Part shown: in pieces, positions 1-64,000 of the stretch
How the letters are laid out: each line of letters begins with the position of its first letter
How positions within the stretch are numbered: position 1 is the first letter of the stretch
DNA from: Tetrahymena thermophila SB210
Taxonomy: Eukaryota; Ciliophora; Oligohymenophorea; Hymenostomatida; Tetrahymenidae
Direction: 5' to 3'
Length of the DNA: 64,000 bases
Assembly (NCBI RefSeq): GCF_000189635.1
Contig: NW_002476366.1
Span: 91,217-155,216, forward strand
Translations under genes and position numbers: made by a program
The notes under the pieces: model-generated
The model's input: the letters and a program-made list of their open reading frames with translations, nothing else
Told to the model about the DNA's origin: nothing
Databases searched by the model: none

Positions 1-911
1 TTCTAAGCTTAATCTTTTTATGTCCTTCTCCAACAAAATATAATTATTACCATTTGAAAAAAGGATATTTATTTTATTATCTTCTTTAACTTAGTTTACA
101 AATGGAGTAAATGTCAAAGTTTCTTTGAATTATCCACCATCAACAAAATAGATATCGATGTTTGATTAAAATGTCTTTTTTAGAAAAGAATTAATTACAT
201 TAAAAAAAATAAATTTAATTAGGCAAATGAATATATTATATGAATTATTACTTCAGATGCTAAGCTAACTATTTAAAAATTGATTTTTCTCTCTAATTCT
301 AGTAGATTTTTTTCAATCTCTTCTTTCTATTTACATTTATCTTATCCTTCAAAAATCTCTAATAGTCCACTTTTTTCAAAGCAAACTAAAAATAATTTTT
401 TGCAAATCACAACAGTGATAAAATCTAAAATATTTTATGTAGAGAAGTCATTTAAAATATCAGAAATTACATTTTATTTCTCTTACTGCCTCCATTTATT
501 CAAGAAGGCAATAAATCGAACTGCACTTGATTTAAAAATTTAATCTAACTCCTAAAGTTATTAATAGAGTTGGATATTTTCTTGATTACTTTCAATAAAC
601 TAATAAATGGTTCTTATAAAGTTTTCGATCTATTGCTATTAACCATGAGCAAACAAATTAATTAGGTAGTAAATAAATACTACTCTGTAAAAGCTATTAT
701 CATCGTTTGCTAAATAAATAATAGTTTTAAATTTTAGGTTATTTACTTTTGGAATTATTTTTTAACTAGTATTAGAAGTATCTTCACATACCTAAACACT
801 AAATATTTACCAATTTTTTTTAATTTTTTCAATCTACTGTTATAAATCGGTTTCTAATACACTTACTATCTATATTATGTCAATTAAACTAGTTATCTCT
901 GCACTACTCAT
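1..911 (-). CDS. Otubain-like (peptidase C65) protein with degenerate catalytic residues, 3' end cut by window edge
   Basis: Ciliate-code model with two exons, 911-252 (220 codons) and 174 to the left edge (58 codons); the 77-bp GT..AG intron at 251-175 is phase 0. The ATG at 911 has an in-frame TGA shortly upstream. The fold is recognisable: a helical N-terminus, then YLANDDNSFYRVV near residue 73, which aligns with the otubain signature GDGNCFYRAF of the intact paralogue at 4806-5869. A later IDIYFVDGG strand and an NGNNYILL segment align with the terminal otubain HYDIL-type His motif. The nucleophile Cys is Ser (about residue 73) and the His is Asn (about residue 263). Known of the family: otubains cleave ubiquitin chains using Cys, His and Asp. 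Inferred: this copy is a pseudoenzyme that may still bind ubiquitin. The remaining C-terminus lies outside the window. Confidence 0.82.
175..251 (-). other. Intron of the otubain-like pseudoenzyme gene
   Basis: Starts GTAATAATTC and ends TAAAAAAG on the minus strand. Removing it joins SLASE to TFQSNIDIYF in frame, matching the strand order of the paralogue. Without splicing the frame runs into TGA within about 40 codons. Confidence 0.75.
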
Positions 912-1533
912 TAGAATATCTAATAATCAAATAATCTTCTTATTATTGAATGTATTTGCTTTTATTAATTAATAATTCTTTCTTTATATATTATCTCTCT
1001 TATCTTATTATTAAAAATAAACAAAAAAGCAATCAAATTTTTCAAATTAAATACTTTTTTATTGATAAATATAAAAAAGTAGAAATTTGCAATATTCTAA
1101 CACAAAATACAAGGGAAAATTGCTTTTTGAATAAAATAAAAAAGACTTATGCAAAATTGTTAATAAGTATTATAAATATTTATAAATCTAATAATTATTT
1201 GAATCCACTCATACATAATCCTCATTTTTTGAATAAGCTTTTATTATTTTAGTTTTTAAAAAAGCTCTAATAAACAGAAAAACAGACAACATATTTAAAT
1301 ATTAAATTGAAGAAATATAAACAATAATAAGCTCAGATCAGACTCATTCATTTTTTAAATATAATATAAAAAATAAACTAATTTCATATTAAGAAATTTA
1401 TTTATTTAACTATAAAAATATATTAGATATAAATCTTATTTTAAGAGTATGTATGTATTTATTTCCTCTATATAAAACTAAATCTCTCACGAATTTTAAG
1501 AAATAAATATTTTAAATAAAACACTCAATAAAA
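912..1533. other. Intergenic, AT-rich
   Basis: Lies upstream of the pseudo-otubain gene and downstream of the Q/N-rich gene, both on the minus strand. No coding frame, RNA gene or repeat that I can support. Open standard-code stretches here are AT-rich noise. Confidence 0.6.
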
Positions 1534-4191
1534 TCAGCTAAAACTTTGAACAAAATAATTATTTGAAGGATTATTATTATTGCTGTTGTTGCTTTTTTAA
1601 CCACTAAATTGAGGTTAATATTAAATTTTACTTTGCTGATTATTTTAAATTTATTATTACTAGTTTGAATACATATTTTATTAATATTATTGATCTCCTT
1701 AATTATAATTTTACTGCTATTATTGCTAATCAAACTTATCATTTACATTTTTTTGAATAAAATGTAAATTTTTCTTTTACTAAACTTGCTAAAAAGGAAG
1801 TAACTATTTTTGCTATACTGGTTAAGGATTACTTTAAAATTGAGGAGGATTTTATAATTGTTAATTTTAAACATTAATCTGGTTTTATTAGTTTTTAATT
1901 TAATTATTTTGTTACATCATTTAGTTACCAAAAAAATTATTTTAAATTTATTAGTTATTGTTTTAATAATAATTTTAGTTATCCATTTTTTTATTTGTTT
2001 CCATATTTCCTTATTATTTCAATTTATTTTATATGAAACTGTTAGGATAATCTAAGCTTTATTTTTCTTATTCACTCAATGGTTTAGGATAGAATTCTTA
2101 TGAATTAAGTACAACATTTTTTGTATTATTATTGTTTTAATCCTATAACCCTAAATAAATATTATTGTTTTCTAAAAATTAGGACTATAATTAATTCTAA
2201 TTTTCCAATATATGCGAATTTTGATTTTAAAATAACTGCTAATTCTATTAAAAAAATTGCTGCTTTTAATTGATATTATTTTGTGATTGTTAATTTTGTT
2301 TTATAACATTTGAATTCTACAACTGCTTATTTTCATTTTATTGTTGCTAATTTTAGTTTCCAAACCATAAATTTTAGTTTTAATCATTCTAATTTTGATT
2401 ATTTACTTGGGGAATTTAACTTTGGTTTATTTGGCTTGAAAATCTTTGAATTTAGTTTGGTAAATCTTTCTACACATGAAGGTTGTTCTAACTTTTATTT
2501 TAAAATTGTTGAAAAATATGATTGTCCTAATTATTTTGACTTTGAAATTAATTATTTAATTAAAAATTCTAATTATTTAATTAAATTTAGTTAAAATTAT
2601 TATTCTGTTGAGATTAATTCTCATTTTAATTTTACTAATAATTCATATTATTATTGCTATAAATTTAATTTTAAATTTAGTTATTATTTAACTAATTTCC
2701 ATTTCCATTCTATTGCTGTTGCTAGTTAAATTAGTTTTAAAATTAATTTTAATTTTGAAATTAATTTTAATTATTATTATTGTCATTCTCAATCAGAGGT
2801 TTAGATTATTAATGCCAAATTTAGTTAGAATTAGTTTACTAATTATTCATATTTCCTTAGTTTTGCTAATTTTAAAATGAATTATTTCCAAACTAATAAA
2901 CATTCACATAATTTTAATTATTTCCAAACTAATATGAGTTATCTTAATTTTAATTATTTTAATTTTCAAAATATTGTTAATTGGGATACTTGTTTTAATT
3001 ATAGTTGCTCATCTGTTGGGGTTATTACCAGCTTTAGTACTGGTTTAAATATTGTTGATTTTATATCTAATTATAATTATTGTTAATTGATTATTGGTTA
3101 TTTTAGTTCTATTAATACATTTAGTTATGCGATGGATTCATATTTTGAAAATTTTATCCATTTTAGAATTAATTTTGCTATAAAACAAATTATTTAGAAG
3201 ATTCTGTATTTTAAGAAAGCTAATTCTATTAGGGAAAGTTTTATTACTAGATTTATTGTTATTAATTCTATTTCTAAGGAAAACTGCTAAAATTAACTTT
3301 TTATTAAAAATTAAATTATGATTATCGTTAATTATTTATTTTTTGACCTTCGTTTAATAAATTATTTTAGATATTTTAACCATTTGCCTAAAAATTTTCA
3401 TTATTCGATTATTACCCAAGCTGCTAATTTATTAGATTTTTCTATGAGTTAGTTAAATTATTATTATTATTGTTATTCCATTGTAGCTAATTTGGCGGCT
3501 ATTGATTAAAATAGTTGATTTCATTGCTATTATTCTCTTTTACTTTGCTATTATTATTATTTTTATTATTGCTTTAATTCATTTTATCCTATTAATTTTA
3601 AATTTATTATTATTACTATTATTATTTTTGTTATTACTCATTGAATTCAATCTTAGATATTATTTGAATACATTCCATGCAAACATTTTAAAATAATTCA
3701 TTTTTGCTTTTATTACATTGCCTACATTTTTAGAAAGTAGATATTATATCTTTGACCTATTTTTTTTATATTAATTCATAAGCTTTTTAGATTTTTTCAT
3801 CTTTTTTGTGCATTTTTAAAAATTGTAGGCAACCCCAGCAATATTATTATTTATTATCCTAGATAATATAAACCTTTTTATTTTTTGAGTTACATTCTTG
3901 ACAAATGTCATTATCATTAAAAAAAATAAATTCCATCACTGAATTATCTTATTTACTGCTATATTATTCTTCTAATCCTAAAGCTTAATTTATTAATTGT
4001 TTTTCAATTTCGACATCCTATTCTATCGAAATGTAATAATTTATTTTATTGTTAGTTTAATTATTTAACTAATTTTAAATGCATCGTAAGCACTAGAATC
4101 CATTTTCAAAAAAGATGACTTCTTCTTATTTTTTTTTACATTTCTGGCATTTTTGGTCTTTATTTGATTAATTTATGCTACTTGCTTACAT
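1534..4191 (-). CDS. Large Q/N-rich (prion-like) protein with N-terminal CxxC pairs
   Basis: One uninterrupted ciliate-code frame of 886 codons (885 aa) from ATG at 4191 to TGA at 1536-1534, with no intron. The first ~170 residues are ordinary sequence and carry several two-cysteine clusters: KCQKC, CLRC, CQEC, CWGC, CRQC and CMEC. The spacing suggests two or three zinc-binding knuckles. From about residue 190 to the end the protein is overwhelmingly Gln and Asn with scattered Phe, Tyr and Ser and a few hydrophobic breaks; most Gln codons are TAA or TAG. No enzyme domain is visible. Seen: composition and Cys pairs. Inferred: a zinc-binding head with a disordered, self-associating tail, as in some RNA-granule or transcription proteins. 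It lies between two otubain-like genes on the same strand. Read in other frames, the low-complexity part produces several spurious ORFs. Confidence 0.85.
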
Positions 4192-4805
4192 ATCTTATGA
4201 TTTTATAAACTAATTTTATATTCTAATATTTAAAATAAAACTTTAACATTATTTATCTTTAATTTTAAAAATTTTAAATATCTTTTTCATTAATTCAAAA
4301 GAATATTTGGGAATAAAATAGGGATAAAATTATTCATAAAAAATTGATAATTTATATTTTTTATTGTAAATTGGTTAATTCGAATACTTCAAAATTAGTT
4401 AAAGATAAATTTATTTCCTTATTTAATAAAACTTTTTGGTAAAATTTTATAATGAGTATTTAATTCACTATTTATTTTTGATAATAAATTATTTATTTGA
4501 CTAGAGCTAATACTTGTAAAGTTAAAAACAATTATTTAAGTAATTTTCTTTATTACTTATTAAAAACGATTAATTATATTTTTATTTAATTAATATCTGT
4601 TTATATTTTCACTTTATTAAATATATTATTAGAAATTAATAGTTAATTTTATAAGCAATTTATAGTAAATTTATTAACTAATTAAATAGAGCTAAGTAAT
4701 TTATTTTAAATAATCTTATTTTTTCTATTTAAAAGTCTAAAATAAATATTTGTGGTCAATTTTCTACAATTTTTTATCATGTAGTATTTTATCTTAAAAC
4801 TTAAT
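4192..4805. other. Intergenic, AT-rich
   Basis: Spacer between the intact otubain gene and the start of the Q/N-rich gene, both minus strand, so it should hold the Q/N gene promoter. No motif I can assign. Confidence 0.6.
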
Positions 4806-5869
4806 TCAGTTTTTTTATTAATTCAAAGAAAATAAAAAATTTACTTACAAGATACTTTGTTCCATTACTTGTTAAAAAAAAGAACTCTTGTAGCTTTAAA
4901 TATTGAGATCTTCTGCCAAAGATTTAAAAAGAATGTAGTAATGTTAGTTCATAAGAAGTAGATCGATCTCAATTAGGTTGTTACTTTACTGAAGATATTT
5001 ATTTTGAAAATAGAATTCTATTATGTCTTCCTTTTTAATGTCTACTAAAATAGTTTTCAATTAACATTTGAATGCCTAATTTATTTTCATAAAGTTAGAG
5101 GATTAATTGAATAAATAATAATAGCAATTAATAATTTTACATGTGGGGCGCAATAAATACAAAACGATTAAGCAAACTCGTTGTATTTAAAAAGCAATTG
5201 AGGTATTTCTTCTTCGGCATGGATATCAATAGCTTTTATTTATGAACAATTAATATCACCTTTCAAACTCTTGAATACCTCATAAATAAGGTTTTTGCAA
5301 ATAACAACCGAGCACAAATCTAAGCAAAAGTTATCTCTATAATCATTGAAAATTGTTTCTGCTAGAAGCTTTATTTGGGTTTGGCCTGAAGAGTTTGATG
5401 AATTAGCTTTTTAAGTGGAAATTTAATACCACTTTATAAGACTTTAAAGAAAGGTAAGTTTTATTGATAACTAAATTTGCTAATTTATATTTTGTTAATA
5501 ATGTGTCAACTTTAAATGTATTTCATTTAAATTGTAAGTATTTCTTATCAGCAACTCTATTAATTAAATATTTTATGTTGAAAATATTTATATCAAATAA
5601 TTTATCATGAAAGCTCTGTAGAAGCAATTTCCATCTCCGCTGATGTACATAATTGATTTATAATTTTTTTTTAATAATTTCTGAATTGGTATCTAACTCA
5701 TTTTACATTCAGATAAATTTTCATATTTAATTATTGGTTAAATCTTAAATGATATTTCCTCTGCTTGATAAAATAAACTTTTCATAATCTACTCATTTTA
5801 TTTAATTTACTTTAGGATATCGCTAATCAAATTGTCAAAACTGCCTTAGCCACTTTTTATTTGGGACAT
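4806..5869 (-). CDS. Otubain-like cysteine protease (peptidase C65 family)
   Basis: Two exons, 5869-5141 (243 codons) and 5075-4806 (90 codons including TGA), with a 65-bp phase-0 intron at 5140-5076; total 332 aa. Catalytic motif GDGNCFYRAF places the nucleophile at Cys82 and the preceding Asp two residues upstream; LLLMNQHYYILF places the catalytic His at about 288, in the expected C-terminal strand. Length and motif order fit otubains (OTU-superfamily deubiquitinases), which remove ubiquitin from proteins in the cytosol. The N-terminal ~60 residues are a helical extension shared with the degenerate paralogue at 1-911, and both genes place an intron at the equivalent position before the LVDIKK/IYFVDGG strand. 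This points to tandem gene duplication around the Q/N-rich gene. Ubiquitin linkage preference cannot be judged. Confidence 0.88.
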
Positions 5870-6545
5870 TCTTTTTCTGCTTTTTATATTTAGTTTTTTT
5901 TAATTAAATTATTAAAAAAAATAACCAAAATCTAATAAACTTTCTTTGGTTGCCTATTTTTATATATTTGGGTTGTGTAGAGTGTGTATTTATGTGTTAA
6001 GTATGTTGATTTTTATTAGAATATTTAATCAAATCATTATTTGTAGAATATAAGCCTAAAATTTATTTGTGTAATTAAGATTAGATGATCACAATATTAT
6101 GCAAATCTAAAGAAAATTGAAGATTTTAGTAATATATTATAAAATTAATTGGTGTTTGTAAATAATAATAAATCATCTTGCTCTCATACATATCTATCTG
6201 AAATTAGTTATTTTAAAATATTATTTCATTAAGATAAATTAATTTTATTTTTGTTACTGAAAATTCTAAATTGATTTACTAATCACAAGAAAAAATAAAT
6301 AAAAATAACAAACCACAAATTTGATATTTTTTTACTGATTATTTAAATGAATTTTATAGCTTATTTAACAGTCAAAATACTTAAATAGCCAGATAGATAT
6401 CTTTGATAATAATATTCAATAAAATAATACTTTGATGATTATTTTATTTTGTTATTAGTAATTCAAAAAATTAGAATAAGCATTAAAAGAGAGAAAAATC
6501 AATTGAAAATTAGTGGAAAGCAAATTAATGAATGATATTAATTGA
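5870..6545. other. Divergent intergenic region
   Basis: Separates the minus-strand otubain gene from the plus-strand Trp-module gene, so it must contain both promoters. AT-rich; no defined element seen. TGA lies directly before the ATG at 6546, supporting that start. Confidence 0.55.
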
Positions 6546-9500
6546 ATGACTATTATAAACGGATAGAAGGGAAATAAAAAAAATATTTAAAAATTTGAAT
6601 AATCAACTTTTCAAATAATTTGTTTCCTTAACAAAAAGAAAAGAAAGTAATTAATATTGATAATTAGATAGATAAAAATTAATTAATTAATTAAGATTAA
6701 GATAAATAAATAGATTAAGAGTAAAAAATTTGAATTGTAAGTTATTGAAAAATACTCTAAGATCTTAAATAATCTTCCTACTTCTATAGTTAAAATTTAA
6801 GCAAAATAGGACATAAAATATTTTTAGTTGCATTAGTGAAAAAGAATTTATAAAAAAGTTATTTTATTAGATTAGGGATAGATGTATAACGAGTAATTCA
6901 TCATATTAATTAGTATTATTTTTTGATGACATTTTTATCTATTATATATAGACAGAGAGATTAAATTTAGATAATTTTAAATAGAGCTCTACTCAATCAA
7001 GTAGATCAAAATTATGAGGTAACTAACTCTTTATTAGCAAATATAGAAAGTATTAATGAATATTTCGTCAATTTAATCTAGTATAGGAGAGAAATTAATG
7101 AATTGAATCAACTTTTATAAAGGAATTAATATGATAAAAATCAATTCTATGATCTAATGCTGTAACTTATTAAACATACATACTTTTAGCCTTTGTGTAT
7201 TTAACTTTATTTTCAAAAATAGTTCAATTATCTAGACTAATCAATCAAGGTATAATATAAGAAGCGTGCTTTCTTTTCTATAAATTTGGTAAAACTCCTA
7301 AGATGGTCAGTAGCAGCCATAAAAAGTGTAATTAAAAATGCTTTTTAATTTTAACGAAATAAATGTATTCTTTAATATAAAAATAAAGTAATTCAAGATA
7401 GTTGGCAGCTTTAAATGGTTAGCCAGTTAATTAATAATAAGAATAATTGAGATTACACAGAATAGGAGCATAAAATCTATGTAGATCTCTACTTTAGATT
7501 AGATATAATCATGTAAATTAGTTATCTAAAATTAATAATTATGCTAAAATTCAGTTTATAAAAAATAATAGATGAGAAATAGTTTTTATCAAATAAGATA
7601 AGTTCAGTTATCATAAGTAAGAAGACATCTTAATTGTAGTCAAAGAATTAAGGGGCAAATCTTATAAATGATCTTTTAAAGATATTTCCCCGCTGAACTC
7701 AAAAAGAAAGAATTCTTCTATCGTTGGAGAGTCAGATGCAATATTATTTAACCTAGAAATGTGATAAAAAGATTGGTTTTGTATGCAAGAATCCAGCCAG
7801 AAATCGTAAATACAAGCTTTTAAAATTCTTTCTATTAAAAAAATAAAATTATTTGTGAGATTCTTAACTCACTTATTTGTTTGCTTTTAAGAAATCAATT
7901 GTTGTTGTTTAAAAAATGTAAAGAATTTAAGTTAGAAAATAAATATTTTTTTTTATATCCAAAGATAATTGATAGCTTTCAAAAAAATAAAATTTATCGT
8001 TATTTTTTAAATTCTAATTTTTTAATTTCAAATTATACGAGAAAACAGCTTTATTTAATTTATATTTTTTAATAAAAGGCTTATTGGAGACTAAGAAGCT
8101 TAATTAGCAATCCTTATGAAGATCATATTGTGGGGAAAAAAATTGCTTAGTTTGAAGATATTCTTGAAAATACCAAAAAAGCTATTTACAAAAAATTTTA
8201 GAAGCAAGCTTTTGTCATTTTGTTGAAGAACTAAAAGAGGCAAAAAAATTTTTTAAGATTATGTGAACTCTTTGAAAAAAAAATGAATAAGCTGTTTAAA
8301 AAAATAGGATTTAGGGTAATAAAGCTAAACTAGAGAGATTATTTAGTCAATAAAAAATTTATAGATTTACTTGCAAATTATGCAAAAAAGAAGACTAGAG
8401 CACCTTATGATGAAATAAAAAAAATAAATGAGGAAGGCGAAGAAAAAAAGAAAAGAGCAGTTTATAAAAAACTTAATGATAATTTAAAAGTTAATATAAC
8501 AGAGTGGAGAAAGCAGGCTAATTAGGCTAAATAATATATGAAATGCAGACTTGTTATGAAGTTTTTAGAAACTTTAAATAAAGAACTTGTAGTGAATACA
8601 ATGTAGATTTTTCAATCAAATAGAGAATAGATTTTGAAAAAATAAGCTATTGAAAAAATGTTTGGTAATTTTAACTAATTTGCACGTAAACTTTTAAACA
8701 CTTGGAGAGTGAATGCAAGGTTTGGTACACTTAACAGAGACATGATTTAAAGAATGATATAAAATTTAGGTCAACAGGTTAATAATGGATAAAAAGGAAA
8801 AATGAGATCAACTCTAAATTCATTTTATATAAATATGAAAATCAAAAAAGTTTAACTCAATTTCTTTAAATCCTTATTAGACACAAAAGCTGGTTAAATG
8901 CTGAGAGTCTTTAGAGTCTGGAAAGAAATTCCTTCTCGTATGACAGGTCCTGCAAACAAATTCTAAATTAAACTTTAAAACTTTGCTTTTAAAAGATTAA
9001 GAGTATTTTAAGATTCAATGAAGTTTCTTTTCTAAGAGGCTGAAAATTAAAAAAAAAGAGCCTTATAAACACTTCTTCTAAAAACATAATCTTCGTATAA
9101 AAGATTATTTATTGAATGGAAATAAATGGTGTACACTGATAGAATGATTAGAAGATGCAAACTAGTCATAAATATCTTCGAAAGAGTTGAGCAAGTTATT
9201 TAGGCAAACACATAAATGTTATTCACTGATGACCAAAAAATTAGAAGAATGACAGCTATTGTAGAGAAAATGATTGAACAATGGAAGAAGAAAAATTACA
9301 ATTATTTCTTTAGATGGAGATAAATTAACCACGAATTAAAAATGGAGGAGCTCCTTAATGATAACAATAAAAAAGATATGCTTAAAAAAATGGTAGATTA
9401 TGTTAAGAGAAGCTCTGGAAACTCTCATAGATTCGTTCTTCGTTAATTTTATACCAATTACAAAGTCAAGAATATTTAACAAAAGATCTTCAAAGCTCTC

Positions 9501-12500
9501 TTTGATACATCTGCAGGAAAAGTTCTTCATCTCTTTATGCTTTGGAAAGGTCTTCCACCTCCAAGCGATAACGAAATGTAAATAAAAACTGTAAGATTTG
9601 AAGGTATCTTGCATAACTTTTCTATGAGACCTATTAAAAAATCTTTTTAAGCTTTCACAAGAATTTATTAAGAAGCTATTTCAAGAAAAGTAAAGAATTT
9701 TCATATTTATTTTTATTTTACAATTCTCATTAAAAAATCCACTTAAAACAAACTTGACTAAATAAATATTTTAATTATTTGATCAAATCCAAAAAATTAA
9801 TTTAATAAAGCCAGTTTTATTATTTACTTTATTTTGAACTTTAAGGTGGACTTTTTATTTTTTGATAAATATTAATAATGCTTTCATTCACTAACTTTTC
9901 ATAATAATTATTATATAACTTTACTTAATTTTAATCCTTAGAAGCTAATTTACTTTATGAGTTATTTTTTCTTTTATTGTTGATAATTAAAGCATATTTT
10001 TAACAATAGAAAAGTTTCTTTCAGAGTCTACAAAAGAAATCTATGTCATCACATAAAAGAATGTTCATAAACTGGCATTAAATAGCTGATAATTGTAAAA
10101 AAGTAAGTAGATGCAAAAAGACTATGATGTTGTTTGATATTATGAATGATTTACTCTCTTAAAAAGTGGAATTTGCTCTATTTAGCTCTTTACCTGACTA
10201 TGATAGGAAGATAAGAGCAATGTAAAAATTAATTGAAAATTACCAAAGGCTTAGAAAAGAATTCTGGATTATGTGGAAGAGCAGGATAAACGATTTCAGG
10301 ATAAAAGATGAATAGAAAGGTGAAGCAATCAAATAATTGGAAGATCTTTTGGATGACAAAGTAAAGAGATAGATGAAATAAGCATTATAAAGCTTTGATG
10401 TTGACAAGAAGCTCTAAAAAATTGCATTTAATTTATATAAAAAGCTGGGTGTTACTTCCAGTTAAATGGCTCTTCAGCTTTTCCTCAAGGTATTTTATAA
10501 TTTTTATTTAATTACCAAACATTTTTTTATTAATCTTTTCTTTTGATAAATTTAAGTGGAAATATCTTCCTTACAGACCCCCTAAAACAATTTCTCACTA
10601 TTTTGAAGAAAAAATGAGAGGTTTTGTAAACAATAGAAACAGATAATTTTTAGATTGCTTGAAGGAAATAAAAAGCCAAGCTGATGAAAAGAAAAAAAAT
10701 CTGATTATTCTCTTTTTACAAAATTAAAAATCTAAATTTTAAGGAGTTTATGATAGCTGGAACTATAAAAGAGAAGACTAAGCAGTTTAAAAGTAATTTT
10801 ATCAAAATAATAGCTAATTTAAATTTTTTGTTTTTAAATAAAAATAGATGTTCTTTAACCATAAAATTATTTGATGCTATCCATATTAAGCTTTAATAAT
10901 AGTTTGGAGTTATAGCTGAAAGCAGAAATTGGGATTTGATGCAAAAATACCTTTAAAGATTGATAAATCAATAAAATTTAAATATAAAATTCTGCTTGAA
11001 ATAATGGCGATAACATGTATTTGATTCTAAGATAGATCTTGAAACTAAGCGTAGAATCATTGAAAAATTAAATTTAATGAAGGAAGGATCAACTTTAGGC
11101 GGATAGAGAAAAGTTCTAAATTAATTTATGAAAAATAGAAACATCAAAATAATCTAAAATTAATTTTTCAGTAAACTCTTAGATACTTCAGTAGGAAAGA
11201 CTTTATCAGTAATTTTTTATTTATTTATTTTTTAATTTATAAATTTTATTCAATAGCAATGAAAAATTAATAAAAATTAATTTATGGCAATTTGAATGAT
11301 TTAATTAAAATAGATATCTTTGATTTTTTGATTTTAAATATAAATTCTTTTTTTTAGTTATTTTAAAAATGGAAATCACTACCTCTTCCTAGCTCTGAGA
11401 AAATCAAGGCATAGAGATTTGAAAGACTTCTTAATGATTTCAGTGGAAGAAGACTCAGATAATTCTTTGATCCATTAAAATAATCATTGGTTAAGAGTTA
11501 ATTAATTCAAAAAGACTCTATCTATCGTCTAATCAATTTAACTATGAGTGACCACAAAAAACTGTTCCTAAAATGGTCAAACCAAACAAAATAATACAAG
11601 TAGAATTCAAAATGCAGATAAACTTTGAATCTTTTTGCCATCCTTCAAGAAAAACTCACTGAAAGATTCCATTAAGCTATTGAGAATAACAGGGAAAATA
11701 ATTTAAAAAGAAAAGTTATTGAAAGATTATTTGAAGAACAAAGAAGAAGAGTAAACAAATAATTTATTTTTATATTTAAAAATTTTTTAATTCTTTTTTA
11801 TTTTATAAAATTAACCAATTTAGACTCAAAATGCATTTTCTACTTGGAGCCAACTTGTGAGAAGTGTTATGTAAGCTGAAAAATGCAAGAGGACAATTGA
11901 CTTCTTTGAATAGATGGTTGTTGCTCTAAGATCAAGAACTGATGTTATTCTTTTAAATTCATAAACTGTAGCTATTAAAAAAAGAGCTCTGGAGAGATTG
12001 TTTGAAGTTACAAGAAGTAAAACTGTTAGAGCGTTTAGAACTTGGTATTAGTATATGCTTTACAATAGATTAGATGACAAATAAAAGAGGAAAATGATTG
12101 ATATGCTCAGAAATGCAATAACTCATTCGAAAGGCAATAAAGTCAGATAAGCTATTCAAAGTTTCAAGAAAAATGCTTCAATTCGTAAATATTAGATCCA
12201 GTTCTTCAATAAAATACTGCAATCTAATATTGGCTAGTAGATTCTTTGTTTCTAAAAGGTAATTTCGATTTATTTTATTTTTAGAAAAAATTAAAATTAA
12301 TTTTAAAAATAGTGGAAATCGCTGCCGATTCCAGTTAACTTCGAAGAAAGGCGTAAATATGCTTCCTTTTAGCAAAGAATGGCTAATATATACACAAATC
12401 CAATAAAATAGAGCTTGTAAGCACTTAAAGATATAAAATATGTTGCAGAAATTACTAAAAAGAAAGCACTTTACTTGATGCTTAAAAAGACTATGGGTGT

Positions 12501-15500
12501 GCCTCAAAGACTCTACATAAAATGGAAAAATGTAAATTCAAAAAATAAATAAGATTTTATTTTAAATTTTTTAATTATTTTCAAAATTTTAGGTTACTTA
12601 AGATGAAAAAAGAGTTGAACATTTTAATGCAGTGAGTAGATTCTTTGAGATAGTTAATTAGAAAATCACAGGAAGTTTAGAAAACACTATAATTGAAAAA
12701 ACTGGCTCAGCTTCTCACAATTAAAAAATATAAAAACTTGTCATGTAAAAATTATACTTTGTTCAGAATTATTTATTTAGCTTACAAATAATATTTTAAA
12801 AGATTATTCTAGAGAGTCGAAAGCTTATATAAGAAAACTCTAAACGACTCCATGCATATGATCTAAAGAAAATCTGGTAGCGTAGCACTTAGAGCTTATT
12901 TCGCATCCCTTTGGAAATGGAAATTTGCAAATTTAGATTCAAAATACTATACAAAATATAAATAAATTTATAGAGTAAATAATTTTTTTTAGTTTTATAT
13001 TTAATTTATTGGTTATGAAATTAGTAATCTGCAATTCTCTCCAGATTTGTCTAAATTGTGTAAGCAAGAATTACAAACAACTTACAAGATGGATATAAAG
13101 AAATCAAAAACTTCAAAAAGAAGAGTAAAGAACAGCTCCTATTGAATTGTATTGGCATTAGATAAAGAGAGGAAGTCAGATTATAATCAGCATGGCTTAA
13201 CAGATGGAGACAAAATGTTAATTTGATGAGATATTAACAAAATATTATGACTGTTATGATTCACCAAAAACTGAACAGTACTGTATAAATCTTAAGTCGT
13301 TTGTTGAAACAAGCAGCAATGAATAGAATAAAAAGTAATTTTAATTGAAAAAAATACATTTTTTTTATAAAATATTCATTCAAAACATTTTAATTGGATT
13401 AATTGATGATAGTCCAAATTTTTTGCAGATAAAATTTGATATAATTTTTTTCAGTTAAAATTTGATTTAAATTTTTACATTTTTTTATTTCAGTAAGATA
13501 TAAATAAATTTCACTTTTACTAATTAAAATTACTCAAATATTTTTCAATGAGAGATGATATTTTTTTACTATTTTTTAAAATATATAAAAAATAATTTAA
13601 TGAATAGACTTCGTGTTTACAATTAGATCAAATAAATCTTAGTAAGTTGAAAACTTGGTTGCGGTCATTAAAAGGGCTAGATAAAGATAATTATAATCTT
13701 CCTTTGAAGCAATTCGTAATGAAAGTTATTCAAATAGAATTACACGTAAGCTTTATCTCATAAATAGAGGTTTAATCAAACTTTGTGAATCTAATACGAT
13801 AAAGCAACAACTTCTAGCTTATGCTTTTGATGCAATTTACGATTCTGCCTATGATTAAAATGTTAATGTTTGGGAATAAAGAACCTTTTAACAAATGTTT
13901 TGTTTATCAGATATTGCTACTTCATTTAATATTCTAAAAAATTTGGCTTTCCCTTAACAGGATACATAAAATTCTCCTCCTCCTTCTCCACCATCTACTC
14001 CAATAAACTCAAGGGTAAACAACAATTATATGGCTCCTAGACATCCAGAGTATAACAATAGTAATTAAAGAAATAACTAGTATCTATAGTAAATACCATA
14101 ACAGTACTAGGATAACTTATCAAATTCTTTGACAAGCTCATATTAATAACCTCCTGAAATTAGAGTTACAACATCTGCTCTCGTAGCTTAGCATTTACTT
14201 GAACCATCCTTATAATAATCTATCTAGCTCAATTAAAATAGAAATCAACCTTAAATACAGGAGATAGAAGACAATAGTATAAGTGGAATCCTGAAGAAAA
14301 TAGGTTAAGATAATTTAAGAATCATCAATCGTTATGGTGCCTCTGATCATATTTATAGTGTGCTACAAAGAATATTTTAAAGATAAAAATCTTCCATATT
14401 CAGATAACTCGTTATTGTAATCATTTTTTTAAATTCTTTATTTTTTCAACTAAATTTTTTCATTAATAATTTAGAAAAGCAAAAATAAAACAGTGGTTGA
14501 GCTTAGATTTGAATAGTAAAAAACTAAAAGTTAAATTAACGATTTATAAAATTCTAATAGGAAATTAGAAAATTAATTATAAAACTCTGAAATAAATTAC
14601 TAAAACAAGATTTAATAGTTAGAGTAATAACTCAATTCGGCAATAGTTAAGTCAGAGTCTTTACTTTCTCAAGAGAAATAATAACATTAACGCTATATCT
14701 AGTAGTTATAATAATAAAACTAATAGCAATAACTAGAGCTTTAAGATTAAAGAAGGTAAAACTAGGAAATGCAATAAGCAATCCAATAAAGTAATTTTTA
14801 TTTTTTTCTCTAAAAAACCATTTATTTATTTAAACTTAAACTTATCTAAAAATAAAATTTAATCTTAGGATTATATGAAGAAGATAATTAGGAAGCAGAC
14901 TAATTATAAAGAAGTAGCAGACATTAAAGCGATTAAGAAGAGTATGAAAGAAGATCTCTTCACTAACTAGATTAACTAGAAGAAGAAGATTAGCAAAGAG
15001 ACAATTAATATTTAAATCAAGTTTCTGATGTTTAATATACTTTGTAAGAAATGGAAAGTAGAATTTAAGAGCTGATGGCAAGAGATGAAGAAGCATAAAG
15101 ACAGCATCAATAAATATTGGAGGATGAGCAAAATTATGATCATGGAGAATACAATAACAATTACTCTGATTAGCCATAGCTATCTTTAAGAATTAGATTA
15201 TAATATGCTGATTAAAATGATCCAAGATATTCTAATTAACAATAACAATAATCTCTTTTATCACAAAGATCTCAACAACATTAATACTTCTAATCTCCTG
15301 CTAGCACTTAATTCAGAAATGATGGTAATTTAAGTAGTAGATCCTAAGGATATCCTTATGTAACAGGAGATGATTAAATAGACGAAGATCTTATTTAGTA
15401 CTAAAACAATATGGCTGATTAGTAGCCAGATGAAATTTAAGATCTATAGAATTTAAATTTATAATTAACAGTAACAAAAATTAATTAACTAATTCGCATA

Positions 15501-15575
15501 TTTAATGATCTAAGAACAAGAAATTACAGATTTGCTTTTTATAAAATTAAAAATTAATTATACCAATCAAATTGA
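6546..15575 (+). CDS. Giant modular Trp-repeat protein, Sfi1/centrin-binding-like; function unknown
   Basis: Fifteen exons: 6546-6736, 6790-7417, 7461-9689, 10010-10489, 10557-10792, 10848-11208, 11358-11750, 11824-12258, 12313-12531, 12593-12744, 12803-12974, 13025-13334, 13608-14416, 14475-14790, 14869-15575. They sum to 7638 nt (2545 aa); all junctions are GT..AG and keep frame. The central ~1800 residues are basic, helical and rich in F-x-x-W-K motifs. A recurring core of the form G-(K/Q)-x-L-x-x-F-x-x-W-K-x-L-P appears as MLRVFRVWKEIP, VLHLFMLWKGLPPP, ALQLFLKWKYLP, LSLFQKWKSLP and ILCFQKWKSLP, with further W-K/W-R motifs between. The last ~650 residues are Q/N/P-rich and end in an acidic coiled-coil-like tail. 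Sfi1-type repeats (L-L-x3-F-x2-W-K/R) bind centrin and occur in ciliate infraciliary-lattice proteins; a cortical scaffold role is inferred, not shown. The first ~130 residues and the 58-bp intron at 12745 are least certain. Confidence 0.8.
9690..10009 (+). other. Long intron (320 bp) of the Trp-repeat gene
   Basis: GTAAAG donor and AACAATAG acceptor; phase 0, joining AISRK to KSFFQSL. It is the largest intron of the gene; another of 273 bp lies at 13335-13607. No ORF or RNA is supported inside. Confidence 0.75.
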
Positions 15576-16781
15576 TGAGATGATATAATTAAAATTTTAA
15601 CTGAAAATTTGTATTGAAAATGGATAAAAATTAGATAATTCTTATCTATTGGCAGGAAGGCTGACTGACTATTTGCCATATTACTAAAAACAATTAATTA
15701 TATTTTCCATTTATATTCATTTTTTTCTTTTCTAATTAACTTTAGGAATAGATAAAAAAAGACTATCTATTTTATTAGAATATTTTCTATTTTATTGTTA
15801 AACCTTATTTTATTTTCATGTTTTTATGTTTAATTAATAAAAATATCTTTTATATATCTAGTTTTTAATATAATCTTTACTCATATTTTACTTATTTAAA
15901 AAAAATTATATTATTTTTTCTAAGTCCCTTTTACTGTAATTAATATATTAATTACTTGCTTATCTTCGAAATTAATAAAAATTCATTTGCTAAATTTAAA
16001 TGTAATTTATTCTGTTTAAATTATTTTTTGCAATCAAAGAAGTAAAAATTTTATTTTATCATGAAAAAGTTTTCAAAAAAAATGATATGTTAATAATAAA
16101 TAAAAATTAAAGTATTAAAAATTTTTATTAATTGTTAAAAATAAATTTTCAAAAGTTACTTGCATCGAATTCAAAACTAAATATTAATCAATTAGAAGTA
16201 AGCATCAAAAAGTAAATAATGATCTGTCATAAGATACAACAGACGAATCGAGTAAAATAAATATCTAACAGCGTAATTATTCATCTGAAATAAAAAATTA
16301 ATAAAAATAATTACACTAATCAAAGAATGAAATAATGGAATTAATTAAATTGATGTTTTACTATTAAAAAAAAATAATTAAAATACACAATAAATGAATT
16401 TTTTACATCTATTTCTTTATTAATTTATATTTTATTACTAAGTAGTATTAAAATTATCTACAATATTTTTGTGAACATTCTCTTTTTCTATTGTCTCTTA
16501 AATAATATGTTATTAAAATATCAAAAACTCAAATAAATTAGTCAGTCAAAATTCGATTTATTGAATAATATTCACTTTAGAAATAATAAAAAATAATATT
16601 TATATGTGAATTCATTATTAAAAGAATTCAAAGATTTGTTTGTTTATTTGTTTGTATTTTTTGTTTATTTGAACCCAAAAAGTATAAAGAAAATTTACAC
16701 TTCAAAAATTAGAGCAAAAAAAATTATTTATTAAAATTAAATTTTGTATTAAATACAATTTATTCAATTAGGAATTATATT
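15576..16781. other. Intergenic, AT-rich
   Basis: About 1.2 kb between two plus-strand genes; should hold the 3' region of the Trp-repeat gene and the exchanger promoter. No coding frame or repeat supported. Confidence 0.6.
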
Positions 16782-18051
16782 ATGAAAAGCACAACTTATA
16801 GATTGCTGCTAACCGGTATTGTAGCACTAAGCATTTTCTTACAGACTGTCTTAGCTACTTTAGAAAATGGTCAGCAGTAAAATTCAAACTAAACAAATAG
16901 CTCAGAATCATTTTAGTAGAAGGAAAGCAGCTAGGATGATATGAATAGCATAATAAAAAAAGTTAAAGATTCTTCAATAGTTAAGCCTGAAGAGCATATT
17001 GTTAAGGAAAGTAGAATTATTTTCTTTATCTTCATGAGTCTAACCATAGGAGGTCTTCTTAAGCATGTCAACAAAAGATTCCCAGTAATTTATTTACATC
17101 AATGCACTTTATTGAATAAAAAATATGACTTTATAATTGATTGTATAAGTGAATATCAAACAAATAGTTAAAAAGTTATCTGACATAAATATTTAAAATA
17201 TAAAGGTTGCTTATACTTCAATGCTATTCTTAATTGGATATTTTGGAGGTCTATTTCATGATAGTTTGGGATAGCTTGGTGAATCTATCAAATCAGCTAG
17301 TTCAATTAATCCAGTATTTACTTATAAATTGTAAATACAATCTAAATTCTAATCAGTTTTATATTCTAAATAAAAGCATGGAATTCTAATTATATTTTTA
17401 CCAGTCATGATTTTCTAAAGCGCTTATAACACAGATTGGCACATTTTTAGGAGATAATTTAGTTAGGTAATTAATATATTAAGCAATAAATATTTTTGAT
17501 GAATATAAAAATTATAAAATTATATTTTTAGAATTTGTTTTTTGGACCACATATTTATTTATTTATTTGCTTACTTAGCTTATCCAATAGCTCTAAGTGA
17601 GTATTAACCCGAAATAAAATATTATGATCAATAAACAAAATAATTAACATTAAATAAAAAATATAGATTTTCATTCTTGCAGTTCCTTGTGTTATAGTAG
17701 GTTCAGTCTTGATAATGGCATTTATTAAATTATTGTATAGAGGGGATGAATATTCCTTGTCAAGTACATTCCTTCTAGGTTCTCTACTTTCTTGGACAGA
17801 CACTGTTGCAATAGGAGCTATTTTATAAGTACTTAAAATAAATAAAAAATTTAACATAAAACTATTAATTTCTGTAAAAAGGAAATAGGTGCACCAAAAA
17901 GGCTTAATTCATTAATAAAAGGTGAGTCTCTAATGAACGATATCACATGTGTAGCCTTATATAAGGTTGTAAAGGTACATATAATATTTTACTCTATTTA
18001 CTTATATTATTATTTCTATTTATTAATTTCATTCTTCTTTTACATAATTGC

Positions 18052-18094
<43 letters not shown>

Positions 18095-21000
18095 TCATTA
18101 AATCTATTTATTCAACAATCATTATTTTTATAAAAGGAAGTTGTAAGGGAATCAATTACTGGTTTTTGGGGTAGTGTTCAATATTTTTTCGTAGTCGCAC
18201 TAGGAGGAATTCTATTTGGTATACTTTTTGGATTTGTTACATCGTTTTGGATAAAGAAGATTTTTAATGACGAAATTCATGCAGTCAATATAGTTTTACT
18301 CAGTTGTTATCTTGTAAACTTAATTATAAATTCATTTTTTATAAAAAATTAATTCAAATAAATTTATTTTTCATTTATTTAGAATATTTTTTATCTTTAA
18401 TATTTGAATATTTCAAGGATAATGTTGGTTTTATTTAAAATTTATTCTTAAAAACATTTTAATAATATTGATTTATTATATCTCTTTAAATAGCTCTATT
18501 TCTTTGGTTAAAATATCACTATATTTGGGTAGTCTTTGAATGGTATAGTACCTTTAGTGAGTTTTGGTTTATTTATGTCAGCTTCTGGTAAAAAGAGAAT
18601 AGCAAGTTAGGCAGATCAAGCATTTAGATAGTTCTGGAATTACATCTCTTTTTGTGCAGAAACAGTTATTTTTATTCTTGCAGGTGTTATTGTTTCCTTT
18701 ACCTTTTACGTAAGAGATTATAAAATATTTTATCTCTTAATTGATTCTTTTAATTAATTTTATTTAGTCTGAAGAAACATCAGGAATTACTACACCAGAC
18801 TATTATAAGCTATTTTTGATTTACATTTTCACAATCATTTCTCGTCTAGCTTCTATTTCTATGTTTATGCATTTCCTTTAAAGACTTGGATACGGTCTTA
18901 CTTGGCATGAAGTTTATGTTCTAGCTTATGGTGGCTTAAAAGGAGCTATCGGTGTTTCGATAGCTTTGATTGTGTCTCATGATTAACATTTTAATTCAGA
19001 AATGAGAGCTTTGGTAAATAATTAATTCATTTTATATTTATTTTTACTGTAATTAATAATCTCACCATAAATAATTTAGATATTATTTGAAGTAGCCGGA
19101 AATTGTCTTTTGACATTATTAAGTAATTATAATTATTTAAGAATTTTATAAAATAAAAATATAATATTAAATATATTAAAATAGTAAATGGGTCAACAAT
19201 AAAGTTTTTAATATAATATTTAAAAATTACTCCTACTTCCTAACTTAAAGATAAACTGTTTATGGATTACTTAGAAAAAGATTTTAAAGAAGAGCTTGAA
19301 TAATAAGTTAAAGAATTAAAAGAGAGTAAGTATTTGAAAAATGCAGACTGGGATAATGATGTGTTAGTTCTTTCTGGAGCTAAGAAATAGCAAGAATACA
19401 TGTTATAGTTAGACAAAAAGATTTAGGAAAAAGAATAAAATTAAGAGGACAATAAAAAGAAAGAAGAAAATGAGCTATAAGTTGTGTAAAAAATTCATAA
19501 ATCATTCTTATCAAAAATTAGCTTGCTATTTTTTAAATTTTTGTTTATTTAGATAAAAATAAATCAATCTTTTATATAAAAAATAGCTTACTTAAAGATG
19601 AAAAAAAATACCAAGAAAATGATCGTGTAGATGAAGAAAATAAATAAGAAGATAAACCCCGCTAAGAAAGAAGCAACAGTAATAGTTCAGATTCATCTGA
19701 TGAAGATAATGAAAATTCAATTAAATAAGATGATGAAACCTTAATTTTCATTAGAAATATTTTCCTTAAAAGATTAAAAGTAAAAAATTAGTTTTTTTAT
19801 CAGGAAATTAAAATAATTCATTTTTATTATTTTAATTAATGCGAATCATTCATTTTGAAACCTTTTTAATTAATTATACATAAATAATAAAGTCAGCTAT
19901 CTGGGATTTATTTGAAAAGAATCAATGTACTGGAGAAAGTTACATTAGATTATGCGAAGCAGTTGATTGGGATTTAGATCTTGAAACCTCACTCATGAAT
20001 AATTGGACCTATTTGAAAAGATAATTTAGTGAAGGTTATATTCACTTTTATTCCACTTTAAGAAATTGGACCATTATTGGTAATTGGGCTAAAAAACAGC
20101 TTTTCTAGCATATTTCGGGTATTTTTGACATGGTTCATACTTACTTAGAGGCTCACAAAATTGCAATGACCAATTTATTAAGTGTAAAAATAATTCTTAT
20201 TTATTAAAATGTTAATAATTGATTTTTCAGATAAAATAAGATGAAAGATATATTCAAATCATTCTGCAGGAGGCCTAAGAAAATGAGATTTATGCTAAAT
20301 AATATTTAGATGATTTCTTAGATATAAGTTTCCCCGACGTTAGTCAATAAATAAGAACGAAAAAAGTTGCTTTCACGATTTTAGAATATCAAAAAGGTAA
20401 AAAAATAAATATTTTAAATTGAAAGGTAAATTAAAATATAAATTTAATAAAAAAGATATAATAAAAGAGAAATCTGCCTAAGGACAATTAGATGAAAAGG
20501 AGTTCTTTTCTCTCAAAAAGAAAATTGATCAAAATATAATACAAATAAACAATTTAACTCCATCTTGGGTAATTTAATTTCAAAAAAAGTAAAGTATTAA
20601 ATATTGAACATTTGTAAAATAGAATGAACTTAAGTTTGATGATTTCATTAAATCATAACCATTATTCTAGCTGCTAAGCTAGCATATGAAAGAAAAAGCT
20701 AAATTTAGTGAAATCATAAGCTAAGCTACAGAAGCTCGTTTTGATCCTGAACAATTTGTTTTCAAAGTAAAATATAATAAATTTTTTGGATGAAATTAAA
20801 TAAGTTATTTTGAATTAAAGAGCGAAAAAAAAGCTACTCATATTTTTGTTATTATGAGAGGTGGTGGAACTGAAAGCTACAAAAACGATTTAGGAAAATT
20901 TTCAGTTAAAAGAGGTGTTGGTCATATCTTACCCATTTAACAGCTATTAAATTCAAATAATAAATACTAAACAGGTAAATAAGAAAAAATGAACATTTAA

Positions 21001-21806
21001 ACAAACATTAAATTCTATATTAAAATAATGTAAAATAGAATTTTAAGCTGACTGCATGATGATTACAAGATAAATTGAAATTAAAAAAATTCAAGATCAT
21101 ATTAAGTGTCACCATGAAATTGAACACCATATTTACAGAGAAAGTTTACCTTACTTATTCAAGATACATTACCAATAGTTTGCTCCATTAAGCGTTTTAG
21201 ACATTGAAAAGATAGAAGATATTATCAATAAAACTTTTGTCAGAAGAATTAAAAAGGATACCATTTTTGAAATGTAGAGTGGAGGTATTCTAGCTAGAGG
21301 TAAACATTTTAAAATTCAAACTATTTTTAGCTTTTTATTTCATATTTTTATTTTATGTGACATTAGTTTTTATTTTTAGCAATTTCAAATTTTATATTTA
21401 AAAATATGAATAATTTATAAAATGATTTTGTTTTAAATTTAAAGGTGAAGTTCAACTTGTTTTAAATGAAATTGGATAATCTTCTTTGAATGTCTTCGAA
21501 GATGATTAAAATAACGTTGTTAAGAAAAGGGAATCATCAGAAGTTAACATATAAGAATAAGATGCTAGGCTTAGACCTAATTTCTAAAGTGAACAAGATT
21601 AAATGCCTGAAAAAGTTATTACCGCTTATAGCATCATAAATCCAAATGCTTCTTATTATACATATAAAACTACGAAAAAGTCAATTATTTTTGAATTTAC
21701 AAATCCTGAAGAAATTAGACTGCTTACAACAGCCCTAAGAAGATAAAGAGCAACTCTTATCACTCCAAACTCTGCTCTAAGAAACCTTTTAAAAAAATAT
21801 AATTGA
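16782..21806 (+). CDS. Na+/H+ exchanger (CPA1/NHE family) with long regulatory tail and CNBD-like region
   Basis: Eighteen exons, 3411 nt, 1136 aa: 16782-17084, 17206-17313, 17377-17466, 17667-17828, 17882-17974, 18137-18313, 18494-18709, 18768-19013, 19080-19122, 19185-19485, 19587-19779, 19893-20183, 20231-20396, 20468-20568, 20623-20766, 20821-20974, 21039-21299, 21445-21806. A signal-peptide-like N-terminus and short Q/S-rich stretch precede the exchanger core. Family motifs: FMSLTIGGLLKH, ILIIFLPVMIF, SWTDTVAIGAI, EIGAPKRLN then GESLMND (the ion-path N240-D241 pair), CAETVIFILAGV and GGLKGAIGVSIAL. The tail (about 466-1136) contains TYLEAHKIA, as in plant SOS1 and sperm NHE, and at about 860-950 IFVIMRGG..GKFSVKRGVG, resembling a degenerate cyclic-nucleotide-binding fold without the conserved Arg cassette. 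Expected to swap cytosolic H+ for Na+ at a membrane. Length matches SOS1/SLC9C proteins; I see no voltage-sensor segment. Confidence 0.9.
18051..18095 (+). repeat. (TTTA)n microsatellite inside an exchanger intron
   Basis: About eleven TTTA units lie within the 162-bp intron 17975-18136, between the exon ending in YKVVK and the one starting EVVRES. Confidence 0.85.
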
Positions 21807-22900
21807 TATGTTTATATTAAATAAAATTTTGTTTGTATAAATTTTAATTTGCTTTAGAAAAATTTCAATTAACTGGTATGTTTTTGTTAATTATTTTAAG
21901 TTATTGTTTGAATATTTTTTTATCAGAAAATATATTATCTAAAAGCTTCTAAAATTTTAATAATGAATTTACTTTTTGATTTCTTTTATTTGAATATATT
22001 TTGGAAAAGTAAATTAAAACCCGGATAGATTTTTTGAATTATTATTTAAAATAATTCAGGTAAAAAAAGTAAAGAAAGATTTTCAATAAGATTAAATTTT
22101 TTTGTATAATTTTGGCAAAAATTTTTATAGATGTATGAAATTTTATTTGACTTTTATTAAAATAAAGAAGTAAAATGGAATGATTAATAAAAATAATTAT
22201 TTGTTTTGGGATAATTTTATTAGTATTTGCCTAACAATTTCTTTTATATAAAATTTTAATTTTGTATTCTCAAAAGAATAATTAGATAAATTAATTCCTT
22301 ATCAGGCAGAACATTTACAGAAAAATCTTATTTTAATCATTTTGAAGCAACCAAATGCATTCATTAAAATAAAAAAATTATAATTGTGGATTCAAATGAA
22401 TAAATTGAAATAGAAAAATTTTAAGTGATAGATAAAATACAAATTTATCATATGTCATAATTTGTAAGTAAGAATTGTCAATCGACTTTTGTTAACTTTT
22501 GGTGGATTTTATTTACTATAATAAATAAGGATAAAATTTATATTTAAATTGTGTGATTTGATTATCTTTAATAATGTTTATAAAAGAAAAAGAGAACATT
22601 TGCAACAATTATATGTTATTGTTATCATTATGATTGTTATTATTCTTATCATCTGCTGGCAACCTTTAATTAGACGTAAGTGTTTACTTTGATTTTTTCT
22701 ATGTAATCTGTATAAGAGAAGATAATCATAATTACATACACGCATGCATGTATGTATATACATAATAATTGATATTGATTAATATTATATTTAATTATTA
22801 AATCTCTAAATTATTGTTAGTAAATTTAAAATAATTGTTAAACAGAAAAAAATTAATTAATTGCAAAAATTTCAGAAAGAAAGAACATAGTGAATAAAAA
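21807..22900. other. Intergenic, AT-rich
   Basis: About 1.1 kb between two plus-strand genes. A short alternating TGTATGTATA stretch lies near 22745. No gene or RNA supported. Confidence 0.6.
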
Positions 22901-25299
22901 ATGCCACCAAATTTCAAGAACTTTAAAAAGAAAGAGGAAACCTAAAATCAGCCCTAACAAGATAATTCACCGAATTAATCTCAAGCTAGTAAATATCTAA
23001 ATCAAGCGAATTACCAATAACATTTTTTTAACTTAGATCAATAGCCACAATAATAGTCATCGCCAAACAAAACATAGAAAGCACCTGAAAAAAATTATGG
23101 AGGATGTAATAAAGTTATTTTATTAATGCTAACAAATTAATAATGAATTATATATTTAGTCTGGGAAGAATAAGAGGATAAGCAACCTTAAAAGACAGTT
23201 CAATAATAGCCTGCTCAAACTAAGGGAAAACCAAATTTCCTGAAAAAGGAATAACCTGCTCCTCCACCTGCCCCTGTATAACAATAATAATAATAGGCAA
23301 ATTAAGTAGTAGAAGAGCCCGTTTAAAAGTAGAGTGAAAATACTGCTCCACAACCAGAAGTTTAAAATACTTAAAAGCAGATTAAATAAGTAGAGAATAA
23401 GTAAAATTATTAGAATGCAAAAATAATAAATAAAAATAATTTTAATAATAAGAGTATAAAACAATAGCAACATACCTTTATCTAAATAATTTAAAGTACA
23501 AACCGAGTATGACCTAATATAACCAGATTAACTTGAAAACCCTTTGATGTACATAACTATATTTTTCAGCATAATATTAGATTTATTTATCTTTTTTTTG
23601 AAATCACTAGACAATTTGAAGGAAAATCTGTTGAAGAAGTTATTGCGCCAGGAGGTGTTAGACTAAAATAGAATTAAAATATCCTTGATGAATTCAATTA
23701 TTCAGCAGCTAACTTCTAAACACCTATTGTAGGAAGCTTCCTAATTTCTAAACTCTATTCTACTTTGAACTTTTAATAAAAAATAGTAATTAATTATTTA
23801 TTTAATTTTTAATAGCTTTAATAAAATAAAATATATTTTCTTCTCTTCTATATCATAATTTATGTATAGATTTTCTTTCAATTAACACTCTTATTAGAAT
23901 TTTGTTAATTAATTTAAATTTAACCAATAGAGGGCTTTGTATGCAATTCAAGAACTCATTAGAAAATAAGAAAAATATCAAAAGTACTTTAAGCATCACA
24001 TTTAAGTAATCAAGTCAGCTCCAACTCCTGAAGGCGATAATACAAATACTTTCAGTTAAGAAATAAATTTAATTAGCACCTTAGTTGATAATCCTAATGC
24101 AACAATCGCAAACGAACATGTAAACTTATTTTTTAACCCAAAAAAATAATTAAACAGTTTAAAATTTTGCAAAAAAAGTTAGAATAAATAATGAATAAAA
24201 CATTAAATTAAAATTGTTTTTAATATTGATATTAATTTATTAAAAGGTTGATGTAAAGTTTGAATTTAAGAGCAATCTTTTGCCTACCAATTCTAAAAAC
24301 ACCAATAAAGGTCCTTCATCAATATTATCTCCTCATAGCGATACAAATAATACCAGCTACCAAAATAGTTAAAATAATACAGTAAATTATTTAGATGAAT
24401 TGGATTTGTAAGAGTAATAGACATCTGAATAGAAGAAAAAGGGTTTCGATTTCATTAAAAAAAATAAATAAAACAAAAATGAAAATGAAAATGGAGTTAA
24501 ATCTTAGTAAAATATAGAAGAAGTATAGGAAAATTAGCAATAAGAAAATAAATAAACTAAAAAAGGTTTTAGCTTTTTAAAGAAAAAGTAAGAAGTACAT
24601 AGTGTTTAACAAATTGAAAGCCCTCTACCAGAAGTAATTTAAAACTAATAATAGGAAGCTACAAGTGAGTAACCTAAAAAAAATGCATTCTAATTCATAA
24701 AAAAATAAAATTCTGCTTAGACTACTCAACCTTAATAATAACAGTAACAACAAAACACTAATGGAAATGGAGTTAATCATTAAGATTACTCTAACGGTAC
24801 AAACTAAGAAAATAAATAGGTTCCTTAATAAAATGGTACTAATGGTCATCACCATCCTGTGACAAATATAACCAATTAATTTGATTCTTTATCCTTAAAT
24901 GGAAATCATTAACCTAATGGAAATAACACTTCTGCAAATTAATATAGCCCATATAGTGGATAATACCCTTAAAATGGAGGTTTTTCTCCCTATGGATAAT
25001 AAGCAGGTGTACCTCCTCATGGCTTTTATCCACCTCCTCCTTAATATGGTGCTTATGGAATGTACCCTCCTCCTCCTGCTTATGGGTATCCTCCAGCTGG
25101 ATATCCATATCCATATGGATATGGAGTTCCCCCCTAAGGCTATGGATAACCTATTCCACCTTATGGATATCCTCCCTACCCTCAAGGGTATGGTTAAAAT
25201 TTTGTAGCTCCTCAACAAGAATAAAAGTAGTAAGCTTAAGAAAATTAAGAAATTAAAAAAGACAGTAGAGAAGATGCCTTTAACTTTATAAAGATCTGA
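22901..25299 (+). CDS. Q/P/Y-rich protein with repeated FxFIKK tags and a possible ENTH/VHS-like helical core
   Basis: Six exons, 22901-23105, 23160-23400, 23453-23548, 23611-23785, 23931-24119 and 24247-25299, give 652 aa; all introns are GT..AG and all phases agree. Three parts are visible. First, an N-terminal Q/P-rich segment of ~165 residues. Second, a folded-looking helical core (about 175-300) with IVGSFLISKLYST and RALYAIQELIRKQEKYQ, weakly reminiscent of ENTH/VHS superhelices of vesicle adaptors. Third, a disordered tail ending in a Tyr/Pro/Gly-rich stretch (YGYPPAGYPYPYGYG). A short tag recurs: PNFLKKE, GFDFIKKN, GFSFLKKK, AFQFIKKQ, and AFNFIKI at the very C-terminus. Repeated tags on a disordered arm suggest multivalent binding to one partner. 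The vesicle-trafficking assignment is inference at low confidence; the gene model itself is solid. The 3' end is duplicated downstream. Confidence 0.8.
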
Positions 25300-25848
25300 A
25301 ATAAATAAAATTATGTAGAATTAATTAAACATTAAATATAACTAAACAATCTTTATTATTAAATAATAGCTATTTATAACTATAAATTGTATATTACTTT
25401 ATTCTATCAAATAATCAATCAATCAATAAACAAACAAACTAATACTTTATGTAAAAATTTTATTTTTTTATTATTTTATCTTTTAATTTTATATTGAATT
25501 GACTATTTTGGATTGTTATTTTTTTAATGATAAACATCATTAATCCATAAATTAAAAAAGACAGTAGAGAAGATAGATGTCTTTAACTTTATAAAGATCT
25601 GAAATAAATAAAATTATGTAGAATTAATTAAAAATTAAATATAACTAAACAATCTTTATTATTAATAAATATCTATTTATAACTATTAATTTTTTTTTAC
25701 TTTATCCTATCAAATAATCAGCCAACCAACAAACAAATTAATTCTTTATGTAAAAATTTTATTTTTTTATTATTTTGTCTTTTAATTTAATTTTATATTG
25801 AATTAACAATTGTGGATTGTTATTTTTTTAAATAATCATTAATCCATT
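25251..25848 (+). repeat. Direct tandem duplication, period ~299 bp, covering the 3' end of the FxFIKK gene
   Basis: 25251-25549 and 25550-25848 share the same order of blocks: the GACAGTAGAGAAGAT coding end, TTTAACTTTATAAAGATCTGA, the downstream ACTAAACAATCTTTATTATTA block, TTTTATTTTTTTATTATTTT and GGATTGTTATTTTTTT. Copies differ by scattered substitutions and small indels. A 4-bp insertion (AGAT) in the second copy shifts its remnant of the coding end. It duplicated the stop codon plus 3' flank. Confidence 0.9.
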
Positions 25849-26350
25849 TTATTTGATGTAGATTTGTGAAAGTTTAATTTATTATTTGAATGAATTTATT
25901 TCCTAATATGAAATATAAATCAGGTGCAATATTTAAATTAAAATTAATCAGAATTTATTATTTTATTAAAGCCAAACAAACATACAAATAAAAAGAGACA
26001 ATTTAAATATTTTTCAAACTTGGACTTGTTTTAAATTTTAGAACTTCCTTTTGATTTTTTGTTTACGAAATAAAACATTTTTGTTTTAAATTTTAGTACA
26101 TTATATTTAAATAAGCTAAGAATGTTCTATTAAAACTTGAAAAAATATACTTTATAATTTATTGTTTAGGTTTTAAGCCTCAAAAGACATTTATTTTTAA
26201 ATAGAATCAATTCAATAGCACTCACTAATAATCATTCAAAAGATTTATTTAATAAAAATTACAATTAAGGTGATATCTATATTTTAATTATAGGAGATCA
26301 TCCAAAAAATCAGATATAATCTTTTAAATCTAGTTATTAATTTATTTAAT
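25849..26350. other. Intergenic, AT-rich
   Basis: Upstream region of the first scramblase gene. No feature supported beyond AT-richness. Confidence 0.55.
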
Positions 26351-27607
26351 ATGTACACTCCAAACGATTAAGGATATTACTAACCCTTTATCCCATAAGA
26401 TGGATAACAAATGCCAATATAATAAGATTATCAATACCCATACATGCCTCCTCCTCCTGCCTTATCTAATTCAGGAGCGTTGAGTAGTTAAAGGAATAAT
26501 TAATTTTATGAATTATAAAATATAAATTAGGTAGAACGCTAGCAAAATTTTTAACAAACACCTCCTTCAAAAGGATTTTAAAGTATAAAATTGAGTGAAA
26601 AAATATAAGAATAATATGAAACTCCTACTGATCAAGGAGATGATGTTTAGGAAGAATCGAAGCATAACGGATTTTAAAATGCATACTAGCTAAGATAATA
26701 ATTTAAAAGTGATTAGCAATTTAAATCGTTTAACATAAGTAATAATTTTAATACTCAAAATTCTTAATATATAAATATTAAAAGTGGTATGGCTAAGCTC
26801 CATGAATTACAAGGAATATATATTAAATAAAGATTCGATGCAGCTGAAAATTTATCTGGATGTGAATAACCAAATATCTATAAAGTATATCCAGCAGATT
26901 GCAATGGAGATGTGATTTCAAATTAGTATATTTTTAAATGCAAAGAAAAGAGCTCCTGTTGTGCCAGAAATTGTATACCTGGATCGAAGAGACCATTTAA
27001 TATGATAGTTAAAAATAGGAGTGGGTAATTAACTCCAAGTAGAGATATGGTTGAGGATTCAAATTTCCTTTTATTGCGCAGACCATATAAATGTACATGT
27101 TTTTGTCTATCTAGACCAGAGTTAGAAGTATTTGTTACTGAATAAGGTGCAAATAAAATATTAGGAAAGATTACTTAACCCTTTTACTTTTGTAGTGTTG
27201 GTTTAGAAATTTAAGATTTACTTGGAAATGTAAAGTATACCATAGAAGGCGAATCTTATTGTATGCCAGCAGTCTTTTGTGGTAATTGCCCATGTAGAAG
27301 CTGTTAATAGGCTACTTTTATAATTAAAAATACAAAAGGTGATCCCTTAAGCTACATTACCAAAAGAACAGCAGGATGTTGGAAATCTTGTGCATCAGAT
27401 AAATCCAATTTCGGAGTAACTTTTCCTCATAATGCGAATGCAGAAGACAAGATATTAATTATGGCTGCTACTTTATTTCTTGATTATAGCTACTTTGAAG
27501 AAAGTATCACAGATAGACATGGAAAAACATCACATATTAACTTAATAGATGATGAAAACAAAAAACAGCCAAGTGAACTAAACATTCCATTACAGCAAAT
27601 CAATTGA
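26351..27607 (+). CDS. Phospholipid scramblase family protein, long N-terminal extension
   Basis: Single exon, 418 aa in ciliate code. The first ~150 residues are a Q/P/N-rich extension including MPPPPA. The scramblase domain follows: NIYKVYPADCNGD, a Cys cluster (CARNCIPGSKRPFNM), RRPYKCTCFCLSRPELEVF, LGKITQPFYFC, a second Cys cluster (CGNCPCRSC), and the C-terminal block SNFGVTFPHNANAEDK then IMAATLFLDYSYFEE. The last block matches the family's Ca2+-binding segment and terminal hydrophobic helix. Scramblases of this family move phospholipids between bilayer leaflets or act as palmitoylated membrane-bound regulators; the Cys clusters are candidate palmitoylation sites. A paralogue lies on the same strand at 41176-42033, beyond the giant surface-protein gene. 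Confidence in the family is high; which membrane it acts on is unknown. Confidence 0.93.
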
Positions 27608-28593
27608 TTGTTGAGAAATGTATATTTGTATATTTTCAGCATAGCAATAATTTAGAAATAAATGAAAAATGTATTAATTACTAACACCTAATAATCAAAC
27701 CACATAAAATAACAACAATAATAATTAAATCATAATTGAGCATTAATATAAAATATAAATTAACTAATTAATTAATTCATCAAATTATTAATATCAATAA
27801 AAAAGCTAAAATGATAAAATAAATTTATAAAAATTGAAATTTTAATTCTATTAATAGATTTTAGAGCTAAAAAAATATAAAAGCTGTAATACCAATAATT
27901 ATTGCCTGAAAAATTAAATAAAAATATATTAAGTAATAAATTTATTTAATCTAATTATTCAAAATTTATACTAAAAAAATCTTTGTTATCTTTATCCTCC
28001 TTCATTAAAAGTATATTATCATTTGATATTTTCAAAAATATTAGATTAAATTTAAATGTTCAAATTAAAGAGAAAAGTTAAGTTACTAATGTCCTTTTTT
28101 ACCACAAATTTTTTTGAGATTTCACTCTAAAAAGAACTATTTTTTCTCATTTCTACCAAAACACATCTTAAAAATGTTAACTTTTCGTTGAAAGTTGTTA
28201 TAAAAAGTTTGAAAGGATACAAATTTAAAAAATGAGAGAGTTTCTTTTGAAAAAGAATAGAGATTTACTTACTATTATACTGACTTGAAGTTTTTTTTAT
28301 TAGTTAGTTTTTGTATTTAGAAATAAATTTTTTTGATAAAAGTGAATAAAAGGAAAATATCTAAAAATGAATAAGTTTTAACTTAATCTCATAAATGTCT
28401 TAATAAATTTAATTGCATATATTAAACATAAATTGTTAATGCCAGTAAGAAATATGTTAATTTAATTAAGAAGAGGTACTTTTTTTTATTTTCTATCAAG
28501 AATGTTTTAAAGATTTTTTTTCAAATTATTTAATCGATTAAAGAATTGTAAACTAAAAACAATAAAAAGAGATAAGATCAAATTAAGAAAAAA
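27608..28593. other. Intergenic, AT-rich
   Basis: About 1 kb between scramblase 1 and the giant surface-protein gene. ATG near 28232 closes after 18 codons in the ciliate code; no other gene supported. Confidence 0.55.
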
Positions 28594-31500
28594 ATGATTA
28601 AAAAATAATGGATTGTATCTATTATTTTACTTCAACTGTATCTATTGAATTGCTAAGAATGTGGAAATTAGAGTTAATTTTATGATTAAATAAATAAATA
28701 ATGCTTAGATTGTCATTAATCTTGTAAGGTTTGCTTTGGTCCTTCATAAAACTAATGCACTTAGTGTAATAGTAATTATTTTTTATCAATCCAAGACTCC
28801 AGCTGTGTATAAAAATGTGATAGCTATATGCAAGTAGAAAAGAGTCAATAAGTCTGCATAAAATGCTAAATATTTGGATGCAAATAATGTGATTAGAACA
28901 ATGCTTGCACTTAATGCTATGAAAATATGGTTTTATAAAATGATGGGCTTTGCTACTAAAAATAAGATATTTGTTAAAGTTTATAGCTTTATGATTATCG
29001 ATAAAATCAATGTGTTTATTCTTGTTAAAAGAACACAATCGAAAACTAATAACAAAATATTTGTCAAAACATCATAGACTGTAATGTAATAAATGAATAT
29101 TCTAGCTATCAAATTAAGGAAACTATCTAATAAGTTTTCCTTTCTTCTAATGGTAGCATAGTAATAATAGAGTAATATTGCAAGATAAGTATTGCTAATT
29201 TAGATTTGTAAATCAGTGAATAATTTTAGTTGCTTCCTACATCGGAGTTTTAAGAGAGCTAATTTTAGTAATTAGGTGATGTTATTTATTGCCAAAGTAA
29301 CATAAATATTGTTTTGTATGACGTTGTTACTGAAGAATTAATTAAGGTTCCTATATCTAAAATATCAAACAAAATTAATTTTATATCCTATTTTAAAACT
29401 TTAAATCTGTTAATATTTTAAAAAACTTTAGATTATAATATAGTAATGTATTCTATTAGTTCAAAAAATTAAATTACATTTAACATTGGTAAAAACTTTA
29501 GTTTTTATGTAATTAGTAACAATCTGCGAATTATTTATTCAGCCAATAGCAATAATTCAGAGGTAAATTAATTTTTTTACTTTCTTATTAAAATTTATCT
29601 TTTCCCCTCCTAACTAATTAAAAGCTGAAGCAATATTTACTTGAAATTTAGTAATAATTAATAATATTCTACCATTTAAAAAATATTAATTTTTTATTTT
29701 AAGCTATAAGGATTAATTTAAAAATATTTTAATTTTAAAATCATGCCAGTTTTGCTTGATATTTACTTCTCTTTTCTTCCAAAAAATTTAAAATCAATAT
29801 TTCTTATTTTATAAAAAGGGTTCATTTTTTTTAGTTTAACCTAATGGTCTAGTAGCGAAATTGGTTAATAAAAATTTCAGTTGTAATTTTGCTTCGGTTG
29901 TAAATGATGATTTAAAGATCTTCATATGTGGTTACAAAGATAGATATGAGATTCATTAAATAATTTCAAGTTAAAATTAGCTTCAAACTTAATTAATTTA
30001 AAAAATTGACAGTTAAAAGGATTCTTAAAATTTAGAAAATATTATTTATTATCAAAGATCAGCAAATATGTTTATAACTAAATCTTAATAAACTTACACT
30101 CTTAATATTTACTCAATTACTAATAATTACTCATAAAGCGTTCTTAAATATAGTTTCTTGCGAAGTGCTGATTATTAGCTCACAATCATCTAATCTAATC
30201 AGGTTGGTTAGCCTGATTATTTATATATTAACGACTATTTTAATAGCTAATATTTCTATGTACCTATTGATGAAACTATTCTAAGTGTTTCTTCGTTTGA
30301 TTAATTTCTACATAACTTCGATAATCCAAGTGATCTTACAGAGATTTCGAAGTTTATTAATAAAAACTAGATATATTTTGTATTTAAATTTGGATAATTT
30401 TAAATCAACATGTTTATTTATGACCTTAAGAGTCAAGAAAGTGCTGGAAAATAAGTTTGTTCTGAAGGATATACTCTTGAATTAACTTATAATTATTAAG
30501 AATCAAGTATGTATAATTCATTCATAGGTAAATAAAGCAAATACTATTTTACAAATATATTCAAATAATATATAGGATTTGTATAAGAACAAGATATACC
30601 TTTGCCTTTCTATTAATATATTTAATAGTAAAAATCAATTATTTTTAATCAATAAGTTATTGGTGATTAATATCAAATTATTTATTTACTGAAAAGAGTT
30701 ACAAATAGCGATTGCTTATTTGTAATAGTTTATCAACCATAAGATTTCGTTTCAATCCTTTAGATAATGGATTTTTGTAAATAATAAATTATCTTTAAAG
30801 AGAATGTACCATTTTTAATGATAGAATATATTGATAGTAGCTTAGCTAGAAATGTGGCTGAGTTAATAGTTGAATTTAATTATTTAATTATTTATATGTA
30901 TTAAATACTTTATGATTTAACAAATAATTAGATAATTACTAGCTTTTCTAGCTAGGCATAAGGTATTTACTCCTAAGCCATGTGGGTTTTTAACGGAATG
31001 ATTTTAGTTGTTGATAATAATAAATTGATCACTTAGTTATTTGATTTAAAGACTCAAACTTATTAGAATTTATTTAATTAATAAAGCACTATCTAGCTAG
31101 TTACAGAGAATGTAGAAAATTCTAAATTAGTTCTTTTTGTAGATTCTTATTTGTATTTTAATATTGTTGACTAATAAAAACTAAAAGCATTCTCCTTAAA
31201 GCAGATGTCATTCTCAAGCTATGAGATAACTTAAAATTAATTTCTATTAGATTTAGAAAAAAGAATATTTTAGCTATCCTCGAATCAGCTAATTTTATTT
31301 TCTTAATAAAATATCGTTTTCCTTTCATCCGATTTAAAGGTAATATCAATAATTCCTTCTAATAGTCTGTTTTCATAGCTTATAAATTTTTACAAATCTG
31401 CTAATAAAGATTGTATATTGTTCTCTAATGATTAAGAAATGATATAATATAATTTATAAACACAGAGTAGTTAAAATATTTAGATATTCGACTAAAATCA

Positions 31501-34500
31501 TAATAGTTACAATTTATATTTTTTTGGCTCTGGTAGTAACTTAGTTTTAAAGAGTAAATACTTGGTTCATTATTAATCAATGAAAGTTGTAAAAATCTTT
31601 GACTTAGAATATATTAATTTCTACTCATTTTTTAATCCTTAAAAATATGCTTCGATAAATACAATGATAGATGTAGATAAATAACAAATAGTATAAAGCT
31701 TTAATTCAGAAAACAAACCTTACATTAGTTTTCCTCTGAGTTAATCTTATAATATCATTTATCAAAATAAATAAAACTATGATGCTTATTTTATTGATAA
31801 AAATACTTCTAAAGTTTTAAAACTTAATTTAATATCATAAGAAGTAAATTAATTTGAAGTTAATGTGAACGTAGATTAAATTTATATTGATGATTTGCTA
31901 AGTGCAGCAATATTCACAACATAAAAAAGCTAAATATATGATTTAAATATTATTTATCTTACATAAAGCAGACCTTTTTAAAAAATATTCTCGTATGATA
32001 AAATTTTGAATTTTTAAGTTTGCAAGAACTAACAAAGAGCCATAATTTAGACTAGTTTCACTAATATTTATATTGTAGATGTAAATAATTTTATAATTTT
32101 TTTAATATATTCATCAATATAAACAATTTTTTAAACAAATAGTATGTAAATAATCTCTAGCAAAAAATAGAACTCTAAGTAAATACACTATAAAATTTAG
32201 CTCAATATAAAATCTTATGCGAAGACAATTTAATGATTTAATATACTCCATTTATTGTAGAATATTTAATTAAAGAATCTATTAAAAAACCTATCCAGTA
32301 TTATGTAAAATTAAAAATAATCTTATTTAAAAATTTATTAATCTTTGATTTAAAAAGGCTTAATATATTGATAAATTCTCGATGACAACAATTTCACCTG
32401 TTTTAGATCTTAAAAGGTAGTCATTGATTTTATATTCAAAACTAAATGGCCTTCATTCTATATATTAAGGAATATACTCATTTACTTAAGGAATTTACTT
32501 TTATGACACAACCAACTTATTTTTAGACTCAAATAATAACTTATTAATCAGTACAGATGGAACAGCTAAGTAAATTTAAGTTATCGATGTCTTATCTTTG
32601 AATCAGAAATATAAAGTTCAGTTAAGTAATCAAGTCACCTAACAAAATATATAGTTTGATATAGTCTCTAACCAAATAATCTTACTTGACTAAAATCCAT
32701 CATTATTAATATATCAATATGTAACTAACTAATTTGTTCAAACAAAGCTTTAATATTATCAATTAAAAGGGTTTTAAATTGATTTATTTAAGAAATATAT
32801 CTTTTTCTATGATAGCAGCTATGTTTATGCTCATACATTTCCTGAATTAGTCTTTTTAGAAACTATATTAGATCAATAAAATTTAAATTAATTAATAAAC
32901 TTTGTTTATTTAGATGTTAGAAGAAATTTATTAATTGTTTAAAACCAGGTAGTAATTAATCTCTATGATTTAAATTAAATAGTTTATACACAGAGCTTTA
33001 ATTTACCATAATCATCAGAAATAACTTATCTTAGCTTTGACTCAGATCTATATTTAGTCTATAACTTAAGGATAAGATATTTATCTCTTTTCTCTAAAAG
33101 TATCTTCAAATTTTAATACAAACTGCCTAGTTTATAATCAACTTTGAAAAGCTTATCATATGGCTAACTCATAAAAACAAAAAGTAATACATTTATTTAC
33201 TAAAATCTAGACTATATTTTATTTGGAAAAGTGGATATTAATAATATCTAAATTACAAAAATATCAGAATTAATCTTATAATAATCAATTAGAGATATAT
33301 ATTATTATTTCCAATCAAATTGTCTATACTTAATTGAATATATCACTAACGATATCTATAAAGTAGACTTAAGTTAAGCATTGATTAGCTAATAGCTTTC
33401 TATAATATTGGATCATAAAAATCAAGGATAAAATTTATACTATCGAGGATTGATATATGGAAATTTTTTAATTTACTATTCATCAGGATTTATTTATTCT
33501 TACGATATCTAGGGAAGCCAAATCAAATCTGGTTAATTAAGTCAATTAAATGATATTAGCCTTATATTAAAATTATAAGTTACAAGTGCTAACAATATTA
33601 ATAATTACAGCTCTTAGAATTAGAATATTTATTCAAGCATTAATGATAATTAATAAAACAATTAATTACTAATAATTATTTAATCTGAGTCAATTCTTAA
33701 GATTTTAGATAGTATAAGTTTAGGAGAGCTATTTTCAATTAAAGTTTAATATAACATTTTAAACATTCATATAGAACAAGAAAGAAGTCTTATTTATGTT
33801 GTTGGTGATTAAGGCTTTACAAATGTTTATACAAACAAATTGGAATATAAAATGTAAATAATAAATCCATGCTTATTATAAACGAGAGTACATACTGATG
33901 AGATTTATCTGTACGTTTATTGTGATTCTTAACTGGAAATTTATAATAAGTTCTCAGTAAAAAGAGTATTCCCAATAATTTATGCCTTTACTAATTTGAA
34001 TAAAATATACTACATACATCAGTAAAATTTATTTATTGTTATCTAACATAAAATGATATAAATAGTAAAAATTCTTAAAGATCAGATATAACCTATTGTT
34101 TTGTTTTAAAAAAACTAAAATCTTCTGTAAATTTTAAATTTCTCTGTTAATATTGACTCAAATAATAACAAGTATTTGGAAATTATAGCTTAAGGTTTGA
34201 TGGACATAGTTTAGTATGTAGTCTCTATTGATAGCATATCAAATACATGCTTGTATTCATTTAAGTAGTCTGACTCAAGGTAATTAAACCAATTCATGTA
34301 AAAGTAATTACAAGAAAACCTAATTTATACAAAATAACAATTACAAGAGCTAAAGATATCTCTTAGCAATAATTAAGAAATATAAATTCCTCCTCTGTTT
34401 TATAATTTAAACCCAGATGGTGTGAAAGTAGTTTATTAATCTTAATTTAACGATTTAGATACTTAATAATAAAAACCTATTGTAAAGTGGCAAGATGGCA

Positions 34501-37500
34501 GTTTATTTGACAATAGTTTGATTTAAATTGTATAAATAAGCTCTATAAATTTAGTAATACCAAAAGAACAATAAATAATATTAAACTAACAAAAAAATAT
34601 CAAAAAGTTATTTTTTTATGATATTAATATACTAGACATGTAAACTGATTTAATAATTTAAAATTTAGATTTAGTCCATATAAAGACAATTATTTTTTAA
34701 AACTTTAACCAAATAGAAAACAATAATATGATATCAATAATTAATTGTAAAACAGTGATAATTGAAGATATTTAAATTTTAAATAGCATATTTACTAATG
34801 GATACATTTTTTAAATTGTTAATTCAACTTTTGTAAGTATTTAAAGTGTTAAAATTAGCACTTCTACAGTAGATAATTTTATTGTCATGGATGCAATTTA
34901 GTAAGTTTCAATGAAAAATATCAATATCTTTTCAAGTAGTATTAGCAAAAATTTCTTAAAATAATAATAAAATTATAACACAACACTAGAAAACATTAAA
35001 TGTGAAAGTCTAAAGGGAAATACATTAATTTATTAGATTGGTTGTTAATATTTAAGAATAGATGATTTTAAACTAAATAAAACTAGTTAATCTGATTTCA
35101 ATTTACTCATCACAGAAGAATATTTCGATGTTTATTACTATAAAAATATATTTGTTTAGATGTTAAATTTAGTTTTTTAAGAAAGTGATAACATTAAATT
35201 ATCAATGGTTTCTTCAAAAGTATTCTTTAAAAATATTTAGCTTAAGAGACTTAACTAGAATGGATTTAGCTTATTTGAAATAAATACTTAAGAGCTTGAA
35301 ATTTAAGATTTCTTTTGTAGTTTTTGCAATACCAATTAATAGCTTTATTTGGTTTAAATTCAGGATTCGAATACAATAAAAATAAAAAATTTGCAATTAG
35401 AAAAAAGTAATATCTCTTTAATAAAAATGGATAATTAAATATAAAGTAAAGTTCATATTGATGATTTAAGAATTAATTCTTGTCAGCCACAATCATCTCT
35501 AATATAAATCGAAAACTGTAATTTTTTATAAATTATTTCATCTAATTTTAATTCTAATGAATGCAGTTAAGATGGTTGTGTCTTTATTATTAAAAACATT
35601 GGTAGTTTAAATATATAAGATTCTAAATTTATAGGCAATGTTTCTAAACAAGGAAAAGGTGGAGCAATTTATTTAGGTGATGTTGATACCACAACAATAA
35701 TAAATGTATAATTTATCAAAAATAGAAGTTAAAAGGATTATGGTGGAGCTTTGTATTATTAAAGAGAAGATGGTAGTATCTCTGTTCTAAAAGTATTAAG
35801 TTAGAGCTTGTTTCAAAATAATTCTGCTAATAAAGGTAAAGGAGGAGCAATTTATTTAAGTAAGATAAACTTATATATAGAATAGAGCTAAATAATTTAA
35901 AACGAAGCTGCAGTTGGAGGAGGAATATTTTATGAGCATTATATTCCAGATATTTTTATACAATAAAACTATCCTTATCTCTCATTTATTAAAGAAAACA
36001 AAGCAAGTTTATATGGCAATAATATTGGGTCTAAACTTAGAGCAATTGAAATAGATTTAAGTAAAATTCAAGGAATATAATTAAGTTAGTAAAAACAAAA
36101 TTATTTAAACATTTATGACTTTTAGAGTGGAGGGTATTTAAGCTTGTTAAATGTAAGGTTAAAAGATGAAGAAGGTAACTACTTATAATTTGTCTCTCTA
36201 AATAATTTAGATATAAATAAAAATTTGCTATAGGAGCTTGAGAATTTAAATTTATAAGTGATAACTGATAATGATATTTTAGTTTAAGGCAGTTCTATCT
36301 CTAAGTATTAAGAGAATGGGCTTAATTTAAATTTTAGTATAACATCTAAACCAATGATGAGAAATGTATTCTAAATTCAGTCAAATATCTTATTAGATTT
36401 TTAATCATCTTAGTAAGATAATCTCTTATAATAATATGTAACCTATTAAATTGAAGTCTAGTTTAGAAAATGCCATGTTGGTGAAATCAAAGTCGACTTT
36501 TCAAATAAAATAATATGTGAACAGTGCCCTGATGGAAAGTATTCTCTAAATGAGAGCGATTTAAGCTGCAAGCAATGTCCTAGCAGTGCTTAGTAGTGTT
36601 ATGGTTCTACCATTAACCTTCTTCCTGGCTATTGGAGAGCAAATAATAACACGGATGAGATTTTACATTGCTCCAACAACTAGCATAGTTGTCAACCTCA
36701 GTAAGAAAAGTCAAAAGTATTTAAATTTATTTTTAACATTGATAAGAAAATTATTTTACTTATTTTTTAATTAAAAATAATAATAATAAAAATTTAAATA
36801 AAAAATTATATTTTAAAGTTTGGATGTGAAAAAGGATTTGTCGGACCTCTTTGTGAGACTTGCGACTTTTAAGGGAATGTTTGGGAAAGCAGATACTCAA
36901 AAGCGTTTTTATCTCTAAACTGCATATAATGCTCTGGATATATTGCTATTTTTGTCTTGAACTTTTTAATATTTTTTACTTTCTAGTTTCTATATTTGAC
37001 ATTTAGCGTATACAAGATTATTGAGTAATCAGAGAGGGTTTTGTTGGGATACTATTTAAAATTACTAGGAATTTTGCATCTGAGTAATTCAGGTAAAAAT
37101 TAAATTAATCTTAAGATAATATATTTATTTTTAAATTTTAAAATAAAAACAGTGTATAACTTTTAACAGCCAATTTTCTCCCAAACTTTAGTTGATCATA
37201 TTTAAGTAATATCGGTGATAGATAAGTACAATTTAGATCTTCCTTAAATATTCAGTTTTGGTACTACTTCTATTGGTAATCCTCTTTAGATTTCTAATGG
37301 ATCTTTGGATTGTTTTTTCCCTTTTAAATTTATTGATGGAATGGAATATTGGGTTTTTAGATTTATAATATCGCTTTTCACTCCTTTATCAATTATATTA
37401 TTCCTCTTTTGCTTCTAAATTATTAGAAATGGAAAGAATTTTTACAAATCATACTTGAAATTTAAACTAACTAGTATCATTTATGTTTACATATTTTACT

Positions 37501-39168
37501 TCCCTTCGTTAGTAGCATTAATTTCTCAAACTATAAGCTGTAGAAAAATTGGTTCTAAAAAATATGCCTCTATTGACTTAAATATCGAATGCTACGATTT
37601 TAAAAGACACACAAGGTTTATCTTGATTTTGGTTTTACCTACAATCATTTTTTTTATCATCATAATACCTTATTGGATTTTGAAAATGATTTAAATTCTT
37701 AAAAAGTAAAGACACTAAAGATTTCAACTGAGTAAATACCAGTTTCTTTATGAAGACTACAAACCAAAATATTTTTATTGGTATAAATTGAAAATGTTTT
37801 TTAAATCAATAATTATGACTGCCTCAATATTACTGCTCGAACAGCCAAATATAAGAGTAATTTTTATTTTAAAAAAATCAAAAAAAAAATTATTTTTTAT
37901 TATTAATGTTAGGCTTTTGTAGTAAATATCACTTTGGTATCTTATAGTATAATGTCAACTCGAAGCTGTCCATATATATCTTATTAGAGAAATTAGCTTG
38001 AACAATAATCAATATTCATTTCGATATTAACAATAAATCTTACTTTTCTTTATTAAGGCATTTAAGAAGTAAATCCAAGTGTGAGTCCATATGTGACTAT
38101 TATCATTTATTCCTTGAATGGGTTCTTTATATTAAAACTTGTCTTGCTTGTTTTCTTAGAGCCTATTCCATCAGAAGTTTCATAATAAAACTTTTTCCAA
38201 AAAATCCTATATAAAGCGAAGCTAAGATTTCCAGAAACATTCAGCTTTATAAAAGTATATAAAAATAAATCATTTTAATCAATCAGAAAATTCAACAAGA
38301 TAAAGTAGTCAATAAAATAACTTGCTCAATTAAGGCAGCATTAATTATAATAATTTGAAAGCAAAGTTTAAATTTAAATAAGCAGCAACTGGCGAGTATC
38401 TAGCTCGAAAAAAAATACAAATGCAATCCCTCAAAGTGAACCTCATCCTATGAAGAAATTAAATAAATTTAATACTTTAAGTCCTAGTTTCAAAAAATAA
38501 TCAAATTAAGGTATTTTTATTAACAAAACAGAGAGCTTTAAAGTTAGCTAAAGAGAATTAAGCGTTTTCCATGATTAACTATAATCTAAAGAATTTTTGG
38601 ATGGAAAAGAAAAATAAAAAGTAAAGTTTTCTTAACTTAATATAAATATCACAACACCAAAATACTCAAAAGAACCTGAATAATGTGTGTTTTCTCCAAT
38701 GAATAAATCTACATAAAATGATTTTTTTATTACAAGCTAAGATAAACTATAAGATTAAAAAATTATAGAATCCTAATACTAAATTGCAAATCATAATTTA
38801 AAATCGTTTAAAAAATCTCTAGAAATGGAATAATTTAATAAAGTTTTTAGCACTTCTGTGATAAAACCTGCTAAACAGATAAATAAGCCTAGTTAAGAGA
38901 CTAAAGATCAAACCAGCACATCTGATAACTTATAGTAAAATTAAATATTTAGTAACAATATGCTTCTTGATTCTTAATGCTTGAATGGTAAAATCATAAT
39001 TTATAAATGCCAAAATAATTTAACTAATTTATTTTAATTAATTAAAAAGATACAATGTAAAATGAAAGCCAACCCATCAAATAAGAATAATTTAAACACT
39101 CAGCATAAAATGTAAAATAAAACACCTTTTAGACATTAGTTAGTCACATTAATAAATTATAAAAATGA
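28594..39168 (+). CDS. Giant Cys-rich, beta-helix, multi-pass membrane surface protein
   Basis: Eight exons, 28594-29562, 29819-32080, 32143-32304, 32358-36716, 36819-37092, 37153-37856, 37913-38987 and 39050-39168, give 9924 nt, 3307 aa. Order: a hydrophobic signal peptide (WIVSIILLQLYLL); a Cys-rich furin-like region to about residue 155 (CLDCHQSCKVCFGP, CKQCDQNNACTQCYE); about 2000 residues of beta-rich repeats; a right-handed beta-helix segment with Pmp-type repeats near 2210-2340 (GKGGAIYL, YGGALYY, GKGGAIYL, VGGGIFY); a second Cys-rich knot near 2515-2600 (CEQCPDGKYSL, LLPGYWRANN, GFVGPLCETC); then about eight hydrophobic helices within about 2615-2950 and a hydrophilic Q/S-rich cytoplasmic tail. 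This domain order is typical of large, poorly characterised ciliate transmembrane families. A receptor or adhesin role is inferred. The 256-bp first intron has the least certain acceptor. Confidence 0.88.
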
Positions 39169-41175
39169 ATTTAAAATTTTAAAATTTTGTAATTTTAGTA
39201 GCTATTTTATGATATTGTTCATAAATATTTATTTTCATTTTTTTCTCTGTATGCTTACTTACAAGTTTTTAAATAAATTCATACAAAATTAATTCATTTG
39301 AATCTAAATTTATCATAAAATAACTAATTGCTTCTTTTTAAATTTTTTCTTTATATATTTCAATAAATTTTACTAATTGCAAATAATTATTCTACTTAAG
39401 GTAATTTACAAAATTAAATTATAATAAATTTAAATTAATATTCTACTTAAATTATAAAATTTAACTTCTTCATTTTTTTTTTTTGAGTTTTACCAAAAGA
39501 AAAAAATGTAATCCTAATGTATGATGATTGTTGTAATTTTATATTGAATTAGATTAATTTATAATTTATTATCCTGAAAATAATTATTGTAAATTATACA
39601 ATTTATATTAAATTATCATTTTTATTTATAAATATATTAATCTACCTCTTCATTTTTTATATTTTTATAAAAAAATAAAATTGTCTTTTAACTTAAAAAA
39701 ATTTAAAAAAAGTAGAGCTTTGCAATTGAATTATTTGTAACATTCAAAATTGTAAAATTATTACTAGTAAATATCATTCATTATTTTTTCTTAATTACTT
39801 TTCTTCCTGTTTTTAAGGCTATTAAAGGAAAATAACCCAATTAATACTGCGTAATTATTTAAATTGAAAATAAGGATTCATAAGATTTTGGATCAAATTA
39901 CATAAATTTGTTCTAAATTATTTTCTTGTATTATAAACTAAATGCAGAAAAATAAAAAAAATATCTCAAAATATTTTAAAATGAAAAAAATAAATATTTT
40001 AAATTATAGTAAAAACACAAAATAAAAGAATTTTATCAATTAACTTATTAAAATTTATTGATTTATAAAAGAAAAATTTTACATTTAGTTACATCTACTT
40101 TTTAGGAGTTTTTCCATTTAATTTCTTATTCCACTTTAGAATTTTTTTACAATCTCATGTTACTCAACCTCAAATTTACTAACTATTAAAGTGAAATATT
40201 AATAATATTCTCAAAGTAAAATTTTGAAACATATTATTTAAATTTATAAATCTAATTTTTTTTTTACAAATTTGCTTTGTATCTTTGAACTATTAAAGTC
40301 AGTAAATTAAATTACTAGATATTCACTAGATTCTTAAAAAATAATTAATTTATTTATAACTAATTTGAAAAATATTATTTTATGCATAAATATATTTAAA
40401 TTATTATTTAGATTTTTGTCTTCAAGGAAATCTAAAAAAATCTATTTTGAATATAATTAAAATTTAAGTGGGTATTAATATCAAAATTAAAAATAAAGAT
40501 CACAACACAAATATTCAAAAAGCTGATTAGTTTTCATATTAATAAATGGGTCTTGTTTGACTTTTTAGATACTTAAGCTTTTGTTCTATATTTGTTTATA
40601 TTTATAGAACAGTTTGCAATTAGGTTATAAATATTTTAAAGCTAGAAAGCTAACTTTATATGCTCAGCTCTATTCTATCAATTAATAAAAAAAATCATAC
40701 AAATATAAATCATGGCTATTAGATATTAGATGACAATAATTTAAATTTTAAATTTTTTTTAATTTATCCAATCAATAATTTAGATTGTTTGATTTTTTGT
40801 TTGTTTGTTTGTGATAGTTATTATTATTAGAAGTGATAAATATTATATTTGATGCATTTAGCTAGCTGGTTTATTTTTCAGTAATTTATTAAAAAGAAAA
40901 ATGAATTAAATTTTATTGTCTCTTTTATTATTGATTAGTATTAAGGAAAATTTTACATAAAATTGAATTAAGAATAGACAATTTAAACAGCATTATCTCT
41001 TTGTAAAAAGAATAATCTTTTAGAGATATACGTTATGATTGAATTTCTATTTATAAATAATTTTTTATTTATTTACCTATTCATATATTTATTGCGAAAT
41101 ATAATTGTTATAAATATTAATTATCATATAAATTTAATAAAAAGTTAAGTAAAATAAATTATCATCAATAAATAA
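39169..41175. other. Intergenic, AT-rich (2 kb)
   Basis: No frame longer than noise and no RNA gene recognised. It precedes scramblase 2 and so includes its promoter. Confidence 0.6.
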
Positions 41176-42033
41176 ATGTATCCACCATAATAGCAATAGT
41201 ATAATCAATAACCCTATGGTTAAGGTTATGGATAATAAGGTATGCCTAACATTTAAATGATGCCTATGCAATAGTATGCAGTAGTGGCTATTTAAAACGG
41301 ATTGTAAAAGTTAGCTTCTGCTTAAGGTATATTTATTGAATAGAAGTTAGAAGTCATTGAGGCATTGACTGGATGCTAAACTCCTAATGTCTACAAGGTT
41401 TATCCTGCTGATGTTAATGGTATATAAACATCAGATTAAACTATATTCAAGTGTAAAGAACTTAGTAACTGTTGTGTACGTTAATGCATAGCCCCAAGCT
41501 GCCGTCCATTTGATATGGCAGTCACAAATTAGCAAGGAAAATTAAATTATGGATAACTTTCTGGCTCAACTTTTATTTAAATGTAGCGTCCATTCAAGTG
41601 TACATGCCTTTGCTTCAACCGTCCTGAACTCTCTGTAACAGTTGTAGAAAATGGGATGAATTAGTATCTAGGAAAAATTAGAGAACCATTTAGATTTTGT
41701 GATCTTTGCGTTGAAATTGAAGATGCTGCAGGCAATCTCAAGTTTATAATTTCTGGATCCTGCTGCTAACTTGGTTATCTTTGTATGGGTTGCCCTTATC
41801 AATCTTGCCAAGAATTAACTTTTGAAGTAAAGAATCCAGCAGGTGAACTAATTACAAGAATTTTAAAGAAATCTGCAGGTTGTCTAAAGAGTTGTTTTGG
41901 TAAAACAGATAACTTTACTATAGGTTTCCCTCCTGGTTTGTCTCCTGAAGACAAAGCTCTTTTTATGGCTGCTACTCTTTTAATTGATTATATGTACTTT
42001 GAAAATAAAACAGAACAACCAAATGATTTATGA
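41176..42033 (+). CDS. Phospholipid scramblase family protein (paralogue of 26351-27607)
   Basis: Single exon, 285 aa, close to the usual scramblase length. A short Q/Y/P/G-rich leader of ~40 residues precedes the domain: NVYKVYPADVNG, CVRQCIAPSCRPFDMAV, RPFKCTCLCFNRPELSV, YLGKIREPFRFC, CMGCPYQSCQEL and the Ca2+-site-like block DNFTIGFPPGLSPEDK followed by FMAATLLIDYMYFE. The motif order is the same as in the paralogue at 26351-27607, but the N-terminal extension is far shorter. Codon use is GC-richer than its surroundings, suggesting a well-expressed gene. The two scramblases flank the giant surface-protein gene, so that gene may have been inserted or retained between dispersed duplicates. 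Confidence 0.94.
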
Positions 42034-43438
42034 AATATCATCAAATTAAGTTATTTATTTATATATAAAACTTATTTAGTATATTTTTATTCATCTTACC
42101 TTTCCTATTCACATGCGTTTATGCTAATTTCAAAGCACTTCTACCAATAAATATAATATATAAAATCTCTCACTAAAACAAACAAACAAACATTCAATCA
42201 ATATTATATTAAAATGTTAGAACTATTAATTGATATTTTTGATGATATTTATTGCTTATTTTTTAAAACTAAATAAAATTTAAAGTTTATAACAATTGTA
42301 CATCAATTTTACAAGAAAAGCCAGCTCTAACAATAATTTAACTTTATCAAATTAATAGAATTTTTGAAGCTAATAGCAAGTTTCTTTCTAACTTTATAAC
42401 TTTAATCCAACGGATTGACTAGATTAATAAAATTAAAATTTTTTATCATCTATATAGTAAAATAAAATTTATTTATAGTTTAACTAAATAATTATTAAAA
42501 AATACTAATTTAATCAAAAATAACTTATAAAATTTTTAATTTCAATTAAAGAGCATCCGTTCATAATTTGTTTTGTATAAACTTTTTTTAATACTCAAAA
42601 AGCTAAAGTCAATTAATTAATATTTAAATTGATTTTGTTTAAATTTTCTAGATTTTAGGTTAGAAAGAAAATTAAAAAAATAATCAACTTGTAATTAATT
42701 GTATTTTAAATAAATTTAAAGAATTAATAATAATCTAAAACACAAAATGAATGCATATTCAAATGATTATTTAAACAGTTTAATTTGTAATAATTTTAAA
42801 AATATTTCCTTTTTATATTGATTGCTTTTAAACATCATTTTATTCACATCTATATGTTAAATTATTATTGAAAGCTATTGATTTTTTAGAGCTATTTATG
42901 ATCAGTAAATTAATATACAGAAGGGAGGGATTAGATTTAAGCTGGTAACATATATATATTAGGGATTAAAAATATTTCTAGTAATTATTAAGAGTGAAAA
43001 TAAAAAATTTCTTTTATTTAACACCCTTTTAATACTTTTAAATAGCAGAGAGCAGTATTAAATTAAAAATAAAAATATTTTAATTTACATCATTTAATTG
43101 CTTAATTAGCCTTATTTTTTATTTTGCTATATTTTTAATCTATTTATCTTAAATTATTTAAAAGCATTAAAAAATATTGATAAAAATAGTTTATCTAATT
43201 AAAGGATTATTTACAAATTAAATAAATAAATATAAGAAAATGAGAAAAATAATTCAAGAAATTACAATTTTCATATTAGAATATATATTTTTTACTCATA
43301 ATTAAATATTTTACTATTTTAATCTTTATATTAATTTGAATATATCACATATTAGTTTTTTTAAAACAGTTTTTTAATTTGAGAAACAAGAAATAGCAAA
43401 AATATTTTGGAGGAAATAATTATAATTAATTTTATTTA
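42034..43438. other. Convergent intergenic region, AT-rich
   Basis: Lies between the 3' ends of scramblase 2 (plus) and the LRR-like gene (minus). No coding frame, RNA gene or clear repeat. Confidence 0.6.
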
Positions 43439-45265
43439 TCATAATAAATTCATTTTTCGAACAAATTTGCTATCTAATTAGAAATAAAAATTATATTAAC
43501 CTCCAAGCCTTTCAATAAGCACACGATCACAATATTCATCGTAATCAAAATCAAAATACCAATCATCGTAATAATATTAATAATCTCCATAATAATCTTT
43601 TTAAAACTTCCTATAATCATATTTATAATATTGTTTGAAGTTTACTAGCTTATTAAATTTTATTAGAAAACGCTTTAATAATATTTGTTTAGGATATTAT
43701 TCATCTTAATAATACTTTATTTCTCGAATTCTTTCGAACATTAACTGAGAAAATTATAAATTCCTAAAATTAAAGTTATTTACTTTAAATTTGTTTATGT
43801 ATTAATTATCTCTATAAAATTTCATTTTTAAACTTATCTATTTTGTTTAATCATTTTAAATATTAAAATTGGAGCTATTTTACTTAAGAAATAAGTAAAT
43901 ATCACTTAAGCTATAAAAGCTAATATTCAATTTCACAAGGTTTTGTAAATTTGTTATCAAAGGGTAAGCATTTATTTTATTTTTGAGATGTAATGAAAGC
44001 TTGCTAACAAAATCATAGAAGTTTATGCTATTCAAATTTTATTAAAATAAATTTTCATCAAAAGATTAAATATATTCGGATTAGTCTATATATAATTTTA
44101 GATTTTTTCTTATATTTCTTCTTTTTAAAGAGTCTAAATAGTATTGCAAGAAATCAATTACGTTTTCTTATTGTTAAAATTCCACTTCAATATATTACAT
44201 TTTAATTTTTTTATTTTAGATTGGTTTCAACTTTAAAATCCTATGATACGATTCTTAATTCTCTCCTTTATTTAGTGATAGATTAAAGTAATGTACTTAG
44301 TTTTAAGATTAATCATTTTCTTGATAAATTAAATTAAAAATTAATTGCTTAAACCATTTTGACTTTAATTCAAAATTAATTAAAAATTTTGTATTAAAGT
44401 TGAATTAAAAATTTTGGAAATAATCTAACATAGTTTTATATTTTTAATGAGATAATATTTCTAATGAGCTAAAAAATAAACTTAAGTAAACTTCTTTGTT
44501 TTTAAAAACCTTACATGTATATTTTCTTTTAGTTTATTCAAATACTCTACACTATTTAAATTAATGTTCTTCATAAAAAGACTCAATTAGTTAAAAGCCA
44601 TCAATATTAAATGATTTCAGATCATTTTCATCTTCGAAATTTAATGTAATCTACAATTAATTTTTTAAACTGAAGTTGCTAAATATTAAATAGGTTTTTT
44701 GTTTAAAACACAATTAAACAATACAGTTTTCTCTTTTATTTTAAATATTTTATTAGATTATTTAAATAAAGTCATTTTAACTTTATGCTATTTTAAATGA
44801 AAAAATTTTTGATGAAACATCTTAAATAAGTATTGATTATTACTCTTTATACTCAAAATCTATTTTCAATGAATTATTGGTAATCATAATTCTTCCTTTA
44901 TTGTATTCATACTTGTAAGTATCATTTAAACGAAACATCTAACTGATAAATAGTACAAACGATTTTGCCTTTTTTTATGTAATCTTGGATCCTAATATTT
45001 GAATCGCAACCTCTTTTAATTATATTTCCTTAATAAATTTCTAAAGAATACAAATCATTTTGTTTTTCATTTCTATTTTTTCAAAGTGCATAATAAGTAG
45101 ATCTAAATTAGATAAAGAGTTTATAAGCTTTATAATGGCACCTAATTCTTTAATTTTCTCATTTTTTAATGATATTTTCAAAGATTTAATATGATCTTAA
45201 GTTTTAGAGAGCTTCTCAGAAAATTAGTTTAACTCCTTCAAACTCTCTATATATTGGATTGACAT
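43439..45265 (-). CDS. Single-exon protein of unknown function with LRR-like N-terminus and Tyr/Asp-rich C-terminus
   Basis: One open ciliate-code frame of 609 codons (608 aa) from ATG at 45265 to TGA at 43441-43439. Gln, Leu, Asn and Lys dominate. The N-terminal ~60 residues contain SLKISLKNEKIKELGAIIK followed by INSLSNLDLLIM, which resembles one unit of the leucine-rich repeat encoded by the exon array 1.7 kb upstream (LSNLTLNL..NQIG). The middle is hydrophilic with regular hydrophobic positions; the end is strikingly aromatic and acidic (DYYGDYQYYYDDWYFDFDYD). No enzyme motif and no membrane segment seen. It may be an independent LRR-like protein, or the terminal exon of a gene that includes the exon array; a 3' splice site joining the two could not be demonstrated. 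Confidence 0.72.
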
Positions 45266-46977
45266 TATTATTATTTATATTTATTAAATTTTATTTTTAT
45301 TTAACAATTAATTTTTAGACTATTAACATCAAACTTTTTAAAAGCTAGTCTTTTTCTTAATAGTGGCTACTTTAATTAAAATTATTTGATCTCCATAATT
45401 AAAAGCTTTTTTTTACTTGTTAATAGCATTAATTTTTATAATATTTTGATAAAGTGGCTAGCTTTTTTTAAAATTTAAACATTTCAAATAATATTAATTT
45501 TATTAATAGAAAAGTAGCTACTTTAATTTATATATAAATGCATCTACCAGAAATCCAAGATGTCAAAATATTAAATTAAAAAAATATTTGTTAGATTTTG
45601 AATACATTTAAAAAAATTATAAAGAACTCTTACCTTTTGGAAAAAATTTAATAGGAGATTAGTCTTCTAGGTTATTCATTCATATTTAAACTATTGATAC
45701 ATAAATACAATCTTTTTATAAAATATCCCATAGTGAAACCTAACCAAGATACATATCCACTAATTTGATTAGAAGTAAGTCTCAAAACTTTATCATTAGG
45801 ATGCTAAGTTTTTATCTAAAAATATTACTTGTTTATATTTATTTATTTCTTAAGTTTTGTTTTATTTTATTGCCAATTTGATTTAAAGTATTGAAATTAT
45901 TTTCTTAATATTATGATTTAAATAAATTCTGAATTTAAACACAAAAACTTATAAATATGTAAAAAAATAGAGCTTTTAAAAAATAATTATATTGTTTTAT
46001 TTATTTCTAAAAATGTATTCGTATTTTTATTTTTTAATTTTTCCATATTATGAATCATTTATTTACACATAGAATATTTATTATTTGATAATTGAAGCGT
46101 TTAAACTAATAAAAATCTAATATCATTCTAGTACTCAAAATTATAGAATCCTTTTAAGGTTTTTTATCATTCATGATATTTTTAAATTGTATTCTAATAG
46201 AGCTTTAAATTATCTATCGAATAATAAATAATAAGTGATAAGAATACATAATAAAATTTCTAATCATTAACAACACAAATTAAAAAAAAAGAAAATTTTA
46301 AAATTTTGAAAAATGAGTGTCAAAAATACCCCTATGGGATAGACACCCTATTTTACCATATATGATGAATACTATTTATGATTAAAATCTAACTGGAATA
46401 TAAAAGCTTGGTATTTATATTATTATATAAGATATAATATAACATTAAAAATTTAAAATGATTTAATGTTTTATTATTATTTATAAGCTATTTATCAGCT
46501 TATATAAATATGATATTTATAAATATAAAATCAGTAATAAAATCTATCTATATATATTTAAGTTAAAAAAACCTTTTCATAATATTATTTTATAATACAT
46601 ATAATATTCAATTATTCAAATATTTAATATGTATTCATCATTTTTTTGCTACTTGTTTATCATAAGAAATATTTTTTAAAGACAACTAATCTTTTAGGTT
46701 TAAGGAATTTGCTTATTACTTTGAATATTTATGATTTATTCATTTATCTAAAACTTTTATAGTAAATTTTTGTAAATTTTAGAGAAATGTTAAATAAAAT
46801 AAACTTTTAAATTGAAAATTTTTTCTTAAATTAATAAATAAAATAATATTAGTTGAATAAAAAAGAAAAAAAAATAAATCAAATAAAAGCTATCAAACAA
46901 ATTCAAGAGCTTTTTTGTTTAATATTCATTTTTATAGTAAAAAATATCACAACTCAAAACAAATAAAATGTTTTTAC
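45266..46977. other. Spacer between LRR-like gene and LRR exon array
   Basis: AT-rich. Near-duplicate TGGCTACTTTAATT / TAGCTACTTTAATT blocks (about 45365 and 45510) and an imperfect inverted AAAGCTAG / CTAGCTTT pair (about 45342 and 45460) hint at a small decayed element. A GTGTC..GACAC hairpin with an inner CCC/GGG pair lies near 46317-46350. No LRR exon recognised. Confidence 0.45.
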
Positions 46978-49900
46978 CTAAGGTGAAGTGTCAAATTTGA
47001 GAGTTTATTGCAATTTGCTAAAGCAGAGCCTAAGCCTGATGCACTCATTTCATCAATTTAATTTTAACTTTTTAAAAATTTAAGAAAAAATATATAGTTA
47101 AATAGAAGGAAAAAATGAAAGAAAAATATGAAATAATAAGATTAATTAATAATAAATCCAAAAGTTTAAAATAAAATAATGAATTAAATTAGCAAAGAAA
47201 GAAGAAAAAAAGCAAGCACAATAAAAAGAAAAAGAAAATTTATTGTTTTTAATTAGTTTTTTATATCTAAAAATATCAATCCAAAACAAATAAACTGTTT
47301 TTACCTAAGGTTAAGTGTCAAATTTGAGAGATTAATGTAATTTGTTAAAGCAGAACCTAAGTTTGATTAACCTATTACACCAATTTAATTTTCACTTTTT
47401 AAAAATTGATGAAAAAAAATATAATTAATTAGTTAATTGGAAGGATAAGATTAATTAATAATAAAAGCAAAAGTTTAAAATAAAATAAAGAGTTAAATTA
47501 GCATAAAGAAGAAAAAAAGCAAACACAATAAAAAAAAAGAAAAAAGAAAATAGAAAAAAGAGCTTTATTGTTTTAAATTAATTTTTTATATCTAAAAATA
47601 TCAATCTAAAACAAATAAACTGTTTTTACCTAAGATTAAGTGTCAAATTTGAGAGATTAATGCAATTTGCTAAAGCAAATCCTAAGCCTGATGTACCTTC
47701 ATCACCAATTTAATTTGACCTTTTTAAATATTGAAGAAAAAATATTTAATTAAATAGTTAATTAGAAGAAAAAAATGAAGAAAAAATATAAAATAATAAG
47801 ATTAATTAATAATAAAAGCAAAAGTTGAAAATAACATGATGAGTTAAATTAACAAAGAAAGAAGAAGAAAAAAGTAAGTATAATAAATAGAAAACGAAAA
47901 AGAAAAAAGAGTTTTATTGTTTTAAATTAGTTTATATATATATATATAGTACCCTAGGGTACTGCCTTTTTCAAGGCTACATACAAATAGAATACATATT
48001 TTGGTTTTACTTTTCTTTTTCGGGGATTTTTGATTTTAAGAAATTTTTATTTTTAATTAGTTTTTATATTTAAAAATATCACAATACAAAATCAATAAAC
48101 TGTTTTTACCTAAGGTTAAGTATCAAATTTGAGAGATTAATGCAATTTGCTAAAGCAGAGCCTAAGCCTGATGCACCAATTGCGCCAATTTAATTTTACC
48201 TTTTTAAATATTTGAAGAAAAAAAAAGGAGTTAAATAAATAGTTAATTAGTAGGAAAAAATGAAGAAATTTTATTAAATAATAAGATTAATTAATAATAA
48301 AAGCAAAATATAAAAATAAAATGATGAGTTAAATTAACAAAGAAAGAAGATAAGAAAGCAAGCACAACAAAAAGAAAAAGAAAAAAGAACTTTATTAATT
48401 TAAATTAGTTTTTATATTTAAAAATATAACAATCCAAAACAAAAACTATTTTTACTCTAGTTTAAGTGTCAAATTTGAGAGATTTATGTAATTTGCTAAA
48501 GCAGAGCCTAAGCCTGATGCACCCATTTCACCAATTTAATTGTAACTTTTTATATATTGAAAAAATATTTTATTAAATAGTTAATTAGAAGGAATAAATG
48601 AAGAAAAAATATGAAATAATAAGATTAATTAATAATAAAAGCAAAAGTTGAAAATAACATGATGAGTTAAATTAACAAAGAAAGAAGAAAAAAAAAAGCA
48701 AGCAAGCACAATAAAAAAGAAAAAGAAAAAACAGCTTTATTGTTTTATATTAGTTTTTATATTCAAAAGTATTATAATCCAAAACAAATAAACTATTTTT
48801 ACTAAAAGTCAAGCGTTAAATTTGAGAGATTAATGCAATTTGCTAAAGCAGAGCCTATGCCTGATGTACCTTAATCACCAATTTAATTGTCACTTAATAA
48901 ATATTGAATAAAATATTTACAATTAAATAGTTAATTAAAAGGAAAAAATGAAGAAACAATAAGAATAATTAATAAAAAAATCAAAAATTGAAAATAAAAT
49001 GATGAGTTAAATTAATAAATAAACAAGAAAAAAAAAAAAAAGCAAGAAAAATAAAAGAAAAAAAAAAAGAGCTATATTGTTTTTAATTAGTTTTTTATTT
49101 CTAAAAATATCACAATCCAAAACAAATAAAAAATTTTTACCTAAGGTAGAGTGTCAAATTTTATAGATTAATGCAATTTGCTAAAGCAGAGCCTAAGCTT
49201 AATACAATCGATTTTACGTTTTATTTTTATCAAAATTTTAGGTTTTTTATTAAAGAGGAAAATAGGTATATATGTAAAATAATCACAAATTAGATATAAA
49301 TTTTTCTAAATGGTTTTCATTAATAATTATCAAATAAATAAAAATATATATAAACATATTAAAAAATTAATTTTAAGTTGTATTCTGAGTGCATTTATAT
49401 GTGCGAGTATTTCTATTCTATTCTATCACCAATTTAATTTGACCTTTTTAAATATTGAAGAAAAAATATAAAATTGAATAATTTATTCGAATGAAAAAAT
49501 GAAGAAAAAATATAAAAAATAAGATTAATTAATAAATTAACAAATAATGAAGAAAAAAAAAAGATTTATTGTTTTAAATTAGTTTTTTATATTTAATGAT
49601 ATCACAATCCAAAACAAATAAACTGTTTTTACTATAGTTCAAGTGTCAAATTTGAAAGATTAATGCAATTTGCTAAAGCAGAACATAAGCCTGATCCACC
49701 TATTGAGCCAATTTAATTGAAACTTTTTAAATATTGAAGAAAAAATATAAAATTAAATAGTTAATTAGAAGGAAAAAATGAAGTAAAAATATGAAATAAT
49801 AAGATTATTTAATAATAAAAGCAAAAGTTGAAAATAAAATGATGAGTTAAATTAACAAATAAAGAAGAAGAAAAAAAAGTAAGAACAATAAAAAAAAAAA

Positions 49901-52137
49901 GAAAAAAGAGCTTTATTGTTTTAAATTAGTTTTTTATATTTAAAAATATCACAATCCAAAACGAATAAACTGTTTTTACAAAAGGTAGAGTCTCAACTTT
50001 GAGAGATTAATGCAATTTGCTAAACCAGAGCCTAAGCATTATGCACCAATTGCACCAATTTAATTTTACCTTGTTAAATATTTGAAGAAAAAATATAAAA
50101 TTAAATAGTTAGTTGGGAGGAAAAAATGAAGAAAAAAAATGAAATAATAAGATTATTTAATAATAAAAGCAAAAGTTGAAAATAAAATGATGAGTTAAAT
50201 TAATAAAGAAAGAAGAAGAAACAAAAAAGCAAGCACAATAAAAAGAAAAAAAAAAAGCTTTATTGTTTTAAATTAGTTTTTTATATTTAAAAATATCTCA
50301 ATCCAAAACAAATAAACTGTTTTTACTAAAGGTCTAGTGCCAAATTTGAGAGATTAATGCAATTTGCTAAAGCAGAGCCTAAACCTGATGCACCCATTTC
50401 ACCAATTTAATTTTCCCTTTTTAAATATTGAAGAACGAATAAAAAATTAAATAGTTAATTAGTAGAAAAAAATAAAGAAGAAATATGAAATAATAAGATT
50501 AATTAATAATAAAAGCAAAAGTTTAAAATAAAATAATGAGTTAAATTAACAAAGAAATAACAAAAAAAAGTAAGCACAATAAAAAGAAAAAGAAAAAACA
50601 GCTTTATTGTTTTTAATTAGTTTTTTATATCTAAAAATATCACAATCCAAAACAAATAAACTGTTTTTACCTAAGGTTAATTGTCAAATTTGAGAGATTA
50701 ATGCAATTTGCTAAAGCGAAGCCTAAGCCTGATGCACCATCATCACCAATTTAATTGTCACTTTTTAAATATTGAAAAAATATATAAAATTAAATAGTTA
50801 ATTAGAAGGAAAAAAGGAAGAAATAAAATGAAATAATAAGATTAATTAATAATAAAAGCAAAAGTTTAAAATAAAATAATGAGTTAAATTAACAAAGAAA
50901 GAAGAAAAAAAAGTAAGTAAAATAAAAAGAAAATGAAAAAAGAGCTTTATTGCTTTAATTTAGTTTTTTATATTTAAAGATATCACAATCCAAAACAAAT
51001 AAACTGTTTATACCCAAGGTTAAGTGTCAAATTTGAGAGATTAATGCAATTTACTAAAGCAGAACCTAAGCTTGTTATACCAATTGCACCAATTTAATTG
51101 ATCCTTTTTAAATAATGAAGAAAAAATATAAATTTAAATAGTTAATTTGAAGGAAAAAATGAAAAAAAAATATGAAATATTAAGATTAATTAATAATAAA
51201 AGCAAAATTTGAAAATAAAATAATGAGTTAAATTAACAAAGAAAGAAGAAAAAAAAGTAAGTACAATAAATAGAAAAAGAAAAAAGAGCTTTATTGTTTT
51301 AAATTAGTTTTTTATATTTAAAAATATCACAATCCAAAACAAATAAACTATTTTTACTAAAGGTCAAGTGTCAAATTTGAGAGATTAATACAATTTGCTA
51401 AAGCAGAGCCTAAGCCTGATGTACCTTTATCACCAATTTAATTGTCACTTTTTAAATATCGAAGAAAAAATATAAAATTAAATAGTTAATTAGAAGGAAA
51501 AAATGAAGAAATAATATGAAATACTAAGATTAATTAATAAGAAAAGCAAAAGTTGAAAATAAAATGATGAGTTAAATTAACAGAGAAAAAAGAAAAAATA
51601 GCAAGCACAATAAAAAGAAAAAGAAAAAAGAGCTTTGTAGTTTTAAATTAGTTTTTTATAATTAAAAATATCACAATCCAAAATAAATAAACTGTATTTA
51701 CCCAAGGTTCAGTGTCAAATTTGAGAGATTAATGCAATTTGCTAAAGCAGAGCCTAAGCCTGATGTACCTTCATCACTAATTTAATTTGACCTTTTTAAA
51801 TATTGAAGAAAAAATATATAATTAAATAGTTAATTAGAAGGAAAAAAAGAAGAAGAAATATGAAATATAATAAGCTTAATTAATAATAAAAGCAAAAACT
51901 GAAAATAAAATGATGAGTTAAATTAACAAAGAAAGAAGAAAAAAAAGTAAGCACAATAAAAAGAAAAAGTAAAAAGAGCTTTATTGTTTTAAATTAGTTT
52001 TTTATATCTAAAAATATCATAATCCAAAACAAATAAATTGTTTTTACTAAAGGTAGAGTATCAAATTTTAGAGATTAATGCAATTTGCTAAAGCAGAGCC
52101 TAAGCCTGATGTACCCATTGCACCAATTTAATTTTAC
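46978..52137 (-). CDS. Leucine-rich-repeat exon array: one 30-aa LRR per 90-nt exon (14 intact, 1 split)
   Basis: On the minus strand each repeat unit holds a 90-nt block preceded by TTTAAAAAG (acceptor) and followed by GTAAAAAC or a near variant (donor). It translates as one LRR of the form xNQIGxxGxSGLGSALANC then INLSNLTLNLR, a ribonuclease-inhibitor-like repeat. Exons in genomic order: 46978-47067, 47305-47394, 47630-47719, 48110-48199, 48456-48545, 48803-48892, 49141-~49443 (split), 49633-49722, 49980-50069, 50327-50416, 50671-50760, 51014-51103, 51358-51447, 51702-51791, 52048-52137. Every intact exon is free of TGA and is symmetric (one leading nt, two trailing), so any subset can be joined in frame. 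Variation is concentrated at the xxGxS positions (DEG, AIG, EMG, DDG, SIG). No convincing first exon, start codon or last exon was found. It could be a real gene core, an alternatively spliced cassette array, or an expanding gene fragment. Confidence 0.6.
47935..48060. other. Extra ~130-bp segment with a perfect palindrome inside the LRR array
   Basis: One array interval is ~480 bp instead of ~345. The extra DNA starts with a (TA)n run and the perfect 16-bp palindrome AGTACCCTAGGGTACT (47948-47963), then GC-richer sequence with TTTTTCGGGGATTTTTG, absent from other units. Confidence 0.7.
49141..49443 (-). pseudogene. LRR exon split by a ~225-bp insertion
   Basis: The exon half 49141-49203 encodes the usual SLGSALANC..LR portion and the other half (about 49425-49443) encodes the SNQIGD start. 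About 225 bp of unrelated AT-rich DNA (about 49204-49424) lies between and introduces an in-frame TGA when read through. Because exons are phase-symmetric, skipping this one would leave the rest in frame. Confidence 0.65.
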
Positions 52138-52565
52138 CTTTTTAAATATTGAAGAAAAAATATATCATTAAATAGTTAATTAGAAGGAAAAAATGAAGAA
52201 AAAATACAGTATGTTTCAAAAAGTTGTTAGCTTTTTATTAAAAAATTTAATCTACCTTCCCATTTTTTTTTCTTGAGTCGAGGAGCTACAGTAGTTCTTA
52301 ATACTTTTCACAACATAATTTGGTCAAACAAATGTAAAAAATTATTAAAGTGATTAACATATAAAAGCTTCATCGATTTAAAAAGATTGAAAAAAAAGCA
52401 TTAAATATAAATTTTAAAATTAATTTAAATTCTAACATATGGAATATCAAAATTTTAATAATTATAACATAAATCAAATAGTGATGAGTTTGTTTAATAA
52501 GTTTGTTCAAGTAAAATTTTGAATTATAATTTTTGTGTTAAATATTAATACAAATTTAATTTCAA
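52138..52565. other. Head-to-head spacer between LRR array and methyltransferase gene
   Basis: The repeat sequence stops abruptly near 52205. The rest is AT-rich with one GC-richer patch (TTGAGTCGAGGAGCTACAG near 52274). I looked for a first exon of the LRR gene on the minus strand here and found none. Confidence 0.5.
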
Positions 52566-53714
52566 ATGGCACAGTCCTAGCTAGCTTGTTAACAAACATA
52601 AAGTTTATCCAAATAATTATAAAAATGTATTAGCTCTTTTCCAAAATATTTTAGATGCTTACAAAAAAAAGAAAGTACCAAATAAACAATGAAATAGTTA
52701 AATTATATTTGATGTTTTTCATTCTATTTAGAGTTCAATTTGAAAAAGAAATTTCAAATAATAAAATTTCAACAAAATATCATAGCCTGCATAATTAGAC
52801 TTTTAAAGTATTTTGATAATGTAAGTAAGTCAGTAAAGATAATAAATAATAATAATAAAAACAACTTTTTGCATAAAATGATAGCTAAAACTATCCCTGA
52901 AATAGAAGCTTATTGGAATTAATTTTCTTAAAATTATGTCAATATGTATAATGGTAGCAGTACTTTTTACTTATCACTTATAAACATGCTTTAAATTTAG
53001 AATCGTAATTGCATATTAGAAGTAGGAGCTGGATCTGGATTCTTGTTTCATCATACAATGAATTATAAAAAATCTGAAGCAAAATATGTGGCAACAGACT
53101 TATCTGAAAATATGCTTTAATATATCTTGATGAGATTGAATATAAAAGAGGCCTTTAAGGATAAATACTTCATCTCAAGTTATAATTTAACTATAGAGAA
53201 AGCCAATGGAGAAGAATTGCCTTTTCTCGATGGTACATTTGATTGTTATATTGCTAATCTATGCTTATAAATAACTAACGACCCAGCTAAAATGCTAAAG
53301 GAATCTTATAGGGTATTGCAAAAAGGAGGAGTAGCTGGCTTTAGTGTTCAAGGAGATAAAGAAAAGTCATCCTTATTTACAATTATATCTGATATTCTAA
53401 CAGAATATGGATGTTTAAATACTTAAATAAGAAGTAATTTTCACCTCAACAACAGATAGAAACTAATTTAAATGATGGAAGAAGCAGGTTTTACAAATAT
53501 TATATGTTGGGATCAATTTTCTCCTTATCATATCTAGATTGAAGATATGCTTAATTATTTAGATTCTCCAAATAACACTCTTGCTCTTTAAAAAGCAGGC
53601 CAAAATGGCGATGAAATTAAATAAAAAATATAAGAAAAGTTAAAAGATTTGATTAACAATAAAAAACTTCCACTTGGTTTAGATGCATTACTGATAATAG
53701 GTGTTAAAAACTGA
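52566..53714 (+). CDS. Class I SAM-dependent methyltransferase (methyltransferase-11-like)
   Basis: Two exons, 52566-52674 and 52732-53714, joined by a 57-bp intron, give 363 aa. The SAM-binding motif I is ILEVGAGSGFL at about residue 140; acidic motif II is VATDLSENML; a GEELPFLDGTFDCYIAN block and LKESYRVLQKGGVAGFSV match the methyltransferase-11 pattern seen in UbiE/SmtA-like enzymes. Upstream, IPEIEAYWNQFSQNYVNMY is the typical lead-in helix. The N-terminal ~90 residues are basic and Ser/Gln-rich, possibly an organelle-targeting leader. Substrate cannot be inferred. A potential GTAAGTAAG donor inside exon 2 (about 52820) was not used because the only nearby acceptor breaks the frame. Confidence 0.85.
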
Positions 53715-56211
53715 TTCTGATTGCAGAAAAGTTTAATAAATTTTATTAATTTTAAGGTTTCCTTTTAATGTAGATTTCTTATTGATTATTGGAGTTATAA
53801 ATGGAAAATAATTAAAAATATTCAATTTAAATAATTGATTTTTTTATATAAATATTTTTTTTTGTGAGATTGATATGATAAAACATTTGAATCATACTCA
53901 ATTTTAAATTATTCTATTTGCTTAACTATGAAAAATTGTTTTTAGACTTCTAAATAAATTAATAATTATTTCGTTTAAAATAATTAATTTTTTATATTTT
54001 TAGATTTTCATTTACTTGTTGATTTCTTTGAAATAAATTTTTAATAAATAATAGAATAAATTATATTTTCTGCATTTATTTTTCATAAAATCAACGGTTT
54101 ACCTCAATTTATAATTTATTATTATCATAGTTTAAAGTAAATAGATAAAAAATTAGATCATTCAAATTCTAAAGTTTATTAAGAATCTTTTTGTTATGTA
54201 GTAAATATACTTAAACTTCATTTAATATTTTATTTTTCTCATTCATCAAATCAACTAATTTCAAACAAACAAGGTATAAAAATAAGTTTTAAAGCTAATA
54301 AAAACCACGTTTAATTAAATTGGTCAGATAATTTTCAGTTTAAGGTCTTATAACAATAATTTAAGAAATTAAATAATATCTATTACATCACCAAATCTCT
54401 TAGTAAGATTCATAGATGTTTACATTTAAAAAATTACAATTGATTATTATTATTATTATTATTATTATCAAAATCATCATTTAAAATTTGAAAATATAAA
54501 TAACACTAAATATCTCATAAGCAAATATGTATATCACATTAATCTCATTTCTTGAATGTCTATTTAAAAATATTAAAAATAAGATATATAAATAAATGTT
54601 AATAGTTATTATGCTTGTAATCTATTCGATAAATATTAAATTTAAATTAAAATGTAAATTTCAGAATCAAAAAGCAAAGTTTTAACAGGATTCTAGTTTT
54701 ATTCATAGCTTGTTATCTATTTTAGAAAGGACTTCTAAAATTTATTTTAAATATATTTTTTAAGTTAAACAAATTATAATTAATTTAAAACTTAAAATAA
54801 ATTATTTTTGGCCCTATAACTCATTTTGTAATATATATATTATAGATGGGTATTTACTCCTCAGGTTTACTAAAATGTTGCTTAAATTATTCATTAATTT
54901 TCTTTTTTCAATTAATAAATAAAATTGTTTTAAAATTTTTGCAAAATTTAAGAATATCTTTAAAAATTTTTCTAACTTAAGAATTAAATTTTAATTTTTA
55001 ACAAAAATATTTTAATATAGTTTATAATTAAATTAAAAAATATCTTTTCATTTTAAATAATAAAAAATATCTTTTCATTTTAAATTATAAAAAACCATTT
55101 TATAGTAAGAAATGGGTTTTCAAAGTAAAGAAATTTTTTGTTAAAATTTTATATTATCTGAGCTTAAATAAAATAATAATGGTAATTGATTACAAATGAT
55201 TTATGAATCTTACTTTTACTTTTTTCCTTTGTTTATTGTCATTTTACATGAATTTGACATTTAATAGATAAATTTTCTTTTGAAAAATATTTAAATTGAT
55301 TACCATAAAAATAAATAAATTTTTGTAAATCTATAAAATGGCTACATATTTTGTAGCTTAAAATCTAAGTTTTGATTAATTTTTTTAAAAGTGTAAATTA
55401 AATTATTTTTTTCTTTTTAAATATTAAATTACAAATAGTCTTAAAGTAAATAAGTTAATATAACCAAATAAGCATGTATTATAATAATTTGTGAATTAAT
55501 TATAAAATATGCAGACCACGAAATAAATTAATATTTGATTAAGATTTCAAATATTGCGAATTAATCGCATGATAATTCAAATATAGATTGAAATTTTCAA
55601 AATTAAAGAATTTAAAAATATATGAAATTCATTGGTGGGTGTTGATATAAATTTAAGTATTTTACATTTTATATATTGAATTTTAGTTCTTTCTAAAATT
55701 AGTAAATTCAACTAAAATTAGAATTTTTTTTTAAATCTGGAAATAAAATTAAAGCTTTTCGTTTTAATTTATTAAATCCATTTGAGATTGTTTTATTTAA
55801 TTTGCGTTTACTTTTATCCTTTTTTTGCATTAAATTTACACTTTTTAGTAAAAAAATTTAAATATGTTTTTTAAAAAATATCAAAGACAATTATTAAGTT
55901 CAATATATCCTAATTTAATTTACATTCAAGATAAATTAAGATTGCAAATAAGAAGACAAAAATTTACTTTTACTTACTAAGTAAACTAAAAATTTAGAAT
56001 TTAATATCTTAGTTACTTTAAGTAAAGCTTTACATTTCAATTTCTCTCTCACTCTCTTAATTATAAAATAAGTGTTCATGTGAACGAACATAAGTAATAA
56101 AGGTAGAATTCAATCAATAATTATATATTCATAGAATAAGCCTTATTTGTCATCATTAATTAATTAATTAGCAATTAAAAACAAAAAATTGTAAAATAAA
56201 AATTTATAAAA
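53715..56211. other. Gene-poor AT-rich stretch (2.5 kb)
   Basis: The largest gap without a gene in the window. It contains an (ATT)n run at about 54442-54470 and a near-direct repeat AAAAAATATCTTTTCATTTTA near 55033 and 55067. No coding frame or RNA gene recognised. Confidence 0.6.
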
Positions 56212-57105
56212 ATGAACAAAAATATTTCTTCTTTCTAATCTAAAACTGCTGCTTCTAGTTAAAGAGGTTCTAAATCTTTTATCCCAGTAATCAATCCTGA
56301 TTCCAAAATTATCGTCAGAGAATTTGCTAATCGCAAAAATATCATGGAAAATTTCGAAGAGAATAAAAGATATTAAACTAATGTAGATGTATACCAAAAA
56401 CCATTTTTCTCTATAGACTCGCAAAACTCTAGCAGAATTTTATAAGGCTAAGCTAGTCAGATAAGAGCTAGGTCAGCTACTGTAAATGAAATATCGAATC
56501 TATCAGCTAATAATTCATAAATCTTTTAGAAACCTAAGAGTGCTTGTTTGTTCATACTTAAAAGATCTAGTTCAAGAAAAAGGTATTAAAGTATTTCAAG
56601 CAAATAAGAAAGACAAAGCTAAACAAAGACCAGCCTCAAGACTAGCTCCTATGAATAAGAGAACATTCTGAAAAATGTTTACCAAAAAAAGGAAAAGGGA
56701 TGGGACTATTATAAAGATTAGCTATAAAAAGACGTTGTCAGATCTGAATCTGCTCAAGCAGAGAGAGTGAGTCACTTAACAACAACTCCTCTTGTATATC
56801 ATAAAAATTATTTTGAACGTAAAAGAGAGATCGAATAAAACTTAAATTGCAAGGAATTCGGACTTAACGTTCAAAATTATTCCGTTTTAGATAAGAGAAC
56901 TAAAAGTTTTTTCCACAACTAATGCAAAGAGGAGGCCCTTTAGTATCATGATGAGGTGAAAGAGAAAGAAAAAAAGATAAATCAAGAAATAAATGACATT
57001 ATTCGTCTTTCCATATAAAATGCTAGAACTAAACTCTCATATAAATATTCAATATCCAAACACCTCGAATAAAATCGCTTGGCAAAGGCTTAGTTGATAT
57101 TTTGA
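56212..57105 (+). CDS. Conserved-looking hypothetical protein, basic, coiled-coil C-terminal half
   Basis: Single exon, 298 codons (297 aa), ciliate code, TGA at 57103-57105. Rich in Ser, Lys, Gln and Asn. The N-terminal third has polar, disordered sequence (SSSRKRYQS); the C-terminal half is charged and helical (HDEVKEKEKKINQEINDII), ending in a hydrophobic AQLIF. No signal peptide, membrane segment or known motif recognised. Compositionally it resembles cytoskeletal or basal-body-associated ciliate proteins, but that is only an impression. GC content and Gln codon use are clearly above the flanking DNA, which supports it as a real gene. Confidence 0.72.
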
Positions 57106-58290
57106 TTGGCAGTAAGTAAACAAACAAACAAACAAAAAAATAAAAAATTGGATTGAATAAGCATCAAAAACTATTTTGTTTTAATTTATATTCAAATTAG
57201 ATGCACCGCTGAGTTCTATTTCTTTAACCAAATTAATAATAATCACTAATCTAAATCAGGTGCTTTTGAAATGTACTTACTTTACTGATAATGCTTCTAT
57301 TTATAATAAATATTTATTACACTTCTAAAAAACAAAAATTGCAATTTTCTTACATAAAAATAATAAATAAAAAACTCACTTTATTTATAAATTTTAAAAT
57401 ATATCAAAATCTAATTAATACTACCTCTATCTTAAATGTGTTACAATATTACTATATTTTAACTAGTAAATATCTTTATTTATATTTTGTTAACTATTTC
57501 ATAAATTTAAAAAATCTTTCATCCAACTTACAAAAGCTTTCATAAAAAATAAATAGATAAAATATATTTTATTTTATTTTGATGAGGAATTTTTTTTTGA
57601 TTAAAATGTTCATTTTACATTTTTGTTTGACAAAAATAAACTTAGTAGTAGATTGATGAAAAAATTTTGACAAATTCAGGCTATTTTTAATAAATTCAAA
57701 TAGAATTACAAGTCTTTTATCTTACACCAAATTAATAATAATATTTTTGATATTTTTTTGTTTTATTTTTTTGAAAAATATTTGGAAATGTTGTAAAATT
57801 TCAAATTTTTTAAATTTAATAGAATATTTATGTTTTGGAAACCAAAAAAAAAAAAGAAAGATTATTAAAAGTTATTTGCTTATGGAGTAATAGAAGTGAA
57901 ATATAAAAAAAAATTTTTAAATTCTCAACAATTTCAAACATTAAATTTAGTTTTAAATATAAATATTAATGTAAAAAAAGATAGGGAAAAAAAATTACAA
58001 TTTACTCCTATTTCTTAGAACACATGAAGATATGAATATTACATACATTACGTACTTTGTTATATAATGCTGTATGGTGTTTTTTTTTACTGCATATGAT
58101 TGAGAAGTAAATGCCTATACAATAGACTAAAAAGGAAATTAACTGAGTAAATAAATCAAATTCTTTACTTACATACCACAAAATTAATTATTAAAATATC
58201 AAATTTTATTATTGTCATTCAAATCGATAAAAAAAGAAATAAAAAAGTGTAAAACAAGAATAATTGGATATTTTATATAATTAAACAAAA
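57106..58290. other. Intergenic, AT-rich
   Basis: Contains short AAAC runs (about 57117) and poly-A tracts. No supported gene; apparent ORFs near 57291 have intergenic composition. Confidence 0.6.
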
Positions 58291-59526
58291 ATGATTGTAA
58301 ATCGCAAACCACTTTCTTGTTACTTTATGCAAAGTTCCAATAACTCTGCAAACAATAATTAAATTTATCAAAACTAGCTTTAGTAAGCATAGATTCAGTA
58401 ATAGATGTTCAGCGAATCATTCAATAACTATCCTCATAATAAAATTCAAGCATGGAAAGAGCTAAATCAAAAGATTTCTTAGCAAATTAATATAATGCTA
58501 AAGAAAAAGATTACAGAATAGAAAGAGGAAGCACATGCTTAACTATTGGAAGAACGAAAATAAAGAGAGGAAATTCATGGACAAGAAGATTAAAAATTAA
58601 ATTATGTTGTTTTTTCAACTGCAAAGAGAAGATCAGTATCAACTGATGATCTAAAAATGACATAAATTATGAACAAATTTTAGTATAATTTAAACTAAGC
58701 TCCTAAAAAAAGTATCCTTAAATTGCATTCATCATACAAGCAAAATGATGACAATATAGTCAAAACTGATAGGTCTTCTATACTTTTAAGATATAATAGT
58801 GTATAAAAAAATAAAGATAACTGCAGCGTAGATGATTTTAGCTAAAGCTAAACTTAGCATTAAACTCCTGAAAATTAAAATAAATTAATTAATAATACTT
58901 AGCCCTCTTAGAATATATATTTTATGAATAGGCCTTCTTCCAGTAGTGAAAGAAAGTTCAAAAAGAAGGTTTAGTTCTCTGATACCATTCGTAAACTCAA
59001 GCTAATGTATGAAGATTAAAATGAAAATAACAGTTCAAAATCTTAAATAATTTATCCAAATAAAATAATTTCCTAAGCTAATCAGCATGATTAGTAGCAG
59101 AATATCTTTTAAAATCAAATGCAAATTAAATAGCAAGTATAACAATAAAATTACCAAAAATAAAATTAATAAAATGAATTGAGACCTTTCACAATTCAAT
59201 CTTACAGATCATCTCTCTCTACTAAATTATTTCTGAACTAATCAAGTCAAGCTTAAATTCAAAAATAGTAACACAGAGAGGAGGAAACAGTTAGTAAAAA
59301 CTAACTCAATGAAAAAATTTAAATAATGGATATTAATTTTAGAGAAAGATTGTAAAAAAAATTAAATTAAGCCTTAAAAAAGAAAGAGGAGCTTAAGCAG
59401 CTGCAGTAAGCAATGTACTAACCACTTTAAATTTAAAGTATAAATGCTAAATAAGGAAATTAAGCACCCGTACAATACATAATAAAGTTACCTTCAAAAA
59501 AAATAAATTATTTAATCTAATCTTGA
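58291..59526 (+). CDS. Q-rich hypothetical protein with coiled-coil segments
   Basis: Single exon, 412 codons (411 aa), TGA at 59524-59526. Polar throughout. A charged helical segment near residues 65-105 (LKKKITEQKEEAHAQLLEER) and another near 340-375 (RERLQKKLNQALKKKEELKQ) look like coiled coils. Between them lie Ser/Lys patches that could be phosphorylated (RPSSSSERKFKKK) and a Q/N-rich block. No enzyme, membrane or nucleic-acid-binding motif recognised. Two neighbours (56212-57105 and 60671-61372) share the same style of Ser/Arg/Gln-rich, intronless coding sequence, but I see no alignable similarity between them. Confidence 0.72.
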
Positions 59527-60670
59527 GTATAGTAATATGACCGACAGTCACAAATTAAATAGAAACATTAATTTATTACCAATAAATTGTGTTTATATTC
59601 AGATTACTTATATTTTAACTGCGTTCAACCAATAATAAACCATATATTAATTAAATCTAATAGACTAAATTAGCTTAACTTTTATCAAAAAACAAACTAA
59701 CAAAAACAAAAAATAAATATATTATAGTTACTCAAATAATCTAATAAAATTCCATATTTATAAAAAAATAACATTTTTAATCTTTCTATATTTGAAAAGA
59801 TATTCATACATAGCGCATCTAACTTACATAGTAAATAACAAATCATATTCAATAATTTAACAAATTCAAAAATTAATATTAAAAACCAATTAAAGAAATA
59901 ATTTGATGTTAGATAGAATTAAATTTATATTAAAATAAAATATATTTATTTATTTGTAACAATGCAATTACACTATTTACTAAATTATGATTTATTTCAT
60001 CTATTTATTTATTTATTTTAAATACATATTTCTAAAATAAAAAAAATACTTTTATTTTATTTAGTAATAAAAATAACAAAATAAATTTGTGATCAGCTAA
60101 TATTAGTAAATTTATGTTTACAAAAAATAATAAATGATTTAGTAATTTATTTTATGGCATTGAATATAATATTTAAATATATATATAATTTTGGTAAAAT
60201 ATTTATTAAAGATAAAGAATGAGATAATTTCTATTTATTTTTTACTTTGATTTTATTAAGTTGTTTATGTCAATAGAATTTCAAAATATAAATGAAAGAA
60301 AATTAATATGCATGTAAATCATTTATTAAAAATATGATGTAAATTCAAAATAAAAACCAGCATCATCTTAGCGAATATAAAAATTATAATTTTATTAAGA
60401 TTTAAAATTAACTGGATTTTAACCACAATCTTAAAAAAAATATTGATTGATGAAATTGTTTATAATAAAATGTAAATCAAAGTTCTTGGTTGTTTAGCAA
60501 AAGTATTTATTTTTTGCAAAATTAATTATATACATTGATTTGACTATTCAATTTAAATTAATATATATATTAAATGCTCATAGAATATATCCAATATATA
60601 TATCTTGATTAGATAAGATAAAAATTAAACAGATCTGCTAAATAATATTTAAAGCTAAATAATATTTAAT
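59527..60670. other. Intergenic, AT-rich
   Basis: Low-complexity AT DNA with TATATA runs near 60177 and 60565. No gene supported. Confidence 0.6.
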
Positions 60671-61372
60671 ATGAAATCCATTAAATATCAGTAATTCAGA
60701 GCAAGTACTCCTTCAAGCCCTAAAGGCCCTAGGACATTAAACTCTTGCCGTGAGGCTAACATTTTTTAAAACTATGATTTGCCTATCCTCAGTGATAGAT
60801 TCTTACTTAATACCAGCAAGAATTCTAAGATATCATCAAATAGCCCAAGAAAAAATAGAATCTTATCACAAGTCTAAGCTGAAGCTGCTCCAAATATAAA
60901 ATAGTAAAAAAGAGAAAGATCCCTTTCAAATTAAGCCAAGTAAATTTATTAGGAGACCTAAGGAAGGAGTTTATCAAATAGTAATTATTATGCACAAACT
61001 TCTCCTAACTCAGAAAGAAACGAAATATCTCTACCACTCAGAATGGTTTAAGATAATAAGTGCTATAATTCGAGTATAGTATATGGTTATTCTTCTTTTC
61101 ACTCTTCGCTCAAGTAAAAGAAGAAATCAGTTCAAAAATAAAATTATTTAAATGACTATTTCGAAATAAAACAAATAGAGCTACTTTAAAAACTTAAGTA
61201 GCATGAGAGTCATAAAAAATAAAAAGAAATTAACAATTCACATGAGTAAACCTAATGTAATAAGAATAAAGGTTTTTTTGAAATATCAATTTTTAATTAC
61301 TCTAATTTGAATAGAGGTGAGTTAGATAACATAATTAATCACAAATAAGTAAATTACAGATAAATAAAGTGA
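60671..61372 (+). CDS. Small Ser-rich hypothetical protein
   Basis: Single exon, 234 codons (233 aa), TGA at 61370-61372. The N-terminus carries an S/P/R cluster (FRASTPSSPKGPRT) and further SPRK and SPNSER motifs, typical of kinase-target disordered regions; the C-terminal third is charged and helical. No catalytic or membrane motif. The coding stretch is distinctly GC-richer than its flanks and ends just before an AAAT microsatellite. Function unknown. Confidence 0.7.
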
Positions 61373-61376
61373 ATTA

Positions 61377-61377
61377 A

Positions 61378-61416
<39 letters not shown>

Positions 61417-61418
61417 AT
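61377..61418 (+). repeat. (AAAT)n microsatellite
   Basis: About ten AAAT units immediately downstream of the Ser-rich gene's stop codon. Confidence 0.9.
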
Positions 61419-61558
61419 CAATAATAATATATTTAAAAATATAATAATAAAATCATAAAGATAATATAAATCTAATGAATGACAATCAAAACCTTTTAAA
61501 ATTAAAAAAATTACTAAGCACTTAATTAATAAAAATTAATTTATATTAAAATTTAAAA

Positions 61559-61806
61559 AAGAAGATATATCAATCATACAATCAATCTATAAATTTAACT
61601 ATTTATATGTGTTTATTTCTATTTATTCAAATTATTTTAATTATTACTTCAAAATAATTTAATTTACTCTAGTTTATTTTTAGAAGATATATCAACACAC
61701 AATCATTCAATCTATAAATTTAATTATTTATATGTGTTTATTTCTATTTATTCAAATTAATTTTTCATTATTATTTCATAATCATTCATTTACTCTAGTC
61801 TATTTT
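61559..61806 (+). repeat. Direct tandem duplication, period ~122 bp
   Basis: Copies begin at about 61560 and 61682 with GAAGATATATCAA and share CAATCTATAAATTTAA, TATTTATATGTGTTTATTTC and a TTTACTCTAGT end, with small indels. Noncoding, upstream of the PLD-family gene. Confidence 0.85.
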
Positions 61807-62450
61807 TTAATTCAAAAAAATTTATTAATTTTAAAAATTTTTAGATAAATTAAAATAAAATTTATCCTAAAATAAATCGAATAAAATCAGATAACTATTT
61901 TTTTTTCTCTTTATCATCAATTTTCTCACTAAAAATAAAACAAAAACAAATTCTTTTAGAGATTTATAAATGAATTTTGAAAATTTTTATATTAAAAATA
62001 TAGTTTATAGTTTTAGATGAAAATGTTAGTATATTATATAAGAGTTTATTTTAAAAAATATTTTTAAAATAAGAATATAATGATAATATATATCTATTTG
62101 TATTTATTCGGTCAGTATAAATCATTGAAATTTTGGCTGTTTATTAAAGATAGAAAATATCTAAATGCATGAATGCTTTCTCATTTAATAAGTTTGTTAA
62201 AAAAATATCTTACTTTTATTTTTAGGTAAATAGGTCGATAGAAAATATTCATGCTTAAATTTGATCCAAAAAAGATATTCTTACAAAATTTTAATCTTAA
62301 AACGTGTAAAATCAATCAAAATATGCAATTTTTTATCACTATTTTGTTTAGATAACTTATTTTAATATCAGATATATCTTCGTTTTCATCAAAAAGATAT
62401 AACAAATTTAATTAAAAAATAACAAAAAAATCACAAAAAAAAAACAATAA
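61807..62450. other. Intergenic, upstream of the PLD-family gene
   Basis: AT-rich; nothing further supported. It should contain the promoter of the most telomere-proximal gene. Confidence 0.55.
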
Positions 62451-63488
62451 ATGGATAAATTAGAAGACCAAACCTGCAGAGAAGATTTTAGAGCTTCCTA
62501 CAAGAATTTAGAAATCAATGAAGCTAACAAAAAAAACTTTGTAGCTTGTAATTCATTAAACATTTTTATAAAATAGCAGAATTCATAAAATATTTAATAT
62601 AGTAACTAAAAAGCATATTGATGAGATATCTCGTGTTGACATTTGCAACTTGATCGATGAGCTTAGAACTGGAGATTCTTAACAAGATAAGAAAGTTGAT
62701 GCGTAATATTAATTAAAAAATTGTTTTAATTAACATTAATTATATTTAATCCTATTAACTTAGAGTTAAAGATGCTCTTTTCCACCTTTTAGGAGAGGTC
62801 ACCATTAGAAAGCCATCATTCTTAGATGCTCTTTTCTTCCCTCAAGATGATGAAAGCAGAATAGTTGAGTAATTAATTATGATTATAATTTTTAAAAATG
62901 TAATTTTATTATCAACCTATTAAATAGATACTTGAATCTTGCTCATAAGACTATCGATGTCTGTGTTTTCACAATTTCTAATGATTATTTAGCTTGGGCT
63001 CTTTATGATCTTCACAAAAAAGGAGTTAAAGTTAGGTAAAATATTTTAAATTTTAGCTTATTTTTAACTTTTAAATAATATTATTTTATTCAATTATTCG
63101 TAGAATCATTACTGATGATGAATGCTCAACAAATAGAGGTTCTGATATCCAAGATTTAGCTGATGCAGGTATTCCTTGCAGATTAGATAGCGATCCAACT
63201 GCTCATATGCACAACAAGTTTGCTATCATTGATGGTCATATCTTAGTCAATGGATCATTCAACTGGACTCAATAGGCTGTTGAGAAAAACCAAGAAAACC
63301 TTTCTATAATCGACAGTGAAGAATTATGTTAGAAGTATACTAAAGAATACGAAAAGCTTTGGGCTAAGTTCGAACACGAGTAAGTTAAGAAAGTATCTGA
63401 CTCTGATCCTTATGCTACTAAAAGACGTCCTAATTTCAGAGAATACTAAAAAAGAAATAAAAATCCAAATGCTAAGAATTGGAAATGA
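62451..63488 (+). CDS. Phospholipase-D-family protein with a single HKD motif (mitochondrial cardiolipin hydrolase / Zucchini-like)
   Basis: Five exons, 62451-62547, 62603-62702, 62764-62868, 62928-63035 and 63104-63488, give 264 aa; all introns are 55-68 bp and phase-consistent. One HxK(x4)D motif, HMHNKFAIID, is followed by GHILVNGSFNWT, the hallmark of the PLD superfamily. Upstream, ALFFPQDDE and the strand pair IDVCVFTISND / GVKVRIITDDEC are those of the small PLD6/MitoPLD group, which dimerise to form the active site. Known of the family: cleavage of phosphodiester bonds in cardiolipin or single-stranded RNA. There is no clear N-terminal membrane anchor; the first ~65 residues are charged, unlike animal MitoPLD, so a cytosolic or nuclear enzyme is possible. 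It is the last gene before the telomere. Confidence 0.9.
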
Positions 63489-63963
63489 ATAAAAAATTCA
63501 CTATTTAACTTAAAAATTTAACAAAAACTTAAATTAGTATTTTTTATATCAAATTATCTAAATTTGTGTTGAAATTTTTAATATTGAAAATATCATTAAT
63601 AGTAGTATTTCTAAAAAAAAGAATTTAAATACGTGTAATCATTATTTGTTGAAATTAACTTAATTATTATTTGTTATCAAATTCTAAATTTTCATAAAAT
63701 TTATGATTAAAAATTACAATATAAATTTGAATGAAATGATAATTAAATCTTATCAAATTAAAAATTATTCATCCATCATACTAATTACTGAATATTTTGG
63801 AAAAAATATTTAATATTATAAATTAACAATATAAAAATTAGAGATTTTACAAAATTAAACATTTATATGTCAATTTTTTTTAAATTAAAATTTTTCTTAA
63901 AGAATTAAAGTCATATATTTTATCTATCTTTATGCCATGTAATAGTTAAATTGATAAAAAATA
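63489..63963. other. Telomere-adjacent noncoding DNA
   Basis: 475 bp of AT-rich DNA between the last stop codon and the telomere. No repeat family or gene seen. Confidence 0.7.
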
Positions 63964-64000
63964 GGGGTTGGGGTTGGGGTTGGGGTTGGGGTTGGGGTTG
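63964..64000 (+). repeat. Telomere, (GGGGTT)6
   Basis: Six perfect GGGGTT units plus one G run to the end of the window, the Tetrahymena-type telomere repeat in the orientation expected for a right chromosome end. Units are homogeneous, unlike the mixed GGGGTT/GGGTTT of Paramecium. Confidence 0.98.

Follow-up and report, generated by a model that had tools for sequence, protein, structure and literature searches.

Tandem 90-nt leucine-rich-repeat exons in Tetrahymena thermophila, with a hint of diversification at predicted exposed residues

RESULTS

Organisation of the array

The window analysed here, i.e. the whole 64,000-nt stretch of Tetrahymena thermophila SB210 DNA, has a (GGGGTT)n telomere repeat (G4T2) at its end, 11.8 kb from a minus-strand array that comprises 15 blocks, each of 90 nt (Table 1). 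The blocks were located by a Hamming scan of the window with a 65-nt probe; 14 are intact and one, block 9, is split. An acceptor AG stands where expected in 14 of the 15 blocks, the exception being the 3′ part of the split block, and a donor GT follows all 15. Tandem periods of 325, 338 and 344 bp were found, the unit being ∼344 bp, and the ordinary introns (<300 nt, n = 12) are 253–257 nt long in nine cases and 235, 237 and 248 nt in the remaining three. Two spacers are exceptional, namely intron 12 (390 nt), which carries an insert, and the 402-nt stretch that precedes the 3′ part of block 9. In raw distances, the nearest upstream AG lies at least 168 nt from the acceptor in 10 of the 12 ordinary introns, and 76 and 83 nt from it in the others.

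Read in the ciliate code (code 6), all 14 intact blocks are open at offset 1; stops occur in 10 of them at offset 0 and in 12 at offset 2, which leaves four and two open, respectively. Since TGA is the sole stop in this code and ∼1.3 TGA are expected in the common frame across 14 copies under intron substitution rates, the openness of the 14 blocks is modest evidence when taken alone. Each junction codon takes two bases from the end of one block and one from the start of the next, so that on the reading frame the introns are of phase 2, and because all intact blocks are 90 nt long with phase-2 borders, they can be joined in frame in any number. The array consensus is QNQIGEIGASGLGSALANCINLSNLTLNL plus the junction residue, a column-wise composite at the most variable codons, with leucine at codons 12, 16, 22, 25, 27 and 29 in 13–14 of the 14 copies.

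A 29-residue profile of the 14 intact exons was searched against the window translated in all six frames with code 6 (segments at least 20 residues long, E up to 10) and matched 14 frames, all inside 46950–52307. Exact exon-core patterns were found in 0 stretches of genome_contigs and 0 of viral_contigs, as expected for a ciliate gene.

Table 1. Coordinates of the array, its exons and the candidate gene ends in the window
Feature	Position	Strand	Basis
LRR array, 15 blocks of 90 nt	46978..52137	-	block scan, tandem periods, LRR_6 match
90-nt exon 1	52048..52137	-	block scan
90-nt exon 2	51702..51791	-	block scan
90-nt exon 3	51358..51447	-	block scan
90-nt exon 4	51014..51103	-	block scan
90-nt exon 5	50671..50760	-	block scan
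90-nt exon 6	50327..50416	-	block scan
90-nt exon 7	49980..50069	-	block scan
90-nt exon 8	49633..49722	-	block scan
Split block 9	49141..49443	-	no AG at expected place; two separated parts
90-nt exon 10	48803..48892	-	block scan
90-nt exon 11	48456..48545	-	block scan
90-nt exon 12	48110..48199	-	block scan
90-nt exon 13	47630..47719	-	block scan
90-nt exon 14	47305..47394	-	block scan
90-nt exon 15	46978..47067	-	block scan
Candidate start exon, ATGGGAAG followed by GTAGAT	52256..52263	-	phase-2 donor, A-run before ATG
Candidate 3′ end, exon 15 read-through RQKHFICFEL*	46947..46977	-	TGA at 46949-46947
5′ edge of unit homology, 69 nt	52138..52206	-	matches 3′ end of array introns
Insert in intron 12	47933..48038 (about)	-	unit positions 181-207 matched both sides; one end (TA)n

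The acceptor and the first 19 nt of block 9 lie at 49443–49425 and its last ∼65 nt, with the donor, at about 49205–49141, ∼219 nt of other DNA separating the two parts. With a phase common to all blocks, leaving out block 9 would not disturb the reading frame. The insert in intron 12 is possibly a retained retrotransposon tail; the T. thermophila somatic genome keeps 169 copies of the 54-bp Tt.REP retrotransposon tail (PMC6564038).

Candidate gene ends

Within 600 nt upstream of the array, five ATGs give 10 combinations of an ATG with a phase-2 GT, and ATGGGAAG at 52263–52256 is the sole one of the 10 whose exon ends in AG before GTA. An A-run precedes its ATG and a 118-nt intron would separate it from exon 1. 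Given that AG is the exon end in 6 of the 15 array blocks, we regard this start exon as a plausible choice and no proof. For the 3′ end, reading exon 15 past its donor leads to a TGA after ten codons, the stop-to-stop frame ending at 46947. An identical ten-codon stop follows nine of the 14 other donors (13 codons in one, none within the intron in four), so that a ready-made end exists in most array units, not all. Thus, where the original prediction had neither a start nor a terminal exon, we infer the two ends listed in Table 1, and arithmetic on them (8 + 14 × 90 + 28 nt) gives 432 codons with block 9 skipped.

Neither an N-terminal nor a C-terminal domain was found for the array gene. A 629-residue ORF on the minus strand (43442–45328) was considered as the C-terminal part and rejected, as it matches no Pfam family at 0.01, has its own ATG and lies ∼1.65 kb off. 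A 1911-residue ORF had no PDB relative at 0.001.

Repeat type and gene class

RI-like LRR repeats follow the pattern LxxLxLxxNxIGxxGx and are about 28–30 residues long. When the first eight blocks are joined, they match Pfam LRR_6 (PF13516) with an E of 3.4e-15, in agreement with LRRs of this type. Symmetric 90-nt exons on the minus strand, each encoding one LRR and open in the same phase of the ciliate code, had been predicted from the array originally, and this core of the prediction is borne out. At an E of 0.001 the same eight blocks retrieved 11 distinct PDB LRR sequences, largely cilia and flagella proteins, and the PDB alignments place codons 26–2 on the LxLxxN strand. Such relatives give no hint that foreign matter is recognised, a point against the gene model favoured below. 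A nucleotide-binding domain, the criterion for an NLR, was found in none of the 10 large window ORFs tested, the ends of the array gene itself being candidates only.

A class of genes with exons of exactly 90 bp, in arrays of three or more, has been described from Tetrahymena (Xiong 2019, PMC6564038). The introns preceding these exons are of phase 2 in >98% of the class; in T. thermophila they measure ∼257 bp, with a unit of ∼347 bp, and in T. malaccensis ∼232 bp (PMC6564038). Leucine codons of the class are centred at nt 36, 48, 66, 75, 81 and 87, and further traits are masking by consensus repeats (CRS), association with REP retrotransposons and a pericentromeric or subtelomeric place in the germline (PMC6564038). 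The telomere repeat 11.8 kb from the array is no indication of its germline position. In the present array, the first eight blocks are consecutive exons of exactly 90 bp and 14 of 15 blocks are intact, the frame gives phase-2 introns in all 14 intact blocks, units repeat at the nucleotide level with long introns, and the class leucine centres coincide with array codons 12, 16, 22, 25, 27 and 29. The published class (PMC6564038) had been missed in the original prediction.

Divergence of exons and introns

In the same 11 units, mismatch was 0.162 for exons vs 0.099 for introns, the exon value being larger in 52 of the 55 pairs. Of the 289 columns in the intron alignment, 90 contain gaps, whereas the intact blocks keep the exact length of 90 nt. 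Columns with a mismatch of at least 0.4 number 15 of 90 in exons vs 13 of 254 in introns, and 13 of these 15 exon columns fall in codons 1, 6, 7, 9, 28 and 30; invariant columns number 41 of 90 vs 157 of 254, the introns being represented by fewer sequences. Exons thus do not diverge like the introns, in either rate or pattern, which is the outcome on which the original prediction had depended.

The most variable codons are, in order, 30 (junction), 1, 7, 28, 6, 9 and 26. Variation had been placed in a single three-residue window, and proves to be wider, covering codons 6, 7 and 9 together with 26, 28, 30 and 1. The latter four are the x positions around LxLxxN and would form the exposed concave face, in a predicted register that was taken from the PDB alignments and the concave-position rule as in PMC8226289 and was applied after inspecting the variation. 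Their mean entropy was reached by 49 of 100,000 random four-codon sets.

For a codon test, the intron rate of the same array (151 changes in 2735 sites) was used as neutral yardstick, and star changes were counted in three sets, face (1, 26, 28), loop (6, 7, 9, picked after the variation was known) and the other 23 codons. Non-synonymous changes exceeded the intron expectation at face codons (28 observed vs 5.5 expected) and loop codons (35 vs 7.4), and reached about half of it elsewhere (24 vs 49.9). The per-codon comparison with introns that had been proposed as a check is thus answered by an excess at face and loop, and the scaffold, which was held to be fixed, is constrained but not invariable, with those 24 changes at 23 codons. 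Synonymous changes, observed/expected, were 3/2.2 for the face, 4/1.2 for the loop (P 0.03) and 18/16.6 for the rest; the Poisson and Fisher figures here assume independence, and the Poisson values are too small because the copies share ancestry. When each distinct variant codon was counted once, the contrast became weaker (27 N : 3 S vs 22 N : 12 S, P 0.02), and omitting any single copy altered the result little.

Pairwise dN/dS was 3.57 for the face including the junction codon, 3.17 for the loop, 0.45 for the rest and 1.12 for the whole exon. Synonymous change lies near the intron rate by star counts and above it by pairwise counting, with a pairwise dS of 0.166 over the whole exon vs an intron mismatch of ∼0.10; the exons may therefore be of somewhat greater age or mutability than the introns. 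The halved non-synonymous rate at the 23 codons and the constant block length indicate that the blocks evolved as translated protein and not as a satellite, and an untranslated expansion, which the original prediction had allowed, is disfavoured by this selection pattern for most of the history of the array. For the ∼5-fold non-synonymous excess at exposed codons, diversifying selection fits better than age alone, and the codon counts suggest a binding surface under diversification. Among the literature matches listed (mostly non-subscription) there was no report of site-specific diversification in Tetrahymena LRR exons, and none of the terms ‘positive selection’, ‘diversifying’ or ‘hypervariable’ appears in the main text of PMC6564038.

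Relationships among units

With 11 to 14 units, exon distances were correlated neither with those of downstream introns (r −0.03, P 0.54) or upstream introns (r −0.47, P 0.98) nor with array position (r −0.14, P 0.88), and intron distances leaned towards array position (r 0.24, P 0.08). Uncoupled exon and intron distances fit ectopic recombination, which is extensive in the 90-bp-exon family (PMC6564038), and few informative sites would give the same picture. The copy number of the array was likely generated by unequal crossing-over; this route, already put forward in the original prediction, is also the mechanism proposed in print for the family (PMC6564038).

DISCUSSION

Taken as a whole, the locus is probably a group III Tetrahymena 90-bp-exon LRR gene, of the class published in 2019 (PMC6564038), spliced as modelled and diversified at face and loop. 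In this model, which is built from sequence, the message would start at the tiny candidate exon upstream of the array, splicing would run from block to block, possibly skipping the split block 9, and the last exon would read on to the candidate TGA, giving the 432 codons. In the germline, unequal crossing-over between units, together with conversion, would alter the number of repeats, and selection would hold the leucine scaffold and diversify exposed concave-face and loop residues. Such diversification would be expected of a ligand-binding repeat protein.

We consider it unlikely, but worth most attention among the alternatives, that the gene was once translated and is now decaying or truncated, either because an insert interrupts block 9 or because the ends of the gene were lost. 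The ∼219 nt that split block 9 would agree with this, as would the lack of an N- or C-terminal domain and gene ends that are only candidates. In contrast, 14 of 15 blocks have an open frame and a spacing of exactly 90 nt between AG and GT, whereas the introns are rich in indels (90 of 289 gap columns). This argument is met by a recent death, because it would leave the blocks intact.

With somewhat less probability still, the variation could be that of old LRR types among the exons, gene conversion having afterwards evened out their introns and scaffold, with no selection for diversity. Exon distances that do not track those of introns, a pairwise exon dS (0.166) above the intron level and the extensive ectopic recombination in the family (PMC6564038) are all in line with such a history. 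However, conversion would need to spare the exposed codons, and any extra age of the exons is small against a 5-fold excess, because star-count synonymous changes at face and scaffold codons (3/2.2 and 18/16.6) scarcely depart from what introns predict.

That one locus yields many LRR proteins by alternative splicing seems improbable to us, and would be compatible with the favoured group III gene. Skipping stays in frame, as every intact block has the same length (90 nt) and phase, and the LRR exons of NLRP3 are both frame-preserving and alternatively spliced (PMC6642158). However, exon symmetry comes automatically from duplicating one unit, and the main text of PMC6564038 contains no instance of ‘alternative splicing’. 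Finally, a non-coding satellite with an accidental open frame, for which the ∼344-bp tandem period and the few stops expected by chance in the ciliate code (∼1.3) might speak, is hardly credible in view of the constant block length, a non-synonymous rate cut by half at 23 codons and the coding family of like design that has been described (PMC6564038).

For the group III gene that we favour, a place in a germline-encoded recognition repertoire of a single cell can be predicted by analogy, as a tentative and rather doubtful possibility. If it holds, exon shuffling would give new orders and numbers of LRRs and diversifying selection would act on the concave face, as in plant NLRs, and the many 90-bp-exon genes of Tetrahymena would together form a variable system that recognises bacteria, kin or cell products. 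Bacteria recognition-like processes have been proposed as a function of 90-bp-exon genes (PMC6564038). The gene design has been known since 2019; what is added here is a hint of selection that diversifies partner-facing residues. Moreover, the codon test with introns of the same array as yardstick is repeatable across the family and would make the question of function directly testable.

With the Tetrahymena class of PMC6564038 the array shares 90-bp exons, phase-2 introns, tandem units, ∼257-bp introns, six leucines and one LRR per exon; it differs in having one split block and ends that are only candidates, and in a codon-specific excess where gene-level Ka/Ks below 1 was reported. The LRR exons of human NLRs, e.g. 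NLRP3, are likewise frame-preserving and encode RI-type LRRs, but NLRP3 is a vertebrate receptor with other domains, and its alternative splicing has been demonstrated (PMC6642158). Highly variable plant NLRs also have variable residues on the LRR surface, and their concave LxxLxLxx positions are read as the binding site (PMC8226289), although their variation is between alleles and that of the array between repeats. The variable lymphocyte receptors of lamprey and hagfish are diversified LRR receptors too, whose diversity arises through a gene-conversion-like, deaminase-mediated step (PMC3900441), of which the array bears no sign.

Insertions within the LRR array and surrounding features

The insert in intron 12, which separates 90-nt exons 12 and 13 of the minus-strand array, may possibly be a retrotransposon tail. 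Block 9 is split by other DNA between its acceptor-bearing 5′ part and its donor-bearing 3′ part, and the intron preceding it (49444-49632) is shortened too, at 189 nt.

The methyltransferase-domain ORF adjoins the LRR array on the opposite strand. For the 1911-codon ORF, no PDB relatives were found at 0.001, and its NCD3G and ephrin-receptor-like matches were weaker than that to Chlam_PMP.

Features located in the window
Feature	Position	Strand	Details
Tandem duplication	25250-25847		2 copies, 303 bp
Scramblase-domain ORF	26141-27604	+	PF03803, 1.7e-23
ORF, 1911 codons	32349-38081	+	Chlam_PMP repeat match, 2.2e-07
Scramblase-domain ORF	40837-42030	+	PF03803, 3.7e-34
Insert in intron 12	47933-48038		Flanking repeat; (TA)n at end
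Other DNA interrupting block 9	49206-49424		~219 nt
Methyltransferase-domain ORF	52713-53711	+	PF08241, 6.6e-17
Tandem duplication	61560-61807		2 copies, 125 bp
(GGGGTT)n repeat	63964-64000		Telomere repeats closing the window
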